Assembly: GCF_014652535.1 (NCBI RefSeq)
Contig: NZ_BMYZ01000002.1
Location: 558,001 to 622,000 of the forward strand
Length of the DNA stretch: 64,000 nt
Direction: 5' to 3'
Origin: Cellvibrio zantedeschiae
GTDB taxonomy: Bacteria; Pseudomonadota; Gammaproteobacteria; Pseudomonadales; Cellvibrionaceae
The notes under the pieces were generated by a model. The model had not been told where the DNA came from and made no database searches. It saw nothing but the letters and a program-made list of their open reading frames with translations. The position numbers and the translations under genes were made by a program. This document shows, in pieces, positions 1-64,000 of this stretch (positions within the stretch are counted from its first letter, which is position 1; each line of letters begins with the position of its first letter).

Positions 1-324
1 GTAAAAGAAGGCAGTGTTAGCGCCCGCGTCCGTTTCAATCAGAATGATGCCAAAAGCTTGCGTCAAAACCAACGGTTATCAGCACGTATTTTATTTGAAG
101 AAAAGCGCAACGTCTTGCGTGTAGCCCGTGGTGATTTTGTCAGTTCTGGTGGAGGGCATAGTTTGTATAAAGTTGAACAAAACCTGGCGGTGCGTGTACC
201 GGTTGAGCTTGGCGCTTTATCTGTGCAATGGGTGGAATTGGTAAAAGGTGTTAAAGAAGGCGACCGAATTGTTATTTCCAACGTGCAAGCCTTTAAAAAT
301 GTCGAACGTGTACGTTTGAATTAA
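1..324 (+). CDS. Periplasmic adaptor (membrane-fusion) protein of an efflux system, C-terminal part
   Basis: The open frame enters from before base 1 and stops at 324, so only about 107 C-terminal residues are seen. The visible part is beta-rich and ends with a segment of the type LxxGxKEGDRIVISN, the pattern found near the C-terminus of HlyD/RND/MacA-type adaptors, where this domain packs against the transporter. It lies 32 bases upstream of an ABC ATPase and two MacB-like permeases. By family knowledge it would link them to the periplasm or an outer-membrane channel. The N-terminal lipoyl and hairpin domains are outside the window, so the subfamily cannot be fixed. Confidence 0.75.
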   Translation, partial: VKEGSVSARVRFNQNDAKSLRQNQRLSARILFEEKRNVLRVARGDFVSSGGGHSLYKVEQNLAVRVPVELGALSVQWVELVKGVKEGDRIVISNVQAFKNVERVRLN

Positions 325-356
325 ATTATTTTGTATTTTTTAAGAAGGAATCAAAC

Positions 357-1055
357 ATGATTAATATCCTCAACTTAAGTAAATCTTATCGCACAGAGCT
401 TATTGAAACTCACGCGTTAAAAAATATTAGCCTGCAAGTCAGTGAGGGTGAATTTGTTGCGCTCACAGGTCCATCGGGTTCAGGAAAATCAACTTTGTTG
501 AATGTGCTGGGGACTTTGGAAAATTTTGATCAAGGCGATTATCTGCTTGATGGAAAATCCTTAAAGGGGCTTTCTGATACCGACCTTTCGAAGATTCGCA
601 ATGAGAAAATTGGTTTTATTTTCCAGGGCTTTAATTTGATTAAAGACTACAGCATCAGTGACAACATTGAATTACCACTTCGCTATCGCGGATTTTCGGC
701 TGCAGAGCGCAAGCGCCGTGTTGAGAGGGTTCTGGATTTAGTCGGTTTGGCTGCGCGCAGGGATTATTACCCATCACAACTTTCGGGCGGACAACAGCAA
801 CGTGTTGCTATAGCACGCGCGATTGCGGGTGAGCCGCGCATTCTGCTAGCGGACGAACCAACCGGTAATCTGGATTCGCTAATGGCGCGTCAGGTGATGG
901 AGCTGCTGGCAGAAATTAATAAGCAGGGTTGCACGATTTTAATGGTGACCCATGATCCGGATCAGGCTCGCCGTGCAGATCGACAAGTACAAATAATCGA
1001 TGGCCATTTGAGTGATTCGGTTATGTATGAACCACTTTCCCAAGCAATTGCCTAG
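357..1055 (+). CDS. ABC transporter ATP-binding protein (MacB/LolD-type)
   Basis: This is a 232-residue ATPase that powers transport by the two permeases encoded after it. Visible motifs are Walker [10 protein letters not shown] at about 38-46, Q-loop near 90, signature LSGGQQQ at about 142-148, Walker B ILLADEP at about 162-168 with D-loop GNLDS, and the switch histidine in VTHD near 199. The [11 protein letters not shown] form is typical of the MacB/LolD/FtsE branch, which drives mechanotransmission or export rather than nutrient import. An AAGGA ribosome site precedes the ATG. The permease gene starts 6 bases after the stop, so the genes are probably co-transcribed. The substrate is unknown. 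Confidence 0.9.
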
Positions 1056-1061
1056 GAGATT

Positions 1062-2363
1062 ATGATGGAACAATTTATTCACTATTTATCTTCTGCATGG
1101 GTAAGTATTAAGCGCGCTCCTTTGCCTTATGCCTTGACTATTTTGATTATGGGTTTAGGGCTTGGTGTGTTTTTTAGTAATGCGACTTTTTATTACTGGG
1201 TTAACCATGATCCTTTGAAACATAAGAGCGATAAATTATTTTTTCCGCGCATTGCCAGCATGCCTAATGAATGCCATGGCTGTGAACCACCGCCGGTGCT
1301 GAGTTATGCTGACATTAAAAAGCTAAGCGGTAGCAATATCCCCAGCGCGAGCGCCGCTATGTTTTCGGCACTCGGTTACGCCAAAACAGATGAGCGCAGT
1401 TCAGCAGGTTCTGCAACTATACGTTTTACGCAAAAAGATTTTTTTAAATTGTTTGATGTGCCCATATTGCACGGACAGGTTTGGCCAGACAATAACGCGC
1501 GCATGGAGGCCATTTTAAGCAAAGCTTTTGCAGAAAAATTGTTTGGTAATAATGATGTAGTAGGCAAAAGTTTTTTGCTGGATGATCGTGTATATACAGT
1601 GTCTGCTGTTTTGGATAAATGGGATATGTGGCCAAAACTTTACGACGTGAATGTGGGTGGCTACCGCGAACCTGTCGAAGATATCTATTTACCACTCGAG
1701 CTTTCGTATGACCTGAATTATCACTCCAAAGGCAATACGCGCACTTACGAACCTATTAATCCGAGTAAGTATGCAACTGAGGGCCGCGAAAAAGCGTTTC
1801 ATCGATTGCAATTCTGGGTGCAACTGGATTCGCCTGAACAAAAAAATAACTATCTGGCGTTTATGCATAATTTGGTTTTAGACGAAAAGAAAGCTGGCAG
1901 GCACCCCAATGTGGATACCAGCGTGTTGCATCCTATGTCTGAAATTATGAGTGCATTTCACATTCAGGATACGGAAGTGAAAGCCTTTGCCTTGGTTACT
2001 TTGCTCTTTCTTTTCGTGTGCTTATTTAATGCGAGCCATTTGTCGCTCAATCGCTACATGGCAAACCAATATGAATTTAGCTTACGCCGTGCCCTTGGTG
2101 CATCGGGCCGTAGCTTGCAAGTTCAATTGTTGGCAGATGTGTTCATCAGTAGCATTTTCACGCTGGGGCTGGCATGCATTTTTTCCTGGGCAGGAATATT
2201 TTTGATTAATCATTTTTTGCCGGGTAATCAGCAATTTGCGCGTTGGAATGTTGGTCTGCTTTTTTGGCTAATCGTAATCAACTTTGCGGTCAATTATTTG
2301 ATGTCGCTTTATCCTTCGTTGCGTACATCTTTTGGCAACCTCAATTTACAACTTAAATCTTAA
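1062..2363 (+). CDS. ABC transporter permease, MacB-like (FtsX fold), first of two
   Basis: The 433-residue protein has an N-terminal membrane helix (about 19-41), a large extracytoplasmic domain of the MacB_PCD kind, and three C-terminal helices (about 305-330, 360-385, 400-420), the layout of MacB/FtsX permeases. A CxxC pair (CHGC) near residue 70 lies in the periplasmic part and could form a disulfide. Two ATGs are adjacent (1062 and 1065); AGGAG at 1054-1058 is better spaced for 1065. It pairs with the next permease, probably as a heterodimer served by the single upstream ATPase. The cargo cannot be read from the sequence. Confidence 0.85.
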   Translation: MMEQFIHYLSSAWVSIKRAPLPYALTILIMGLGLGVFFSNATFYYWVNHDPLKHKSDKLFFPRIASMPNECHGCEPPPVLSYADIKKLSGSNIPSASAAMFSALGYAKTDERSSAGSATIRFTQKDFFKLFDVPILHGQVWPDNNARMEAILSKAFAEKLFGNNDVVGKSFLLDDRVYTVSAVLDKWDMWPKLYDVNVGGYREPVEDIYLPLELSYDLNYHSKGNTRTYEPINPSKYATEGREKAFHRLQFWVQLDSPEQKNNYLAFMHNLVLDEKKAGRHPNVDTSVLHPMSEIMSAFHIQDTEVKAFALVTLLFLFVCLFNASHLSLNRYMANQYEFSLRRALGASGRSLQVQLLADVFISSIFTLGLACIFSWAGIFLINHFLPGNQQFARWNVGLLFWLIVINFAVNYLMSLYPSLRTSFGNLNLQLKS

Positions 2364-2372
2364 GGTAAGCCT

Positions 2373-3596
2373 ATGTCATTTAAACTCTTATTCAAATCAT
2401 TACTGCGCCGCAAGTTGGTCGTTGCATTATTGTTAATCCAACTGGCGGTCACTCTGGCGTTAATTGTTAATAGTATTTTGCTCGCACTACATGCGCGTGA
2501 ATTGGTTAATCGCGAAACAGGGCTGGATTTAGAAAATACCCTGATGGTGAGTTTAAAGCCTACATCACCTGCGTTGGGCAAAGAACCTGCGCTCTCCGAC
2601 TTAATGGAACGCCAGCTTGCTGCGTTACGTGCTCTTCCGGGTGTTGAGGCCGCAGCCTACGCTAATCAGGCGCCCTTGGTACAGGGTGGGAGTAATAGCA
2701 CAGTTGAAGATTTAGATGATCCGCAACATGTTCGCATCGACGTAGTTCCTGTAAGTGTTGCATCTGTGGATATTATTAAAGCCTTAAACTTGAAATTAAT
2801 TGAAGGACAATTGCCGGATGCATTAGATCCCTTAATTGATTTTAGCGTGGTAGATATTAAAACGCTTGATATAAGCACGCGTGGGGCAGTGGTAACAGAG
2901 AGCGTGGCAAAACGCCTTTATGGCGATCAGTCAGCCATAGGTCGTGTCACCACTAACGGTCGAATAGTTGCAGTTGTTTCTGATTTTACGAGTCAGTTGT
3001 CAATGGAGAATGTTAATTACCAACTATTCAATATTGATCATATGTATCCCGGGGCTGTCTCCTATATTTTATTTGTGAGAACCCAAGCCGGAATGGCGGA
3101 TAAAGTAAAATCCCAATTGGCAGATACTTTGCGTGCTGCAGATAGCAATATAGATATTTTTTTCGTGCGCAGCCTTGCAGAACAGAGGGACGAGCTTTAC
3201 AGCCGCCAGAGCGGGCTCGCGGTTTTATTAACAACCTTAGGAGCGCTTATGCTATTGGTTGCAATGGTTTCAGCTTATAGCAATGCTTTTTTTCACGCGC
3301 TTAAACAGCGGCAGGAAATCGGCATGAAACGCGCAATAGGTGCTAGCCAAAATTTGATTTTGCGCGAATTATTTTCCGAAGCCTGGTTGACCACAGGAAT
3401 AGGGTGCGTGTTGGGAGTTTTTGCCAGCTTGGGATTAAACAAACTGCTTGCATCGGTACTGACTATTCCGGAAGTTCCTTTTTGGTTGCCAAGTATTACA
3501 GTGGGCATGATGATTGTGTGCGTAACTTTAGCAACCTGGTATCCGGCAAAAGTAGCTACTAATATTTCACCTGCGAGTGCGGCAAAATCATTGTAA
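2373..3596 (+). CDS. ABC transporter permease, MacB-like (FtsX fold), second of two
   Basis: The 407-residue protein has the same architecture as its upstream neighbour: one N-terminal helix (about 15-38), a periplasmic domain, then three C-terminal helices. The motif RQEIGMKRAIGASQ before the second C-terminal helix is the conserved cytoplasmic loop of FtsX/MacB permeases. It starts 9 bases after the previous stop with AAGG ahead of the ATG. The two permeases share architecture but little visible identity, suggesting a heteromeric transporter. It is followed by a 95-base gap and then the two-component genes, likely its regulators. Confidence 0.85.
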   Translation: MSFKLLFKSLLRRKLVVALLLIQLAVTLALIVNSILLALHARELVNRETGLDLENTLMVSLKPTSPALGKEPALSDLMERQLAALRALPGVEAAAYANQAPLVQGGSNSTVEDLDDPQHVRIDVVPVSVASVDIIKALNLKLIEGQLPDALDPLIDFSVVDIKTLDISTRGAVVTESVAKRLYGDQSAIGRVTTNGRIVAVVSDFTSQLSMENVNYQLFNIDHMYPGAVSYILFVRTQAGMADKVKSQLADTLRAADSNIDIFFVRSLAEQRDELYSRQSGLAVLLTTLGALMLLVAMVSAYSNAFFHALKQRQEIGMKRAIGASQNLILRELFSEAWLTTGIGCVLGVFASLGLNKLLASVLTIPEVPFWLPSITVGMMIVCVTLATWYPAKVATNISPASAAKSL

Positions 3597-3691
3597 GAAT
3601 TTAAATTTGTTAAACTGCGGAACCGTTGGCGAACATTACCAATGATAAACTGTATGTAATGACCCGCGACTTACCATGTTAAGTGAAGCTT

Positions 3692-5056
3692 ATGCCGAAT
3701 ATTCTTATTATCGATGATTCAGATGCAGTGCGCGGCGCGCTGGAAACTTTGTTTCAGTGGCAGGGTTATCAAGTCATTTGTGCAGATAGCCCTGCGCGAG
3801 CCTTGCAGCATTTAAAAACAAATAGTATCGATTTGATATTGCAAGATATGAACTTCACCAAAGGTGAAATGCATGGTGCGCAGGGTAAAAATTTATTCTA
3901 TCAATTGCGCGAGCAACATCCTGACGTGCCTATTATTTTAATGACGGCTTGGACCTCGTTAGACATGGTTGTTGAACTGATTAAAGCGGGCGCGATTGAT
4001 TACATCGCCAAGCCTTGGGATGACCAGCGCCTGATTACCACTGTGGCCAACACACTTAAATTAAAAGTATTGCAAGATCAACAACGTTTAAGTGAGCGCC
4101 AGCAACAAGAGCGCCACGCAAGCTTTGTTAATAAGGATTTATGTGGTTTGATATTTGTCAGTACGGCTATGGAGCAGCTATTACAAATGGCAATACAACT
4201 TGCGCCTTCAAATGCCGCTGTATTAATTACGGGTGAAAATGGTACAGGGAAGGAAGGTGTCGCTCATGTGTTGCACATAAACTCCAATCGCCGCGCAAAG
4301 CCTTTTATTAAAGTAAATATGGGTGCACTGCCTGCTGATTTAATTGAGGCTGAATTATTTGGTGCGGAGCCGGGCGCCTATACAGGTTTAACAAAGGTGC
4401 GTATAGGTCGCTTTGAGGCAGCCGATGGTGGAACTTTGTTTCTGGATGAAATTGGCAATCTACCTTTATCTGGCCAGATAAAATTGTTGCGTGTATTGCA
4501 AACCGGTGAGTTTGAGCGACTTGGCTCCAGCGTTACACGTAAGGTGGATGTGCGTTTATTAAGTGCAACTAATGCCGATTTGCCGAACGCTATAAGTGCT
4601 GGGGAATTTCGCCAGGATTTGTATTACCGCATCAATGTTGTGGAATTAAAGATACAACCCTTGGCAAAGCGTCGTGACGATATTCTGCCGCTGGCAAAGC
4701 ACTTTCTTGCAGGGCAAAAAAACTTATCGCGCGCAGCGGAACAAAAAATGTTGGATTATGCGTGGCCGGGTAATGTACGTGAATTGCAAAATGTTTGTCA
4801 GCGTGCCTTATTACTTTCCAATGGTGATGCCATTGAGATTGAGGATTTGTTACTGCAAAATCACAAGTCTTCAATAGTAGAATTGACTGTAAGCGGCGCA
4901 AATAAAAATCGTGCGCTGGATGATATTGATCAACAAACACTAAAGCGCGTGTTGGCACAGCATCAAGGTATAGTATCGCGCGCCGCCAAAGAATTAGGCA
5001 TTACTCGACAAGCGCTTTACCGGCGAATGGAATTTTATGGCCTTGCCAAAATTTAA
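3692..5056 (+). CDS. Sigma-54-dependent response regulator, NtrC family
   Basis: The 454-residue protein has a receiver domain with phospho-acceptor Asp near 52 (LILQDMNF), an AAA+ domain with Walker A GENGTGKE at about 181-188, and a Fis-type helix-turn-helix at the C-terminus (SRAAKELGITRQALYRR). It would activate sigma-54 promoters when phosphorylated by the kinase encoded next. The ATG at 3692 gives the canonical MPNILIIDDS start; an in-frame GTG at 3683 is possible. The sigma-54 contact loop reads GAYTGL at about 228-233 instead of GAFTGA. The Phe-to-Tyr change is conservative, while the last position is unusual. The gene overlaps the kinase gene by 20 bases, so the two are probably translationally coupled. 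Confidence 0.9.
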   Translation: MPNILIIDDSDAVRGALETLFQWQGYQVICADSPARALQHLKTNSIDLILQDMNFTKGEMHGAQGKNLFYQLREQHPDVPIILMTAWTSLDMVVELIKAGAIDYIAKPWDDQRLITTVANTLKLKVLQDQQRLSERQQQERHASFVNKDLCGLIFVSTAMEQLLQMAIQLAPSNAAVLITGENGTGKEGVAHVLHINSNRRAKPFIKVNMGALPADLIEAELFGAEPGAYTGLTKVRIGRFEAADGGTLFLDEIGNLPLSGQIKLLRVLQTGEFERLGSSVTRKVDVRLLSATNADLPNAISAGEFRQDLYYRINVVELKIQPLAKRRDDILPLAKHFLAGQKNLSRAAEQKMLDYAWPGNVRELQNVCQRALLLSNGDAIEIEDLLLQNHKSSIVELTVSGANKNRALDDIDQQTLKRVLAQHQGIVSRAAKELGITRQALYRRMEFYGLAKI

Positions 5057-6344
5057 ACTGCGAACTCATGGCCTTTTAGCAATTGCTTGCGCTTATGCTT
5101 TAATGGCCTTTGTTTTAATAAATGCGAAGCTGGCAGTTGAACAGCAAATTTGGTTGTGGGGCGGCTGGTTAGCTTCGGTCGTTTTGTTATGTATATGGCA
5201 ATACATCGCATACCGATCATTGGAACGCGAAATTAAAGCGATTAATCTTCACTCAGATAGCTTGCGCGATAACGCATTTAATCTGTCGGCAAATACCCAT
5301 CTGCTCAACGAGCTTCTGCCTACCGCAAAAGCACTTAGCGAAATGTCAGATCACTTGCAGCGTGAACGTGCGAGTCTTTATCAGCGTGAATTGTTATTGG
5401 ATACGGTTTTGCAAACCAGCCCTAGTGCGCTGGTTTTAACCGATGAAGACGGTCGCGTGCTCTTAAGCAACCCTGCAGCCCGTATTTTATTAAACAAAGG
5501 TAAACGTTTTGAGGGCAGCTTATTTTCCGTGCTTCTGGAACAATTACCAGAAGTAAAAGCTGCTCTCGCACAACAGCAAAGCCTGGTGTTTTTTGACGAG
5601 TCCGCCTCTATCTGGCATTTATCCAGTAGCCGTTTTCAACTTAACCAACGCAGCCATTTTCTTTATCAATTCAAACCGGTAACCAAAGAGATTCATCAGG
5701 AAGAAATTAAAGCCTGGAAAAAACTGTTACGAGTTATAGGCCATGAACTAAACAACAGCCTGGCTCCCATGTCCTCCCTTGCGTACTCGGGCCGCATTCA
5801 AGCGGAGGCAAAAGAGCTGGAATCTTTCGCGGATATTTTTTCAACGATTGGCGAGCGCTGCCAACATTTAAATCAATTTTTGCAGGACTATATTAATTTC
5901 GCCAAATTACCTGCGCCACAACGCCAACCAGTAAATTGGGCGCAGTTAATTAATGAGTTACAGGATCACTACGAGTTTGAACTCTTGGGCGCTTTACCAA
6001 AAAATATTTGGCCGCTAGATCAAACCCAATTGGCACAGCTGTTATTAAACTGCCTTAAAAATGCTTCAGAAGCTGGAGCTACTGCCGCAGGAACGCAATT
6101 GTCGTTAATTGAAAAGGCAGATTGTCTGCTTATCGAGCTGCAAGATGATGCTGGCGGCATGAGCGAAGAAGTGATCACTCATGCATTGGTTCCTTTCTAT
6201 ACCACCAAAGAAAAAGGTTCAGGCATTGGCCTAACCTTGTGTCAGGATATTGTTCAAGGTCACGGTGGCAGGTTTGAACTTTTAAATCGAGACGCAGGTT
6301 TATTGATAAGGATTTTTTTGCCGACAGTTGCCCATCATTCGTAA
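5037..6344 (+). CDS. Sensor histidine kinase, partner of the upstream NtrC-type regulator
   Basis: The 435-residue protein has two N-terminal membrane helices (about 12-30 and 40-60) with almost no periplasmic loop, a PAS-like segment (about 120-220), a phospho-acceptor helix with GHELNNSLAPM near 235, and a HATPase domain with N-box LLNCLKNASEAG, G1 DDAGGM and G2 GSGIGLTLCQDIVQGHGG. The short loop argues for sensing in or inside the membrane. It belongs to the kinase group that pairs with sigma-54 regulators. As last gene of the run from the adaptor, it may control the ABC exporter genes. Confidence 0.88.
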   Translation: MALPKFKLRTHGLLAIACAYALMAFVLINAKLAVEQQIWLWGGWLASVVLLCIWQYIAYRSLEREIKAINLHSDSLRDNAFNLSANTHLLNELLPTAKALSEMSDHLQRERASLYQRELLLDTVLQTSPSALVLTDEDGRVLLSNPAARILLNKGKRFEGSLFSVLLEQLPEVKAALAQQQSLVFFDESASIWHLSSSRFQLNQRSHFLYQFKPVTKEIHQEEIKAWKKLLRVIGHELNNSLAPMSSLAYSGRIQAEAKELESFADIFSTIGERCQHLNQFLQDYINFAKLPAPQRQPVNWAQLINELQDHYEFELLGALPKNIWPLDQTQLAQLLLNCLKNASEAGATAAGTQLSLIEKADCLLIELQDDAGGMSEEVITHALVPFYTTKEKGSGIGLTLCQDIVQGHGGRFELLNRDAGLLIRIFLPTVAHHS

Positions 6345-6351
6345 TACTTTT

Positions 6352-6384
6352 CAGGCTGGCAAAAGCCGAGCCTGATGTTTTTTA
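6352..6384 (+). terminator. Rho-independent terminator after the kinase gene
   Basis: An inverted repeat CAGGCT-GGC-AAAA-GCC-AGCCTG (one bulged G) is followed by a T-rich run (TGTTTTTTAAT), just after the kinase stop. It probably ends the rightward operon. It lies immediately next to the 3' end of the convergent gene. Confidence 0.7.
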
Positions 6385-6393
6385 ATATTTCCA

Positions 6394-7395
6394 TTAGCTG
6401 AAAAATGCTTTCTTCAATTCCGCATGTTGTTCCGCTTTCAAACGCGGGCCAAATTGCGCAACCACTTTACTTGCAGCCAAGCTTGCAAAGTCACCAGCTT
6501 TCTTAAAGTCGTGACCTTGGCTTAAGGCGTAAAGGAATGCGCCAGCAAACATATCGCCTGCACCGTTGGTATCTACTGCGGTAACTTTATTGCCTGCGAT
6601 TTTAATTTGGGTTTCGCCGTCAAATAACAGTGCGCCGTCGCTGCCGCAGGTAATGGCGAATTGTTTGCAATATTTCTTTAATGCTTCCGCTGCTGCTTCA
6701 AGACTTTCGGTTTGGGTAAAGCCCATGGCTTCATCGCTATTGCAGAATAAAATATCCACACCATTACCGATCATTTCCACTAAACCGTCACGGAAAAATT
6801 GCACCATGGCCGGGTCTGACAAACTCAGCGCTGTGCGTGTGCTATTGGCTTCCGCATGTTGGCGCAAGGCAATTGCGGCAGCACGACCAGTGGGTGATGT
6901 CACCAGATAACCTTCAATGTACGCAAAGTGCGATTGTGCTATGGCAGCCACATCTAACTCCGCCACCGACAAAGTTTCACTAATGCCGAGGAAGGTATTC
7001 ATAGTGCGTTCAGCGTCAGGTGTAATCATGACCAGGCATTTACCAGTCGTGCCTGCAGGCGGGTTAATATGCGCAGGATAGGTGACACCGGCGGCTTTAA
7101 TATCCTTGATGTAAAAGCGGCCATTTTCATCGTCGGCCACTTTGCAGGAATAGACATTGTTACAGCCAAAATAACTTGCGGCGATAATCGTATTGGCTGC
7201 TGAGCCACCGCTAGCTTTGTGTGAGGCTACCAAGTGATCAGCAAGGTAGTTAATGAGTTCGCGCTGGCGGGCTTCATCAACCAGGGTCATAACGCCTTTG
7301 TCTACATTCATGGCGGTCAGGTCAGCGTCGCTAAGGGTGATTTCGGTATCGACGAGGGCGGCGCCTATGCCGTAAATGTGATATTGCTTGCTCAT
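6394..7395 (-). CDS. PfkB-family sugar/nucleoside kinase, adenosine-kinase-like
   Basis: The 333-residue protein has a ribokinase fold: N-terminal GIGAALVDTE, a substrate-side GGSAANT motif, and the PfkB C-terminal signature DTNGAGDMFAGAF that holds the anion hole and catalytic Asp. The family phosphorylates adenosine, ribose, fructose or related substrates with ATP; overall look and length fit the bacterial adenosine-kinase-like branch. The start at 7395 (MSKQYHIYG) was preferred over an upstream in-frame ATG at 7503 because the earlier 36 residues do not resemble the family. It is a single gene, divergent from mrcB. Confidence 0.85.
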   Translation of the reverse strand: MSKQYHIYGIGAALVDTEITLSDADLTAMNVDKGVMTLVDEARQRELINYLADHLVASHKASGGSAANTIIAASYFGCNNVYSCKVADDENGRFYIKDIKAAGVTYPAHINPPAGTTGKCLVMITPDAERTMNTFLGISETLSVAELDVAAIAQSHFAYIEGYLVTSPTGRAAAIALRQHAEANSTRTALSLSDPAMVQFFRDGLVEMIGNGVDILFCNSDEAMGFTQTESLEAAAEALKKYCKQFAITCGSDGALLFDGETQIKIAGNKVTAVDTNGAGDMFAGAFLYALSQGHDFKKAGDFASLAASKVVAQFGPRLKAEQHAELKKAFFS

Positions 7396-7633
7396 GGAAA
7401 AACCTATGTGATTGGGTGTCTGATCGAATGTGTGAGGTGGAGCATTATGCTGAAAAGGTTTAACTCGATAAAGCCTTATCGAACCCGTAAAATGTCTAGC
7501 CATCTAAACTGTGAACAATTGTGGAAATCTATTTTATGTGCGCTGGCAGCCTTAAAATCACGCTGTTATCGCCGAAAATGAATTTCCAGAGCTGCACTTC
7601 ACTATCGTATCCATCTTCTGTCGGATCTTTTTA

Positions 7634-9976
7634 ATGACCAAACGTCGTTTTCTAAGTCGTAGTAAAAAACCTTCTGGTGCGAGTTCAGTCCACATCCCGT
7701 GGAAGCCAATACTCTGGATATGTCTTGCCGGTATGTTGATCGGTGCATTAATTTTGGGTGTCTGGAGCCTATACCTCGATAAAGTCGTGCGCGAGAAATT
7801 TGAGGGAAAAAAATGGTCTTTGCCCGCTCGGGTTTATTCAAGGCCGCTAGAACTCTATGAAGGCCTGCCGTTAACTCCGGTGTTATTCGAAAAAGAATTG
7901 GAAGCGCTGGGATATCGCACCTCCGCCAGCATAACCTCCTCTGGCCAAATGACACGCCGCGCTGCCAGCAGTAGTGAAGTTACCTACGACATTTATACGC
8001 GTGGATTTAATTTCTGGGATAAGCGCGAAGAGCCGCAACGTTTTACCGTGCGTATAGATGAAGGAAAAGTTGCGTCGCTTATGGATGAGAAAGGCGTTGG
8101 CTTGCCGTTAGTACGTATGGAGCCAGAAGAAATTGGCGGCATTTACCCCAACAATATTGAAGACCGTGTGTTGGTTAAATTAGACCAATTGCCCCCACTG
8201 TTGGGTGAAACTTTATTAGCGGTTGAGGATAAACATTTTCTAGAGCATCACGGTGTATCGCCAGAAGCAATTTTGCGCGCAATTTGGGTCAACGCTCGGG
8301 AAGGTGAAGTTGTGCAGGGTGGCAGTACACTCACACAACAATTGGTGAAGAATTTTTATCTGACATCTGAACAAAGTTTAACGCGCAAAATTCCCGAAGC
8401 CATAATGTCGGTTTTGTTGGAGCTGCATTACAGCAAATCTGAAATTTTGGAAACTTATATTAACGAAGTTTATTTAGGCCGCAGCGGATCGCGTGAAATT
8501 CATGGGTTCGGTTTAGCGGCGCAACATTATTTCCGTCAACCGCTGCATGAATTAAACGCACAGGAAATTGCGTTGCTCGTGGGATTGGTGAAAGGAGCAT
8601 CCTTTTATAATCCTTGGCGCAATCCAGAGCGCGCAAAAAATCGCCGTAATCTGGTGCTGAGTGTTATGCATCAGGAAAATTTAATTGATGATAAACAATT
8701 TAAAATTGCTCAAGCTTCACCCTTGGGGTTGGCTGCAGAAACCGATGTAAGCCTGATTAATTATCCTGCTTTTGTGGACTTGGTAAAACGCCAATTGAAA
8801 CAGGATTATCAGGAAGATGATTTGCGCAAAGAAGGCCTGCGTATTTTTACCACCATCGCCCCCATGGTTCAACGGCTTGCAGAAAAAGCAGCAGCTACAC
8901 GCGTTGCGCAACTTGAAAAGCAATATAAATTAAAAGACATGCAAGTCAGTATGGTGGTGACGTCAGTTGGTAGCGGCGAAATTCTTGCGCTGATTGGCGA
9001 TAAAAATCCGCGCTTCCCCGGATTAAACCGCGCGTTGGATGCACACCGTCAAATCGGTTCTTTGATGAAACCTTTTGTCTATTTAACCGCGCTCGATCAA
9101 CCACAAACTTATAACCTTGGCACTCTCATTAGTGATGATCCCGTTAGCATTAAAGGCGGCGATGGAAAAATGTGGGAGCCCAAAAATGCTGACAATTTAA
9201 GTCATGGCAATATGCCGCTTTATCGCGCGCTCGCGCATTCTGAAAATCAGGCAACAGTTCGTTTGGGAATGCAGTTGGGTGTTAAATCTGTTGTGCAAAC
9301 GGTTAAAGCAGCGGGTTACAACGGCGAAATTCCGCAAGTGCCTTCTATTTTAATTGGCGCGGTAGATATGTCGCCCATGGAAGTAACGGGGATATATCAC
9401 ACGCTGGCGGCAGAAGGTGTTTACACACCGCTGCATGCTATTCGCGAAGTTTTGAATGCGGAAGGTCAACCACTTAAACGTTACCCTATTGAATTGGACC
9501 AACGTTTCTCCGGACAAAGCACGTTTGAATTACAGTATGCCTTGCAAGCTGTTTTACGCGAGGGTACGGGGCGCAGTGTTTATAATTCTTTCCCAGCATC
9601 GCTTCCGCTTGCGGGTAAAACCGGCACTACAAATGATCAACGTGATAGTTGGTTCGCCGGTTTCAGTGGCGAGCATTTAGCAGTGGTGTGGGTTGGTAAA
9701 GATGATAATTCAAAAACACCGCTTAGCGGCGCGAGTGGTGCGCTACAAGTTTGGGCCGATTTGATGCGTCAACTACCAACCCAAGGTGTAAACCAACAAC
9801 CACCAGAAGGTGTAAGCTACGATTGGATTGATACCAGCACCGGTTTATTAAGTGCAGAGCATTGCGAGGGTGCAATGTGGCTGCCATTGCACAACGATTT
9901 TAAACCTAAAGAATCTGCAGAATGCAAAATTAAAGCTGGTGCGGAAGAGCACTGGTGGCAGAAAATTTTTAATTAA
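7634..9976 (+). CDS. mrcB: Penicillin-binding protein 1B, bifunctional peptidoglycan synthase
   Basis: The 780-residue protein makes and crosslinks glycan strands at the inner membrane. Visible parts are a basic cytoplasmic tail, one membrane helix at about 24-47, a UB2H-like region (about 60-160), a GT51 glycosyltransferase domain with catalytic Glu near 198 in AVEDKHF and the GGSTLTQQLVKN motif, then a transpeptidase with SLMK (Ser476, Lys479), SEN and KTGT (from 662). All catalytic motifs are intact. The UB2H region is the docking site for outer-membrane lipoprotein activators in PBP1b. A candidate activator lies two genes downstream in the same direction. Confidence 0.95.
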   Translation: MTKRRFLSRSKKPSGASSVHIPWKPILWICLAGMLIGALILGVWSLYLDKVVREKFEGKKWSLPARVYSRPLELYEGLPLTPVLFEKELEALGYRTSASITSSGQMTRRAASSSEVTYDIYTRGFNFWDKREEPQRFTVRIDEGKVASLMDEKGVGLPLVRMEPEEIGGIYPNNIEDRVLVKLDQLPPLLGETLLAVEDKHFLEHHGVSPEAILRAIWVNAREGEVVQGGSTLTQQLVKNFYLTSEQSLTRKIPEAIMSVLLELHYSKSEILETYINEVYLGRSGSREIHGFGLAAQHYFRQPLHELNAQEIALLVGLVKGASFYNPWRNPERAKNRRNLVLSVMHQENLIDDKQFKIAQASPLGLAAETDVSLINYPAFVDLVKRQLKQDYQEDDLRKEGLRIFTTIAPMVQRLAEKAAATRVAQLEKQYKLKDMQVSMVVTSVGSGEILALIGDKNPRFPGLNRALDAHRQIGSLMKPFVYLTALDQPQTYNLGTLISDDPVSIKGGDGKMWEPKNADNLSHGNMPLYRALAHSENQATVRLGMQLGVKSVVQTVKAAGYNGEIPQVPSILIGAVDMSPMEVTGIYHTLAAEGVYTPLHAIREVLNAEGQPLKRYPIELDQRFSGQSTFELQYALQAVLREGTGRSVYNSFPASLPLAGKTGTTNDQRDSWFAGFSGEHLAVVWVGKDDNSKTPLSGASGALQVWADLMRQLPTQGVNQQPPEGVSYDWIDTSTGLLSAEHCEGAMWLPLHNDFKPKESAECKIKAGAEEHWWQKIFN

Positions 9977-9984
9977 CGAGCCTT

Positions 9985-10662
9985 ATGACTATCAAGCGGA
10001 TATTTATCTATATTTTGTTGGTCGTTGCGCTTTTGGTTGTTGGGCGATTTATCTACATTCGCATAGCATACGACTTTGAACTTCAGCATAAAGTCGCTCT
10101 TGCTGTTGCAGAAGTGAGGATGAAGTGGCTTAAGATTACCCGCGATACGCAAGATACTGATAAAGCCAATTTGGATGATTCAACCCTAATCAGTTTTAAT
10201 ACAACAGAGTGCCACGGGTTTTGCCCGGTATATGATCTGTCTCTTTATGGTTCAGGGCGTGCGGAGTTTAAAGGCGAGAAATACGTTTGCAAAGCGAATC
10301 AAATTTCGCATCTGGATAAGCAATTAGTCCGCGACTTGGCGATAAAGCTAAAATTGATTGGCTTCGAAAATTACGCTGATTTTCAACATATGGATGTCAC
10401 AGATCGGCAAACTTATAGAGTTTCTTTTAAGCATAAAAATAGTGAACACAATGTTAATCACTACTTGGGTGATTTAACCGCTCCTACAGAATTGACTCTT
10501 GTAGAGAAGGATATTTTGGCCATTGTTGATAAAATGGCTGTATTAGGAACTTATTCGCCCGCTGGATTAGTCTGTACTATGGAAGGAAGAACAGCAGACT
10601 TGATACCATGGGTGCATTGGAGTCAGGCTGCTGAAGAGCCTGAAATCATCCAAAAAGATTGA
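9985..10662 (+). CDS. DUF6438-like membrane-anchored protein, unknown function
   Basis: The 225-residue protein has an N-terminal membrane helix (about 6-25) and a soluble domain containing TTECHGFCPVYDLSLYGSGRAEF. A Cys-x3-Cys in front of PVYxLxIxxxG is the pattern I associate with DUF6438, typical of exported bacterial proteins. Another Cys (VCKANQ) and one near the C-terminus (VCTMEG) could form disulfides. It starts 8 bases after mrcB and precedes the TPR lipoprotein, so it probably shares their transcript. A role near the envelope is inferred only from the anchor and context. Confidence 0.75.
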   Translation: MTIKRIFIYILLVVALLVVGRFIYIRIAYDFELQHKVALAVAEVRMKWLKITRDTQDTDKANLDDSTLISFNTTECHGFCPVYDLSLYGSGRAEFKGEKYVCKANQISHLDKQLVRDLAIKLKLIGFENYADFQHMDVTDRQTYRVSFKHKNSEHNVNHYLGDLTAPTELTLVEKDILAIVDKMAVLGTYSPAGLVCTMEGRTADLIPWVHWSQAAEEPEIIQKD

Positions 10663-10690
10663 GTGTTCCAGCGCAATAAGTGGAGTTTTG

Positions 10691-11167
10691 ATGAAAAGAT
10701 TTTTTATATGTGTGAGTCTGTGCTTTGCGGTTACCCAATTAGTGGGGTGTGCAAGTCATGTGGCTACCCAATCCGCACCGCCAGTTATTGAGAAATCTGA
10801 ACCTGTGGCGCCACCGGTGGTAAAGCAACCTGAAAAACCTGTTGAGCCCGTTGCTCCACCGCAAGCAGTTCCGCAAACCCAGGCTCCGGTACCAACGGCG
10901 ACTAGCAATGCGACGGCGAGCTTGGTGAGCCAGGCGCGCGCACAATATCAAGCAAAAAATTACAATGCTGCAATTGCGACTGCAGAGCGGGCACTGCGAA
11001 TTGATCGTCGCTCGCCAGAGGTTTATTTAGTGTTAGCACAAAGTTACGTTCAATTAGCGAATACCCAGCTTGCCATGCAATTTGTGCAGCAGGGAATTCG
11101 CTATTCGCAGGCGGGAACAGAATTAGCGCAAGCTTTAGTTCAGGTTAGGGATTCGTTGCAGAAATAA
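10691..11167 (+). CDS. TPR lipoprotein, candidate PBP1b activator (LpoP-like)
   Basis: The 158-residue protein has a lipoprotein signal with lipobox LVGC (Cys20), then a Pro/Val/Glu/Gln-rich linker (about 30-75), then a short C-terminal TPR-like region (about 80-140, with NYNAAIATAERALRIDRRSPEVY). In Pseudomonas aeruginosa the outer-membrane lipoprotein LpoP has the same layout and is co-encoded with ponB (PBP1b), which it stimulates. The same layout and location here support that role by inference. TGGAG at 10681-10685 selects the ATG at 10691 over an in-frame TTG at 10688. A terminator follows directly. Confidence 0.8.
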   Translation: MKRFFICVSLCFAVTQLVGCASHVATQSAPPVIEKSEPVAPPVVKQPEKPVEPVAPPQAVPQTQAPVPTATSNATASLVSQARAQYQAKNYNAAIATAERALRIDRRSPEVYLVLAQSYVQLANTQLAMQFVQQGIRYSQAGTELAQALVQVRDSLQK

Positions 11168-11183
11168 GAATTTTTCCGGTATT

Positions 11184-11217
11184 AAAACCGCCATCTTTAA
11201 CAAGGTGGCGGTTTTTT
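11184..11217. terminator. Bidirectional rho-independent terminator
   Basis: AAAACCGCCA and TGGCGGTTTT pair across a short loop, followed by TTTTTT on the + strand and preceded by an A-run that serves the - strand. It separates the convergent mrcB-lipoprotein unit and the lspA unit. The lspA stop codon (11216-11218) lies at its edge. Confidence 0.85.
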
Positions 11218-11701
11218 ATTTTTTAACGTCGCTTTTGTACGAATAAATCAACAGCAAAAATACCCCCGCCATAATTGCCATATCCGCAACATTAAAAATG
11301 CCCGTACGCAAACCGCCAATGCCCATGTTCATAAAATCCACAACGCCGCCGTTATTGGTTATGCGATCGTAGAGGTTGCTAAAACCACCACTTAATACCA
11401 AACCGCAGGCGAGGTTTTGTAAATTATTCATGGTTTTGTCGCGTAGGGCGTAAACAGTAAAGCCAATTAAGAACACGCTGACTAAGCCGCTGAAAATGGT
11501 ATCGCGAACACCTTCGGGTAAATCTTTTCCCAAACCTAAAAAGGCGCCGTGATTGATTGAATAGGTGAGAACAAAAAAGTCATTCCACCAACTGAGTGTT
11601 TCGCGTCCCAATAAATGTTGGGTGGCTAGAAATTTTGTCCATTGATCAATGGCGATTGAAATGACGGATGTTACACCTATCAATAATAATTTTTTCTTCA
11701 T
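11216..11701 (-). CDS. lspA: Lipoprotein signal peptidase (signal peptidase II)
   Basis: This 161-residue, four-helix membrane aspartyl protease cleaves the signal peptide from prolipoproteins after lipidation. Conserved boxes are seen: DQWTKF near the first helix, NHGAFLG, GGFSNLYDR and VVDFMN, and FNVADMAI, containing the two catalytic Asp residues. The ATG at 11701 overlaps the stop of the upstream LysE-type gene (shared ATGA), implying translational coupling. The gene is not in the usual ileS-lspA operon, so it may be a second copy; the rest of the genome is not visible. A start at 11752 would add an unlikely leader. Confidence 0.9.
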   Translation of the reverse strand: MKKKLLLIGVTSVISIAIDQWTKFLATQHLLGRETLSWWNDFFVLTYSINHGAFLGLGKDLPEGVRDTIFSGLVSVFLIGFTVYALRDKTMNNLQNLACGLVLSGGFSNLYDRITNNGGVVDFMNMGIGGLRTGIFNVADMAIMAGVFLLLIYSYKSDVKK

Positions 11702-12324
11702 CGAACATTTCCTGAAAGCGCCATAAAAACTCCGGCGGCAATTAATACACAACCTGAAATACTGTTAAACCACATTTGATGTTTTGGTGCTTTAAGCCAC
11801 AACATAATTTTATTGCCAGCAATAGCGTAGATCAGCATCCACATTAAATCGGTAATTAGAAACGTAATCGTCAACACTAAAAACTGCAGTGCAAGTGGTT
11901 GCTGGTAATTTATAAATTGCGGAAATAATGCACCGAAATAAATTAACCCCTTGGGGTTACTAACAGCGATAAAAAACGAGCTCCACCACACCGATTTAAT
12001 GGAGCTTATCGACGCTACCTTATTTGCGCTTTCAATAGCGACAGGTGTGCGGATAATTTGCACCCCCAAAAATATTAAATAGGCCGCGCCCAACCACTTT
12101 AACGCATTAAACAATAAGTCGTTCTGGCTGATGATAAAGCCCAATCCTAGTGCCGAGAGTGCAACTAAAACCAGATTACCAAAACTGGCGGCCATCATTC
12201 CCACAAATGCCTTACGCAAACCCAGGCGACCGCCGTTACTCATACATGAGAGCATCACCGGGCCTGGGCTTGCAGACACAACAAAAGTGATCGACAGAAA
12301 TAAGCTGAAATTGGTAATTGGCAT
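11698..12324 (-). CDS. LysE/RhtB-family amino-acid exporter
   Basis: This is a membrane protein of about 208 residues with six predicted helices. The N-terminal motif SASPGPVMLSCMSNGGRLGLRKA is the LysE/RhtB signature (PGP followed by a G-R-G helix). The family exports amino acids such as lysine, threonine or homoserine lactone; the substrate here cannot be assigned. ATG at 12324 is preceded by GGGA at a suitable distance; a GTG four codons upstream is possible. The stop overlaps lspA. Confidence 0.88.
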   Translation of the reverse strand: MPITNFSLFLSITFVVSASPGPVMLSCMSNGGRLGLRKAFVGMMAASFGNLVLVALSALGLGFIISQNDLLFNALKWLGAAYLIFLGVQIIRTPVAIESANKVASISSIKSVWWSSFFIAVSNPKGLIYFGALFPQFINYQQPLALQFLVLTITFLITDLMWMLIYAIAGNKIMLWLKAPKHQMWFNSISGCVLIAAGVFMALSGNVR

Positions 12325-12457
12325 TAGGGTTCCCACGCAAGGCCGCTATCTTAGTGGAGCTGGTTCTTGCGGGCTAGCGCAACTTGGCGCATTTAACCCG
12401 TGTTCGCAAAATTCTCTTCTATACTCAATGCATTATTGATCTTTTAGCAGGTGAAAT

Positions 12458-12787
12458 ATGACCAATGCCAGCATTGCCAAAGCAGTAAAAATTCTTGAGG
12501 GACTAGCAGCAGGGCTCAATGACGCCTATTGGGAAGCCAGCACGGTGGATCGCAAAGATTTCTTTTACGACATTATCAGTGCGGTCCATTCGGAATTGTC
12601 GGAAATCGGTAAGCTTAGCGTTTTAGACCATGATTTGGTGTATGAACCTATTACTGCGGAGTTTCGTGCAGCTCGCGCCAAGTTGACTCGGCTGCGCAAA
12701 GTTTTGGATGAATTTGTGTTGCGTTCAAGTACAGCTGCTAAATTGGATGGCTTAATTAATGACGCCGTATCGCTCCCTGTTCGCTAA
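12458..12787 (+). CDS. Conserved-looking hypothetical protein, 109 residues
   Basis: I do not recognise this small soluble protein. It is predicted mostly helical with Leu/Ala heptad-like spacing (KAVKILEGLAAGLNDAYW, and AARAKLTRLRKVLDEFVLR). There is no signal peptide, Cys cluster or known motif. AGGTG lies 6 bases before the ATG, and codon use matches the neighbours, so it is probably real. It is transcribed divergently from the LysE-type gene. Confidence 0.7.
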   Translation: MTNASIAKAVKILEGLAAGLNDAYWEASTVDRKDFFYDIISAVHSELSEIGKLSVLDHDLVYEPITAEFRAARAKLTRLRKVLDEFVLRSSTAAKLDGLINDAVSLPVR

Positions 12788-13006
12788 AAAACGGAATTTG
12801 GCGACCGTTTTATAGCTTTTTCCCATTAATTTGTGAGGTTTATCTCAAATCAATGTAAAAAAGTTATTGTGTGAACTGGCAATTTTTTGATCAGCGCTAA
12901 TACTTAAGTTACTGATGAGTGCATCGCTGTTGCACGTAGTCTCAGTTGGGTTTACTTGTTGCCCAGTTGGAATTCCCCTTTATTTTGTACTCTAGTATGG
13001 TCTTGG

Positions 13007-13034
13007 CCGGTGCTGTTTCAGCACCGGTTTTTTT
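13007..13034 (+). terminator. Strong rho-independent terminator
   Basis: CCGGTGCT-GTTTC-AGCACCGG is a perfect 8-base stem followed by seven Ts. It lies 220 bases after the stop of the 109-residue gene, so it ends either a long 3' UTR or a separate small transcript. Confidence 0.85.
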
Positions 13035-13071
13035 ATGCCTTTAAATTGATGCTTTTTGGGCTGCATTAAAA

Positions 13072-14292
13072 TCAATTTTTTAAAGGATATTTTTCTGCCC
13101 AGATTCTGTATTTCTCCAATACCTTATTACCGTTCCCTATGTACCAACCATAGCCTTTACGGCGCTCTTCAGATATTTCGGCAATCGAATAATGCACAGT
13201 GCTGTCCCGGTCGCCGAAAATCGGTTTGTTGGTTCCTATTTCATAAAATCGGGCCCAGATAGGCGAGGCACTTGGATCTGGCTGTAAATTTACATCATTG
13301 CGCGACCAGCGCTGCCCGATAATTTTATTGTTATCTAACCATTTAGCTCCTGCATGAACGGCCTCTATCAGCTCTGCATCTGGCTTTTCTACATCCATCA
13401 ATAAATCCAGCAGCGATGCACTTTCAGCACTGGCGAGAGATGTCATTTCAAAATTGCGCGCCTTAGTGGAAGCAAGACTAATACGATCATGTTGCGCACC
13501 CCAAATAGTGCGTTGGCCATTGGTAACGACCTGGGTTTTCTTAATGCATTCCAAACCTTTGTTAAAACTGGCGAGTGCTTTTGCGCGCAGTTTTTTGGAT
13601 GTAAACCCAAACTCATTTTTACCCAGGCTGATATCCCGCAGTAATTCCATGAGGTTTTTTATAAGGTTGTCATTATAGGTTATGTGATCGTGGTAACCGC
13701 CAACCAACGGATAATTTTGTGGCCAGCCACCGTTGGGATATTGCGCATCCAATATCAGTTGTACACCGCGCTCAAATGCCTGTGCGTAGATTTTTTTGTG
13801 AGTGATTGAATGGGCGCGCGCAAGTAATTGCAATTGTGTTGTGGTGGAGTTGTTATCGAAAGTGGGGATGTAATTTTTTTCAACGCCAAAGGCTTCACCT
13901 TTTTGTCGCAAGTTTTTCGTCATATCGGTGCGTTTAGACCAACCGCCCGACGGAGTTTGGTAAGAAAGAATAATGGCCATAACACGCTCGCCCTCAGCGC
14001 TTTTAAACCATTCATCGGCGGGTTTTGGGTCAAAACCAAACTCTTTGGCATGCTCGGGAGATTTTGCAGTGGTAAGACTGAGTGCTGAAACTTCGGCAGC
14101 TATGGTTTCGCTATCCAGCGTTTGCCAGTGATTAGATTTAGCGATGTAGGCGTGCCACTCAGGTGTGTCGGGAACAGGGTTGGCGGTACGTTCTTCGCCG
14201 GTTGCAGCTACAGAAAAATGAGCTAAAAGTAAAAAACCTGAAAGCGCATATTTCAGATGTTTGGGATGTAAAAAAACCAAGTTGACTTGCAT
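13072..14292 (-). CDS. Pectate lyase, polysaccharide lyase family 10
   Basis: The 406-residue secreted enzyme cleaves polygalacturonate by calcium-dependent beta-elimination. It has an N-terminal signal peptide (hydrophobic core about 15-29, cut near SVAA). The catalytic domain shows AQYPNGGWPQNYP, a HITYNDN segment, SPIWARFYEIGTNKPIFGDRDS and RRKGYGWY, which match the PL10 (alpha/alpha-toroid) family; the Arg and Asp in the GDRDS region belong to the active-site area. Length is that of a single-domain PL10 with no CBM. It is a lone gene with its own upstream gap, fitting a pectin-degrading lifestyle. Confidence 0.88.
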   Translation of the reverse strand: MQVNLVFLHPKHLKYALSGFLLLAHFSVAATGEERTANPVPDTPEWHAYIAKSNHWQTLDSETIAAEVSALSLTTAKSPEHAKEFGFDPKPADEWFKSAEGERVMAIILSYQTPSGGWSKRTDMTKNLRQKGEAFGVEKNYIPTFDNNSTTTQLQLLARAHSITHKKIYAQAFERGVQLILDAQYPNGGWPQNYPLVGGYHDHITYNDNLIKNLMELLRDISLGKNEFGFTSKKLRAKALASFNKGLECIKKTQVVTNGQRTIWGAQHDRISLASTKARNFEMTSLASAESASLLDLLMDVEKPDAELIEAVHAGAKWLDNNKIIGQRWSRNDVNLQPDPSASPIWARFYEIGTNKPIFGDRDSTVHYSIAEISEERRKGYGWYIGNGNKVLEKYRIWAEKYPLKN

Positions 14293-14455
14293 AGATCACC
14301 CGTCGAGTTTTTGCATTTGTAATTATGCTCCGCATTTGCAGCGAGGCTTTTTTGATACTGACCGAGTGGTGAATCCTTTCTGTATGCCTTCTTATAAATA
14401 TTTATGTATTGTTTTTTTGTCTGCGATTTGTGGCTGAAGTGTAGCTTATTTTATT

Positions 14456-15295
14456 TTAAAAACTATTTTCCGGGCCGGGGAAAATTCCGGCTTTTACATC
14501 AGCAACGTATTTTTGCATGGCGCCGGGAATGTCATTAGCTTCCAGCAAAAAGTTTTTAGAAAATTTGGGCGGTTGTTCAGTTAAACCGAGAATGTCATTG
14601 ATGACCAATACTTGCGCATCTGTATCTTTGCCGGCGCCAATACCAATAGTTGGAATAGAAATTTCTGCCGTGATTTGCTCGGCGAGAGCGGCGGGAATAC
14701 ATTCCATTAACAATAAGTCTGCGCCGGAATCTGCCAGCAATTTTGCGTCGGCGAGTAATTTATCCGCTTGTGATTGCTCGCGGCCTTGTACGCGGAAGCC
14801 GCCAAACTTATTCACAGATTGTGGCGTTAATCCTATGTGCGCGCATACCGGAATGCCGCGATCAGATAACATGCGCACTGTATCTGCCAGCCATTCGCCA
14901 CCTTCCAGTTTTACCATATGCGCGCCGGCTTGCATGATACGCGCGCAATTGCGCAGCGCATCTTCCGGTGTGGCGTAAGTCATAAAGGGGAGGTCGCCCA
15001 TAATCAGCGACTTTTTGTTGCCGCGCGCTACGGCTTCCACGTGATAAATCATTTGCTCCATAGTGACCGGAATGGTGCTGTCATAACCCAGAACCGTCAT
15101 GCCGAGTGAGTCACCAACCAACACCACTTCAACACCGCAACGCTGCGCCATAGCGGCCATGTGTGCATCGTAAAGCGAAATAACCACAAACTTTTCGCCC
15201 GAACCTTTCAGTTTGTGCAGAGTGTTAATGGTAACGGCCTTAGTGAGCGCGCTATTAGTGGTGGAGGTGCTGTGGGAAATGGTTCCGTAAGGCAT
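14456..15295 (-). CDS. panB: 3-methyl-2-oxobutanoate hydroxymethyltransferase
   Basis: The 279-residue TIM-barrel enzyme makes ketopantoate from alpha-ketoisovalerate and methylene-tetrahydrofolate in pantothenate and CoA synthesis. Family motifs seen include VVISLYDAHMA, VVLVGDSLGMTVLG, the metal/substrate-binding GDLPFMTY, VKLEGG, and VCAHIGLTPQ. The ATG at 15295 was chosen; an in-frame TTG at 15355 would add 20 atypical residues. It is the last gene of the pcnB-folK-kinase-panB run. panC, usually next to panB in pseudomonads, is not downstream here. Confidence 0.93.
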   Translation of the reverse strand: MPYGTISHSTSTTNSALTKAVTINTLHKLKGSGEKFVVISLYDAHMAAMAQRCGVEVVLVGDSLGMTVLGYDSTIPVTMEQMIYHVEAVARGNKKSLIMGDLPFMTYATPEDALRNCARIMQAGAHMVKLEGGEWLADTVRMLSDRGIPVCAHIGLTPQSVNKFGGFRVQGREQSQADKLLADAKLLADSGADLLLMECIPAALAEQITAEISIPTIGIGAGKDTDAQVLVINDILGLTEQPPKFSKNFLLEANDIPGAMQKYVADVKAGIFPGPENSF

Positions 15296-15404
15296 AGTGA
15301 AATCGTCTTGTGAGCGCGGTTGGCGCGGTTTGGAATCTATTGAATTTCTGATCAAAAAGTATGGCGCAAATGAGCTTGATTACAATAAAGAACTTGCACA
15401 TAAC

Positions 15405-16088
15405 TCATAGCATTGGCGTCGGGTTGTAATAATGGCGGCCGCTTTTAATCGTAAGAATGTATTCAACCAATTGTTTGAAATGCTCACGGTTTTGCGCAAG
15501 GTTTAAATCTTTTGCATTAACGATTAGCAATGGCGCGCCGTCGTAGTAATGAAAAAATTCCGTATAGGCATCATTGAGCGCTTTCAGGTAGTCGGTGCTG
15601 ATGTATTGCTCGCTGGAAATTCCGCGTTGGCGAATGCGATCTGAAAGTACATCCAGCGGCGCTTGCAAGTAAATCACTAAGTCAGGTCGTGGTGCATCGA
15701 TTATGAGTTTTTCGTAAACCTGGCGATAGATGTTGAGTTCATCGTCGTCCAGGGTCACGCGCGCAAAAAGCTGGTCTTTTTCAATCAGGAAATCGGCAAT
15801 GCGCACGGGTTCAAACATGTCACTCTGACGTAAGCTCTGCAATTGGTTCGCACGTTGAAATAGAAAGAATAATTGTGTGGGCAGCGCGGTAGATTTGGGA
15901 TCTTTGTAAAAGCGTTCCAGAAATGGATTCTCTTCCGGTTGCTCAAGTAACATGTCGTAATTGAATAAATTGGCAATATTACGTGCGAGGGTAGTTTTGC
16001 CGACGCCTATACAGCCTTCTACAGCGATGTAACGCGGAAGACTGGTGTTGCTTAAATCCAATGATAAATCTTCAAACACAGGGTTCAC
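15405..16088 (-). CDS. Deoxynucleoside kinase (deoxyadenosine/deoxyguanosine kinase family)
   Basis: This 227-residue nucleoside salvage enzyme phosphorylates deoxynucleosides with a nucleoside triphosphate. It shows P-loop EGCIGVGKTT (about 24-33), the substrate-site Glu in LLEQPEENPF, the lid-type Arg region RIRQRGISSEQY, and the DRS-like stretch seen in dNK proteins. The start is set at GTG 16088 because CAGGAG sits 6 bases upstream of it; a longer reading to 16154 would overlap folK and begin with unrelated residues. It sits between folK and panB. The exact nucleoside cannot be read from motifs alone. Confidence 0.88.
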   Translation of the reverse strand: MNPVFEDLSLDLSNTSLPRYIAVEGCIGVGKTTLARNIANLFNYDMLLEQPEENPFLERFYKDPKSTALPTQLFFLFQRANQLQSLRQSDMFEPVRIADFLIEKDQLFARVTLDDDELNIYRQVYEKLIIDAPRPDLVIYLQAPLDVLSDRIRQRGISSEQYISTDYLKALNDAYTEFFHYYDGAPLLIVNAKDLNLAQNREHFKQLVEYILTIKSGRHYYNPTPML

Positions 16089-16120
16089 AGCAAGCTCCTG
16101 AGGCGCATTGGGTGCGCTGG

Positions 16121-16597
16121 TTATTCTATTTGTGCCAGCCCGTCGCGTGGACACAGGGCGACAACTTCTTGCAGGCTTCTGCCATCGGGCAAGTGTAATG
16201 CCGGGGCAATATCGGCCAAAGGATAAAGCACAAAGCTGCGTTGGGTTAGATAAGGATGCGGCACCTTTAAACGCTCGCTATCGATACTTAAGTTGTCCAG
16301 CAGCAATATATCCAGGTCCAGGGTACGCGGGCCCCAGTGTTCGAGACGGACGCGCCTGTGGCTTTGCTCTATGGCTTGCAGTGCATCTAGCAGTGCAAGT
16401 GGCGTTAATTCGGTTTTCAGCAGGCCTACTGCGTTCACGTAATCGGGTTGTTCGCCCGGACCTATGGCAGTACTGCCATAGAGCGGTGAACGAGCCAGGA
16501 GTTCACACCCGGACAAGGCAGCGAGCTCCGCAAAAGCTTGTTCTACCTGCGCACGTGGATTGTCCAGATTACTGCCGAGACCAATATAAGCGAGCAT
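16121..16597 (-). CDS. folK: 6-hydroxymethyl-dihydropterin pyrophosphokinase
   Basis: The 158-residue folate-pathway enzyme transfers pyrophosphate from ATP to 6-hydroxymethyl-dihydropterin. Recognised motifs are IGLGSNLDNP at the N-terminus, the pterin-side NAVG segment, and the signature WGPRTLDLDILL with the two metal-binding Asp residues, followed by VPHPYLTQRSFVLYPL. It follows pcnB by 5 bases, the common pcnB-folK-panB arrangement of pseudomonads and relatives. Confidence 0.95.
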   Translation of the reverse strand: MLAYIGLGSNLDNPRAQVEQAFAELAALSGCELLARSPLYGSTAIGPGEQPDYVNAVGLLKTELTPLALLDALQAIEQSHRRVRLEHWGPRTLDLDILLLDNLSIDSERLKVPHPYLTQRSFVLYPLADIAPALHLPDGRSLQEVVALCPRDGLAQIE

Positions 16598-16602
16598 GAA
16601 GA

Positions 16603-17961
16603 TTATTCAGCGCTGGCCGCGCCTGCCGGTTTGCGTGGGCGACGGCGACGTGGACGGCTGGTGGTATTTTGTTTGCCGAGATCTTTCACCATTTGCTCGC
16701 GCTGTTCATCATCGGCACTTTGAAATGCGGTCCACCAGCTGCCCAAGCCATTAAGTTTTTCGCCAGCATCTTCACGCATCAACAGAAAATCGTAGGCCGC
16801 GCGGAAGCGTGGATGATCCAATAAGCGCAGCGCGCGCATACCCTGACGGCCGGGTAAACGAGCCTGCAAATCCCAAATCTCGCGCATGGGAATCAGGAAG
16901 CGCTTGGGAATAGACGTGCGCGCCAATTGACGGCTAATAACGTTTTGACAAGCTTCGAGATAAGCCGCTTGCGGAGGCATTTTACCTTCCAACAATTTTT
17001 GCTCATGTTGCAATGCTGGCCAGAGCAAGGCCGCGTAGATAAATGCGGGCGTTACGGTTTTCTCGGCACGGATGCGTTTATCGGTGTTGATCATGGAGCG
17101 TTCGATTAACGCGGCGCCCAACTCGTCACCTGCTTTAATGGCGGTGTCCGCACCGGGGAACAGTTGCTTCAGCAAATCGTATTCACGTAGCAAAGTGAAA
17201 GTCGCGGTTGCAGAACCGTTTAAGAACAACTTGAGCACTTCTTCAAACAGGCGGGCCTCGGGAACATTGTTAAGCAGGCTGCCCAATTCACGAATAGGTT
17301 TGGCTGTATTGGGTTCAATTTTAAAACCTAATTTAGCCGCAAAGCGGACGGCGCGCAGCATGCGTACCGGGTCTTCTTTATAGCGTGTCGCAGGGTCGCC
17401 AATGATACGCAGGGTGCGGTTCTTGATGTCTTCCAAACCGTTGCAGTAGTCGTGCACGGAAAAATCGCGGGTAGTGTAATAGAGCGCGTTTACGGTGAAA
17501 TCGCGGCGCGCTGCATCTGTCTCAATAGTGCCGTAAACATTATCGCGCAGCAGCATGCCTTCTTCGGTTTTGGATTTGGCATGGGCAACGTCTTCGTGGT
17601 GCCCCCGGAAAGTCGTTACTTCAAACACTTCGCGCCCAAAACGTACGTGAACGATTTGGAAACGACGACCAATAATGCGAGCACTGCGGAATACACGTTT
17701 GATTTCTTCTGGCTTGGCATCAGTGGCAATATCAAAATCCTTAGGATGACCACCCAATAAAAGATCGCGTACACCACCACCTACCAGGTAGGCAGTAAAG
17801 CCCGCTTCCTCTAACTGCTTGATGATCTTGATCGCAGCCGGACTGATATTTTTGCGTGAAATATTGTGTTGATCGCGAGGAATTACCGTCAGGGAACCGC
17901 TTTTGGGTTCTACAGGTCGCGAAGAGAAAAGGTTGATCAAACGTTTCAGCATAATATCCAT
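16603..17961 (-). CDS. pcnB: Poly(A) polymerase I
   Basis: The 452-residue nucleotidyltransferase adds 3' poly(A) tails to RNA and so promotes decay. It has the class II nucleotidyltransferase core: LVGGGVRDLLLGG followed by DFDIAT (catalytic Asp pair), then the RNA-binding motif RRDFTVNALYY and a helical body. The C-terminus is very basic (RPRRRRPRK), typical of PcnB rather than CCA-adding enzyme. The N-terminal extension with an HNISRKNIS segment also fits PcnB. The first ATG is used; an ATG three codons later is equally possible. The upstream 1.06-kb gap holds the CrcZ-like locus. Confidence 0.93.
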   Translation of the reverse strand: MDIMLKRLINLFSSRPVEPKSGSLTVIPRDQHNISRKNISPAAIKIIKQLEEAGFTAYLVGGGVRDLLLGGHPKDFDIATDAKPEEIKRVFRSARIIGRRFQIVHVRFGREVFEVTTFRGHHEDVAHAKSKTEEGMLLRDNVYGTIETDAARRDFTVNALYYTTRDFSVHDYCNGLEDIKNRTLRIIGDPATRYKEDPVRMLRAVRFAAKLGFKIEPNTAKPIRELGSLLNNVPEARLFEEVLKLFLNGSATATFTLLREYDLLKQLFPGADTAIKAGDELGAALIERSMINTDKRIRAEKTVTPAFIYAALLWPALQHEQKLLEGKMPPQAAYLEACQNVISRQLARTSIPKRFLIPMREIWDLQARLPGRQGMRALRLLDHPRFRAAYDFLLMREDAGEKLNGLGSWWTAFQSADDEQREQMVKDLGKQNTTSRPRRRRPRKPAGAASAE

Positions 17962-18113
17962 GCCACAAATGATTGTAGAGGCGCAAGCAAAGGCCGCGAG
18001 TTTAGCAGAAGCTGCTTTACAGAGGAAATCAAAGCCTTCAGTGGTTATCTAATGCCGACCTAGAGCGGTGGAGGAAATTCTGGATATGTTTTCAACCAAT
18101 AAGTCGTTAAAGC

Positions 18114-18160
18114 CATGGATCCCCGTAAGCGGGGGCGCCTAGCTGAGGATGACGACCCCC
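18114..18160. repeat. Dispersed-type hairpin repeat (GGATCCCCG...CGGGG...GGATGACG)
   Basis: CATGGATCCCCG-TAAG-CGGGGGCG followed by GAGGATGACGAC resembles the short intergenic hairpins of the GGATTCCCGC/GCGGGAATGACG kind that are scattered in many proteobacteria, with about 10 extra bases inside. It lies in the leader region of pcnB. An open frame across it (30 codons from 18115) is explained by the repeat. Confidence 0.45.
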
Positions 18161-18274
18161 TACTTGGCGAGTATTTAGCTGATGAAGGGGATTGGGTTAG
18201 CGACTAAACGGCAGTGGAGCTAATTTGAACCAGCTGTTAGGTTGCTGCTAGGGGATTAGATATCCGCAAATGAA

Positions 18275-18298
18275 CAAAAATGCAGGAAAGCATTTTTG
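18275..18298 (-). terminator. AT-rich hairpin, possible second terminator after the CrcZ-like RNA
   Basis: On the minus strand AAAAATGC-TTTCCT-GCATTTTT forms an 8-base stem ending in a T-run. It lies about 50 bases beyond the stronger hairpin at 18351-18375 and may back it up or isolate the pcnB leader. Confidence 0.45.
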
Positions 18299-18300
18299 CA

Positions 18301-18344
18301 CAGCCGGAGGCTGCCCGCAGGGTTTGCGCCATGGATGGCGCAAA
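18301..18344. repeat. REP-like palindromes (CAGCCGGAGGCTG and TTTGCGCCATGGATGGCGCAAA)
   Basis: Two adjacent palindromes: CAGCC-GGA-GGCTG (18301-18313) and a 22-base palindrome at 18323-18344 with TTTGCGCCAT on each arm. A related GCGCATGGATGCGC lies at 61983-61996 upstream of obgE. The shared core with centre ATGGAT suggests a dispersed extragenic palindrome family. Confidence 0.5.
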
Positions 18345-18346
18345 TG

Positions 18347-18375
18347 AAAACGGGAAAGCCATCACAGCTTTCCCG
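18347..18375 (-). terminator. Rho-independent terminator of the CrcZ-like RNA
   Basis: On the minus strand CGGGAAAGC-TGTGATG-GCTTTCCCG is a perfect 9-base stem, followed by TTTTCATTT. It lies about 325-350 bases downstream of the predicted sigma-54 start site. Confidence 0.75.
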
Positions 18376-18550
18376 TCAGGAGGGCAGCACAACTGAGGTG
18401 CTCATATGGCAATAATGGGCGCTTCCGTACACAAATCCAAACTCGCTTGCTATCCCATCCTCTGCCTAATTGTCTTCCGCTTTATTGTAGTATCTTATTG
18501 CTTTTTTCTTCTAGCGCCGGTCTTGCTCAATCCACGTATCGTTATTTTTA

Positions 18551-18662
18551 TGTTTCTGCTTATTATTGTTTTTTGTTGTTATTAAATATTTCAGTTTCTT
18601 ATTGTTTCTTGTTGTTATTGTAAATTTTCAGTTTCTTATTATTTGTTGTTGTTATTGTCATT
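18551..18662 (-). repeat. Three tandem copies of a 37-base A-rich unit inside the CrcZ-like RNA
   Basis: Copies at 18589-18625 and 18626-18662 match at most positions; a more divergent copy occupies 18551-18588. On the minus strand each holds AACAACAA and an AATAA/AATAATAAG run followed by AAACTGAAA in the two better copies. It looks like local duplication of an Hfq/Crc-binding module. Confidence 0.8.
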
Positions 18663-18707
18663 AAGGTTTTTTTTATTATTGTTTATTGTTTTTAGTGTCC
18701 GACATAG

Positions 18708-18723
18708 AGCACTTCCTATGCCA
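18708..18723 (-). promoter_or_regulatory. Sigma-54 (-24/-12) promoter of the CrcZ-like RNA
   Basis: The minus strand reads TGGCATAGGAAGTGCT, matching the consensus TGGCAC-N5-TTGCW at nearly all key positions, with the invariant GG and GC separated by exactly 10 bases. Initiation would be near 18697. CbrB, encoded 300 bases upstream, is a sigma-54 activator. Confidence 0.8.
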
Positions 18724-18796
18724 ATAAAAAAAATACTATATATAACAGCGGGTTAAGTTTTTTCGCCTTGTTTTTATAACTTTTCGTTATTTCTAT

Positions 18797-18935
18797 GGGT
18801 TACAAAATTCTGGATATTTGTTACCGCTCACTCATTATCGGTAACACTTCATGTGCGGTAACAGTTTCGTGCATGGGGGTAACGGACTGGCGGATTTTTC
18901 AACTGGAAGATTAAAAAATAAGCAAAAGGGTAACG
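18797..18935. promoter_or_regulatory. Cluster of GTTAC/GTAAC half-sites, candidate CbrB upstream activating sequence
   Basis: It contains a perfect inverted repeat TGTTACCG-N12-CGGTAACA at 18819-18846, further GGTAAC half-sites starting at 18857, 18878 and 18929, and a GGTTAC at 18798. The cluster lies about 75-210 bases upstream of the -24 element, the usual distance for an enhancer-binding protein. My recollection is that Pseudomonas CbrB sites also use TGTTAC/GTAACA arms. No other region of this window shows such a cluster. Confidence 0.65.
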
Positions 18936-18996
18936 TGCAAACCTTTTTCAGGTTTGAGTTTAAAAGGTTGAATAAGAAATATGATGTGATAGATCG

Positions 18997-19014
18997 AGGG
19001 AGATTGCTCTCCCT
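18997..19014 (-). terminator. Hairpin directly after cbrB
   Basis: AGGGAGA-TTGC-TCTCCCT forms a 7-base stem 6 bases past the cbrB stop. There is no T-run, so it is either a weak terminator or an mRNA 3'-end stabiliser. Confidence 0.4.
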
Positions 19015-19019
19015 GTCTC

Positions 19020-20441
19020 TTATTTAGCGAGGCTTGATGCGCTATTTTTGGTGCGGGGGATGCCAAGGCGTTGACGGCGTTCCCACAGGCATTTGCGGCT
19101 TACTCCGAGTTTACGCGCCAGCTCGGTTTCGCTCATAGAGTCCTGATGTTCAATAACGAAGCGCTGAAAGTAGTCCTCTAAGGATAAGTCTTCACTGACT
19201 TCTTTGGTTGGGCGTGCTGCATTACCGCCGAGCGTACGCGCTTGGCCAAACAGCATGTTACCGTCGCTGATAGCGGCCTCCTGAACCGGTGCATCACCAT
19301 CTATAGAGAGCAGGTGAGAGCCGATTTCGCTACTGTCTTCACATAGGATGACGGCGCGTTGCATGGCGTTTTCCAACTCGCGTACGTTGCCCGGCCAAGA
19401 GTAAGCCATGATGGCTTCTACGGCGTCGGACGAGAGTCTAAGTTGGGATTTGCCAAACTGGCTGCAGTAACGCTGTAAAAGTGATTCTGCAATGTTAATG
19501 ATGTCGCGACCGCGCTCACGCAGGGGCGGCAGGGTCAATTGGACAACATTGATACGGAAATATAAGTCTTCGCGGAATTTGCCTTCTTTAGCGAGTTTGC
19601 GCAAGTCGCGGTGAGTTGCAGCAACCAGGCGTACATCCACCTTGCGCGATTCAACCGAGCCCAAAGGGCGAACTTCACCTTCTTGCAGTACGCGCAGCAA
19701 ACGGGCCTGGGCTTCCAGGGGTAATTCGCCGATTTCATCGAGGAACAAGGTTCCGCCATCTGCGGCAGCGACCAAGCCTTCACGGTTGCTCGCGGCGCCG
19801 GTAAACGCGCCTTTTTCGTGACCGAAAAGTTCAGATTCAATCAGGGTGTCTGGAATAGCAGCGCAGTTTACGGAGATCATTAAATGGTTGTTGCGCTGGC
19901 TTTCTTCATGAAGGGCGCGAGCAACTAATTCTTTACCGGTTCCGGTCTCACCGTGAATCAATACGGTGGCGGCGGTGGGGGCAACTTTGTGAATGCGGTT
20001 GTAAAGGTCTTGCATAACATCGCTGCTACCAATCATCCCCGCAATCGCTTTACTTGCGGTTAGGCCTTGAGCAGCAGCTTTGTTGGCGGCTTTTGCTTTA
20101 CCGATAACGCGCTTAACTGCGGTGACCATCTCATCGTGGTCGAAAGGTTTGGCCACATAGTCAACCGCTCCCATGCGCATGGAATCTACTGCCGAGCGCA
20201 AGCTGGCGTAGCTGGTCATGATCAATACGGGAGTTTCACCGGCGAGTTTAATGAGGTCTGTTCCGGGTGCGCCGGGCAGTCGCAAGTCGCTGATGATTAA
20301 GTCAAAATCCTTGAGATTAAATTTGCTGGTCGCCTCCTTTACCGAGGGCGCTTCACTTACCTCATACTGATTGCGCTCTAAAAGCTTGCGCAACGCATTG
20401 CGAATGATGTTCTCATCTTCAACAATTAGAATCTTGCTCAT
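19020..20441 (-). CDS. cbrB: Sigma-54 response regulator CbrB
   Basis: The 473-residue NtrC-family activator has a receiver domain with Asp52 (LIISDLRLPG), an AAA+ domain with Walker A GETGTGKE (about 164-171), intact sigma-54 loop GAFTGA (about 211-216), Walker B GGTLFLDEIG, and a Fis-type helix-turn-helix near the end (TELARKLGVSRKCLWERRQRLGI). The CbrB name rests on the CbrA-type kinase upstream and the conserved pcnB-folK side. In pseudomonads CbrAB sets the carbon/nitrogen balance by activating CrcZ. A sigma-54 promoter and likely binding sites lie just downstream. Confidence 0.92.
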   Translation of the reverse strand: MSKILIVEDENIIRNALRKLLERNQYEVSEAPSVKEATSKFNLKDFDLIISDLRLPGAPGTDLIKLAGETPVLIMTSYASLRSAVDSMRMGAVDYVAKPFDHDEMVTAVKRVIGKAKAANKAAAQGLTASKAIAGMIGSSDVMQDLYNRIHKVAPTAATVLIHGETGTGKELVARALHEESQRNNHLMISVNCAAIPDTLIESELFGHEKGAFTGAASNREGLVAAADGGTLFLDEIGELPLEAQARLLRVLQEGEVRPLGSVESRKVDVRLVAATHRDLRKLAKEGKFREDLYFRINVVQLTLPPLRERGRDIINIAESLLQRYCSQFGKSQLRLSSDAVEAIMAYSWPGNVRELENAMQRAVILCEDSSEIGSHLLSIDGDAPVQEAAISDGNMLFGQARTLGGNAARPTKEVSEDLSLEDYFQRFVIEHQDSMSETELARKLGVSRKCLWERRQRLGIPRTKNSASSLAK

Positions 20442-20538
20442 AGCGATCGACTTGCCTAAACAGTTATCAGTACACTCAGGTTGGCTAGGGTCCGGAAGGA
20501 ACCTTTGCTAACCCAAAAACGTAATTGGTAATCCTACC

Positions 20539-23511
20539 TTAAATATCCACTAAAGAATCAACATGTCGCGGTAATTTCACAATGAATTGTGCTCCGCGAT
20601 TTCGCACCGTATCCACGGGGCTGACAATATCCAGCAAGCCGCCATGATCTTCCACGATGCTATATACCATAGCGAGGCCGAGGCCTGTGCCTTCGCCGGG
20701 TTCCTTGGTGGTGAAAAAGGGTTCCAGAATTCGGTCTTGAATGTCGGGTGGAATGCCGCTGCCTTCATCGGTAACCGTAATGTCGATGGAGTATTCATCT
20801 TCATTGCTGGCGAGAAGTACACGGCCATTTTCAGGGCTGGCGTCGCGCGCATTGGAAAGCAGGTTAATGAATACCTGAATCATACGCTGCGTATCGCCGG
20901 CGACAATAGCTGTGGCTGCAATTTCGTTAATAAATTCCACTTGTTGTTTATCTTTTTGCAAGGATAAAAGGCTAATTGCCTCGTTCGCGCAATCGCGCAA
21001 AATAACTGCCTGGAACTCGCTTTTTGCGGTGTGGCCGGTATGCGAGAAACCCACTAGCGACTGCACAATACGTGTCACACGATCTGTTTGGCTGAGAATT
21101 TGATCTGCTGTTTCCAGTACTTCCGGGTTGTCAGAATCGTAGCGTAAGTTCTGTGCCAGACAAGCTATGCCGGTAATAGGATTGCCAATCTCATGGGCCA
21201 CGCCTGCGGCAAGGCGACCTACAGACGCCAGGCGCTCACTGTGTACCAACTCCTGCTCCAATAACTGGGTTTCGGTCACGTCTTCCAGCATCATCACCTG
21301 ATCATAAACACCTTCAGTAATGGGGCCTTCAATGGTGGCTTTGTGTAAGCTTATCCAGTGTGGTCGGCCTTCAAGCTCAATCTCGCGGCGGTAGTAATGC
21401 ATTTCGCGGCTTTTACTGAAATCGGTCAGTAGGCTGCGCCAAGGTTCAGCTATGTCTTCAAGGTACGAACCCGTAACCTCATCGCTGGGAGTGTGGGTCA
21501 ATTGGGCCATGGCGTGGTTCCACATAAGGATCTCGGTATCTGGCCCCAAGGAACACACCGCCATAGGCAGCTCTTGCAAGGTTTTACGATGGTAAAGGCG
21601 GAGGTTATTCAACTCAGCCGCCATACCGGTCAGATGGTTCTGATATTGGGCCAAACGGTTTTCAATCAAGTTAATGTCTAATGTTTCGCGTTCATCGGCC
21701 ACTTTAAAGGGCAGGTGGTTATCCATAATTTCACTGGCGACATGGATTCCCATAAGCGCTGATAAGTTACCTTCCAGCTGGTCGCGCAGGCGGCGCAGGG
21801 CGTAGGGACGGCGTTCGTTAATACGCAGGTCCAATTGGATAAGTGCATTATCTACTTCGCGGCTGGCGATTACTTTGCCGAGCGGTTTGGCGAGGCGCTC
21901 TTTAAATTCTGCTGCTGAGTGGACATCCAAAGCCTGGCGCACTGGATGACTCAGTTCATCAGCGGCACAGAGATCGGCACTGTAATGCTCTTCTTCAGAT
22001 TGTTCGGTGACCAGCGATACCCCAATAAAAATCGCCGTATTCAGGCCCAGAGAGAAAAGCGTAATACTGTTCCAGTACTCGTTGCCTACTGGAATATACA
22101 GTTCTGAAAACGGAATATGTAAAACCTTAATGCCCGTGAAAACTGGCAACAACAATCCCAGGAACCAGATGATGGTTCCTACCGACAGGCCAGCCAGCAT
22201 GCCGCGACGATTGCCGGGGCTCCAGAAAATAATGGCGAAGATGCCGGGCAGGAACTGTAAGGTTTCGATAAAAGCGGCAAAAGCCAAATCCGTCAGGCTG
22301 TAACGGTTATTCAAAATCCAATAAAACAAATAACCGCCAAGGAAGATGGTGGCGATCAGAATGCGGCGCAACCAGATCAATTGGCTGTAAAGGTCGTTGC
22401 GGGCGGCGAGGCGCAAGCTGGGTAATAGCCAGTGGTTCATCACCATAGTCGCCAACGCGAGGGTAATGATAATCATGGCTCCGGTCGCTGCTGATAAACC
22501 GCCGATAAAGGCGAAAATCGTGAGCGAAGGAGAGTTAAATAAAATGGGCACGCCTAGCGTGAAATATTGTGGATCAAGCGGTACAGCCAATTCCGAACCT
22601 GCCCACAGGATTGGGAATATCGGCAACGCCATAAACAGAAGGAATAGTGGAAATGCCCAGGTAACCGTGCGCGAGTTGCGCATTAAGGGATTTTCTGCCA
22701 AACCGAGATGGAAAATGTGGGGCATGGTGACAGCAGTGGCAACGAACACAAGTAAGAGCGTATGCGAAGAGCCATCTTGAATCGGTGTATGCAAAAGCGC
22801 GAGGTTTTCCGGGTGATCGGCTAGCCATTCATTCAGGCCATCAAGGCCATTAAAAACGCCGAACACTGCAACTAGGCCCACGGCAAACATAGCGCAAACT
22901 TTTAACAAACTCTCGAAGGCCATTGCAGTGATAAGGCCGCGGTGTTGGTCGCGGTTGGAGCCAAATAAAATGGTGAATAGTGCGAGAATGGCGCAGTAGC
23001 AAAGCGCCATAACATCTTTAAACGTAAGGCCATTATCTGCAACGGTTAGCGATGGGATGCCGCTGCCGCTGACTACCAAAATATGCATGGTGTCGGCGAT
23101 TGCCTGAATTTGGAGTGCCATCAACGGCATGATGCCGAGCAGCATGCACAGCGTCGTCAAAGCACCAACGGCATTACTGTGGTAACGAAATACCAGTAAG
23201 TCAGCCAGTGAATGCACTTGATGGCGACGGGCCAGTTCTGCCAGTGGTGCCAATGCAACCGGCGCGAAGAGAAATAAGGCTCCCGTTCCCAAATAATAAG
23301 CCAGAGCGCCATAGCCGAACTGGAATGCTAAATCCACCACACCGTAAAACGCCCAGGCGCTGGCAAAGATCCCGAGCGAGAAAATATAGGTTACCGGGTG
23401 ATTGGTAATGCGTTCGGGCACCCACCCGCGCTCGGTAATGTAAGCAATCCCGAACAGTAAAAGCAGGTAACTGATGCCGATAATGGCGACTTGGAGAAAG
23501 TCAAAAGTCAT
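20539..23511 (-). CDS. cbrA: Sensor kinase CbrA with sodium/solute-symporter domain
   Basis: The protein has about 990 residues. The N-terminal half (to about residue 490) is an SLC5/SSS-type membrane transporter domain with about 13 helices, then a STAC-like linker, a PAS domain (about 620-730), the phospho-acceptor helix [13 protein letters not shown], and a HATPase domain with N-box [20 protein letters not shown] and [20 protein letters not shown]. This domain order is diagnostic of CbrA. The start is uncertain: ATG at 23511 gives the usual MTFDFLQ beginning, while a TTG at 23547 overlaps the stop of the small upstream ORF (TTGA) and would add 12 residues. The gap to cbrB is 97 bases. Confidence 0.92.
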
Positions 23512-23543
23512 AAGTCTGGTTCTATTATTTTTGTTCTTTGAGA

Positions 23544-23726
23544 TCAATCAAAATGGTGCGGTTTCTTGCGGCGCCATTGAAAAAGGAAAGTCACGAATAC
23601 CAAGCCCATCCAAAAAAGATAGGGTCGATACCACACCCCACTGGGGCTAATAATCCAGGTGAATAACGACGGCGAAAACAAATACGCAATCAGCAACAGC
23701 AAAATGATGAGACGTTGATGGTTCAT
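23544..23726 (-). CDS. Small membrane protein upstream of cbrA
   Basis: The 60-residue protein has two hydrophobic helices (about 5-25 and 33-50) and a basic C-terminal tail (WRRKKPHH). It lies directly upstream of cbrA, whose start overlaps or closely follows its stop, implying translational coupling. Pseudomonas species carry a short ORF at the same place (called cbrX in some work). Whether it acts on CbrA or only couples translation cannot be told from sequence. Confidence 0.7.
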   Translation of the reverse strand: MNHQRLIILLLLIAYLFSPSLFTWIISPSGVWYRPYLFWMGLVFVTFLFQWRRKKPHHFD

Positions 23727-23791
23727 GGTCGGTTCGTTGTTTAGGTTTATGGAGCTAACTTTTGTTGGGCTAACTATAGCGCTTTTAGGAT

Positions 23792-24739
23792 TTATTCGTC
23801 GCTATTTCTAATGCTGGGGGCTAGCGGTGAGTAGATTGCACTCAACCCTTTAATGGCTGGTAATTGCCAGTTATTTTTTCCCCAGCTCAACAATTCTTTA
23901 GATGTTGCGCCGTAAAGTTCCTGCGGTGGTTTTTGCCCCAAAAACGCAAGAGCTAGCCAAAGATTGGTTCCTGCATCTTTTAATTCCAATGCAGGAGCAA
24001 GGTTTTGCTTGCTGAGTTTTTGGCCGTTGGATTGGCTGGCGAGGGTGACGTGGCCAAACTTGGGAACGGGCGCGCTTAATAATTGGAACAGGAAAATCTG
24101 GCGGGCGGTGACGTCCAGTAAATCACTGCCGCGAATGATATGGGTGATGCCTTGCTCGATATCATCGACAACTACGGCGAGTTGGTAGGCATAAAGGCCG
24201 TCTTTGCGTTTCAGTATTTGGTCGCCTGCTTGGGTGCGCAGGTTTTGAGTTTGTTCGCCCTGGATTAAATCGGTAAAGCGCAGTTCATCGCTTTGAAAGA
24301 ATCCTGTAGGCAAATCATAGAGCTTCAAACGTTGGGCATGAGGCTGATTGATATCTGGGTGCCGCGAACGGCATCGGCCATTATAGATTCCGCCCATGGC
24401 CTGCAAATCCTGACGGGTACAGTCGCAAGGGTAGAGCAGATTTTGTTGGCGAAGTCTGCTGAGGTACGCCTCATACAGATCCCAGCGTTGGCTTTGGTAA
24501 ATTACGGAGTCATCCCACCCCAATCCATAGTCTTCCAGACAGCGCAAAATGGCATCGGCTGCGCCAGCTTGTTCGCGTGGCGGGTCCAGGTCTTCCATGC
24601 GCACCAGCCATTTACCGCCATTATGGTGAGCATCCAAATAGCTGGCGAGGGCGCTAACGAGCGAGCCGAAATGTAAAGGGCCGGTAGGCGAGGGGGCGAA
24701 GCGGCCGATATAGCCGGATTGGGTTGAGGATTCGCTCAT
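23792..24739 (-). CDS. gluQ: Glutamyl-Q tRNA(Asp) synthetase
   Basis: The 315-residue protein is a shortened glutamyl-tRNA synthetase paralogue lacking the anticodon-binding domain; it attaches glutamate to queuosine-34 of tRNA(Asp). Seen are the HIGH-type motif GRFAPSPTGPLHFGSL, MEDLDPPRE, zinc ligands CDC...C in LYPCDCTRQ and YNGRCRSRH, and the KMSKS variant KLSKQN. dksA-gluQ adjacency is conserved in gammaproteobacteria. A terminator hairpin overlaps its translation start region, so expression probably depends on read-through from dksA. Confidence 0.94.
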   Translation of the reverse strand: MSESSTQSGYIGRFAPSPTGPLHFGSLVSALASYLDAHHNGGKWLVRMEDLDPPREQAGAADAILRCLEDYGLGWDDSVIYQSQRWDLYEAYLSRLRQQNLLYPCDCTRQDLQAMGGIYNGRCRSRHPDINQPHAQRLKLYDLPTGFFQSDELRFTDLIQGEQTQNLRTQAGDQILKRKDGLYAYQLAVVVDDIEQGITHIIRGSDLLDVTARQIFLFQLLSAPVPKFGHVTLASQSNGQKLSKQNLAPALELKDAGTNLWLALAFLGQKPPQELYGATSKELLSWGKNNWQLPAIKGLSAIYSPLAPSIRNSDE

Positions 24740-24740
24740 A

Positions 24741-24766
24741 CAAAAACGGCGAGGTTTCCCTCGCCG
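24741..24766 (-). terminator. Intrinsic terminator between dksA and gluQ, abutting the gluQ start
   Basis: On the minus strand CGGCGAGG-GAAA-CCTCGCCG is a perfect 8-base stem followed by TTTTTG; the T-run ends two bases before the gluQ ATG (24739). The only purine-rich candidate ribosome site for gluQ (GAGG) lies inside the stem. Confidence 0.88.
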
Positions 24767-24793
24767 CCTGATGTGTTACTAAAACCTGCGGGC

Positions 24794-25237
24794 TTAGCCG
24801 CCGATTTGCTTTTCTTTGATTTCTGCAAGGGTTTTGCAGTCAACGCAGAGAGTTGCAGTTGGGCGCGCTTCAAGGCGACGAATCCCAATCTCAACACCGC
24901 AAGCATTGCAGTAGCCGTAGTCATCGTTCTCAATCAACTCTAAAGTGCTGTCGATTTTCTTGATGAGTTTGCGCTCGCGGTCGCGGGTGCGCAGTTCCAG
25001 GCTGAATTCTTCTTCCTGGCTGGCGCGGTCGGCTGGATCAGGGAAGTTCGCGGCCTCATCCTTCATATGAGTCACAGTGCGATCCACCTCTTCCATCAAC
25101 TCAGACCGCCAGTTCAACAGCAAACCGCGAAAGTGCAGTTTCTGGTCGTCATTCATATATTCTTCGCCTTTTTTCTCCACGTAAGGAGTAAATGGACGCA
25201 AAGCAAAGGTTTCAGTTGAAGGAGTTTTTTTCGCCAT
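24794..25237 (-). CDS. dksA: RNA polymerase-binding transcription factor DksA
   Basis: The 147-residue ppGpp cofactor enters the RNA polymerase secondary channel. It has a long coiled coil with the tip motif DPADRASQEEE (Asp67 and Asp70), then a four-Cys zinc finger (C110, C113, C131, C134) with CNACGVEIGIRRLEARP. Length is close to the E. coli protein. ATG at 25237 is the only plausible start. Transcription likely begins near 25388, giving a roughly 150-base leader. Confidence 0.96.
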   Translation of the reverse strand: MAKKTPSTETFALRPFTPYVEKKGEEYMNDDQKLHFRGLLLNWRSELMEEVDRTVTHMKDEAANFPDPADRASQEEEFSLELRTRDRERKLIKKIDSTLELIENDDYGYCNACGVEIGIRRLEARPTATLCVDCKTLAEIKEKQIGG

Positions 25238-25394
25238 ATCGTTAGCGCCTCGTAGAGCTAGTTATCTCGTTCTTGAAAAACCGGCAAGCGGCGGGCCTGC
25301 GCGGGATACGGCTGCATCGTGCAACCACAGAGAATTTGAAGGGGAGGCAAGCTACCAGATAATAAAACAGGGTGCCAGCGATTTTTTAACCCTC

Positions 25395-25400
25395 ATTATA
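25395..25400 (-). promoter_or_regulatory. Candidate -10 box (TATAAT) for dksA
   Basis: A perfect TATAAT on the minus strand about 155 bases upstream of dksA. The -35 region is weak. An 8-base inverted repeat TTCACCCA/TGGGTGAA (25424-25451) lies immediately upstream and overlaps the expected -35 area, so it may be an operator. Confidence 0.4.
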
Positions 25401-25540
25401 CTAGCTGTTCCAAGGGTACAAATTTCACCCACCTTTGTAAATTTGGGTGAATTAATAGTGTCGAGATTTTTCACAACATGTATATGTTGCGAAAACTGGA
25501 TAAATAATTAACTTATTGAAAAATATTAATAATTTAAAGT

Positions 25541-25556
25541 TGGTTTGGTTTGTGCT
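25541..25556 (+). promoter_or_regulatory. Candidate sigma-54 promoter for the PEP-CTERM gene
   Basis: TGGTTTGGTTTGTGCT carries the invariant GG and GC separated by 10 bases, and TGG/TGCT ends as in TGGCAC-N5-TTGCW, but lacks the CAC of the -24 box. It lies 69 bases before the start codon. PEP-CTERM genes in other bacteria are often sigma-54 controlled. Confidence 0.45.
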
Positions 25557-25624
25557 TTGGGAGGCTCCAGTAATGTTAAGGATACATTACCTTATTTAAT
25601 GGCTCTCAATACTAGGAGATGATT

Positions 25625-26380
25625 ATGAAAAACAAGGCATTAGTAATTGGATTGACTTTTTTGGCTGCTAGCAGTGCTCAAGCTGGTTTATTTGCTAACG
25701 GTGGTTTTGAATCAGGTAATCTGTCAGGTTGGTCGCAAGGCGGCGGATCGAATTATGATACCAACGTTGTTAAGCCTGCTATATCGACATACAACGGTGG
25801 GGTGTCTAATAATACCGTTGTCGGCGTTGGTACAGATGCAATTACAGGTGCTAGCACTGTGTATTCAGGCAACTATGCAGTACGTGTTAACGATGATTAC
25901 AACAATCGTTCGCTATCTACAATTTACCAAAGTGTAAATAATTACACCGACAATAATATATTCTTTGCATGGAACGCTGTGCTTGAAGATTCTCATTTCA
26001 CGTACGATTCCGATTATTTTTCTTTGCAGCTCGTTGATAACACTACCAACACAATTCTAGTTAATAGATCTTATAGTTCAGCAGGTTCAATCGGTGCTGG
26101 TACTTCAGGTGTAACTTGGAGCCAGTTTGGCAGCTGGTTCTCAAGCGGGTGGGTAGTAGAAAATATTGATTTGGTTGCGTTGAACGCGGTAGGTCACGAT
26201 TTTACTTTGGCATTATTGGCTGCTGATTGTCCTTACAATGGTCATGCTGGTTACGCATACCTTGATGGTTTTGGCGCTAAACCACCGGTACGTAGCGTTC
26301 CAGAACCTTCAAGCTTGTTGATGCTGGGTCTTGGTTTGTTAGGTTTGGTTGGTATTCGCAAAAAAGTAGCTGCTAAATAA
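25625..26380 (+). CDS. Secreted PEP-CTERM protein
   Basis: The 251-residue exported protein has a signal peptide (about 1-20, cut after AQA), a Gly/Asn/Ser/Thr-rich beta-type domain beginning NGGFESGNLSGW, and a C-terminal sorting signal: VPEPSS, a Leu-rich helix, then RKK. This is the PEP-CTERM tag recognised by exosortase, usually on proteins destined for the outer surface or exopolysaccharide matrix. AGGAG at 25614-25618 selects ATG 25625 over 25619. No exosortase gene is in the window. It interrupts the dksA-sfsA neighbourhood, suggesting insertion. Confidence 0.88.
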   Translation: MKNKALVIGLTFLAASSAQAGLFANGGFESGNLSGWSQGGGSNYDTNVVKPAISTYNGGVSNNTVVGVGTDAITGASTVYSGNYAVRVNDDYNNRSLSTIYQSVNNYTDNNIFFAWNAVLEDSHFTYDSDYFSLQLVDNTTNTILVNRSYSSAGSIGAGTSGVTWSQFGSWFSSGWVVENIDLVALNAVGHDFTLALLAADCPYNGHAGYAYLDGFGAKPPVRSVPEPSSLLMLGLGLLGLVGIRKKVAAK

Positions 26381-26401
26381 TCTACTGTTTTAGACGCAGT
26401 T

Positions 26402-26437
26402 TTAAAACCCCTGTTATGTATCCATAATGGGGGTTTT
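26402..26437 (+). terminator. Rho-independent terminator after the PEP-CTERM gene
   Basis: AAAACCCC and GGGGTTTT arms enclose a near-complementary GTTATG/CATAAT, followed by a T-rich stretch. It separates the PEP-CTERM gene from sfsA, which starts about 20 bases later. Confidence 0.75.
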
Positions 26438-26457
26438 TATTTTAATAGACTTTGATT

Positions 26458-27162
26458 ATGGATTTACTTTTATATCCTGCAACACTTGTTTTGCGTTACA
26501 AAAGATTTTTGGCAGACGTTATTTTAGCCGATGGTGAAGCTATCACTGTGCATTGCCCGAACACCGGCTCCATGAAAAATTGTATTCAGCCTATGAGTCC
26601 ATGCTGGTATTCCACATCGGCTAGTGCTGCGCGCAAGTATCCTCATACATTGGAAATTGTGACTACGCCTGATGGCGACTTGGCGGGAATTAATACCGCG
26701 CGTTCAAATGGTTTGGTGGCGGCTGCAATTTGTTCTGGTGTAATTGCTGAGTTGCAAGGTTATTCCGACATTCGTCGTGAAGTAGTGTATGGCAATGAAA
26801 AATCGCGAATTGATTTTTTGTTAACGCACGAAAACAAAAAATGTTATGTCGAAGTTAAAAATGTCACCTTGATGGAAGCAAAAGGCCATGGTTTATTTCC
26901 GGATGCTGTTAGCGAGCGAGGTACTAAACATTTGCGTGAATTGATGCAAATGGTTCGCGAAGGTCATCGCGCGGTTTTACTTTATTGCGTGCAACATACG
27001 GGTATTGAATGGGTTGAGCCTGCAGATGCGATTGATCCGCTTTATGGAAAAACCTTGCGTGAAGCGATTGCGGCGGGCGTTGAGGTTATTGCTTATAGAG
27101 CGGAGATAGAACCTGAGAAAAATAAAATTGTATTAGCGAAAAAATTGGCAGTGAAAATTTAA
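26458..27162 (+). CDS. sfsA: SfsA family protein (sugar fermentation stimulation)
   Basis: The 234-residue protein matches SfsA by [11 protein letters not shown] near the N-terminus, [10 protein letters not shown], the acidic [12 protein letters not shown] followed by [11 protein letters not shown] (a nuclease-like D...E-x-K core), and [17 protein letters not shown]. coli SfsA was linked to maltose metabolism and DNA binding; the core resembles a restriction-endonuclease-like fold. ATG 26458 is used; an in-frame TTG at 26452 is less likely. sfsA commonly lies beside dksA; here it is on the opposite strand with one gene between. Confidence 0.92.
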
Positions 27163-27169
27163 AGAGTTA

Positions 27170-27290
27170 AGTCCCCTCGGCAACTGCTCCTGCGTTGCTC
27201 TACCTCCTGTATCTATACAGTCGCCCCTGTCTCCCCCCCTTGAAAAGGGGGAGAGCTAACTGCACTCTGTAGCAAGTAGGGTGAGGGCTA
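27170..27290. repeat. Intergenic hairpin element
   Basis: CTCCCCC-CCTTGAAAA-GGGGGAG (27231-27253) is followed by GGGTGAGGG, and preceded by a CCTCCTGTATCTATACAG hairpin-like stretch. The composition differs from the flanking genes and resembles dispersed intergenic elements in proteobacteria. It lies between two convergent genes and may also terminate both. Confidence 0.45.
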
Positions 27291-27301
27291 TGTTTTTAAA
27301 A

Positions 27302-28456
27302 TCACGCCGCCGCTTGCAAAATCTTACGTGTAACTTCTGCCGTAATATCCGCTTTTTCCCCCAACGGGTTTGGATTGTGGCGAATCACATTATCAACCAA
27401 TGCTGGAATTGAGCTGCCATCCAAACCGTAACCTTTGAAGGATGTAGGTACGCCCATTTCTTCGAAGAAGTTTTTAGTAGCTGCGATTGCTGCATCAATT
27501 AATTCATCTTCATTTGCATTATTTAAATTCCACACACGCTTGCCGTATTGAATTAATTTGCCGCGTTTTTGTTCGCGCTGTTGATTCATTACCGATGGCA
27601 GAACAATCGCTAAGGTTTGCGCGTGATCTAAAGCGTGCATAGCGGTGAGTTCGTGGCCGATCATGTGTGTTGCCCAATCTTGCGGAACACCGACACCAAT
27701 TAAGCCATTCAGTGCCATGGTTGCCGCCCACATAACGTTGGCGCGAATGGCGTAATCGTTTGGGCTCGCCAAAACTTTTGGGCCTTCTTCAATCAAGGTC
27801 AACAGCAGGCCTTCCGCAAAACGATCTTGCACTTTTGCATTCACGGGATAAGTTAAATATTGCTCCATGATATGTACGAAGGCATCCACAACCCCGTTTG
27901 AAATTTGGCGAGGTGGTAGTGAATAAGTTGTAGTTGGATCAAGAATCGCAAACTGTGGATAGACGAGCGGGCTGCCGAACGAAAGTTTTTCTTGTGTCGC
28001 TGCTTTGGTTACAACCGAGTTGCCATTACTTTCAGTTCCGGTTGCGGGCAACGTCAACACGCATCCGATTGGTAATGCGCTGGTAAAGGGCGCGTGCTTT
28101 TCCAAAATATCCCACGGCTCGCCATCAAAGTTAACACCGGCAGCAATGAGTTTAGTGGCATCCACTACACTACCGCCGCCTACCGCTAATAAATAATCGA
28201 GATTTTTTTCTTTAATCAATGCGATGGCTTTTTCGCAAGTTTCATAATGTGGGTTGGGTTCAATGCCAGAGAATTCAAAAAAAGTTTTACCTTCCAGCGC
28301 TTTAATCACCTGATCGTAAACACCGTTCTTTTTAATGGAGCCGCCGCCGTAAGTTAATAAAATGCGTGCGTTAGCTGGAATTAAATCAGCGATGGCGCTG
28401 ATTTGACCTTCGCCGAACACAATTTTAGTTGGGTTGTGAAAGCTGAAATTGTTCAT
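27302..28456 (-). CDS. yqhD: Iron-containing alcohol dehydrogenase, YqhD-type aldehyde reductase
   Basis: The 384-residue NADPH-dependent group III alcohol dehydrogenase follows E. coli YqhD closely along its length: start MNNFSFHNPTKIVFG, cofactor motif LAVGGGSVVDATK, LPATGTESNG, and metal-ligand region GVVDAFVHIMEQY plus DWATHMIGHELTAMHALDHAQTL, where the conserved Asp and His residues bind the metal. YqhD reduces a range of short-chain and peroxidation-derived aldehydes. It is a lone gene; a transcription regulator such as YqhC is not adjacent. Confidence 0.9.
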   Translation of the reverse strand: MNNFSFHNPTKIVFGEGQISAIADLIPANARILLTYGGGSIKKNGVYDQVIKALEGKTFFEFSGIEPNPHYETCEKAIALIKEKNLDYLLAVGGGSVVDATKLIAAGVNFDGEPWDILEKHAPFTSALPIGCVLTLPATGTESNGNSVVTKAATQEKLSFGSPLVYPQFAILDPTTTYSLPPRQISNGVVDAFVHIMEQYLTYPVNAKVQDRFAEGLLLTLIEEGPKVLASPNDYAIRANVMWAATMALNGLIGVGVPQDWATHMIGHELTAMHALDHAQTLAIVLPSVMNQQREQKRGKLIQYGKRVWNLNNANEDELIDAAIAATKNFFEEMGVPTSFKGYGLDGSSIPALVDNVIRHNPNPLGEKADITAEVTRKILQAAA

Positions 28457-28611
28457 GATGAAATCCTGTTGTCGAATAAAGTGTAAAATTTAAAACAACT
28501 GCATAGGTAATGTGAGCGAATTTACGGATGTTTACCAAGGCTTTGGGTTCTGCGATGAGTCATATTTTTATGAACCTTGTCGTGCTGGAGAATCTGGTTT
28601 AGATAATAATT

Positions 28612-28932
28612 TCAAATCGCTAGGTAGATAGCATCATTTTCAACATTAAATCTGATGGCTTTTAATTTCTGTCCGCTGCAAGGGCCTGCTACGCAAGCAC
28701 CATTTTCAATGACAAACAATGCGCCGTGGTTAGCACATTGAATCATGGTGCAGCTGGAATCGAGAAATTGATCTTCAACCCATTCCAACGCGATCCCTAT
28801 GTGCGGGCAAGAATTTTTGTAAATATAAATTTGATTCTGCTTTTTAACAGCGAAGTATTTTTCGCCGTTGCATTCAAAACCTTTACTGCCATTTTCGGGA
28901 ATGTCAGTTGTAAGTAAGTCAGTTACTTGCAT
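28612..28932 (-). CDS. Rieske [2Fe-2S] domain protein
   Basis: The 106-residue single-domain protein carries the two Rieske boxes: CPHIG (Cys42, His44) and CANHG (Cys66, His69), which ligate a 2Fe-2S cluster. There is no signal peptide or membrane anchor, so it is a soluble ferredoxin-like electron carrier or a stand-alone small subunit. The spacing between boxes (21 residues) is slightly longer than usual. The protease gene upstream ends 20 bases before its start. Confidence 0.88.
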   Translation of the reverse strand: MQVTDLLTTDIPENGSKGFECNGEKYFAVKKQNQIYIYKNSCPHIGIALEWVEDQFLDSSCTMIQCANHGALFVIENGACVAGPCSGQKLKAIRFNVENDAIYLAI

Positions 28933-28952
28933 GTAAACTCTGGTTCCCGAAA

Positions 28953-30008
28953 TTATTTTGGTGGAGCTGCTAATGTGAGCGTACGTTTGATGACTTGGCC
29001 ATCGCGTACTAGCTGAATCTCCACCTGATCACCGGGTTTATGAGTTTCCAGGATGCTCATGTAGGCATCGTTGTTGGGCGTAAGTTTTCCATCAATAGCC
29101 ACCACCACGTCGCCTAATACCAATTGTCCCCAATTATTACGCGATACGCCGCGCAGGCCGGCCTGTTGTGCGGGTGAATTGTTGAATACACGTAAAATTG
29201 GCAAACCTTCAATTCCGCTCTGCAAAGCCCATTGTTCTGGTGCTGATTCAAAACCCATAACGGGGCGAATGATTCGGCCGTTTTTAATAAGTTGGGGAAC
29301 CACATCTTTAACTGTGTTGACGGGAATGGCGAAGCCAATACCGGCGCTTGCGCCGCTTGGGCTATAGATCATGGTGTTAACACCAATCAATTGACCCTGT
29401 GAGTTGAGCAACGGGCCGCCGGAGTTGCCGGGGTTGATGGCGGCATCGGTTTGAATGACGTTAGCGATTTTACGTTGATTGGGCGATTCGATTTCACGAC
29501 CTAGCGCGCTGACAACACCGGTGGTGAGTGTTGCGTCCAATCCAAAAGGGTTGCCTATGGCGAGAACTTTACGGCCTACAGTGAGCTGGCTGGAATCGCC
29601 TAAATTGAGCGCAATCAGTTTTTCGTTAGGTGCAGTAATTTTCAGTACTGCCAAATCCCGCTCAGGTGCGAGGCCGACGACTTTTGCGGGCCAGGTACTT
29701 TGGTCCTGCAGGGTGATCATCACTTTATTTGCACCTTCTACTACGTGGTAGTTAGTGACTATGTAACCGTCTTTGCTCCACACAAAACCTGTGCCTGAAC
29801 CGGCCGGTACACTCATGATGTCCCATGAGCGTGGGTCGCGTGCGAGTTGTTCATTGGTAACAAAAACTACACTGGGGCGAGCATGCTCGAAAATTTGCAT
29901 GCTGTTACGTTCATCGTCAGTCGCAAACTCTGGAGCGGCGGCCTCTGCCAGCGCCACTGTCATTCCCAAGGCCAACCCCGAGAGGCGGCTCAACCAAGTC
30001 TTGCTCAT
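28953..30008 (-). CDS. Periplasmic serine protease, DegP/DegS-like (S1C family)
   Basis: The 351-residue protein has a signal peptide (about 1-24), a trypsin-like domain with catalytic triad His88 (TNYHVVEG), Asp118 (ERDLAVLK) and Ser196 (GNSGGPL), then one PDZ domain (about 245-345). A single PDZ suggests a DegS-like or simplified HtrA role in envelope protein quality control, but there is no retained membrane anchor after the signal. It may be co-transcribed with the Rieske gene. Confidence 0.9.
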   Translation of the reverse strand: MSKTWLSRLSGLALGMTVALAEAAAPEFATDDERNSMQIFEHARPSVVFVTNEQLARDPRSWDIMSVPAGSGTGFVWSKDGYIVTNYHVVEGANKVMITLQDQSTWPAKVVGLAPERDLAVLKITAPNEKLIALNLGDSSQLTVGRKVLAIGNPFGLDATLTTGVVSALGREIESPNQRKIANVIQTDAAINPGNSGGPLLNSQGQLIGVNTMIYSPSGASAGIGFAIPVNTVKDVVPQLIKNGRIIRPVMGFESAPEQWALQSGIEGLPILRVFNNSPAQQAGLRGVSRNNWGQLVLGDVVVAIDGKLTPNNDAYMSILETHKPGDQVEIQLVRDGQVIKRTLTLAAPPK

Positions 30009-30195
30009 GGATTACTCCTTAACATGTTGGGTTTTGTTTGCATGGAAGATTCTGGAGATTAAGCAAATCATTTCTAAAAATCAGTTTCGCTTTTAGCGTC
30101 GTGTGTGCTGATTTATGGGCAAGCGCGTCTATTTCAAGAGCGACTTTTAATTCATCTTTTGGGCAAAAAGATCCGGCGAAACTTTTATTGGCTTC

Positions 30196-30227
30196 AAAAA
30201 AAACGCCGCTGTTTAGTAGCGGCGTTT
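30196..30227 (-). terminator. Rho-independent terminator of htpX
   Basis: On the minus strand AACGCCGCT and AGCGGCGTT pair across a short loop, followed by eight Ts. It lies about 20 bases after the htpX stop. Confidence 0.88.
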
Positions 30228-30245
30228 CAGGTTTATGTGAGTCGA

Positions 30246-31157
30246 TTAAGACAAGCTTTGACGCAATGAGTCAGGATTGTTGTGGCCATTACGCAACGCC
30301 TGAATGCGCTCTTCCAAGGGCGGATGGCTTGCAAACAAACGGCCCATGCCACCAGCAATACCAAAGGCTTGCATGCTGGCAGGCATTGAGGTCTGGCCGC
30401 TTTCCAGTTGCAGGCGTTGCAACGCACGGATCATAGCGTTGCGATCAGCCAAATGTGCACCGGCTTCATCAGCGCGGTATTCGCGGTAACGTGAGAAGGC
30501 GGCAACGATCATCGAAGCGAGTATGCCGAAAATAATTTCTGCTACGAATGATCCAACGTAATAGCCGATGCCTGGACCGCTACTTTCGTTATCACGGCCT
30601 CCTTGTAAGGCTTTATCGATAGCAAATCCCACGATGCGTGCAAAGAACATTACGAAGGTATTCACAATGCCTTGGATCAAGCTCAAGGTAACCATATCAC
30701 CGTTGGCAACGTGGCCAATTTCGTGAGCGAGAACAGCGCGGACTTCGTCGCGCTCAAAACGTTGTAGCAAGCCAAGGCTAACGGCAACTAATGCATCGTT
30801 GCGGTTCCAACCAGTCGCAAACGCGTTTGACTCTTCCGCTGGGAACACACCGACTTCCGGCATTTTAATCCCCGCTTTTTGGGCGAGCTCTGCAACTGTA
30901 TCGACCAACCAGCGCTCGTCAGCATTGCGTGGATTTTCAATTAGCTCAACGCCCATGGAGCGTTTTGCCATCCACTTGGAAATAAACAGGGAGATAAACG
31001 AGCCGGTAAAACCGAACACGGCACAGAAAATAAACAGGCTTTGCAGGTTCAATTGGCCGTGGCTAATGAATTTGCCCACACCCAATAGGTTAATAACAAC
31101 ACCTGCAACAATCATGATTGCCAGGTTAGTTAACAGAAATAAGCCTATACGTAACAC
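30246..31157 (-). CDS. htpX: Membrane zinc metalloprotease HtpX
   Basis: The 303-residue M48 protease clears misfolded membrane proteins. It has two N-terminal helices (about 4-26 and 38-60), zinc motif HEIGH (His145, Glu146, His149) followed by VANGDM, a further pair of helices, and the third ligand in [10 protein letters not shown]. The start is set at GTG 31157 because GAGGAG lies 7 bases upstream and the family begins [12 protein letters not shown]; the longer frame to 31223 is unlikely. HtpX is commonly heat-shock or envelope-stress induced. Confidence 0.94.
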
Positions 31158-31317
31158 GATGAATCTCCTCAAATGAAATAGGTGGATTGCTCCCGGCATT
31201 AAAGCGCCGGGACAATCTACCACCTATATAGGTTCATTTGGATGAAATTCAATGTGCCAGCGTCGGTAAATAATCCAGAGAATTACCGTTGCCAGCTAGC
31301 AGGAATTGCCTTGGAGA

Positions 31318-32100
31318 TTATTGCTTTGCCAATAGCTGGTTGTTGAGCTGATTAATTTTGGAAGCCATTTCCTCAATCAAGCCAAGACAAATTTGGGGTT
31401 GATGATCGATTAAATCAACAAACTCTTCTTTTCTTACGGCCAGCACTGTGCAATCGCTGGTGGCAATCACGGAGGCTATACGCGGCTGGCGAGTAAATAC
31501 GGCGAGCGCGCCAAAGATTTCATTGGTGTTGACTTCGCCAACCTTGACTCCATCGCAAATTGCATCTGCGCTGCCATCTAATAAGGTGTAAACCTTATCG
31601 GCCTCGTCGCCTTGCTGGATGATGATTTCGCCTTTATGGAAATGGATAAAACCTGCCTGTGGCTGGAATTCCGCACGAATCTCTTGCGCCAAAGCCTGTT
31701 GGTAAAAGGCTATGTTACACACGAGATAGTGGGCCCAGTTCTTCTGCAATTTAAGGTCTGAGTTGACGTGAGCAATAAGTTCGTCGCGCTCGTAAGGCAC
31801 GAGTTGCACAGTTTCAATACAGCTGAAAACACCTTCGTTTAGATTGAGTGAGCGAGTAAGGCCAATCAAATCTCCTTCTTCCAGAATCGCGACCAATTTA
31901 CCGCGCACTCGATAATAAACCTGGCCTTCGGTAATCAGCAGCAAACGGGTGTTGGGTTGATCAGCGAAAATATCGTTACTAACGCTAATTTCAATAGGGT
32001 TGGCTGCAGGCAAGAGGTTTTGTAGAAATAGCTCGGTCAAACTGCGGGATTTGATCGCAATATCAGAAATGGAATCGGATTGCTTGGTCGGTAAATGCAT
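31318..32100 (-). CDS. Protein with two cyclic-nucleotide-binding-like domains
   Basis: The 260-residue protein carries two CRP-type beta-barrel domains. The first (about 35-120) is divergent; the second (about 150-250) keeps HKGEIIIQQGDEADKVYTLLDG and IFGALAVFTRQPRIASVIA, close to the phosphate-binding cassette FGE-x-A-L-x5-R-x-A though the Glu is replaced by Gly. There is no helix-turn-helix or kinase domain, so it is not a CRP-type DNA-binding factor. It may be a sensor or scaffold. Confidence 0.78.
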   Translation of the reverse strand: MHLPTKQSDSISDIAIKSRSLTELFLQNLLPAANPIEISVSNDIFADQPNTRLLLITEGQVYYRVRGKLVAILEEGDLIGLTRSLNLNEGVFSCIETVQLVPYERDELIAHVNSDLKLQKNWAHYLVCNIAFYQQALAQEIRAEFQPQAGFIHFHKGEIIIQQGDEADKVYTLLDGSADAICDGVKVGEVNTNEIFGALAVFTRQPRIASVIATSDCTVLAVRKEEFVDLIDHQPQICLGLIEEMASKINQLNNQLLAKQ

Positions 32101-32208
32101 GGCACCCTCGGTAAACAGTACACAGATTATTTGCTAAGTGTAGCTGGTTACCAAGGAAAATCTGCGCACGATGGCGCAGACTTATAAATTTAAGCGAAGC
32201 TTGGCTAA

Positions 32209-32502
32209 TTAAGCGAAAGCCTGTTGCTCGTCGTTGCGAAAGCCTTGCTCTGCCTCGGCGACCAACTGCAATTTCATTTCGGGGGCGAGATCATTCCAAT
32301 GAACATTCAACAATGCGCCTTGCAAGGCGTAAAGCATGACTTTGGAAACATTGATGTCGCGTGCTTTGATGCGAAGGTAAGCTTCTACAGCGCCTATGCG
32401 GCGAAGATCAGCGTAAGTATTGATGCCAACAGCATGCAGAATGTTAACTGATGCCATACCGAGGTTTTTTAACTGGAGTAATTCACTGTGACTTGCAGTC
32501 AT
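32209..32502 (-). CDS. TfoX/Sxy C-terminal-domain protein
   Basis: This 97-residue protein corresponds to the helix-hairpin-helix-like C-terminal domain of TfoX/Sxy: LKNLGMASVNILHAVGINTYADLRRIGAVEAYLRI, then LYALQGALLNVHW. The N-terminal TfoX domain is absent. Full-length TfoX/Sxy controls competence genes with CRP; stand-alone C-terminal forms are common and of unclear function. It lies next to a cyclic-nucleotide-domain gene, but the 108-base gap does not show that they are linked. Confidence 0.85.
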   Translation of the reverse strand: MTASHSELLQLKNLGMASVNILHAVGINTYADLRRIGAVEAYLRIKARDINVSKVMLYALQGALLNVHWNDLAPEMKLQLVAEAEQGFRNDEQQAFA

Positions 32503-32655
32503 GAAGATCCCGCTCCGTACAATTAAGTTATGATTATTGTCCCCGCTACCTATAAATTTCCATTTATAGTAAGCCCTTATAGTAACCTGTTCATAAGACT
32601 CTGCAATTACTTTGTGCAGTAAAGCGCCAGTTTATGGTTTAAAAAAGGTGTAAAT

Positions 32656-33381
32656 ATGAAAGTTGGTGTCCAAAATTCGGCTGATGGGGAGGCTAATGCA
32701 CCTTTGTTACCAAATTTTGACGTAATGGGCAGATCTGATCAAGATTTAGTCAGTTGCCCCAATCAGAGGGCCAAAATCCACCTTCAAGTCCTGGATTCCT
32801 TGTTGAAGTTAACAGATAAAGCCACTTTGGCTGGTTTTGACCTGCGAGTTGCCAGTGGTTTCCGCAGTTTTGACCGGCAGTTGATGATTTGGAATAACAA
32901 AGCCAATGGTTTACGCCTGGTGTTGGATGAGGTTGGGCAGCCCATAGATATAAGCCAATTAAGTGATGATGAAAAAGTCTTCGCCATTTTGCGTTGGTCG
33001 GCCTTACCCGGTGCGTCCCGGCATCACTGGGGCACAGATATAGATGTGTATGATGCATCGCGCGTTGCAGAGGATTACCCGCTTCAACTCACCTTGGAAG
33101 AGACCGAGGGCGATGGGCCTTTCGCAGAATTTCATGATTGGTTGACGCAAGAACTGGCACAAAATCCCAACGAGTTTTACCGCCCTTATATTGCCGGTGC
33201 GGGCAGTATTTCTCCCGAGCCCTGGCATTTAAGCTATGCGCCACTCGCGCGTATTTTTGCAACACAACTTACGGAAACTCTTTTGCGGGATGAATTGCAA
33301 GCAACAGATATTGCCTTGAAAGACAGCGTGCTAAAAAATCTCCACACAATTTATCAAAACTATATAAAACCTTATCAATAA
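32656..33381 (+). CDS. M15-family D,D-peptidase (VanY-like), cytoplasmic form
   Basis: The 241-residue protein shows the LAS metallopeptidase pattern: VASGFRSFDRQ, the zinc ligands in SRHHWGTDIDVYD, and EPWHLSY carrying the third His. M15 enzymes trim D-Ala-D-Ala or related crosslinks in peptidoglycan. No signal peptide is visible in the N-terminal 25 residues, which is odd for a wall enzyme; it may act on recycled muropeptides. An AAAGG site precedes the ATG. It is followed within 15 bases by an MFS gene. Confidence 0.85.
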   Translation: MKVGVQNSADGEANAPLLPNFDVMGRSDQDLVSCPNQRAKIHLQVLDSLLKLTDKATLAGFDLRVASGFRSFDRQLMIWNNKANGLRLVLDEVGQPIDISQLSDDEKVFAILRWSALPGASRHHWGTDIDVYDASRVAEDYPLQLTLEETEGDGPFAEFHDWLTQELAQNPNEFYRPYIAGAGSISPEPWHLSYAPLARIFATQLTETLLRDELQATDIALKDSVLKNLHTIYQNYIKPYQ

Positions 33382-33394
33382 TAATTTGGAGCTT

Positions 33395-34792
33395 ATGTTG
33401 AGCAACTCCGTTACGACTCAGCCCGCGACCAAGCGCGGCATTATCAGTTGGATGTTTTACGATTGGGCTGCGCAGCCGTTTTTTACGGTAGTGCTTACCT
33501 TTATTTTTGGGCCTTATTTTGCTTCGCGTTTGATTGATGATCCAACAGCAGGTCAAGCAGCTTGGGGTTACACGGTGACTATTTCTGGAATTGTTATAGC
33601 ACTTCTGTCGCCAGTGATGGGAGCAATTGCAGATGCATCTGGTTCGCGAAAAAAATGGATTGGATTTTTTGCCTTTATAAAAATATCGGCTTTGGCATTG
33701 TTATGGTTTGCTGCACCGGGTTCAGCGCTTTGGTTGCCAATGGCCTGTATTATTTTTGCCACTATAGCTGCTGAATTTTCCATTGTGTTTAACGATTCCA
33801 TGATGCCGCGTTTGGTTAATAAAACAGAAGTGGGTCGGCTATCCAACAGCGCTTGGGGCTTGGGTTATTTAGGCGGTTTGGTCGCTTTGTTTATTGTATT
33901 GTTGCTTTTAGCCGGTAGCCCTGCAACGGGCAAGACGCTGATAGGTTTAACACCTTTATTTGGTTTGGATCCTACTGCTGGCGAAGATGCACGCATAACA
34001 GGGCCGCTTGCCGCTTGCTGGTATTTTATTTTTATCATTCCCATGTTTTTGTTTACGCCAGATACCAGTACAGGTTTGCCCTTGGGCGTTGCAGTAAAAA
34101 CAGGCTTACGCGAACTAAAAAATACCTTGGTGGAATTAAAACATCGCACGGCGATTTTAAAATTTTTAGCGGCACGCATGTTGTATCAAGACGGCGTAAA
34201 CGGTTTGCTTGCATTGGGCGGAACTTTTGCTGCAGGTATGTTCGGTTGGAAAACCGTAGAGATGGGCGTGTACGGAATTTTGTTATTGTTTGCTGCGATA
34301 TTTGGTTGTTACTTCGCTGGTAAAATTGATGTGCGTTTAGGATCCAAAAAAGTTGTGTCTGCCAGTTTGGTTGGTTTAATCATCGCAACGCTGGGCATTG
34401 TTTCAACCGGGCCGGGCTATACATTATTTGGTTTATTGCAATTATCTACGACGGATACTGGCGGATTGTTTGGTACAGCAGCAGAAAAAGCATACATACT
34501 GTTTGGTTTGTTGATTGGTTTGGTGTTTGGCCCTGTGCAAGCGTCATCGCGCTCGTATTTGGCGCGTAGCGTTAATGTTGACGAAGCGGGCCGCTATTTT
34601 GGTTTATACGCATTTGCAGGGCGCGCGACTTCATTTTTCGCACCGCTATCGGTTGCAACAATTACAGTCTTAACTAATTCCGCCAGAATAGGCATGTGCG
34701 CTTTGATTGTGTTTTTGGTTGTTGGATTTTTATTGTTATTAATCGCGCCTTACCCTGCGGTTGATAATCGCGCGAAACCTTCTGTTGAATAG
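33395..34792 (+). CDS. MFS transporter, UMF1/Atg22-like family
   Basis: This is a membrane protein of about 465 residues with roughly 12 helices. The N-terminal SWMFYDWAAQPFFTVVLTF is typical of the UMF1 (Atg22-like) branch, whose members are thought to export amino acids or small metabolites. ATG 33395 follows GGAG closely; an in-frame TTG at 33386 is possible. It is tightly spaced after the M15 gene and before a HAD phosphatase gene. The substrate is unknown. Confidence 0.85.
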   Translation: MLSNSVTTQPATKRGIISWMFYDWAAQPFFTVVLTFIFGPYFASRLIDDPTAGQAAWGYTVTISGIVIALLSPVMGAIADASGSRKKWIGFFAFIKISALALLWFAAPGSALWLPMACIIFATIAAEFSIVFNDSMMPRLVNKTEVGRLSNSAWGLGYLGGLVALFIVLLLLAGSPATGKTLIGLTPLFGLDPTAGEDARITGPLAACWYFIFIIPMFLFTPDTSTGLPLGVAVKTGLRELKNTLVELKHRTAILKFLAARMLYQDGVNGLLALGGTFAAGMFGWKTVEMGVYGILLLFAAIFGCYFAGKIDVRLGSKKVVSASLVGLIIATLGIVSTGPGYTLFGLLQLSTTDTGGLFGTAAEKAYILFGLLIGLVFGPVQASSRSYLARSVNVDEAGRYFGLYAFAGRATSFFAPLSVATITVLTNSARIGMCALIVFLVVGFLLLLIAPYPAVDNRAKPSVE

Positions 34793-34805
34793 TTTGAGTA
34801 AATCT

Positions 34806-35513
34806 ATGTTAGTTATTTTTGATTGTGATGGTGTGTTGGTTGACAGTGAAATTTTATCGGCCCAGGTTTTTTCAGAATCCCTGGCGGAGCGCTACGGAAT
34901 TCATGTGAGCCCCTATTATTCCCTGGAATCTTATCGCGGAAAATCTGTGCCCGATTGCATTAGCATGATTACTGCGGAGTTAACTGAAAAATTAAATTGG
35001 CAAGATGTTCCGCAAGCAGAACGCGATGAGCGCGGTCGTGCTTTTTGGCGTCACGTGCAATTGCAAACATTGGCGGCGTGCGATGATCGTTTGTTTGCAG
35101 TAGAAGGTGTTGAAGCTGTTTTAAAAAATTTGAAAGCTAAAAGCATTCCGTTTTGTGTGGCTTCAAACGGTAAGCATGAAAAGATGGCTGTTACCTTGGT
35201 GAAAACTAATTTAATGTCTTACGTGGATGGGAATATTTTTAGCTTTGAAGATGTGGCACGTGGCAAGCCCGCCCCTGACTTGTTTTTGCATGCTGCTAAA
35301 ACCATGAATGTTCCCGCGGCTGAAGCTATAGTGGTTGAAGATTCGTTGACGGGCGTTATTGCCGCTAAGGCAGCGGGTATGCGCGCCTTAGCCTATTGCC
35401 CACCGGACGAAGAGGGTAAACCTAATAATTTGATTGGCAAAATGACTGAGTTAGGCGCAGAGTGTTTTTTCCATATGGATGAACTTGTCGAGCTTATTTT
35501 TAAAAGCAAATGA
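34806..35513 (+). CDS. HAD-superfamily phosphatase (subfamily IA)
   Basis: The 235-residue protein has the HAD motifs: DCDGVLVDSE (motif I, nucleophile Asp and acid/base Asp), VASNG (motif II), a Lys in GKPAPD, and VVEDSLTG (motif IV). The cap is alpha-helical. Members include phosphoglycolate phosphatase and beta-phosphoglucomutase-like enzymes; substrate is not predictable. The start at 34806 gives the normal N-terminus; it begins 13 bases after the MFS stop. Confidence 0.88.
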   Translation: MLVIFDCDGVLVDSEILSAQVFSESLAERYGIHVSPYYSLESYRGKSVPDCISMITAELTEKLNWQDVPQAERDERGRAFWRHVQLQTLAACDDRLFAVEGVEAVLKNLKAKSIPFCVASNGKHEKMAVTLVKTNLMSYVDGNIFSFEDVARGKPAPDLFLHAAKTMNVPAAEAIVVEDSLTGVIAAKAAGMRALAYCPPDEEGKPNNLIGKMTELGAECFFHMDELVELIFKSK

Positions 35514-35561
35514 CTTTTTAAAGCCAAATAGTTTTTATCACCATCATTTCTGGATTAAAAA

Positions 35562-36389
35562 TTGAACATAGCATCTGTGGCAAATTCAACCGCTTCAAAT
35601 TCCACTACATCAAATATTGATGTTTGGAACATTATTCGTACTGAAGCAGAATCTGCCAGTCAACAAGAACCGGTATTGGCGAGCTTTTATCACGCCGCTA
35701 TTTTGAATCATTCCAATTTTCAGGCGGCCATTAGTTTTCATCTTGCAAATAAACTCGATTCTCAGGCAATGCCTGCGTTAATGATTCGCGAGATTTTTGT
35801 AGAAGCCATGAATGCAGATCCGACAATTGAAATTGCAATGCGTGCGGATATTTGCGCACATCGCGAACGTGATCCTGCTTGCAGTACTTACAGTATGCCT
35901 TTGCTTTTTTTCAAAGGTTATCAGGCTTTGCAAACTCAACGTATTTCACATTGGTTGTGGCTGCAAGGGCGAGAGTGCCTCGCACTGTTTTTACAAAACC
36001 AGATCTCTCAGCAGTTTGATGTAGATATTCACCCCGGTGCAAAAATTGGCAAAGGTATTATGGTGGATCACGCTACTGGCGTAGTTATGGGTGAGACTGT
36101 GGTAATGGAGGATAACGTGTCGCTTTTGCACGGCGTAACGCTTGGTGGCAGCGGTTGCACGAAAGGTTTGCGTCATCCCATTATTCGCCGCGGTGTCTTA
36201 ATTGGCGTGGGTGCAAAAATATTGGGGCATATTGAAGTAGGCGAGGGTGCGAAAATTGGCGCGGGGAGTTTAGTGTTGGAGCCGGTTGCACCGCACACCA
36301 CTGTAGCGGGTGTGCCTGCAAAAGTAGTGGGGCGGCCCGTAGTTGCCGAGCCTGCGTTAAATATGGATCATCGCCTGGTTGATGATTAA
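35562..36389 (+). CDS. cysE: Serine O-acetyltransferase
   Basis: The 275-residue enzyme acetylates L-serine with acetyl-CoA, the first step to cysteine. It has an N-terminal helical domain and a left-handed beta-helix from about 155 with hexapeptides (DIHPGAKIGKGIMVDHATGVVMGETVVM), the catalytic His in VDHATG, HGVTLGGSG, and the C-terminal tail that binds cysteine for feedback. The start used is TTG at 35562; the first 20 residues are Ser/Thr/Asn-rich and unlike the family. Confidence 0.93.
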   Translation: MNIASVANSTASNSTTSNIDVWNIIRTEAESASQQEPVLASFYHAAILNHSNFQAAISFHLANKLDSQAMPALMIREIFVEAMNADPTIEIAMRADICAHRERDPACSTYSMPLLFFKGYQALQTQRISHWLWLQGRECLALFLQNQISQQFDVDIHPGAKIGKGIMVDHATGVVMGETVVMEDNVSLLHGVTLGGSGCTKGLRHPIIRRGVLIGVGAKILGHIEVGEGAKIGAGSLVLEPVAPHTTVAGVPAKVVGRPVVAEPALNMDHRLVDD

Positions 36390-36413
36390 AAGCGGGCGCT
36401 GAAAATAATAAGT

Positions 36414-36653
36414 CTAGATAAGTCGTATTTCCTGTTCGCTGTTGCCATCGCGCAGCCAGGCTAAAACAGATTGTCGGCTTTTTAACATGTTTTCATAGGT
36501 TTCGATTACAACGCTATTGGGTACTTTTTGTTTCTTCATCAAATTGATTCGATGTTGTAAAAAAGCTATATCCTGTTCCACTTTGGTTTGTACGCTGGAT
36601 GCTTCTTTGAGTTCGCCGTTTACGACGATTTTACGTTGATACAAAGCATTCAT
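36414..36653 (-). CDS. Small hypothetical protein, coiled-coil-like
   Basis: The 79-residue soluble protein is of unknown function. A predicted helix pair (EQDIAFLQHRINLMKKQ and IETYENMLKSRQSVLAWL) suggests a helical hairpin. GGAGC lies 8 bases before ATG 36653, which is preferred over an in-frame upstream start at 36707. It is convergent with cysE. No motif is recognised. Confidence 0.65.
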   Translation of the reverse strand: MNALYQRKIVVNGELKEASSVQTKVEQDIAFLQHRINLMKKQKVPNSVVIETYENMLKSRQSVLAWLRDGNSEQEIRLI

Positions 36654-36882
36654 CTGCAACTGCTCCTTTATAAAATGCTCAACCAAGAATAAATACCTAA
36701 GCGGCAAGTTTCGACTATGGTTCTAAACTCAACTATGGTTACAGTATGGTTTGATATTTGGCGCATGCCACGTCGTATTGATACCTTTTTGGAACATATA
36801 TTTGGGTTCATATCGCAAAACAGCGATCTTCAGATGTATTTTGGTGTTGCTTCAAAAAAATTGTGAACGAGTTAACAAAATT

Positions 36883-37785
36883 ATGAGCGATCAACAATTC
36901 GACATTATCTTCCGCGGCGACATTGTATTTGGTCATCAATTAGCCGACGTGAAATTGCGTTTGCAACAATTGTTCAAAGCCGATGCTGCAAAAGTTGATG
37001 CGCTGTTCAGTGGCCGCCCCGTACCACTCAAACGGGGCTTGGATTTCGCCAGCGCTCAAAAATATAAAGACGCTTTAGTAAAAGCCGGTGCGCAAGTTGA
37101 TGTTGTTCCCATGGGTGAAACCAAACCCGCTTCTGTTACCGCATCATCATCTCCTGCACCTGCACCTGCACCTGCACCTGCACCTGCACCTGCACCTGCA
37201 CCCAGCGCAGCTCCCTTAAACTTGGCTCAGCGACTTGCACTGCAAGAAGAAGCGGCAAAAGCAGAGGCTGAGGCGGCAGCTGCGAAGGAAGCGATCAAGC
37301 GTGAGCAAGCGGCGCGCGAGGCAGCGCAGAATCCAGGTGCGGTACAACCAAGTTGGAGTTTGGCACCAGTCGGCTCTGACTTGTTGCAACCTGCAGAAAA
37401 AGTTGTACTTGATCCGGTAGTGGTTGATATAAGTGCGATTAGTTTGCGTCCGGAGGGGGGCAATATTTTGGACGCAAATGAGCAAGCTCCTGAGCCGATT
37501 GCCAGCGTAGTTGCACCAAATTTTGAAGTGGCAGAGGCGGGAGCTGATTTAGTTCGTGCAGATGAAAAAATGGATTTGCCCTTGCTTGAAATTGAACTTG
37601 AAGATTGGGGAATAGCAGATTTGGGTGAGGATTTAATTGCGGCATCTGAAAAACCTGCGGTAGAAATTCCGGTAATACATATTCCCGAGGTGGGTCTTGC
37701 GCCAGTCGGTGCGGACTTGGGACAATTAAAACCACAAATAAAAGCCGTGGTTCCCGATACTAGCGGAATTCGGTTGGCTGATTAA
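36883..37785 (+). CDS. Repeat-containing protein with an L7/L12-like N-terminal domain
   Basis: The 300-residue protein begins with a domain (about 1-75, FDIIFRGDIVFGHQLADVKLRLQQLF ... LKRGLDFASAQKYKDALVKAGAQVDV) that resembles the ribosomal L7/L12 C-terminal fold, also found at the front of some pseudomonad RDD-family proteins. A (Pro-Ala)n stretch at about 91-106 is encoded by eight CCTGCA units. A charged helix (about 115-145) precedes four to five degenerate repeats of the form APVGxDLLxxxEK separated by beta-like LPxIEI segments. Function unknown. Confidence 0.7.
   Translation: MSDQQFDIIFRGDIVFGHQLADVKLRLQQLFKADAAKVDALFSGRPVPLKRGLDFASAQKYKDALVKAGAQVDVVPMGETKPASVTASSSPAPAPAPAPAPAPAPAPSAAPLNLAQRLALQEEAAKAEAEAAAAKEAIKREQAAREAAQNPGAVQPSWSLAPVGSDLLQPAEKVVLDPVVVDISAISLRPEGGNILDANEQAPEPIASVVAPNFEVAEAGADLVRADEKMDLPLLEIELEDWGIADLGEDLIAASEKPAVEIPVIHIPEVGLAPVGADLGQLKPQIKAVVPDTSGIRLAD
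37153..37200 (+). repeat. (CCTGCA)8 coding microsatellite
   Basis: Eight perfect tandem copies of the hexamer, encoding eight Pro-Ala pairs. Slippage would alter linker length without breaking the frame. Confidence 0.95.
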
Positions 37786-37866
37786 AAAATCCGGGTGTAG
37801 TCATTCAATAATAATATCCTGCACCCGAGTTAGTTCCTCTGCTTTTCTTGCTGTAAGAGCCGTGCA

Positions 37867-39039
37867 ATGCAAACACCAATTTTTAATGTCCACGATTTAA
37901 TTTTAGTGCTTACACTTGCAGTGTGTTTGCTGCTGGTTATCTTTCAATTGCTATTGTCCAAGCAAAAAGAAATTGCGTCGCGTTTGCTTACCTTGTTTTT
38001 CATTTGTGTGGGTGTGAACGCGCTGTGTAATCTGCTGCTGTGGAATAACTATTTGCATATCGAATCAACATTTGCAAAATGGGCGCTTGCGTTGGGTTTG
38101 GGGTTAACCGTAGTAGGCAAGAGCACGAGTCTTTTTTTATATGTGGTTGCTATTACGCGCGAAAATTTCCGTTTTGGTTGGCGAGAAGCCCTGCACCTGA
38201 TTAATGTCGTGATAGTAGTGGGTTTGTTATTTGTAGGTGGAATCGACAGTGATCAACTGCGATTTGTATCTAGTACGCAAACTGCCTTTAGCGTTTACGT
38301 GACCAATTTGTTATGGCATTACCTTAAATTTTTAACCGTCATTTATGCAGTAAGCGCAGTTTGGGTGGTGTGGCATTACAAACAGCAATTAAAAGCTTTT
38401 TATTCAAGCCTGAGTTTGGAAGGTCCGCAGTGGTTGATGTTGCTGACATTAGGTTTTGCGCTCAATTGGTGCTGGTCTTTGGTGGTTCATGTTTTAGGGG
38501 AGTCGGTAGGAATAAGTCGTGCAGATACCTTTGGTATTTTAGATAACTACATTACGTTTTTTCTGGTCAATGCATTGTTTATTTACAGCTTGCTCTACGC
38601 GCATCAGCTTATAGAAACCAAGAATGCACCCAAAGAAAAACCGCCTGTCCTGACTCCAGAGCACTCTCCGGATTTTATTGCGCGTATTCGCGAAGGAATG
38701 GAAGTTCAACAGCTTTATTTAAAACATACGTTGAATATTGAGGAGTTTGCCAAGCATGTGGGCATTCATTATCGCGAGGTGTCGGCTATTATTAACCAGG
38801 ATTTCAATACCAATTTTTTTGAGTTTGTGAATTCTTATCGTGTGGATAAAGCAAAAGATATGTTGGTTGATCCCAAATTTGCGGACCGAACTATTTTGGA
38901 TATTTTGTTGGAATCGGGTTTTAACAGTAAATCATCCTTCCATCGTTTTTTTAAACGCTACACGGGAATGTCAGCGGCGGATTTTCGTAAACAGCACGCC
39001 GCTGAATCTTCATCAAGCGCGTCGACGAATCAACAATAA
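37867..39039 (+). CDS. AraC-family regulator with N-terminal membrane domain
   Basis: The 390-residue protein has seven predicted helices in the first 245 residues, then a cytoplasmic AraC-type DNA-binding domain (about 285-380) with two helix-turn-helix units (LNIEEFAKHVGIHYREVSAII and ILDILLESGFNSKSSFHRFFKRYTGMSAADFRK). This architecture suggests a membrane-bound one-component regulator. Its 3' end overlaps the convergent GH16 gene by 27 bases. A paralogue with the same layout, but frameshifted, lies at 57624-58765. Confidence 0.88.
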   Translation: MQTPIFNVHDLILVLTLAVCLLLVIFQLLLSKQKEIASRLLTLFFICVGVNALCNLLLWNNYLHIESTFAKWALALGLGLTVVGKSTSLFLYVVAITRENFRFGWREALHLINVVIVVGLLFVGGIDSDQLRFVSSTQTAFSVYVTNLLWHYLKFLTVIYAVSAVWVVWHYKQQLKAFYSSLSLEGPQWLMLLTLGFALNWCWSLVVHVLGESVGISRADTFGILDNYITFFLVNALFIYSLLYAHQLIETKNAPKEKPPVLTPEHSPDFIARIREGMEVQQLYLKHTLNIEEFAKHVGIHYREVSAIINQDFNTNFFEFVNSYRVDKAKDMLVDPKFADRTILDILLESGFNSKSSFHRFFKRYTGMSAADFRKQHAAESSSSASTNQQ

Positions 39040-40035
39040 ACTTCCGAAGATTGCTAACTCAAGCCAACCTATAGCGCCGCCCCCACTAGATGAACCTCCG
39101 CCATCAGACGTGGTTGTGGGTGTGGAAGAAGCTTCTGCGGATGAGGCTACCGAGGAAGACGAGCTTGCCGCTGAAGAGCTAGAAAAGGAGCTGCTGGTCG
39201 CTGCCGAGCTTGGGCTTTTGCTTGAGTTGCTTGATGAACTACTAGAATTCTCGTCGGCAGGTACGCTTCCAGTAAATCCTGTTGCGTTTTCACGCGTTAA
39301 CGCTAGTACCAGTACGCCATCTTTAACCAAGGCGTTTTCCGGTGCAAAATCCACACGGTTTTCATCAAAACTCCAATTCGCTTTACTCCAGCGCCCAGTG
39401 TCGAAACTGGTAAATTCATCGCGCCATCCACCTTCAAATGTTTTGGTCGTGCTGTTGTAAGCTTTGTAATCCAGGTAGCTAACAAATTGGTAAACCGGGA
39501 GTTGGCTATCATCAAACGGCCCCACCCAGGACTCGGCGGTGGATGACCACAAATTAAATCTAATGGATTGTGAATTCACCAAGCTGGTAACTGTGCTGGT
39601 GCCGGTAACGCGGCGAATCTCAATTCCATCTAAATACCAGGCAACATAATCGGACGTCCATTCCAATACATAAGTGTGATAAGCATCTGCTAATGATGTA
39701 GCAGAGGTGTGCGTCATTTCTGTTTTGATCGTTGGGCGCTGTGTGCCCAAAATAATATTGCTTTGCCATTGGGTAGCATTATTTTTTCCGAAAATTTCTA
39801 TATCAATTTCTTCCCAAAAAGTATTACCAATTTCTGAACCGTTTTTGTAAGTGAAAAAGGTGGACAAAGTTCCGCTGGCTTTTGCAACACGCATGCGCAT
39901 TTCGTAGCGCCCGTATTGGTAACTTTGGTTGGAGTAAATTTCTGCACCTTTGTAGGCTTTTGCGTAACTCAGGTTAACGGTTAAACAGCTTGCTAGCGCC
40001 AACAGCAGCGTTGATAAACGCAATGGTGTAAACAT
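39013..40035 (-). CDS. GH16 beta-glucanase with GlyGly-CTERM tag
   Basis: The 340-residue secreted hydrolase has a signal peptide (about 1-25) and a GH16 catalytic domain with the motif EIDIE (Glu76 nucleophile, Glu80 acid/base) inside WEEIDIEIFGKN, close to bacterial licheninases that cut mixed-linkage or 1,3-beta-glucans. A long Ser-rich linker (about 263-315) leads to GGGSSSGGG, a hydrophobic helix and IRRRA: a GlyGly-CTERM signal, processed by rhombosortase on type II secretion substrates. It is a paralogue of the next upstream gene. Confidence 0.9.
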   Translation of the reverse strand: MFTPLRLSTLLLALASCLTVNLSYAKAYKGAEIYSNQSYQYGRYEMRMRVAKASGTLSTFFTYKNGSEIGNTFWEEIDIEIFGKNNATQWQSNIILGTQRPTIKTEMTHTSATSLADAYHTYVLEWTSDYVAWYLDGIEIRRVTGTSTVTSLVNSQSIRFNLWSSTAESWVGPFDDSQLPVYQFVSYLDYKAYNSTTKTFEGGWRDEFTSFDTGRWSKANWSFDENRVDFAPENALVKDGVLVLALTRENATGFTGSVPADENSSSSSSNSSKSPSSAATSSSFSSSSAASSSSSVASSAEASSTPTTTSDGGGSSSGGGAIGWLELAIFGSLLLIRRRA

Positions 40036-40103
40036 GGTAGAGCCTCTAGAAAAAAAGAAGGTGGCAAATAAATTGCCACCCGAGTTGAAACAGTTGCTTG
40101 TAC

Positions 40104-41270
40104 TTAGATTTTAGTCAATTTAATCCAATCGATATTGAAACCACCGGAGTTGGCGTAAATCGCCAGGCTTTGTACGCCCGCTGTTAATGAAACATCATGT
40201 GAAATAGTCGCGTAGGTTCCCCAGCCGCCAGTGTTAGGTACGCTGATAGTGCCCAAGCCAACGCCGTTTTTATCCAACGTAAATTGCGCGGTAGTCAAAG
40301 CCGATGCAACGCGATATTCCACTTTGTAGGTTCCTGTCGCAGGGATGTTTATGTTGTTGTATTTCATCCATTCGCCAGCATCTATATAGCCTACAGCACC
40401 GCCAGATACGGTTACGCTGCCGCCCACTTCGTTAAAGCTTTCGGCTTCTATAAACACACTCGGTGCCGGAGTCGTTCCGCCATCTGAAGGTACGGTGCCG
40501 TTAAACCCGGTCGCGCCTTCTCTGGTTAAAGCGAGCACTAAAGTCCCGTCTTTCACCACTACGTTGTTGGTATCGAAATCGGCGTAATTTTCAGTGAATG
40601 TCCAATTGGCTTTATTCCAGCGGTTAGTGTCAAAGCTGTTGAAATCGTCGCGCCAGCTACCGTTGGTGGTGAAACTGTTGGTTGATGCACTGTAAGGCTT
40701 GTATTCAATGTAATTCACGAATTGGTACACCGGCAGAATATTGGGATCAAAAGCGCCCACCCATTCGGCGATGTTCGCGGCCCACACGTTAAAGCGAATA
40801 TCCTGATTGCTGGTCAGGCTGGTCACAAACTGCCCCCCGGTGATTCGACGAACCTGACCGCCGTCCACGTACCAGGCAACGTAGCTAGGTGTCCATTCAA
40901 GTACATAGGTGTGGTAGCCGTCCCCTAAAGAAGCGGATGCAGTGTGCAGGCCTTCGGTTTTAGTCGTTGGTCGGCTTGACCCAATAATGACGTTGCTTTG
41001 CCATTGGGTTGCGTTGTTTTTGCCGAAGACTTCTATGTCTATTTCTTCCCAGAACGTGTTGCCAATCTCGGAGCCATTTTTATAAGTGAAGAAGGTGGAG
41101 AGCACACCGCTGCCCTTGGCGACTTTCATGCGCACTTCATAACGTCCGTATTTGTAGGTTTGCTTTGAATAGATTTCTGCAGCTTTGTAAGGTTTTGCCT
41201 GAAGGCTTGCCGCGAAAAGACTTGCAGCAAGTAATGCGGACCAACGTATAACACCTGAAAGTTTTAACAT
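40104..41270 (-). CDS. GH16 beta-glucanase with C-terminal CBM6
   Basis: The 388-residue secreted enzyme has a signal peptide (about 1-25), a GH16 domain (about 26-255) with EIDIE at 76-80 in the same numbering as its neighbour, a short linker, and a family 6 carbohydrate-binding module (about 265-388; IEAESFN, YIDAGEWMKYNNINIP, FNIDWIKLTKI). The two catalytic domains are alike through most of their length, pointing to tandem duplication with different C-terminal modules. It is the upstream member of the pair and probably carries the promoter. Confidence 0.9.
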   Translation of the reverse strand: MLKLSGVIRWSALLAASLFAASLQAKPYKAAEIYSKQTYKYGRYEVRMKVAKGSGVLSTFFTYKNGSEIGNTFWEEIDIEVFGKNNATQWQSNVIIGSSRPTTKTEGLHTASASLGDGYHTYVLEWTPSYVAWYVDGGQVRRITGGQFVTSLTSNQDIRFNVWAANIAEWVGAFDPNILPVYQFVNYIEYKPYSASTNSFTTNGSWRDDFNSFDTNRWNKANWTFTENYADFDTNNVVVKDGTLVLALTREGATGFNGTVPSDGGTTPAPSVFIEAESFNEVGGSVTVSGGAVGYIDAGEWMKYNNINIPATGTYKVEYRVASALTTAQFTLDKNGVGLGTISVPNTGGWGTYATISHDVSLTAGVQSLAIYANSGGFNIDWIKLTKI

Positions 41271-41300
41271 CTTGAGTACCTTTATTGGTTATTAGAAGAC

Positions 41301-41312
41301 TCGTTTAAACGA
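41301..41312. promoter_or_regulatory. Palindrome TCGTTTAAACGA upstream of the GH16 pair
   Basis: A perfect 12-base palindrome 31 bases before the GH16-CBM6 start codon, a position suited to an operator. No second copy was noticed in the window. Confidence 0.3.
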
Positions 41313-41476
41313 ACCACGGAGAAGTTCGCCAACTCATAGTTGTATCTTTCACAGGTTTTTGCGCACCAGTTTGCGCACGCTGCTTAAGCTGGTGATTTAG
41401 AGGTGCTGGAACGTTACTTTCGGTAAAGGCATCACTTTTTTGGAGCTTAAAGTGGTGTGGGAGTTGGGACGGTAGA

Positions 41477-41506
41477 AATAAAAACGGCCGCAGATGCGGC
41501 CGTTTT
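41477..41506 (-). terminator. Rho-independent terminator of the MFS gene
   Basis: AAAACGGCCGC-AGAT-GCGGCCGTTTT is a perfect stem, followed on the minus strand by further Ts. It separates the MFS gene from the GH16 pair. Confidence 0.85.
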
Positions 41507-41523
41507 AAAGGAGATGCTGATGA

Positions 41524-42822
41524 TTAAGCGTTGTCCTTTTGATGGAAAGGCGCAAGCCAACAAACAATAAACGAGGGGATGGTTGCAATCATTACAAAAA
41601 CAAAATAGTTGATGTAGCCCATGTATTCCTGCAGATGGCCGCTTATTGCTCCTGTCACCATCATGCACAGACCCATCAAGCCAGTGCCAAATGCATAATG
41701 GGTCGTAGTGTATTTACCCGGAGCCAATTGCTGCATCAAGTAAATCATAAAGCCTACAGATCCAAAGCCGAAAAAGAACTTCTCAATGGCGACGCCAGCG
41801 GTGATTACTACAAGATCACTGGGTTGGTAGATGCTCATAATAAGAAAAGTGACGTTGGGGATGTTAATGGCACAGCAAAGTAAGAAGAGGGTAGGTTTTA
41901 AGCCTCTTTTTGCCACAAACATACCACCCAGCAATGAGCCAAGAACCACTGCCGCAAGACCATAGGTTCCATAGACAATACCCAAGGCTTCATTAGTTAA
42001 ACCCAACCCACCTTTTTCGATGGGGTCCACCATAAAGAAGGGACCAATTTTTTCCAGAAAACCGATACTCAAACGAAACAGGAAGGCAAATGCCAACATG
42101 ATCCAAATATCTTTCTTTTGGAGCAAGGTAACGAATGAGTCCCACAAAATCAGTGCTGCTTCTTTGGTAGATTTCGGCGTGTTTTCTGCTCTGGCACCCT
42201 CTGGCATAAAACGCATGTGCCAAAAGGCCATGAGAATTGTAATGCCTGCCACTATGAAGAAAATAATGCGCCATGAATCAATCCAATCAGACCCAAAAAC
42301 AGCTGCGTCATGGTGAAAATACTCGGTGTGTAATTTGCCGCTGAGGTAGACAAGGCCACCCATCGCTACAATCGGACCTATATTCCAACTCAAGCTTTGT
42401 ACACCGCAGTAGAGCGATTGAGCTTTGCTGTCTAGTGAGGTGACATATACACCATCTGAGGCTATGTCCTGGGTTGCGCCCACAAATGACAATATAAAAA
42501 ATAGAGTCATAAGAATAAGCATGTAGTTAGGCAAACTCATGGCAAGTGCTACGCCTAAAAAACCCGCGCCAACAATTATCTGTGCACACAACACAAAGAA
42601 CTTTTTGGTTTTGTACATTTCAACAAAGGGGGCAAATAAAGGTTTGATAGTGTAAGCAAGAATCAGGTAGCTCGCATATTCTGCGGCAGTTCCGTTATCA
42701 AGTCCGAGGTTTTTAAACATGATGGCGCTGACACTGGTAAGTGTCATGTACGCGAGTGCCATGGTGAAGTAACCAGTTGGCACCCATAACAAGGGGTGTT
42801 TCACGTTAGGGGCTGAGGCCAT
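41524..42822 (-). CDS. MFS transporter, AmpG-like
   Basis: The 432-residue membrane protein has about 12 helices. The segment GATQDIASDGVYV in the fourth helix region and the overall layout resemble the AmpG/SLC33-like MFS branch, which includes muropeptide and oligosaccharide importers. It sits upstream of two beta-glucanase genes on the same strand, though with its own terminator, so import of glucan fragments is a reasonable but unproven idea. Confidence 0.8.
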   Translation of the reverse strand: MASAPNVKHPLLWVPTGYFTMALAYMTLTSVSAIMFKNLGLDNGTAAEYASYLILAYTIKPLFAPFVEMYKTKKFFVLCAQIIVGAGFLGVALAMSLPNYMLILMTLFFILSFVGATQDIASDGVYVTSLDSKAQSLYCGVQSLSWNIGPIVAMGGLVYLSGKLHTEYFHHDAAVFGSDWIDSWRIIFFIVAGITILMAFWHMRFMPEGARAENTPKSTKEAALILWDSFVTLLQKKDIWIMLAFAFLFRLSIGFLEKIGPFFMVDPIEKGGLGLTNEALGIVYGTYGLAAVVLGSLLGGMFVAKRGLKPTLFLLCCAINIPNVTFLIMSIYQPSDLVVITAGVAIEKFFFGFGSVGFMIYLMQQLAPGKYTTTHYAFGTGLMGLCMMVTGAISGHLQEYMGYINYFVFVMIATIPSFIVCWLAPFHQKDNA

Positions 42823-42968
42823 GAGAATACCTATTATTGTACTGATTTGTTTTGGTGGTAACTGCAGTTACTCACGCTGCCTGCTGGTTTTTTTATCGAA
42901 CGCTGTGTTCCATGCGCTCTTTTATTTGCTTTAACTTATCGTATTGGTTTCGCTCTCACCCGAAACTT

Positions 42969-43001
42969 AAAAACATAACGACCGCTCAAGGCGGCCGTTA
43001 T
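42969..43001 (-). terminator. Rho-independent terminator of ppa
   Basis: ATAACGACCGC and GCGGCCGTTAT form an 11-base stem with one mismatch, followed on the minus strand by GTTTTTAAG. It lies about 10 bases after the ppa stop. Confidence 0.75.
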
Positions 43002-43011
43002 TTATTGCGTA

Positions 43012-43545
43012 TTATTTTTGTGCTGCTTTATAGGCTGCTTCGGCATTCAGAATTTCTGTGCGTGCCGCTTCCAGGTCGCCCCAGCCTTCAACTTTTACCC
43101 ACTTACCTTTTTCCAAATCTTTGTAGTGTTCAAAGAAGTGTGCAATTTGTTGTGGAACGATTTCCGGCAAGTCGCTCAGGGATTTAACGTTGCTGTAAAG
43201 CTTGGTCAATTTGTCGTGCGGTACGGCGAGGATTTTTGCATCTTCACCCGCTTCATCGGTCATTTTCAATACCGCGATTGGGCGGCAGCGAATTACTGAA
43301 CCTGCCTGCACTGGTTCCGGGAAAAGTACCAATACGTCAGCTGCGTCGCCATCGCCACACAATGTTTGTGGGATATAGCCGTAGTTAGCTGGGTAGTGCA
43401 TTGGTGTGCTTACTAAACGATCTACAAACAACGCGTCGGCATCTTTGTCGATTTCGTATTTGATTGAGCTATTCAAAGGGATTTCAATAACTACATAGAA
43501 GTCGTCTGGGAGGCTTTTGCCCGCCGGTACTTTTTCAAAACTCAT
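43012..43545 (-). CDS. ppa: Inorganic pyrophosphatase
   Basis: The 177-residue family I soluble enzyme hydrolyses pyrophosphate and drives biosynthesis. Conserved elements include [17 protein letters not shown], the [19 protein letters not shown] signature with metal-binding Asp residues, and the Asp in [12 protein letters not shown] 43545 begins the normal MSFEKVPAG; the longer frame to 43662 would overlap the FHA gene. Length matches bacterial Ppa. Confidence 0.95.
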
Positions 43546-43592
43546 ATTGCGGTTCCTGGTAGAGGTTATCGTATAAATATTCGGTGCGGATT

Positions 43593-44426
43593 CTACCACA
43601 AGAGTTTGATTGCAATCATGGCTAAAACAACCACGGCTACACCGATTAACACCCATTTCCAATAGCGCGACGAAGATTCCTCGTAGGTTGGCTCTGTGCG
43701 ATTGCCTGGGGAAGTAGGCCGGGTTTTCCAGCGCTTGGGCTCGCTGCTGGTTTGTTTGCGCTCAACCGGTTTGCTTATAGTATCTATAGAGGCACGAATG
43801 CGGGTTTTGTGGCCATCAACATCCGGTGCGACCAAGCGGAATGTGTATACATCAAGGCGCAAACGATCGCCATTTTGGGCGGTTGCCTCGGTAATTTGTC
43901 GGTCGTTTAAAAAAGTCCCATTAGATGAACCCAGGTCCTTAACCAAAAGGGTTGAACCTTGAATGCGCAACTCAGTGTGGCGACGGGAGAGATGGGTGCC
44001 GGGAATGGTGATGTCGCACTTTTCGGTGCGGCCGATAATAACGGACTTCTCGGGCATGATGATAAAGGTTTTACCCGGCAGCCAACTGCTGTCGGAAACT
44101 AGTCGCCAGGGCGCGGCCTGCAAGGGTTCATCGTCGTGAAGTTTGCGGGGGTCCAGCACTATGAGTTCGGCATTACCAAAGCGAACTATATCGCCGGGCA
44201 GGATTTCTTTTTGGGTAACACGCTGGCCATTAATAAAGCAGCCGCTGGTACTGTTATTGTCTTTAAGTACGTACTTATTATCCTCAACAAAAAGTTTGGC
44301 GTGTAATGCGTCAACACTTGGGTCGGGGATTACCAGTTGGTTGTCATTTGCGGAGCCAATGCAATATAACTTCTCCGTCACCCAAAACGCGGGTTGGCGG
44401 TTATCCTTGAAGTGGAGTTTGAGCAT
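43593..44426 (-). CDS. Tail-anchored protein with two FHA domains
   Basis: The 277-residue protein has two forkhead-associated domains: the first (about 15-85) with [11 protein letters not shown] and [10 protein letters not shown]; the second (about 120-195) with [19 protein letters not shown] and SSNGTFLND, the classic GR...SxxH...NG phosphothreonine-binding pattern. A charged linker and a single C-terminal membrane helix (about 255-275) follow. It probably docks phosphorylated partners at the membrane; no Ser/Thr kinase or phosphatase is adjacent. Confidence 0.88.
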
Positions 44427-44514
44427 TGATGAGTTCCGTTGGTCACAAATGGCTTTTTAATAAGCGTTAGGTTTTATAATACCGCGATTGTAACAACTCA
44501 AATTAGGTTTGTTT

Positions 44515-44844
44515 ATGACCATTTCGAATGACTTGTCGCCTGAATCAACTAATTCTGTGAATAAAGTGATTATTCACTACTGCAATCAATGTCGCTGGAT
44601 GCTTCGTTCAGCGTGGTTAGCCCAGGAACTGCTTTCCACCTTTGACGGTGATTTACACGAAGTTACCCTCAAGCCGGGTACCGGTGGTGTATTTGAGGTA
44701 TGGCTTAATGGAGTACTGATTTGGGAGCGCAAGCGCGACGATGGTTTCCCCGAAGCCAAGGAGTTGAAAGTTCGCGTGCGCGATTTACTTTGGCCGGAGA
44801 AACCTTTGGGTCATATCGACGGTCACAAGAAAAACGCAGATTAG
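44515..44844 (+). CDS. SelT/SelW/SelH (Rdx) family thioredoxin-like protein
   Basis: The 109-residue protein has the CxxC motif YCNQC (Cys23, Cys26) after the first strand and the family pattern LKPGTGGVFEVWLNG and FPEAKELKVRVRDL. In selenoprotein relatives the second Cys can be Sec; here both are Cys. A redox role is assumed. ATG 44515 is preceded by TTAGG; an in-frame TTG at 44509 is possible. It is divergent from the FHA gene. Confidence 0.88.
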   Translation: MTISNDLSPESTNSVNKVIIHYCNQCRWMLRSAWLAQELLSTFDGDLHEVTLKPGTGGVFEVWLNGVLIWERKRDDGFPEAKELKVRVRDLLWPEKPLGHIDGHKKNAD

Positions 44845-45068
44845 CCATGCGTTTAGTTGAGCTGCCAGCTTGTTAATCTGGCGTTCAGCTAGCGAACTGA
44901 TAATTGTCACCCATTGCGTTCGCGCAGGGAATTAAAGGTGTTCATCAGCTGCCTGCTCCCTCATAATAGCCATCAGTTTTTCCTGTCCTCCAGTCTCGGC
45001 TGGCTTTGAGTTTTCTGATGGTTCATCAGGTTTGAAATCAATTCTTCAAGTGAGTTGGCTTCAAATGA

Positions 45069-47672
45069 ATGACCTCAATAGAATCGAAAAAGGTTTGTCC
45101 CTTCATGTCTAACATGTTCGCCAGTGTGCAAAATAAAGTATCTTCTTTTTATCAATCCACCATCATTAAGCGTCCCTTCGCCGTGTTAGCGGGGCTGTTC
45201 GCTTTAACTGTCCTGGCAATTATTGGCTTGCCCAATTTTAAATTGGATGCCTCTGCCGATTCGCTTACGCTTGAGCATGACACCACGATTGATTACTTCC
45301 GCGAAATTAACCAGCGCTACCAGCGCGGCGATTTTTTGGTGGTGACCTATTCACCCAAAGCAGACATGTTTTCTGATGAATCAATTAATACGCTTAAAAG
45401 CCTGCGCGATGATTTAGCGAAAGTTGAAGGTGTGCAAAGCGTCAATTCCATGATTGATGTTCCGCTCATTTACAGCCCTATGCGTTCACTGGCTGAACAA
45501 AAAGAATCAACGCGTACGCTGTTAACACCCGACATTGATCGTGCACAAGCTAAACAAGAATTTTTAAGCAGTCCGATTTATCGCAATATGCTGTTGAGCC
45601 CTGATGGCAAAACCACTGCGCTCCTAATCAATCTTGATGTAAACAACCACGCCATTGAGTTGGTGCGCAAACGCGATGCCCTGCGTGCAAAACGCGATGC
45701 AGAATCATTGACTCCCGCTGAACAGGAAGAACTGAAACAAGTAGCCGCAGAATATTTGGTGTTACGTACCGAAGCAGCTGCAACTGACAGCGCGCGTGTT
45801 GAAGTGGTGCGCCAGATTGCCCAAAAATATCGCGATCACGCGGAAATATTTTTGGGCGGTGTGACCATGATTACCTCGGATATGCTCACCTACATTAAAA
45901 GTGATTTGGTTGTCTTTGGTGCGGTGTTGGTTGCGTTCATTATTCTTGTGCTCGCCGTTATTTTTCGTCAATGGCGTTTTATTATTTTGCCACTGGGTAC
46001 TTGTTTAATTTCAGTTGCCTTGATGTTGGGATGGTTGAGCTGGATTGACTGGCGTTTAACTGTGATCTCTTCCAACTTTGTGGCGCTGCTTTTGATTATG
46101 GCGTTTGCGTTTACCATTTATGTGGTGGTGCGCTATCGCGAAATTCACGCGCAGCATCCAGATTGGGAGCAAGCAGATTTAGTCATGGCAACTGCGAGAG
46201 CAATGGTTGAGCCCTGTTTATTTTCCGCATTAACAACAATTGTTGCATTTATGTCGCTAGTGATGAGCGGCATTCGTCCGGTAATCGATTTTGGTTGGAT
46301 GATGACAATCGGTTTAACGGTTGCATTTATTTTGTCTTTTGTAGTTGTGCCTGCAGGTTTGATGTTGTTGCCAAAAGGTGAACCTAAAGATAGTGGCGAT
46401 AAATCTGCAAAATTAACCCTGCCATTTTCACGTATTGCAGAGTTTCACGGTGGTACGGTTATAGCAGTAACGGTTTTGCTTTCGCTGGTTTCTATTTGGG
46501 GATTAAGCAAGCTGGAAGTGGAAAACCGTTTTATTGATTACTTCCATTCTGACAGTGAAATTTATCGTGGCCTCTCGGTAATTGATAAACAGTTGGGCGG
46601 CACAGCAACGCTGGAAATTATTATCGATGCGCCAAAAGTGGCAGCATCTGAAGCTCCGGTAGCGGGTGAAGCAGAGGAAGATCCATTTGCAGAACCTGCA
46701 GCTAAACCACAAGCAGATGCGGCGGAATCTGATGATCCTTTTGCTGATGTAAGTAGTGCAGGCGAAACAAAGCCAAAAGTTAATAGTTACTGGTTTAGCG
46801 TTAGTGGGTTGGATCAAATCAAACAACTACATGATTATTTAGAAAGCTTGCCAGAAGTCGGCAAGGTGCAATCTTTGGCAATTAGCTATCAGGTTGCGCA
46901 GGATATTAACGGGGGCAAATTAAATGATTTTGAATTGGGCGTTATGCGTAGTGCCTTGTCCAAAGACATCCAGAATATTTTGATTGCACCTTACTTGTCC
47001 GATGAAAAGCAACAAGCGCGCATTACTCTACGTGTAAAAGAAACTACACCAAATTTGCGTCGCGCTGAACTGGTGGAGCGGATTCGTCATTACGCCATCG
47101 ATGAAGCCAAGTTGCAGCCTGAACAAGTTCACTTCACCGGCATGTTGACACTGTATAACAATATGTTGGCGAGCTTGTTTGAATCGCAAATCAAAACCAT
47201 CTTTGTGGTATTTATTTCTATTGTGTTGATGATGCTCTTGTTGTTCCGTTCATTGAGTATTGCCTTGATTGCAATATTCCCGAATATTTTGGCGGCGGGT
47301 ATTGTGTTGGGCGGAATGGGCTTGGCAAAAATCCCTATGGATATGATGACGACTACAATTGCAGCAATTGTAGTGGGTGTAGGTGTGGATCAGGCGATTC
47401 AATATATTTACCGCTTTAAAGAAGAGTTTGCACAATGCGGAAATTACATTGAGTCTATGCATCGCTCACATGCATCAATTGGTCGCGCCATGTTCTATTC
47501 GTCGGCGACTATTGTGATTGGTTTTTCGATTCTTGCGCTTTCACAATTTATCCCTTCAATATATTTTGGTGTCCTAACTTCATTCGCCATGTTCACTGCG
47601 ATTATCGGCACTTTAACTTTGTTGCCGAAATTAATTCTGATGTTTAAGCCTTTGGGTGCAGAAAAGGTGTAA
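45069..47672 (+). CDS. RND-superfamily exporter (MMPL/HAE3-like)
   Basis: The 867-residue protein has about 12 membrane helices arranged as two repeats: one helix, a large periplasmic domain, then five helices (sterol-sensing-like cores near 280-440 and 700-865). Such proteins move lipids, hopanoids or other hydrophobic molecules. The second periplasmic domain contains a low-complexity Ala/Glu/Pro/Asp insertion (about 523-570) with two DPFA motifs. The start is uncertain among 45069, 45105 and 45114. It has its own terminator, and no adaptor or outer-membrane factor lies beside it. Confidence 0.85.
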   Translation: MTSIESKKVCPFMSNMFASVQNKVSSFYQSTIIKRPFAVLAGLFALTVLAIIGLPNFKLDASADSLTLEHDTTIDYFREINQRYQRGDFLVVTYSPKADMFSDESINTLKSLRDDLAKVEGVQSVNSMIDVPLIYSPMRSLAEQKESTRTLLTPDIDRAQAKQEFLSSPIYRNMLLSPDGKTTALLINLDVNNHAIELVRKRDALRAKRDAESLTPAEQEELKQVAAEYLVLRTEAAATDSARVEVVRQIAQKYRDHAEIFLGGVTMITSDMLTYIKSDLVVFGAVLVAFIILVLAVIFRQWRFIILPLGTCLISVALMLGWLSWIDWRLTVISSNFVALLLIMAFAFTIYVVVRYREIHAQHPDWEQADLVMATARAMVEPCLFSALTTIVAFMSLVMSGIRPVIDFGWMMTIGLTVAFILSFVVVPAGLMLLPKGEPKDSGDKSAKLTLPFSRIAEFHGGTVIAVTVLLSLVSIWGLSKLEVENRFIDYFHSDSEIYRGLSVIDKQLGGTATLEIIIDAPKVAASEAPVAGEAEEDPFAEPAAKPQADAAESDDPFADVSSAGETKPKVNSYWFSVSGLDQIKQLHDYLESLPEVGKVQSLAISYQVAQDINGGKLNDFELGVMRSALSKDIQNILIAPYLSDEKQQARITLRVKETTPNLRRAELVERIRHYAIDEAKLQPEQVHFTGMLTLYNNMLASLFESQIKTIFVVFISIVLMMLLLFRSLSIALIAIFPNILAAGIVLGGMGLAKIPMDMMTTTIAAIVVGVGVDQAIQYIYRFKEEFAQCGNYIESMHRSHASIGRAMFYSSATIVIGFSILALSQFIPSIYFGVLTSFAMFTAIIGTLTLLPKLILMFKPLGAEKV

Positions 47673-47689
47673 CCCATAACATTTGAAAT

Positions 47690-47721
47690 AAAAAAAGGGG
47701 CTTATAAAGCCCCTTTTTTTT
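47690..47721. terminator. Bidirectional rho-independent terminator
   Basis: GGGGCTT-ATA-AAGCCCC with an A-run before and eight Ts after, between the convergent RND-exporter and esterase genes. Confidence 0.9.
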
Positions 47722-47729
47722 GATGAAAA

Positions 47730-48806
47730 TTACCACTTCATTATAGCTTTAACTTGCGGGATCAAATCTTTTGCCATTAATGCATGTTGTTCTTTGGTGG
47801 GGTGCCCGTCAGTTTTGTCGCCGGGATAGTGGTTTGCCTTCACTATGTGCACACGTTTGTCGTCTACACGTTTTTTGGCTTCGTTAAGATAACCAATTAA
47901 TGCTGCTTTTTTATCGCCATCTAAAATAGAACCTTCCATTAAAACAATTTGTGCGTGTTTATGATTGGTCAGTAAGCTTAGCAATAATTTAACGTAGGTG
48001 TTGACGTAGGTTTCGCGGTCGGGAATGCCAGAGCTGAAATCATTTGTGCCTATAGCACTGATAATTAAATCCGGGTCATATTGGGAGTGATCCCATTTAA
48101 TCGGATCTTTATCGGTGGCAAGTGCAAATTGATAAAAGTCCGGTAAATTGTTTTCATCGGTTTTACCATTCCAGCTGCGAATTAAACCACGTCCACCCAT
48201 GCACACCAGATTCACTTGAGCATTGAAAGCGTTGGCGGTGAGCATGCCGTAGGATAAGCGCGGATTCCACCAGCTTGTATCTTTCTTGCCTCCGTCAACA
48301 CGATCAATAGCTTCGCTACAAGTTACCGAGTCGCCCAGTACCATTATTTTAAGTTTTGGTAATGCTGGTGCTTCTGAAAATTTTCCATCGGTTGTGAATT
48401 TTTTAAAACTTACCACGCCGTGCCAGGTTTCCGAGCGATGGATAATTTGAACTCTGTGCTTTTGCGCAACTGCACTTTCTACCAGATCAATATGTTCTTC
48501 TTTTGCCGATAACTTAATGATCTTGGGTTGGCCGCCGTCAACAATGGCTTCGATATAATTCTGGCCGCCGCTACTCATTGCGTCGAGTGATAATTTTTTT
48601 CCTTCAAAGTTGATAAAAAAACTAACTCCAGGAAATGCAAATTGCGCGCTACCATCGGCATTTTTGACAATGCGTCCCATAGTTGCGATGCTGCGATCAG
48701 TTGCGGAAATAGAGTTCACTGTAAGCTCCTGCGCTTGAGTAACTACACAAGCCAAACTGAAATAAATTGCCAGACAGCTTGCGGAGAATGAAAAAAGTTT
48801 ACGCAT
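47730..48806 (-). CDS. Carbohydrate esterase family 2 acetyl esterase
   Basis: The 358-residue secreted esterase has a signal peptide (about 1-25), an N-terminal jelly-roll domain (about 30-140) and an SGNH domain with nucleophile GDSVT (Ser160), a GGRG oxyanion-type segment, GTND and a C-terminal DGHPT with the catalytic His. Jelly roll plus SGNH is the CE2 layout; CE2 enzymes remove acetyl groups from plant polysaccharides such as xylan or mannan. It lies 9 bases after the second SGNH gene, so the two likely form an operon. Confidence 0.88.
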   Translation of the reverse strand: MRKLFSFSASCLAIYFSLACVVTQAQELTVNSISATDRSIATMGRIVKNADGSAQFAFPGVSFFINFEGKKLSLDAMSSGGQNYIEAIVDGGQPKIIKLSAKEEHIDLVESAVAQKHRVQIIHRSETWHGVVSFKKFTTDGKFSEAPALPKLKIMVLGDSVTCSEAIDRVDGGKKDTSWWNPRLSYGMLTANAFNAQVNLVCMGGRGLIRSWNGKTDENNLPDFYQFALATDKDPIKWDHSQYDPDLIISAIGTNDFSSGIPDRETYVNTYVKLLLSLLTNHKHAQIVLMEGSILDGDKKAALIGYLNEAKKRVDDKRVHIVKANHYPGDKTDGHPTKEQHALMAKDLIPQVKAIMKW

Positions 48807-48815
48807 AAGTGCTCC

Positions 48816-49559
48816 TTATTTCATCAGCTGCTGAATGTCGGGTAGCATGGCATCTGCCCAAATTTGGTAGCCTTTTGCAGTGGGGTGCAGAAAATCTCCC
48901 ATAACTTCTTTCGAAATGTTTCCGTCTGCCTGCAACAGTAGTGGTCCGTAATCTTTAACAAAAATATGTTTGTTGTCATCGAGTTTGGCTACGAGCGCAT
49001 TAGCTTCTTTTACCATTGCACGTTTGGGGCTTGTTGCTTGCTCTTCGAAGGGAAATACGCCATTGACTAGAATTTTTGCGTTGGGGTAAATTTTACGAAG
49101 TAATTTGATGTTGGCGGTAATGCCGTCGGCTACTTGTTGTGGGGTTTCGTTCAAATGCCCGAAGTTATTTACCCCAATAAGCATAACGACTACTTTAGGT
49201 TTTAATTTTTCTGCCTGACCGTATTTTAATCGCCAGAGCAAGTTGCCAGTGTGGTCACCACCTATTCCAAAATTAGCGGGGTGATATTGTGAAAAATTCT
49301 TTTGCCAAATATCCCAATTCCAACCAGCGGTAATAGAGTCGCCCACAAATAACAGATCTACACCGCCTTGTTTTGCAACGGCAATATCTTCGGCGTACAT
49401 TTTGTTCCAGGTATCTACGGACATCCAGGAAAACTCCTGGGTGCGTGGCGTAGGGTTGGTGCCAGATGGAGTGCGGTCTTCGCCGGCGAAGCTACATGCA
49501 CTTGCAATAATCAATGCAGCACTTGCTGCAATAGCGGATAGGAGTTGTTGCCGTCTCAT
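48816..49559 (-). CDS. SGNH/GDSL-family secreted esterase
   Basis: The 247-residue protein has a signal peptide that may be read as Sec (cut near SFA) or as a lipoprotein signal (IASAC). SGNH blocks: GDSITAGW (Ser75), GIGGDHTG, GVNN, and DFLHPTAKGY with the catalytic Asp and His. It resembles the platelet-activating-factor acetylhydrolase-like group often found with glycan esterases. It is the first gene of a pair with the CE2 esterase, so deacetylation of plant polysaccharide is likely. Confidence 0.86.
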   Translation of the reverse strand: MRRQQLLSAIAASAALIIASACSFAGEDRTPSGTNPTPRTQEFSWMSVDTWNKMYAEDIAVAKQGGVDLLFVGDSITAGWNWDIWQKNFSQYHPANFGIGGDHTGNLLWRLKYGQAEKLKPKVVVMLIGVNNFGHLNETPQQVADGITANIKLLRKIYPNAKILVNGVFPFEEQATSPKRAMVKEANALVAKLDDNKHIFVKDYGPLLLQADGNISKEVMGDFLHPTAKGYQIWADAMLPDIQQLMK

Positions 49560-49703
49560 ATTTATTCCTCAAAAATTTTTGTAATGAATATCAGGCTAAT
49601 CAAATTAGCTGAGGATTTTAGCGGGCTGTTGTTTTTGGTGTTTTCTCCGTCCGTGGAATTTTTATAATCTTGTTTCGATATTTATTTCGTGAGGCGAAAA
49701 TTT

Positions 49704-50753
49704 TTATATTTTTAAGCTTAGCTTTTCATTGGCGGGATGCAAGCTTTGCACGCCTGCGAGGTTGAGCACTAAATCGAGCAGCTCATCCCAAGGTTCTGCA
49801 TCGCGCATACCTTTAACCGCTTTATCAATACCATTAGCTTTGCGGAGTAATTGCTGTAGATGTGCTGGTTTCAAACGTTGTAGTGCGCTGCGAAAGAGGG
49901 GTTGTTTTTTATCCCAAACGCCAGATTGTTTTGCGGCCCAGTCAAAGTTTTTGCCTTGGCTGGTCATCTGCGAGATTTGCACCAGGCTGCGGATATCGCG
50001 CGTGAGTGCCCAAAGCACCGCAATAGCCTCGGTGCCTTCAGATTTTAATCCGTGCAAGGTTTTTACTGCGCCGCGTGCGTCACCGTGTAAGGCTTTATCA
50101 GACAGTCCGAAAACATCGTAACGTGCACTATCTGCCACAACACTCGCCATAAGTTCCATGTTAATGACATTGCCGGGTGCGAGTAATTTCAGTTTTTCAA
50201 TTTCTTGTACCGCGGCGAGCAGGTTGCCTTCAATGCGTGAGGCGAGTAAATCAATAGCATTGCTATCGGCCTGCAGGCCGGCTTGCTTTAAACGCACGCC
50301 GATCCAGTGGGATAAGTTTTCTGCAGTGACCGGCCAGTGTTGAATATGTACACCCTGATTTTCCAGTGCGCTAAACCATTTGGATTTTTGTGTGGCACTG
50401 TCAACTTTTTCGGTGATGACCAAAAGCAAATTATCGGAAGAGGGCGATTGCGCATATTCCTGTAAAACCTTGCCGCCCTTATCGCCGGGCTTGCCGTTGG
50501 GAACGCGCACTTCAATAATCTTTTTGTCGGCAAATAACGACATGCTATTCGCTGAGGCTAAAACCTGGCTCCAATCAAAATGATTATCGGCATGATACAA
50601 ATCGCGCTCAACAAAACCGGCTTTGCGCGCTGCGGCGCGAATGGCATCGCAGGTCTCTTGAATAAGCAGCGGTTCTTCGCCCGTAACAATATAAATGGGC
50701 GCTAAACTTTTAGTGAGCGCGCTGCCCAGTTGTTCAGGGCGCAGTTTTGCCAT
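49704..50753 (-). CDS. holA: DNA polymerase III subunit delta
   Basis: The 349-residue clamp-loader subunit opens the beta sliding clamp. It begins MAKLRPEQLGSAL and contains IYIVTGEEPLLIQETCDAIR, the Walker-A-like region of HolA, then AAA+ and collar domains (GDARGAVKTLHGLKSEGTEA, ALWALTRDIRSL). ATG 50753 overlaps the lptE end by 20 bases; the longer frame to 50831 is rejected because its added residues come from out-of-frame lptE. leuS-lptE-holA order is conserved in gammaproteobacteria. Confidence 0.94.
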   Translation of the reverse strand: MAKLRPEQLGSALTKSLAPIYIVTGEEPLLIQETCDAIRAAARKAGFVERDLYHADNHFDWSQVLASANSMSLFADKKIIEVRVPNGKPGDKGGKVLQEYAQSPSSDNLLLVITEKVDSATQKSKWFSALENQGVHIQHWPVTAENLSHWIGVRLKQAGLQADSNAIDLLASRIEGNLLAAVQEIEKLKLLAPGNVINMELMASVVADSARYDVFGLSDKALHGDARGAVKTLHGLKSEGTEAIAVLWALTRDIRSLVQISQMTSQGKNFDWAAKQSGVWDKKQPLFRSALQRLKPAHLQQLLRKANGIDKAVKGMRDAEPWDELLDLVLNLAGVQSLHPANEKLSLKI

Positions 50754-51309
50754 TGCTGGTCTCGCTGGACGAGGATTCGGTAGGTTTGGGTGATTTATTA
50801 GGTTTGCTTTTTTCGCTCGGTGGATTGGCAACGACTGAGCTTAAGCGGCGCAAAATTTGTTGTGCCAAATCGCGGCGCATTTCCTGCTCTAGCAATAACT
50901 CTTCTTGCGTAGCACTGTTGATGGCTGCGGTGTTGTAGTTAAAGTTACGCACGCTAATTGCGGAGCCTTTAATCGTTTGGTTAGTGTTTTTTAAATGAAT
51001 TTCGTAGTTCGCCTTGAGCGTGATTTCGTAAGCGCTACTCAGTTCATCGCCGCCCACACCGGCAGTGTGGCGATCTTTGGTTTCTTCTAAAATGTTAAGC
51101 GAATAATTCGCGTCTGCGGATTTTTCAGCCAGTTTGACGCGATTGGTTTTTAACAGTTGACGCACATCGGTGATGAGTGCGCCTTTGCTATCGGTGGCAG
51201 AAACATACAAGTTGGATAATTGTTTGGGTAACTCAACGGAGCCGCGAATGTGCCAGCCACAAGCAGTGAGACCCAATGTAATTAATGCCAGAGCGATAAT
51301 TTTTTTCAT
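50734..51309 (-). CDS. lptE: LPS-assembly lipoprotein LptE
   Basis: This is a 191-residue outer-membrane lipoprotein with lipobox LTAC (Cys17) followed by GWHIRGS. LptE plugs the LptD barrel and takes part in LPS insertion. Family features include YEIHLKN, the RNFNYNT segment and ...EMRRDLAQQILRRL. The C-terminal 30 residues form a Ser/Pro/Lys-rich tail (KSKPNKSPKPTESSSS), longer than in E. coli. It lies between leuS and holA. Confidence 0.92.
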   Translation of the reverse strand: MKKIIALALITLGLTACGWHIRGSVELPKQLSNLYVSATDSKGALITDVRQLLKTNRVKLAEKSADANYSLNILEETKDRHTAGVGGDELSSAYEITLKANYEIHLKNTNQTIKGSAISVRNFNYNTAAINSATQEELLLEQEMRRDLAQQILRRLSSVVANPPSEKSKPNKSPKPTESSSSETSNGKTAP

Positions 51310-51361
51310 AAAAACCTTTTTGTTATTTCTCGCAGCAGCTGAGCTACCGCGAAAAATAAAG

Positions 51362-53836
<2,475 letters not shown>

Positions 53837-53953
53837 TTAACGCTCTTGCATTTGGATTGGGCGGCCTATAATTAATAGGCTGAAATAGAAATAAGGTGGC
53901 GATTATAGAGGCTGTACTGCTTGCTGGGTATAAATATCTTTAGAGAGGCTGCT

Positions 53954-54313
53954 ATGAAAAATACATCTGATTCCTATCTATCTACTTCCCAAAGCTATCA
54001 ACACAAACCGCAGGAATACCTGTTTGAATTGGAAGATGACAGGAGCGGTTCAGCGCTCACCAAGGGGCTATATCATCAAGTTGAAGATTGGGTTGCACTT
54101 GAGTTGACCGCCGAGCAAATGCTTGGTGACAGGCTGGATAGTGTGACCGCGTATGCCGCTAATGATGCACGCCAGATGTGGGATGCCGTTAAGAAAAACC
54201 TCTTGCCCTATGAACTGGCGGCAGGGCAGCTCCTATTGCAGGCGGCTGATCCCACACAAGTTGAATGGTTACAACATCATTGGTGGGATGGTGAGGACTC
54301 TGCCCAGCACTAA
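53954..54313 (+). CDS. Hypothetical protein, 119 residues
   Basis: This soluble, acidic, helical protein is not recognised (ALTKGLYHQVEDWVALEL, AANDARQMWDAVKKNLLPYELAAGQLLLQAADPTQVEWLQHHWW). GAGAGG precedes ATG 53954. It is divergent from leuS, the place where E. coli has ybeL, but it lacks the Cys pairs of that family. Codon use is like its neighbours, so it is probably a real gene. Confidence 0.65.
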   Translation: MKNTSDSYLSTSQSYQHKPQEYLFELEDDRSGSALTKGLYHQVEDWVALELTAEQMLGDRLDSVTAYAANDARQMWDAVKKNLLPYELAAGQLLLQAADPTQVEWLQHHWWDGEDSAQH

Positions 54314-54435
54314 TGTTTTGGAGTGCGTACATTTATCTTATAGTATTTTTCATTATAAGTATTATGCTGTAGCCGCCCCGGTCACTCCGGGGTGTCGTTT
54401 ATATAATGTATAACAATATTGGTTACGAGAGCCCT

Positions 54436-55359
54436 ATGTTTAACCCTTCCCATTATCGGCTTATTGGCGTGATTGCCACTAGCTTTGCCTTTATCTTTTG
54501 TGCCTCTGGAGTTTCTGCTGCTGTGAATAATGTCGATCCTATTTATCTGTGGACGGAAAAACCTTTAGTTAGCCCAGATCGCGAAACGTTTAAAGACCAG
54601 CGTCTCTATTATGTTGATAACCCCAGCATTAAAGCCTTTTGGCCGGATGCTGCAGTTGCCAACGGCTCCGCAGTAGTAATTTTTGCAGGCGGTGGTTACG
54701 TACGTTTGGCGATTGATAAAGAGGGTTATGAGCTGGCCCATTGGATGAGCTTGCGCGGCGTGACGGCTTTTGTGGTTAAGTACCGTATGCAGGAATACGG
54801 TTTTCCTGCGCCTTTGCTGGATGGGCAGCGCGCAGTGCGGCTGGTACGAAAAAACGCAAAAGAATGGGGTTTGGACCCTAACAAAATCGGGGTGGTCGGT
54901 TTTTCAGCGGGCGGGCATTTAGCGGCAAGCCTGGTCACTCGTGCCGATTTTTCTGTCGATAAGGACGATCCTTTGTCATCCATCAGCGCCCGTCCCGATT
55001 TCGCGGTCTTGGGCTATCCTGTTATTACTTTGGAGGGTGAGAGTGCCCATGCCGGTTCCCGCAAAGCGCTCTTGGGCGATAACCCCAAACCCGAGTTGGT
55101 TCATGAGAATTCACTGCAGTATCAGGTAAAGGCTGATTCACCACCTGTTTTTATGTTTCATGGCGTCGCGGATCAAGCGGTGCCCGTTGCTAACAGCCTT
55201 ATGTTTTTCAACGAAGTGATTAAGTACAACAAACAATCCGAGTTGCACCTGTACCAAAGCAGCATTCACGGCGTGGGTATGGTTCAGGGGCAGGGCAGTA
55301 TTTCCACCTGGACCCAGGCTTTGGAACACTGGATGAAACAAAACGGTTGGATTAAATAA
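54436..55359 (+). CDS. Secreted alpha/beta-hydrolase esterase (BD-FAE/acetyl xylan esterase-like)
   Basis: The 307-residue protein has a signal peptide (about 1-29, cut near SAA). The alpha/beta-hydrolase fold shows the oxyanion segment IFAGGGYV, nucleophile elbow GFSAGG (Ser157), Asp in HGVADQAVP and His in SIHGVGM. These features match BD-FAE-like and xylan acetyl esterases. The start at 54436 gives a proper signal peptide. It is followed after 43 bases by the GGDEF/EAL gene. Confidence 0.87.
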   Translation: MFNPSHYRLIGVIATSFAFIFCASGVSAAVNNVDPIYLWTEKPLVSPDRETFKDQRLYYVDNPSIKAFWPDAAVANGSAVVIFAGGGYVRLAIDKEGYELAHWMSLRGVTAFVVKYRMQEYGFPAPLLDGQRAVRLVRKNAKEWGLDPNKIGVVGFSAGGHLAASLVTRADFSVDKDDPLSSISARPDFAVLGYPVITLEGESAHAGSRKALLGDNPKPELVHENSLQYQVKADSPPVFMFHGVADQAVPVANSLMFFNEVIKYNKQSELHLYQSSIHGVGMVQGQGSISTWTQALEHWMKQNGWIK

Positions 55360-55402
55360 ATTGTTAAAGCACAAGCTCTAAAGCACACCAACGAGAAACC
55401 CT

Positions 55403-57466
55403 ATGACGAACGATATTCGCGCAAGCGCACAGCAATTGGCTGAGCAAGACGAATCGCTGGTTCACCAGAAACTGGTTGCCATGTTTCGTCAGCTGCCGAA
55501 TGTTCTGATTTTTACCTTTGCCGCCACCTCTGCACTCGCTTTTTATTTCTATGATCACAGTCGCGAACTAGGTTTATGGACTTGGTGGGGCGCCATGCAA
55601 CTGGTAAGTTTGCTCCGCTTGGGCAGCTTGGTGTGGTGGCGAAAGGCTAATACGCGCACAGATGTAAATTGGCAGCACGTACTTCATGTGTTCAGTGCAT
55701 TCGCCCTCTTGGTGGGTGTCCTGTGGGCGAGTTTTACCGTGGCTTATTTTTCATCTGCCAGCGCTTCCCAACGCATGGTCATCTCGCTAGTTATGTCTAC
55801 GGTAGCGGCAGGTAGTGTAAGCGTATTGGCTCTAGTACCCTGGGTTAATCGTGTTTTTATCGTTTTGCTTGTTGGGCCCTTAGTGTTGCTCTTTGCGCAG
55901 GCGGGCAAGTCGGATGACTTAGTTGTCGCAGGATTGGGTGTGGTCTTGTTTATCGGTCTCACCGGATTTTCCCGCGTAACGGGTGAGAATTTTCTAAGCT
56001 CGGTGATGGCTGTGCAGCGCCAGCATAAAAAGATGGCATCGGTCTTTGCGCAGCGCGATGAGCTAATAAAGGCCAAAGATGAATTAGAGGCGCGTGTGAT
56101 GCGCCAAATCGCCGCTTTGCAAGCGGAGATGGATTTGAAAGAACGTTACGCGCAAGAGCTGGATAAGATTGCCAATTGCGACCAGGTCACAGGATTACTT
56201 AATCGCGCCGGTTTTGATGAAGGATTAAAACGATTTCTATCCACTGCTCGGGATCACCAAGAGGTGGTGGGCATGATGGCCATTGAAGTGCTTCATTTCG
56301 ATGTGGTGGAGCTACAAGGGTCGCTAGTCAGTGATCAGGTTTTACTTGCCTTGGCGGATCGCCTAAAACACTTTATGCCACAGCGCTCGCTCATTGCCAG
56401 TTGGGGCGGGGCTGAATTTTTTGTCGCTAGCGCGCAAGAAGATATTGATGCCAGTGAAACTCCGTTTTGGAATCGCTACGCGGCTTTGGTGCAAGATGTG
56501 TTGCAGCAACCTATCGACACTGATGTTGGCCCAATCTGCATTGATGTGCTCATAGGCGTAACGCGTTATCCCGACTTAGCCATCAACAATGAGCTTATGC
56601 TCTACCAATCTGCCGCTGCGAAACATAACCTACGCAAACTGGGTGTCGGCGGTATCAAGGTATTCGACCCCCATTTAGATTCCTTCCTCAAGGAGCGTCA
56701 TCATTTGCGACAAGCGTTGCATAAGGCAATTGAGCACAGCTCTTTATCGCTGGTTTTCCAGCCGGTTGTGCCCAGCTTGCGGTCGCAACCTTACAAAATG
56801 GAAGCTCTTTTGCGCTGGCGTGATGATGAATTCGGCCAAGTCTCGCCCACGGTTTTTATTCCTATTGCGGAAGAAAGTGGATTGATCGTGCCGCTCGGGC
56901 GCTGGGTATTACATTCGGCTTGCGTGACTGCGCTGGATTGGCCGAACAAGTGTGTGATCTGCGTAAATGTCTCTATTCACCAGATATTGTCGGGCAGTCT
57001 TTTGGCGGACATCCAATCCGCGCTCGAGCATTCGGGATTAGCTCCCTCGCGGCTAGAAATAGAAATTACAGAAAGCGTTTTTGCGCAGGATATTGATTAC
57101 CTTAGCTCAGTCCTGCGTGCGGTGCGTGATTTGGGGGTGCGAGTAGCTATTGATGACTTTGGGACTGGCTATTCATCCCTGGCATACCTTCGCCGGCTTC
57201 CGGTTGATACGGTCAAAATAGACAGAAGCTTCATCAACGAGCTGGATCTGGAATCGCAAAAGTTTTTGTTTTCAATCGTTACAATGGCTCGCGGGCTTGG
57301 TTTTTACATAGTTGCCGAAGGCGTAGAGACGAGGCAGCAAAAAGATCTGCTGTTGGGGTTAGGGGTTGATTATATCCAGGGTTATTTCTTCTCCAAGCCG
57401 ATTGATTTAGCGGCAAGCAGTAAATGGTTGGCTGATCAATTGGATGAGCGGGTTGGCCAGCCCTAG
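55403..57466 (+). CDS. GGDEF/EAL protein with membrane sensor, probable c-di-GMP phosphodiesterase
   Basis: The 687-residue protein has five to six N-terminal helices (about 35-190), a coiled coil, a GGDEF domain (about 250-420) whose active-site motif is GGAEF (335-339) and so probably lacks cyclase activity, and an EAL domain (about 430-675) with the main catalytic residues present: EALLRW, NVS, ITES, DDFGTGYSS and KIDR. It should hydrolyse c-di-GMP, with the degenerate GGDEF possibly binding GTP as a regulator. Signals probably arrive through the membrane domain. Confidence 0.9.
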   Translation: MTNDIRASAQQLAEQDESLVHQKLVAMFRQLPNVLIFTFAATSALAFYFYDHSRELGLWTWWGAMQLVSLLRLGSLVWWRKANTRTDVNWQHVLHVFSAFALLVGVLWASFTVAYFSSASASQRMVISLVMSTVAAGSVSVLALVPWVNRVFIVLLVGPLVLLFAQAGKSDDLVVAGLGVVLFIGLTGFSRVTGENFLSSVMAVQRQHKKMASVFAQRDELIKAKDELEARVMRQIAALQAEMDLKERYAQELDKIANCDQVTGLLNRAGFDEGLKRFLSTARDHQEVVGMMAIEVLHFDVVELQGSLVSDQVLLALADRLKHFMPQRSLIASWGGAEFFVASAQEDIDASETPFWNRYAALVQDVLQQPIDTDVGPICIDVLIGVTRYPDLAINNELMLYQSAAAKHNLRKLGVGGIKVFDPHLDSFLKERHHLRQALHKAIEHSSLSLVFQPVVPSLRSQPYKMEALLRWRDDEFGQVSPTVFIPIAEESGLIVPLGRWVLHSACVTALDWPNKCVICVNVSIHQILSGSLLADIQSALEHSGLAPSRLEIEITESVFAQDIDYLSSVLRAVRDLGVRVAIDDFGTGYSSLAYLRRLPVDTVKIDRSFINELDLESQKFLFSIVTMARGLGFYIVAEGVETRQQKDLLLGLGVDYIQGYFFSKPIDLAASSKWLADQLDERVGQP

Positions 57467-57623
57467 TTTCACTTAGAGAGTTGTTTCACGCCGAGAGTTG
57501 AGGATGCAACACAATAGCTGGATAAATGAGTGTTATCCTCGGTCATTTTCGATAAAAAAGGACGGTTTATGAAGCGGGTTGCCTAATATTCGGTATCCCC
57601 TTTACACCTTATAAGGTAGAGCT

Positions 57624-58765
57624 TTGGAATTTGAAAAAGCCTTTTTATTGATTGTGCTTAGTCTGAGTGCCTGGAGTGCTTTTGCGCTCATTATGGACAA
57701 GCGCGGCCACGCCAAACTCAATCGCGGTTTTGCGGTTTTGCGGTTTTGCTGTTATGTTTTTGTATTCCCCAAAGTTATTTTTATTCGCGCCTTATTTTTC
57801 CTCCCGATGGCAATCATTACCTGGGCCTGGCAGCGCAAGCTGTTATTTGGCTTAAGGGACCTCTTTTACTCATCATCGTCAGGCTAGTGATTGGGCAGCC
57901 GTTGCGCGCTTACGCCTGGCATTTTGTTCCTTTTTCAGCGGTGCTCCCCTTAATGGCTTGGTCGCCACAATGGGCGCTGGAATGGAATATGGCGGGCTTT
58001 GTGGCGCTTATTGCGTATTTGGGAATTTCTTTAGTGAACCTTCAGGCTGCAAAAACACGTTTAACCTTAATCTATAAAGGTTACCCCAACTCCGCGTATT
58101 ACTGGTTGTTGTTTGTGGTGCTTGGGTTACTGATGTTGGTCTGTGCCGATCTTTTCATTATGGCCTTGGCGTATGTACAACGAGCTTTCTGGATGGAAGC
58201 CATAGAAATTATCAACTGGTTTATATCTGCCTATTTGTTGGTGATTGCCTTTTTTAGTATTTATCGTCCCAACGTGTTTTTTCATCAGGACCGAAAGGAG
58301 CCGGAAGCTGTTGTAATGGCGGAAATTGGGCTTGATGGTGAAACACTGCCAGCGTCTGAATCATGCTCCTCTGGTAAAGCCTGGCGTGAGTTGCAGGAAT
58401 CTGTCGCACAGGAGTTAGCCGTTGAGTTGGATAAGCTTATGCAAGAGGAGCAGCTCTACCGCAAAAATGATTTATCGCTGGGTGAGTTGGCAACGCGTTT
58501 GGGGGTAAGCGTGCATCAAGCGTCTGAGTTGTTGAACGTGTTTTTAAATTCAAATTTTTATGATTACCTGAATCGCTATCGCGTTGTTTATGCGTGTCAG
58601 TTATTGCGAGATGCCAATTGCCAGTGGCGTATTTTAGATATCGCTTTTGAGTCTGGCTTTAGCAACAAAAATTCGTTCTACCGGTACTTCCGCGATACCT
58701 ACCAAATGACACCCGTTGAATACCGCAATCGTCATGTGGGCGCGGCTTTAAAAGTAGTGAGTTGA
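57624..58765 (+). pseudogene. AraC-family membrane regulator, out of frame at an 8-base repeat (possible phase variation)
   Basis: Two overlapping frames together encode one protein of the same layout as the regulator at 37867. 57624-57887 gives the first membrane helix; 57746-58765 gives the remaining helices and an AraC DNA-binding domain (LSLGELATRLGVSVHQASELL, ILDIAFESGFSNKNSFYRYFRDTYQMTPVEYR). They are joined at three copies of GCGGTTTT; removing one copy fuses them exactly. The start is TTG 57624 with AAGG 7 bases upstream. Either the locus is phase-variable, or it is a recent mutation or a sequencing error. The downstream part retains normal codon use. Confidence 0.8.
57724..57747 (+). 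repeat. (GCGGTTTT)3 octamer repeat at the frameshift
   Basis: Three perfect tandem 8-base copies inside the AraC-type regulator gene. Loss of one copy restores the frame; gain of one moves it to the third frame; gain of two restores it. It is a coding repeat suited to slipped-strand mispairing. Confidence 0.9.
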
Positions 58766-58873
58766 CTTGCCGGGGCTGGTGGATTTTTGCGGTTTTAGGT
58801 CATTGTTGATCGGAGCGGACATTTTTTAGCAAAGACTCGCTATTTTGGAGATTTCCAACTAAAGGAGTTCTCC

Positions 58874-60064
58874 ATGCGCACGTTACCCCCACGAATTGTT
58901 TTCTTACCTTCTTCATTATCCTCTTTAACGCTAAAGTTATCGCTAGCTGGTTTGCTTGGTTGGTCCGTGCTGGCTCATGCCACGGAGGTTGGCAGCTACA
59001 ATGGCGACCCGACCAAAACCTGGGATGGATTGGTTAAATTAGGTGTTCAAGTTCGGACATTTGAGCAGCAAAATTTGTTGGAGACTGATCAAAAGTTGAA
59101 GCGTCGTTACCTGCAATATATTCCATCAAACCTTAATCTAAAGACGGGCAAGTACCCCTTGGTGATAGCGCTTCCCGGTGCGGACCTTAGTGCTGAGGTT
59201 TTTCGCGAATGGGATTTGGCAGATCGCCTGGAGCGCCTTGCAGTGAAAGAAAAGTTTATTGTCGTTTACGCCAATGCCCACGCGGCTTCTGGAACGACTA
59301 CAGAACAACATCCTGGTGAACCCTTTTGGGCGAATGCGGGTTACTGGCGCGCTTGTTCAGGGCATCAGGGCAACAATGAAGGCTTCTTTAATGTGGATGA
59401 TGTGGATTATCTACGCAAGCTTATTCAAGAGGTGAAACGTGAAGGCTTGCCCATAGATGCAGAACGCGTTTATTTAATGGGTATGTCTAACGGCGGCGAG
59501 ATGGCGCAACGCGCTGCGCGTGAAATGCCAACTGAACTTGCAGGCGTAGGTGCCGTCATGCCAGTGAACGGATTGCCTGCCACTGAAGACTTACTTTTCT
59601 GCAAAAAAGCTGAGCAAAAACCTGTCTCTATGATGTTTATCTACAGCCCGAAAGACACCTTGCTGGATTGGATTTACCCCAAGTTCAACGCCGACTACGG
59701 CAAGCTTATGGACGAATCTATGACCTCTTGGCGCAATGCTCTGGGCATAGACCCTACCACTGAAAAAGTACGCCAGCTTCCAAATAGTGTTATCGAGGGG
59801 CAGGGCTACACTGGCACGGCTCCGGCTGCAACGGCTTCTATTAATTCATCCGTTACACGCTTTGACTATAAGCCTGGTCGTGCGGGGGTAAAATTTGCGG
59901 TATTGAAAATTGATAAGGCCGCTGGTCATGCCTGGCCAAATCTATCACCAACCTCTTTTGAGCATGCGAGCGAAGCTCATAATGGATTTAAAAATCAGGA
60001 TATAAACGCAGAGGATGTTTTGTGGACGTTTCTTAAAACACAAAAAAGAGTGACCGGCTTTTAG
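58874..60064 (+). CDS. Secreted esterase of the PHB-depolymerase/CE1-like family
   Basis: The 396-residue exported protein has a signal peptide (hydrophobic about 18-36, cut near AHA). The alpha/beta-hydrolase fold shows LVIALPGADLSAEVF near the oxyanion site, nucleophile GMSNGG (Ser205), a VDDVDYLRKLI segment, and a late His in GHAWPN. The pattern is shared by LpqC/polyhydroxybutyrate depolymerases and feruloyl/acetyl xylan esterases (CE1); in this genomic setting a plant-wall esterase is favoured. AAAGGAG lies 6 bases before the ATG. A hairpin overlaps the stop. Confidence 0.82.
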   Translation: MRTLPPRIVFLPSSLSSLTLKLSLAGLLGWSVLAHATEVGSYNGDPTKTWDGLVKLGVQVRTFEQQNLLETDQKLKRRYLQYIPSNLNLKTGKYPLVIALPGADLSAEVFREWDLADRLERLAVKEKFIVVYANAHAASGTTTEQHPGEPFWANAGYWRACSGHQGNNEGFFNVDDVDYLRKLIQEVKREGLPIDAERVYLMGMSNGGEMAQRAAREMPTELAGVGAVMPVNGLPATEDLLFCKKAEQKPVSMMFIYSPKDTLLDWIYPKFNADYGKLMDESMTSWRNALGIDPTTEKVRQLPNSVIEGQGYTGTAPAATASINSSVTRFDYKPGRAGVKFAVLKIDKAAGHAWPNLSPTSFEHASEAHNGFKNQDINAEDVLWTFLKTQKRVTGF

Positions 60065-60146
60065 CCGGTCCTCCTGACATTCAGTTCCAATCCGCCCTTT
60101 GGGCGGTCCTTATATTCAGTTCCAATCCGCCGTTTGGGCGGTCCTT
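60053..60146 (+). repeat. Tandem hairpin repeat after the esterase gene
   Basis: Two 33-base copies differing at one base (60079-60111 and 60114-60146) each hold ATTCAGTTCCAATCCGCC, TTTGGGCGG and TCCTT. A related hairpin GACCGGC-TTTTA-GCCGGTC overlaps the esterase stop codon at 60052-60070. All three end in GGTCCT. They may act as tandem terminators or be a small mobile repeat. Confidence 0.8.
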
Positions 60147-60230
60147 GGCATGTGGTCCCTAGAGGTCCTGTAACTGGCAGATATCCGGTAAATGGTAGAT
60201 AACTGTATTGCCAGGACCATTAAATACAGA

Positions 60231-60965
60231 TTAATTCCAAAACCCCAATTGAAATAATTCCAGCTTACTAACCCCTTGTTGATAGTTGGCGAGCTGGGAC
60301 TGAAACTCCGGGGTTTGGCTGTAAGCTTCAGCGTCTTTGGCGGTTGGCCACTCCTGAATGACAACCAAATCTGGCGGTGTGATTTCCCCTTCGGTTAGCT
60401 TGTCGTAACGAACTCCAGGCAGCTTCAGAATAGTCTTGGACCCCAAACGCTCGCGCGCAGCTTTGGCTCCTTCAAAGTAGCGTTCATAAGCGGCTTTGTC
60501 TTTTATCCATATTAATCCGGCGGTATAGGTTTTGGTTTTGTCCAGATTGATAGTCATAGGTTTGGTGATTTCCATATCCACTGCTTGCAACTGGTTCCAA
60601 GCTTGCGGCCTTAAAGGTTTAAAGTTTTTAAGATAGTCGGGGTTATTGCGGGTTTTGTTTGCTGCCTCTTTGTTTGGCCAAAGATAAAGACCGGAGCCTT
60701 CCGGTTTGCCATCGCCCAGCACCGTTTTTAGCACCTTAAAAGTGGTAATTTCGCGCATGCCAGCTTCTTGCGCCAAAGGAAATGCCTTGCTGAAGTAAGT
60801 TTTGGCAACCTCTTCGCCACCGGGTTTATTTTCGCTCAGCACAAAAGTGAGGCGCTCGCCAGCTTTCAAATCATGAGCAAAGCTGGGAATGCTAATGAGC
60901 GCGAGACTTATGCTCAATGCACAGGCAAGTTTACTAACGGGAACTATCGTTAAAAAGGTATACAT
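60231..60965 (-). CDS. Exported protein with dimeric alpha-beta-barrel (DUF1330/ABM-like) domains
   Basis: The 244-residue protein has a signal peptide (about 1-30, cut after SFA). Two ferredoxin-like repeats are suggested: about 35-130 (LTFVLSENKPGGEEVAKTYF ... YLWPNKEAANKTR) and about 140-240 (TYTAGLIWIKDKAAYERYF ... VVIQEWPTAKDAEAYSQTPEF). The second matches the DUF1330 type of stress-responsive alpha-beta barrel. Function is unknown and no catalytic residue is evident. The first 10 residues may be extra if translation begins later. Confidence 0.65.
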   Translation of the reverse strand: MYTFLTIVPVSKLACALSISLALISIPSFAHDLKAGERLTFVLSENKPGGEEVAKTYFSKAFPLAQEAGMREITTFKVLKTVLGDGKPEGSGLYLWPNKEAANKTRNNPDYLKNFKPLRPQAWNQLQAVDMEITKPMTINLDKTKTYTAGLIWIKDKAAYERYFEGAKAARERLGSKTILKLPGVRYDKLTEGEITPPDLVVIQEWPTAKDAEAYSQTPEFQSQLANYQQGVSKLELFQLGFWN

Positions 60966-61127
60966 AGCTTTCGACTCTGTTAGGGTTAAAGGAGCCGCTA
61001 TTGAAGTCGTGAGGCGTTAATCACGCGTCCCTTTTGAACAAAAATGACTTGGTAGACGTACGTTGGCGAGGGTTGATAAGGAACGAATGGTAAAACGACA
61101 TATACGCGCTTAGTTGTATATTATATC

Positions 61128-61157
61128 TTGCTTAAAAATAGCTATCTGGCGTACAAT
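61128..61157 (+). promoter_or_regulatory. Sigma-70 promoter of rplU-rpmA
   Basis: TTGCTT (61128-61133), an 18-base spacer and TACAAT (61152-61157), about 100 bases ahead of rplU. The long leader after it (CGCGTCCCTGAAAACAGG) is typical of ribosomal protein operons. Confidence 0.6.
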
Positions 61158-61255
61158 CCGCGTCCCTGAAAACAGGTATACGACGCTAGTCACAAACGCT
61201 CAAGCATATCGCTAAGCTACTTCGCGTCGTCCGAAGTGTTCATTGGAGCAAAGTA

Positions 61256-61573
61256 ATGAGTGTTTATGCAATTTTTGAAAGCGGTGGCAAACAACATCGC
61301 GTAGTAGTAGGCGAAACCCTAAAACTCGAAAAAATCGAATTCGCCACTGGCGGCACTGTAAGTTTTGACAAGGTATACCTTGTTGCAAATGGCGAAGACA
61401 TCAAGATTGGTGCTCCCGTAGTAGCTGGCGCTACTGTTACTGCCGAAGTGGTTGCTCATGGCCGTGCTGACAAAGTGAAGATCATTAAATTCCGTCGTCG
61501 TAAGCACCACATGAAGCGTCAAGGTCACCGTCAATGGTTCACCGAAGTTAAAATCACTGGTATCAACGGTTAA
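61256..61573 (+). CDS. rplU: 50S ribosomal protein L21
   Basis: The 105-residue ribosomal protein begins [16 protein letters not shown] and has the basic [16 protein letters not shown] segment that binds 23S rRNA, ending TEVKITGI. Length is normal. It is first gene of the conserved rplU-rpmA pair, 31 bases upstream of rpmA. Confidence 0.97.
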
Positions 61574-61604
61574 TACCCCCATCAATTTATTAGGAGTTTA
61601 GAAA

Positions 61605-61868
61605 ATGGCTCACAAGAAAGCTGGCGGTAGTACCCGCAACGGTCGCGATTCAGAAGCGAAACGCCTTGGCGTTAAAGTTTTTGGTGGCGAATTGATTCCA
61701 GCAGGTAGCATTATCGTTCGTCAACGCGGCACCAAATTTCACGCTGGCGTGAACGTTGGTCTCGGCAAAGATCACACCTTGTTCGCCAAGGCTGATGGTC
61801 ATGTTAAATTTGAAGTTAAAGGCGCTTTTGGCCGTCAATACGTAAGCATCGTTCCTGTTGCTCAGTAA
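61605..61868 (+). CDS. rpmA: 50S ribosomal protein L27
   Basis: The 87-residue protein begins [19 protein letters not shown], the flexible tail that reaches the peptidyl-transferase centre, and has [27 protein letters not shown] precedes the ATG. It is followed by a strong terminator, so obgE probably has a separate promoter or relies on read-through. Confidence 0.98.
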
Positions 61869-61922
61869 TACGACGACCTAAGTTAGCCAAGCTTACTGCT
61901 TGCAGTGGGCATCAAGAATAAG

Positions 61923-61955
61923 AAAAGCCCTATCCTTCAAACGATAGGGCTTTTT
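61923..61955 (+). terminator. Rho-independent terminator after rpmA
   Basis: AAAAGCCCTATC and GATAGGGCTTTT form a 12-base stem around CTTCAAAC, followed by Ts. It lies 55 bases after the rpmA stop. Confidence 0.92.
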
Positions 61956-61982
61956 ACATTCAGGATGAATGGTATGCCGCGA

Positions 61983-61996
61983 GCGCATGGATGCGC
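61983..61996. repeat. REP-like palindrome GCGCATGGATGCGC
   Basis: A 14-base palindrome between the rpmA terminator and obgE, sharing the centre CATGGATG with the larger palindrome at 18323-18344. Confidence 0.45.
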
Positions 61997-62019
61997 AGGA
62001 GCGGCGTCTCGCAGTTTGA

Positions 62020-63255
<1,236 letters not shown>

Positions 63256-63299
63256 GAAAAAGCTGACTGAATATAATAAATTAAATGGAGTAAGCGTTA

Positions 63300-64000
63300 A
63301 TGAGGGGAGAATTTTCTTCGATTGAACATAACTCTTTTTATGTTTCATTCATTATTTTTTTTGCTAGCTTTACGCTTAAGCTTTTTTACTTTATGGCGTT
63401 AGATAATCCAACACCATATCCAGGTGATTCGTTCTATTACATACACTATGCAGATAATCTAATTGAACATGGTGTTTTTTCAAAAGATTTATCTGGTTCA
63501 CCTGTACCGGACTCTTATTGGGCGCCGGGCTATCCTTTCTTTCTAGCCATCTGTTTGAAGGCTGCAAATTTTCTGCATATTTATTTTTATCCCTTTACGT
63601 TATTAGCTCAGGCAGTGTTAAGTGGGGCAACTGTAGCTTTAACTTTTCTTGCGGGTAGATTTTTTTTGCCTGCCTTTTATGCTCTTGCAGCTGCATTGAT
63701 AACAGCTTTTAGTCCTCATCTTATGACACTAGGCGGTGAAATATTATCCGAAACCCTGTTAGGGTTTCTTATCATGTTAGGAATTTATTGTTGTCTTGCA
63801 TGTTTTGAACGGAAGCATTCTTTCATATGTTGGTCGGTTACGGGCGTGGTTTTTGGCTTTGCCTATCTTACCAATCCTACAGTGTTGTTTTTCCCCGTTT
63901 TATTTTTGCTGCGCCAATTATGGTTGTTATACAGTTCAAATATTAGTTTGTTGTCTGCAAAAGCCATAGCTGTACTTGCGATATTCTTTGTGTCCATCGT
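63300..64000 (+). CDS. Glycosyltransferase family 39 (ArnT/PMT-like) membrane protein, N-terminal part
   Basis: The frame opens at ATG 63300 (GGAG 9 bases upstream) and runs off the window end, giving about 233 residues. After one N-terminal helix comes PYPGDSFYYIHYADNLIEHG and SYWAPGYPFFLA, the luminal loop typical of GT39/ArnT-type polyprenyl-phosphate-sugar transferases (catalytic Asp in the GDSFYY segment), then several membrane helices. Such enzymes transfer sugars to lipid A, proteins or exported glycans. In many relatives proB follows obgE, so this gene is a local difference. Confidence 0.8.
   Translation, partial: MRGEFSSIEHNSFYVSFIIFFASFTLKLFYFMALDNPTPYPGDSFYYIHYADNLIEHGVFSKDLSGSPVPDSYWAPGYPFFLAICLKAANFLHIYFYPFTLLAQAVLSGATVALTFLAGRFFLPAFYALAAALITAFSPHLMTLGGEILSETLLGFLIMLGIYCCLACFERKHSFICWSVTGVVFGFAYLTNPTVLFFPVLFLLRQLWLLYSSNISLLSAKAIAVLAIFFVSI

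Follow-up and report, generated by a model that had tools for sequence, protein, structure and literature searches.

The gap between the cbrB-like and pcnB genes of Cellvibrio zantedeschiae raises the question of whether this bacterium carries a counterpart of CrcZ, the small RNA that lies at the cbrB-pcnB place in Pseudomonas. An earlier note on the window (the whole 64,000-nucleotide stretch that was analysed) had proposed that it does, and this reading is upheld by the architecture of the promoter, the density of AANAANAA motifs, the terminator and the gene order. The element is very probably a CrcZ-type small RNA gene, whose product would act as a sponge for Hfq, or for Hfq together with Crc, in the CbrAB circuit.

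The predicted small RNA gene, of about 353 nucleotides (18344-18696), is located between cbrB and pcnB and is on the same strand as both, the minus strand, to which the window positions given below refer except where stated. The 5' end of the RNA (18696) was predicted from how far the Rfam CrcZ match starts from the sigma-54 box in one Pseudomonadaceae locus. The upstream gene (19020-20441) encodes a cbrB-like sigma-54 response regulator of 473 amino acids with Response_reg and Sigma54_activat domains. This protein exceeds the cut-off of no NCBIfam model, and it shares 65-69% identity with the CbrB proteins of six Pseudomonadaceae loci that have an Rfam CrcZ adjacent. Farther upstream, an ORF for a sensor kinase of 1002 amino acids (20539-23547) has HisKA, HATPase_c and weak PAS matches, and is called cbrA-like from its position beside cbrB. 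The downstream gene is pcnB, encoding poly(A) polymerase (16603-17961; TIGR01942 above cut-off). The earlier note saw no coding frame over about 350 bases, and the longest ATG, GTG or TTG frame in the predicted transcript indeed has only 20 codons' worth of protein (20 aa); a small peptide product was rejected on this ground.

The promoter comprises more than the sigma-54 box TGGCATAGGAAGTGCT (18708-18723) to which the earlier note had confined it. The exact GG-N10-GC spacing reported there stands, but the box has two mismatches to TGGCAC-N5-TTGCW, and by itself it is not significant because the window contains 54 matches of equal quality when 51.5 are expected. The weight of the box thus comes from its context and conservation, and not from its own match. 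That context includes features that the note missed, namely CbrB-type subsites and an IHF-like site, just as the RNA includes a 37-nucleotide periodicity and a conserved 3' domain that also went unnoticed. According to the available text of Barroso et al. (PMC6296734), CbrB acts at crcZ and crcY of P. putida through one forward and two reverse subsites that are 20-25 bp apart, and the window has the same subsite sequences in the same F-R-R order. These are F1, TGTTAC (18841-18846, with its GTTAC core at -122), R1, GTAACA (18819-18824, core at 18820 and -101), and R2, GTAACC (18798-18803, core at 18799 and -80). An extra forward subsite, TGTTAC, lies further upstream (18858-18863, with its GTTAC core at -139). 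The IHF-like site (18743-18755) is between R2 and the box, at -32 from the latter. In the window this site is weak, with two mismatches to the IHF consensus. Among relatives, however, 79 of 107 promoters match it with no more than one mismatch at exactly -32, whereas only about 10% of base-shuffled segments match that well anywhere in the segment.

The 5' half of the RNA is dominated by an A-rich array (18542-18693). The A-rich blocks described in the earlier note prove to be part of a tandem repeat with a period of 37, 2.6 copies and 90% matches, whose modules start at 18656, 18619 and 18583. The predicted transcript contains 24 AANAANAA motifs, whereas dinucleotide shuffles average 3.8, and none of 200 shuffles reaches 24. 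Across the predicted Cellvibrio RNAs, the 5' half consists of modules of roughly 37 nucleotides with the core AATAACAACAANAAAYAATAA, and the number of modules varies. Each module has five consecutive A-R-N triplets, and the array in the window has four runs of at least five such triplets. The module core AAUAACAACAA also occurs in the 18-mer from amiE in the Hfq/Crc structure, as given in the portion of PMC6422490 available. The same test finds no 37-nucleotide modules in six Pseudomonadaceae copies.

The 3' side of the RNA ends in an intrinsic terminator (18349-18377). The terminator noted earlier is confirmed as a predicted structure, and its stem is now drawn with 13 pairs (18377-18349). 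Compensatory changes among relatives affect two of its pairs, and they are found in the terminator only. The fold of the whole RNA is not more stable than those of shuffled sequences (z -0.57), as might be expected of a sponge, although this is no proof. Further inverted repeats are apparent by eye in the gap between the terminator and pcnB (18270-18345). A plus-strand match resembling RsmY near the same positions scores 17.3 bits against a gathering threshold of 57, and was dismissed as chance.

These features suggest how the RNA would work. When preferred carbon sources are exhausted, CbrA and CbrB would act, and CbrB would bind the three upstream subsites (F, R, R). IHF would bend the DNA between the subsites and the box, and sigma-54 polymerase would then make the RNA of about 353 nucleotides and stop at the terminator of the gene itself. 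The 5' half would be a set of mostly unstructured tandem modules, each of which would offer one landing pad for the distal face of Hfq. By soaking up Hfq, with Crc, the RNA would free catabolic mRNAs from their translational block and so relieve catabolite repression. A link to polysaccharide use, as put forward in the earlier note, is conjectural.

Only one of the 50 ORFs in the window, at 50734-51309, starts with a run of A-R-N triplets (GAGAAATAACAAAAAGG), which is a possible Hfq site. The product, which we take to be LptE-like, is not catabolic in appearance. With one such start motif among 50 ORFs, no target is therefore claimed.

The conserved 3' domain (18342-18475) suggests a different division of labour, in which CrcZ-like control would operate mainly through base pairing of this domain with mRNAs, and the array would only recruit Hfq. 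The domain has a mean column identity of 80% across 16 Cellvibrio sequences, and its model also hits six further genera of Cellvibrionaceae with E < 1e-6. However, at E up to 1 the model has no hit in the six Pseudomonadaceae loci, and in other families it reaches a few loci, weakly in every case (best 1.6e-5). Moreover, the stem predicted in the domain has no compensatory changes or other covariation among relatives, and the feature shared across families is the array and not the 3' domain. A main role in base pairing is therefore improbable, though still to be reckoned with, and the sponge remains the preferred reading. Searches of the C. zantedeschiae genome with the exact F-R-R pattern and with the 3' domain model gave one place each; a degenerate second copy could escape both.

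Comparison of the gap across Cellvibrionaceae, an avenue that the earlier note had named, agrees with a conserved sponge gene. Among 16 other Cellvibrio genomes with a readable gap (4 more are unreadable there), the promoter is present in all 16 and the A-rich RNA in 15. One other genome of the genus is identical to C. mixtus J3-8 where the two were compared, which fixes the genus as Cellvibrio. CbrB occurs in 129 of 130 genomes of the family (E <= 1e-100). The survey of the stretch behind cbrB took in 70 loci from 30 genera of Cellvibrionaceae, 34 loci from 22 other families and 6 loci from Pseudomonadaceae. The sigma-54 box and an R subsite are found in 66 of the 70 Cellvibrionaceae loci (28 of 30 genera), and in 60 of the loci all three subsites are within 4 bp of -122, -102 and -80. 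The AANAANAA count is unreached by any of 200 shuffles in 64 of 66 Cellvibrionaceae rows. A canonical promoter was not found in four of the 70 loci. Two of these (L068 and L069) have the RNA and a changed -12 element; the other two (L046 and L047) have neither canonical promoter nor RNA in the stretch covered. In a near relative represented by a metagenome bin (G016, which shares its contig with L240), an A-rich block of about 220 nucleotides is missing, and the promoter, RNA start and terminator are kept. Because cbrB of this bin is split across two contigs, misassembly is possible, so the missing block might reflect either a real loss or a faulty bin.

In 63 of the 70 Cellvibrionaceae loci, pcnB follows within the stretch covered. 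This arrangement would also be expected if the promoter drove a long A-rich leader of pcnB, whose modules regulated that gene in cis, and there were no separate small RNA. However, the conserved terminator separates the array from pcnB, and some copies show no such gene on the available stretch. Pseudomonas daroniae has one copy at the cbrB-pcnB place (L197) and a second (L170) with no pcnB on the available stretch. Similarly, a Cellvibrionales bin (L175, at 3644-3760 and downstream) has a CrcZ-type promoter and A-rich RNA away from cbrB. This copy adjoins other genes, presumably for a nudix hydrolase and a PEP-phosphotransferase-like protein, with no pcnB on the available stretch. A pcnB leader is thus very unlikely. 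That the element is functionless, A-rich, low-complexity DNA with chance motif matches is hardly credible, since, even though the sigma-54 box by itself does not exceed chance expectation, the subsite spacing is kept over many families, controls with reversed patterns give zero matches, the motifs exceed those of dinucleotide shuffles and the terminator is conserved.

The separate small RNA of the CrcZ type that is preferred here is not recognised by the corresponding Rfam model. The earlier note had pointed to RF01675 as a check, and this expectation failed: the model (gathering threshold 95 bits) has no match in the window, and none at E up to 10 over 17900-19100. It matches 6 of 6 loci of the set called Pseudomonadaceae (family f18), an assignment that itself rests on those matches, and it missed the RNA in every locus of other families tested (0 of 14, plus the window). 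Since RF01675 fails on the window sequence, a model search alone would have missed the RNA. The predicted RNA is CrcZ-type by place, promoter and motifs, and is outside RF01675 by sequence. A patAB-like match in the 17900-19100 scan was set aside as chance (22.5 bits against a gathering threshold of 92).

Another Rfam model, P36 (RF01679, 'Pseudomonas sRNA P36'), overlies the CbrB subsite array upstream of crcZ in four Pseudomonadaceae loci (L137, L138, L139 and L141). In these loci, the P36 region has a hairpin and a T run behind cbrB. P36 may therefore be the cbrB terminator plus the subsites, and not a separate small RNA.

The partners that the proposed circuit calls for are present. The genome encodes Hfq, RpoN, CbrAB and a Crc orthologue, so the hfq and crc genes that the earlier note had thought worth seeking are both there. 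The hfq gene is flanked by genes that we take to be miaA and hflX. Over its first 72 residues, Hfq is nearly identical to 1u1s, the top match among solved Hfq structures (138 bits), presumably that of P. aeruginosa. The crc gene adjoins pyrE, which is present in all 30 loci checked, and Crc is found in 128 of 129 genomes of the family (E <= 1e-40). Its closest solved protein is P. aeruginosa Crc, 4jg3 (9e-75), and the two are identical at 121 of 257 residues. The available part of PMC6422490 names residues through which P. aeruginosa Crc contacts RNA or Crc. All 30 Cellvibrionaceae Crc proteins checked (L150 and L280-L309) retain R140 and R141 and have K or R at position 196, but none retains K155, W161, R162 or R230. 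Of all the observations, these changed contacts hint most strongly at a mechanism that may differ in detail.

The element is not confined to Cellvibrio. The earlier note rightly placed a CrcZ counterpart in this genus, but the scope that it implied was too narrow, as the element is found in many families of Pseudomonadales. CbrB is detected in 313 of 391 genomes of the order at E <= 1e-110, where matches near the limit may be paralogues, and 78 genomes have no match at that threshold. Outside Cellvibrionaceae, the box and an R subsite are present in all 6 Pseudomonadaceae loci and, for the other families, in 28 of 34 loci, which represent 17 of the 22 families. All three subsites are within 4 bp of -122, -102 and -80 in 10 of the other-family loci and 5 of the Pseudomonadaceae loci, and two other-family loci have none of the three at these positions. 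The spacing fits closely in Cellvibrionaceae and Pseudomonadaceae but less so in other families. The promoter was not found in 6 of the 34 other-family loci (L103, which is a short contig, L107, L108, L109, L111 and L114). The AANAANAA count is unreached by any of 200 shuffles in 29 of 35 other-family rows and 6 of 6 Pseudomonadaceae rows, and in the worst row of any group, 3 of 200 shuffles reach it.

A strict R-R-box pattern is found in 104 of the 391 Pseudomonadales genomes (37 of 137 genera), with two matches in nine genomes, and the reversed-pattern control of this search has no match in its rows. The strict pattern and subsite survey combined give a match in at least one genome for 22 of 43 labelled families. 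A search of the class matched 2 of 276 genomes, both Pseudomonadales, and none of 272 genomes of other gammaproteobacterial orders. Within the order, 287 of 391 genomes lack the pattern; because it is strict, a genome without it may still carry the gene.

In the titled sequence collection, at least 61 of the 80 loci listed are directly behind cbrB on the same strand, and at least 53 of those also have pcnB. Titles among these cbrB-adjacent loci include Cellvibrio, Gilvimarinus, Microbulbifer, Marinimicrobium, Spongiibacter, Zhongshania, Dasania, Nitrincola, Saccharospirillum, Stutzerimonas and Pseudomonas. Among the loci listed, at least two more have pcnB ahead and no cbrB on the available stretch. 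At least nine, all titled Pseudomonas, Stutzerimonas, Cellvibrionales or Spongiibacteraceae, are rich in AANAANAA and show neither cbrB nor pcnB on the available stretch. At least eight are motif-poor and mostly from unrelated bacteria, as expected by chance. Two bins, titled Klebsiella pneumoniae (L209) and Micrococcales (L213), carry a Pseudomonadales-type crcZ/pcnB region, and their labels look wrong.

Some loci have several promoter-plus-A-rich units in tandem behind cbrB, with three units in L113 and two each in L119, L125, L126, L135 and L136. Judged by their promoters and motifs, these units are predicted tandem crcZ-type genes, and they belong to families f12, f26, f35 and f43.

CbrAB is stated to be exclusive to Pseudomonadaceae in the available portions of two papers (PMC6296734, PMC8871633), and CbrA is discussed for that family only in those of two others (PMC5715377, PMC13022988). 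A further paper, as far as its accessible text goes, reports transcripts of cbrA and cbrB from a marine community but does not name the hosts (PMC5073097). In the literature collection searched, no paper joined CrcZ with Cellvibrio or with Oceanospirillales, and among the matches listed, no title or abstract opening described CrcZ outside Pseudomonadaceae. The exclusivity of CbrAB is contradicted by the genomes compared here, in which CbrB, its subsites and the predicted CrcZ-type RNA are found in many Pseudomonadales families. Genera beyond Pseudomonadaceae with CbrB and the putative RNA include Cellvibrio, Microbulbifer and Gilvimarinus, and catabolite control in these bacteria becomes directly testable. 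The loci also supply a diverse alignment from which the demands that Hfq and Crc make on a sponge RNA could be learned.

A tentative and rather doubtful extension is that the CbrAB-CrcZ-Hfq/Crc circuit was in place early in Pseudomonadales, that the RNA has since diversified, and that Crc of Cellvibrionaceae lost one of its two RNA-contact patches. If the circuit were this early, tandem 37-nucleotide Hfq modules with a second conserved 3' domain would be the form that the RNA took in Cellvibrio and close genera. Other forms would be the two or three tandem crcZ-type genes of several families and the copies located elsewhere. If the Crc patch was lost, the Cellvibrionaceae sponge would hold mainly Hfq, and perhaps the 3' domain acts alone.

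Among known systems, the predicted RNA most resembles CrcZ of Pseudomonas, with which it shares the cbrB-pcnB place, the F-R-R subsites, the sigma-54 box and several A-rich stretches of the Hfq type; an IHF-like site lies in the right place but is weak in the window. CrcZ of P. aeruginosa is described, in the accessible part of PMC4063720, as 407 nucleotides long, similar to the roughly 353 nucleotides here, with six A-rich stretches that the distal surface of Hfq can bind. In contrast to Pseudomonas CrcZ, the Cellvibrio RNA is not matched by RF01675 and is built of tandem 37-nucleotide modules. It also has its own 3' domain, which sets it apart from the Pseudomonadaceae copies, and a G+C content of 0.35, compared with 0.47-0.51 in the stretches of Pseudomonadaceae CrcZ compared. 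CrcY and CrcX, which the available text of PMC6296734 describes as extra copies in P. putida, P. syringae and Azotobacter, are RNAs of the same kind, and the CbrB subsite layout given there for CrcY matches. However, those RNAs are additional copies, whereas the Cellvibrio pattern and 3' model match once. The amiE 6xARN site of the Hfq/Crc cryo-EM work, as far as shown in the accessible text of PMC6422490, is not repeated in the way that the Cellvibrio modules are, which are located in a predicted noncoding RNA and would meet a Crc whose contacts are partly changed. Nevertheless, each module has five ARN triplets where the amiE site has six, and AAUAACAACAA is common to both.
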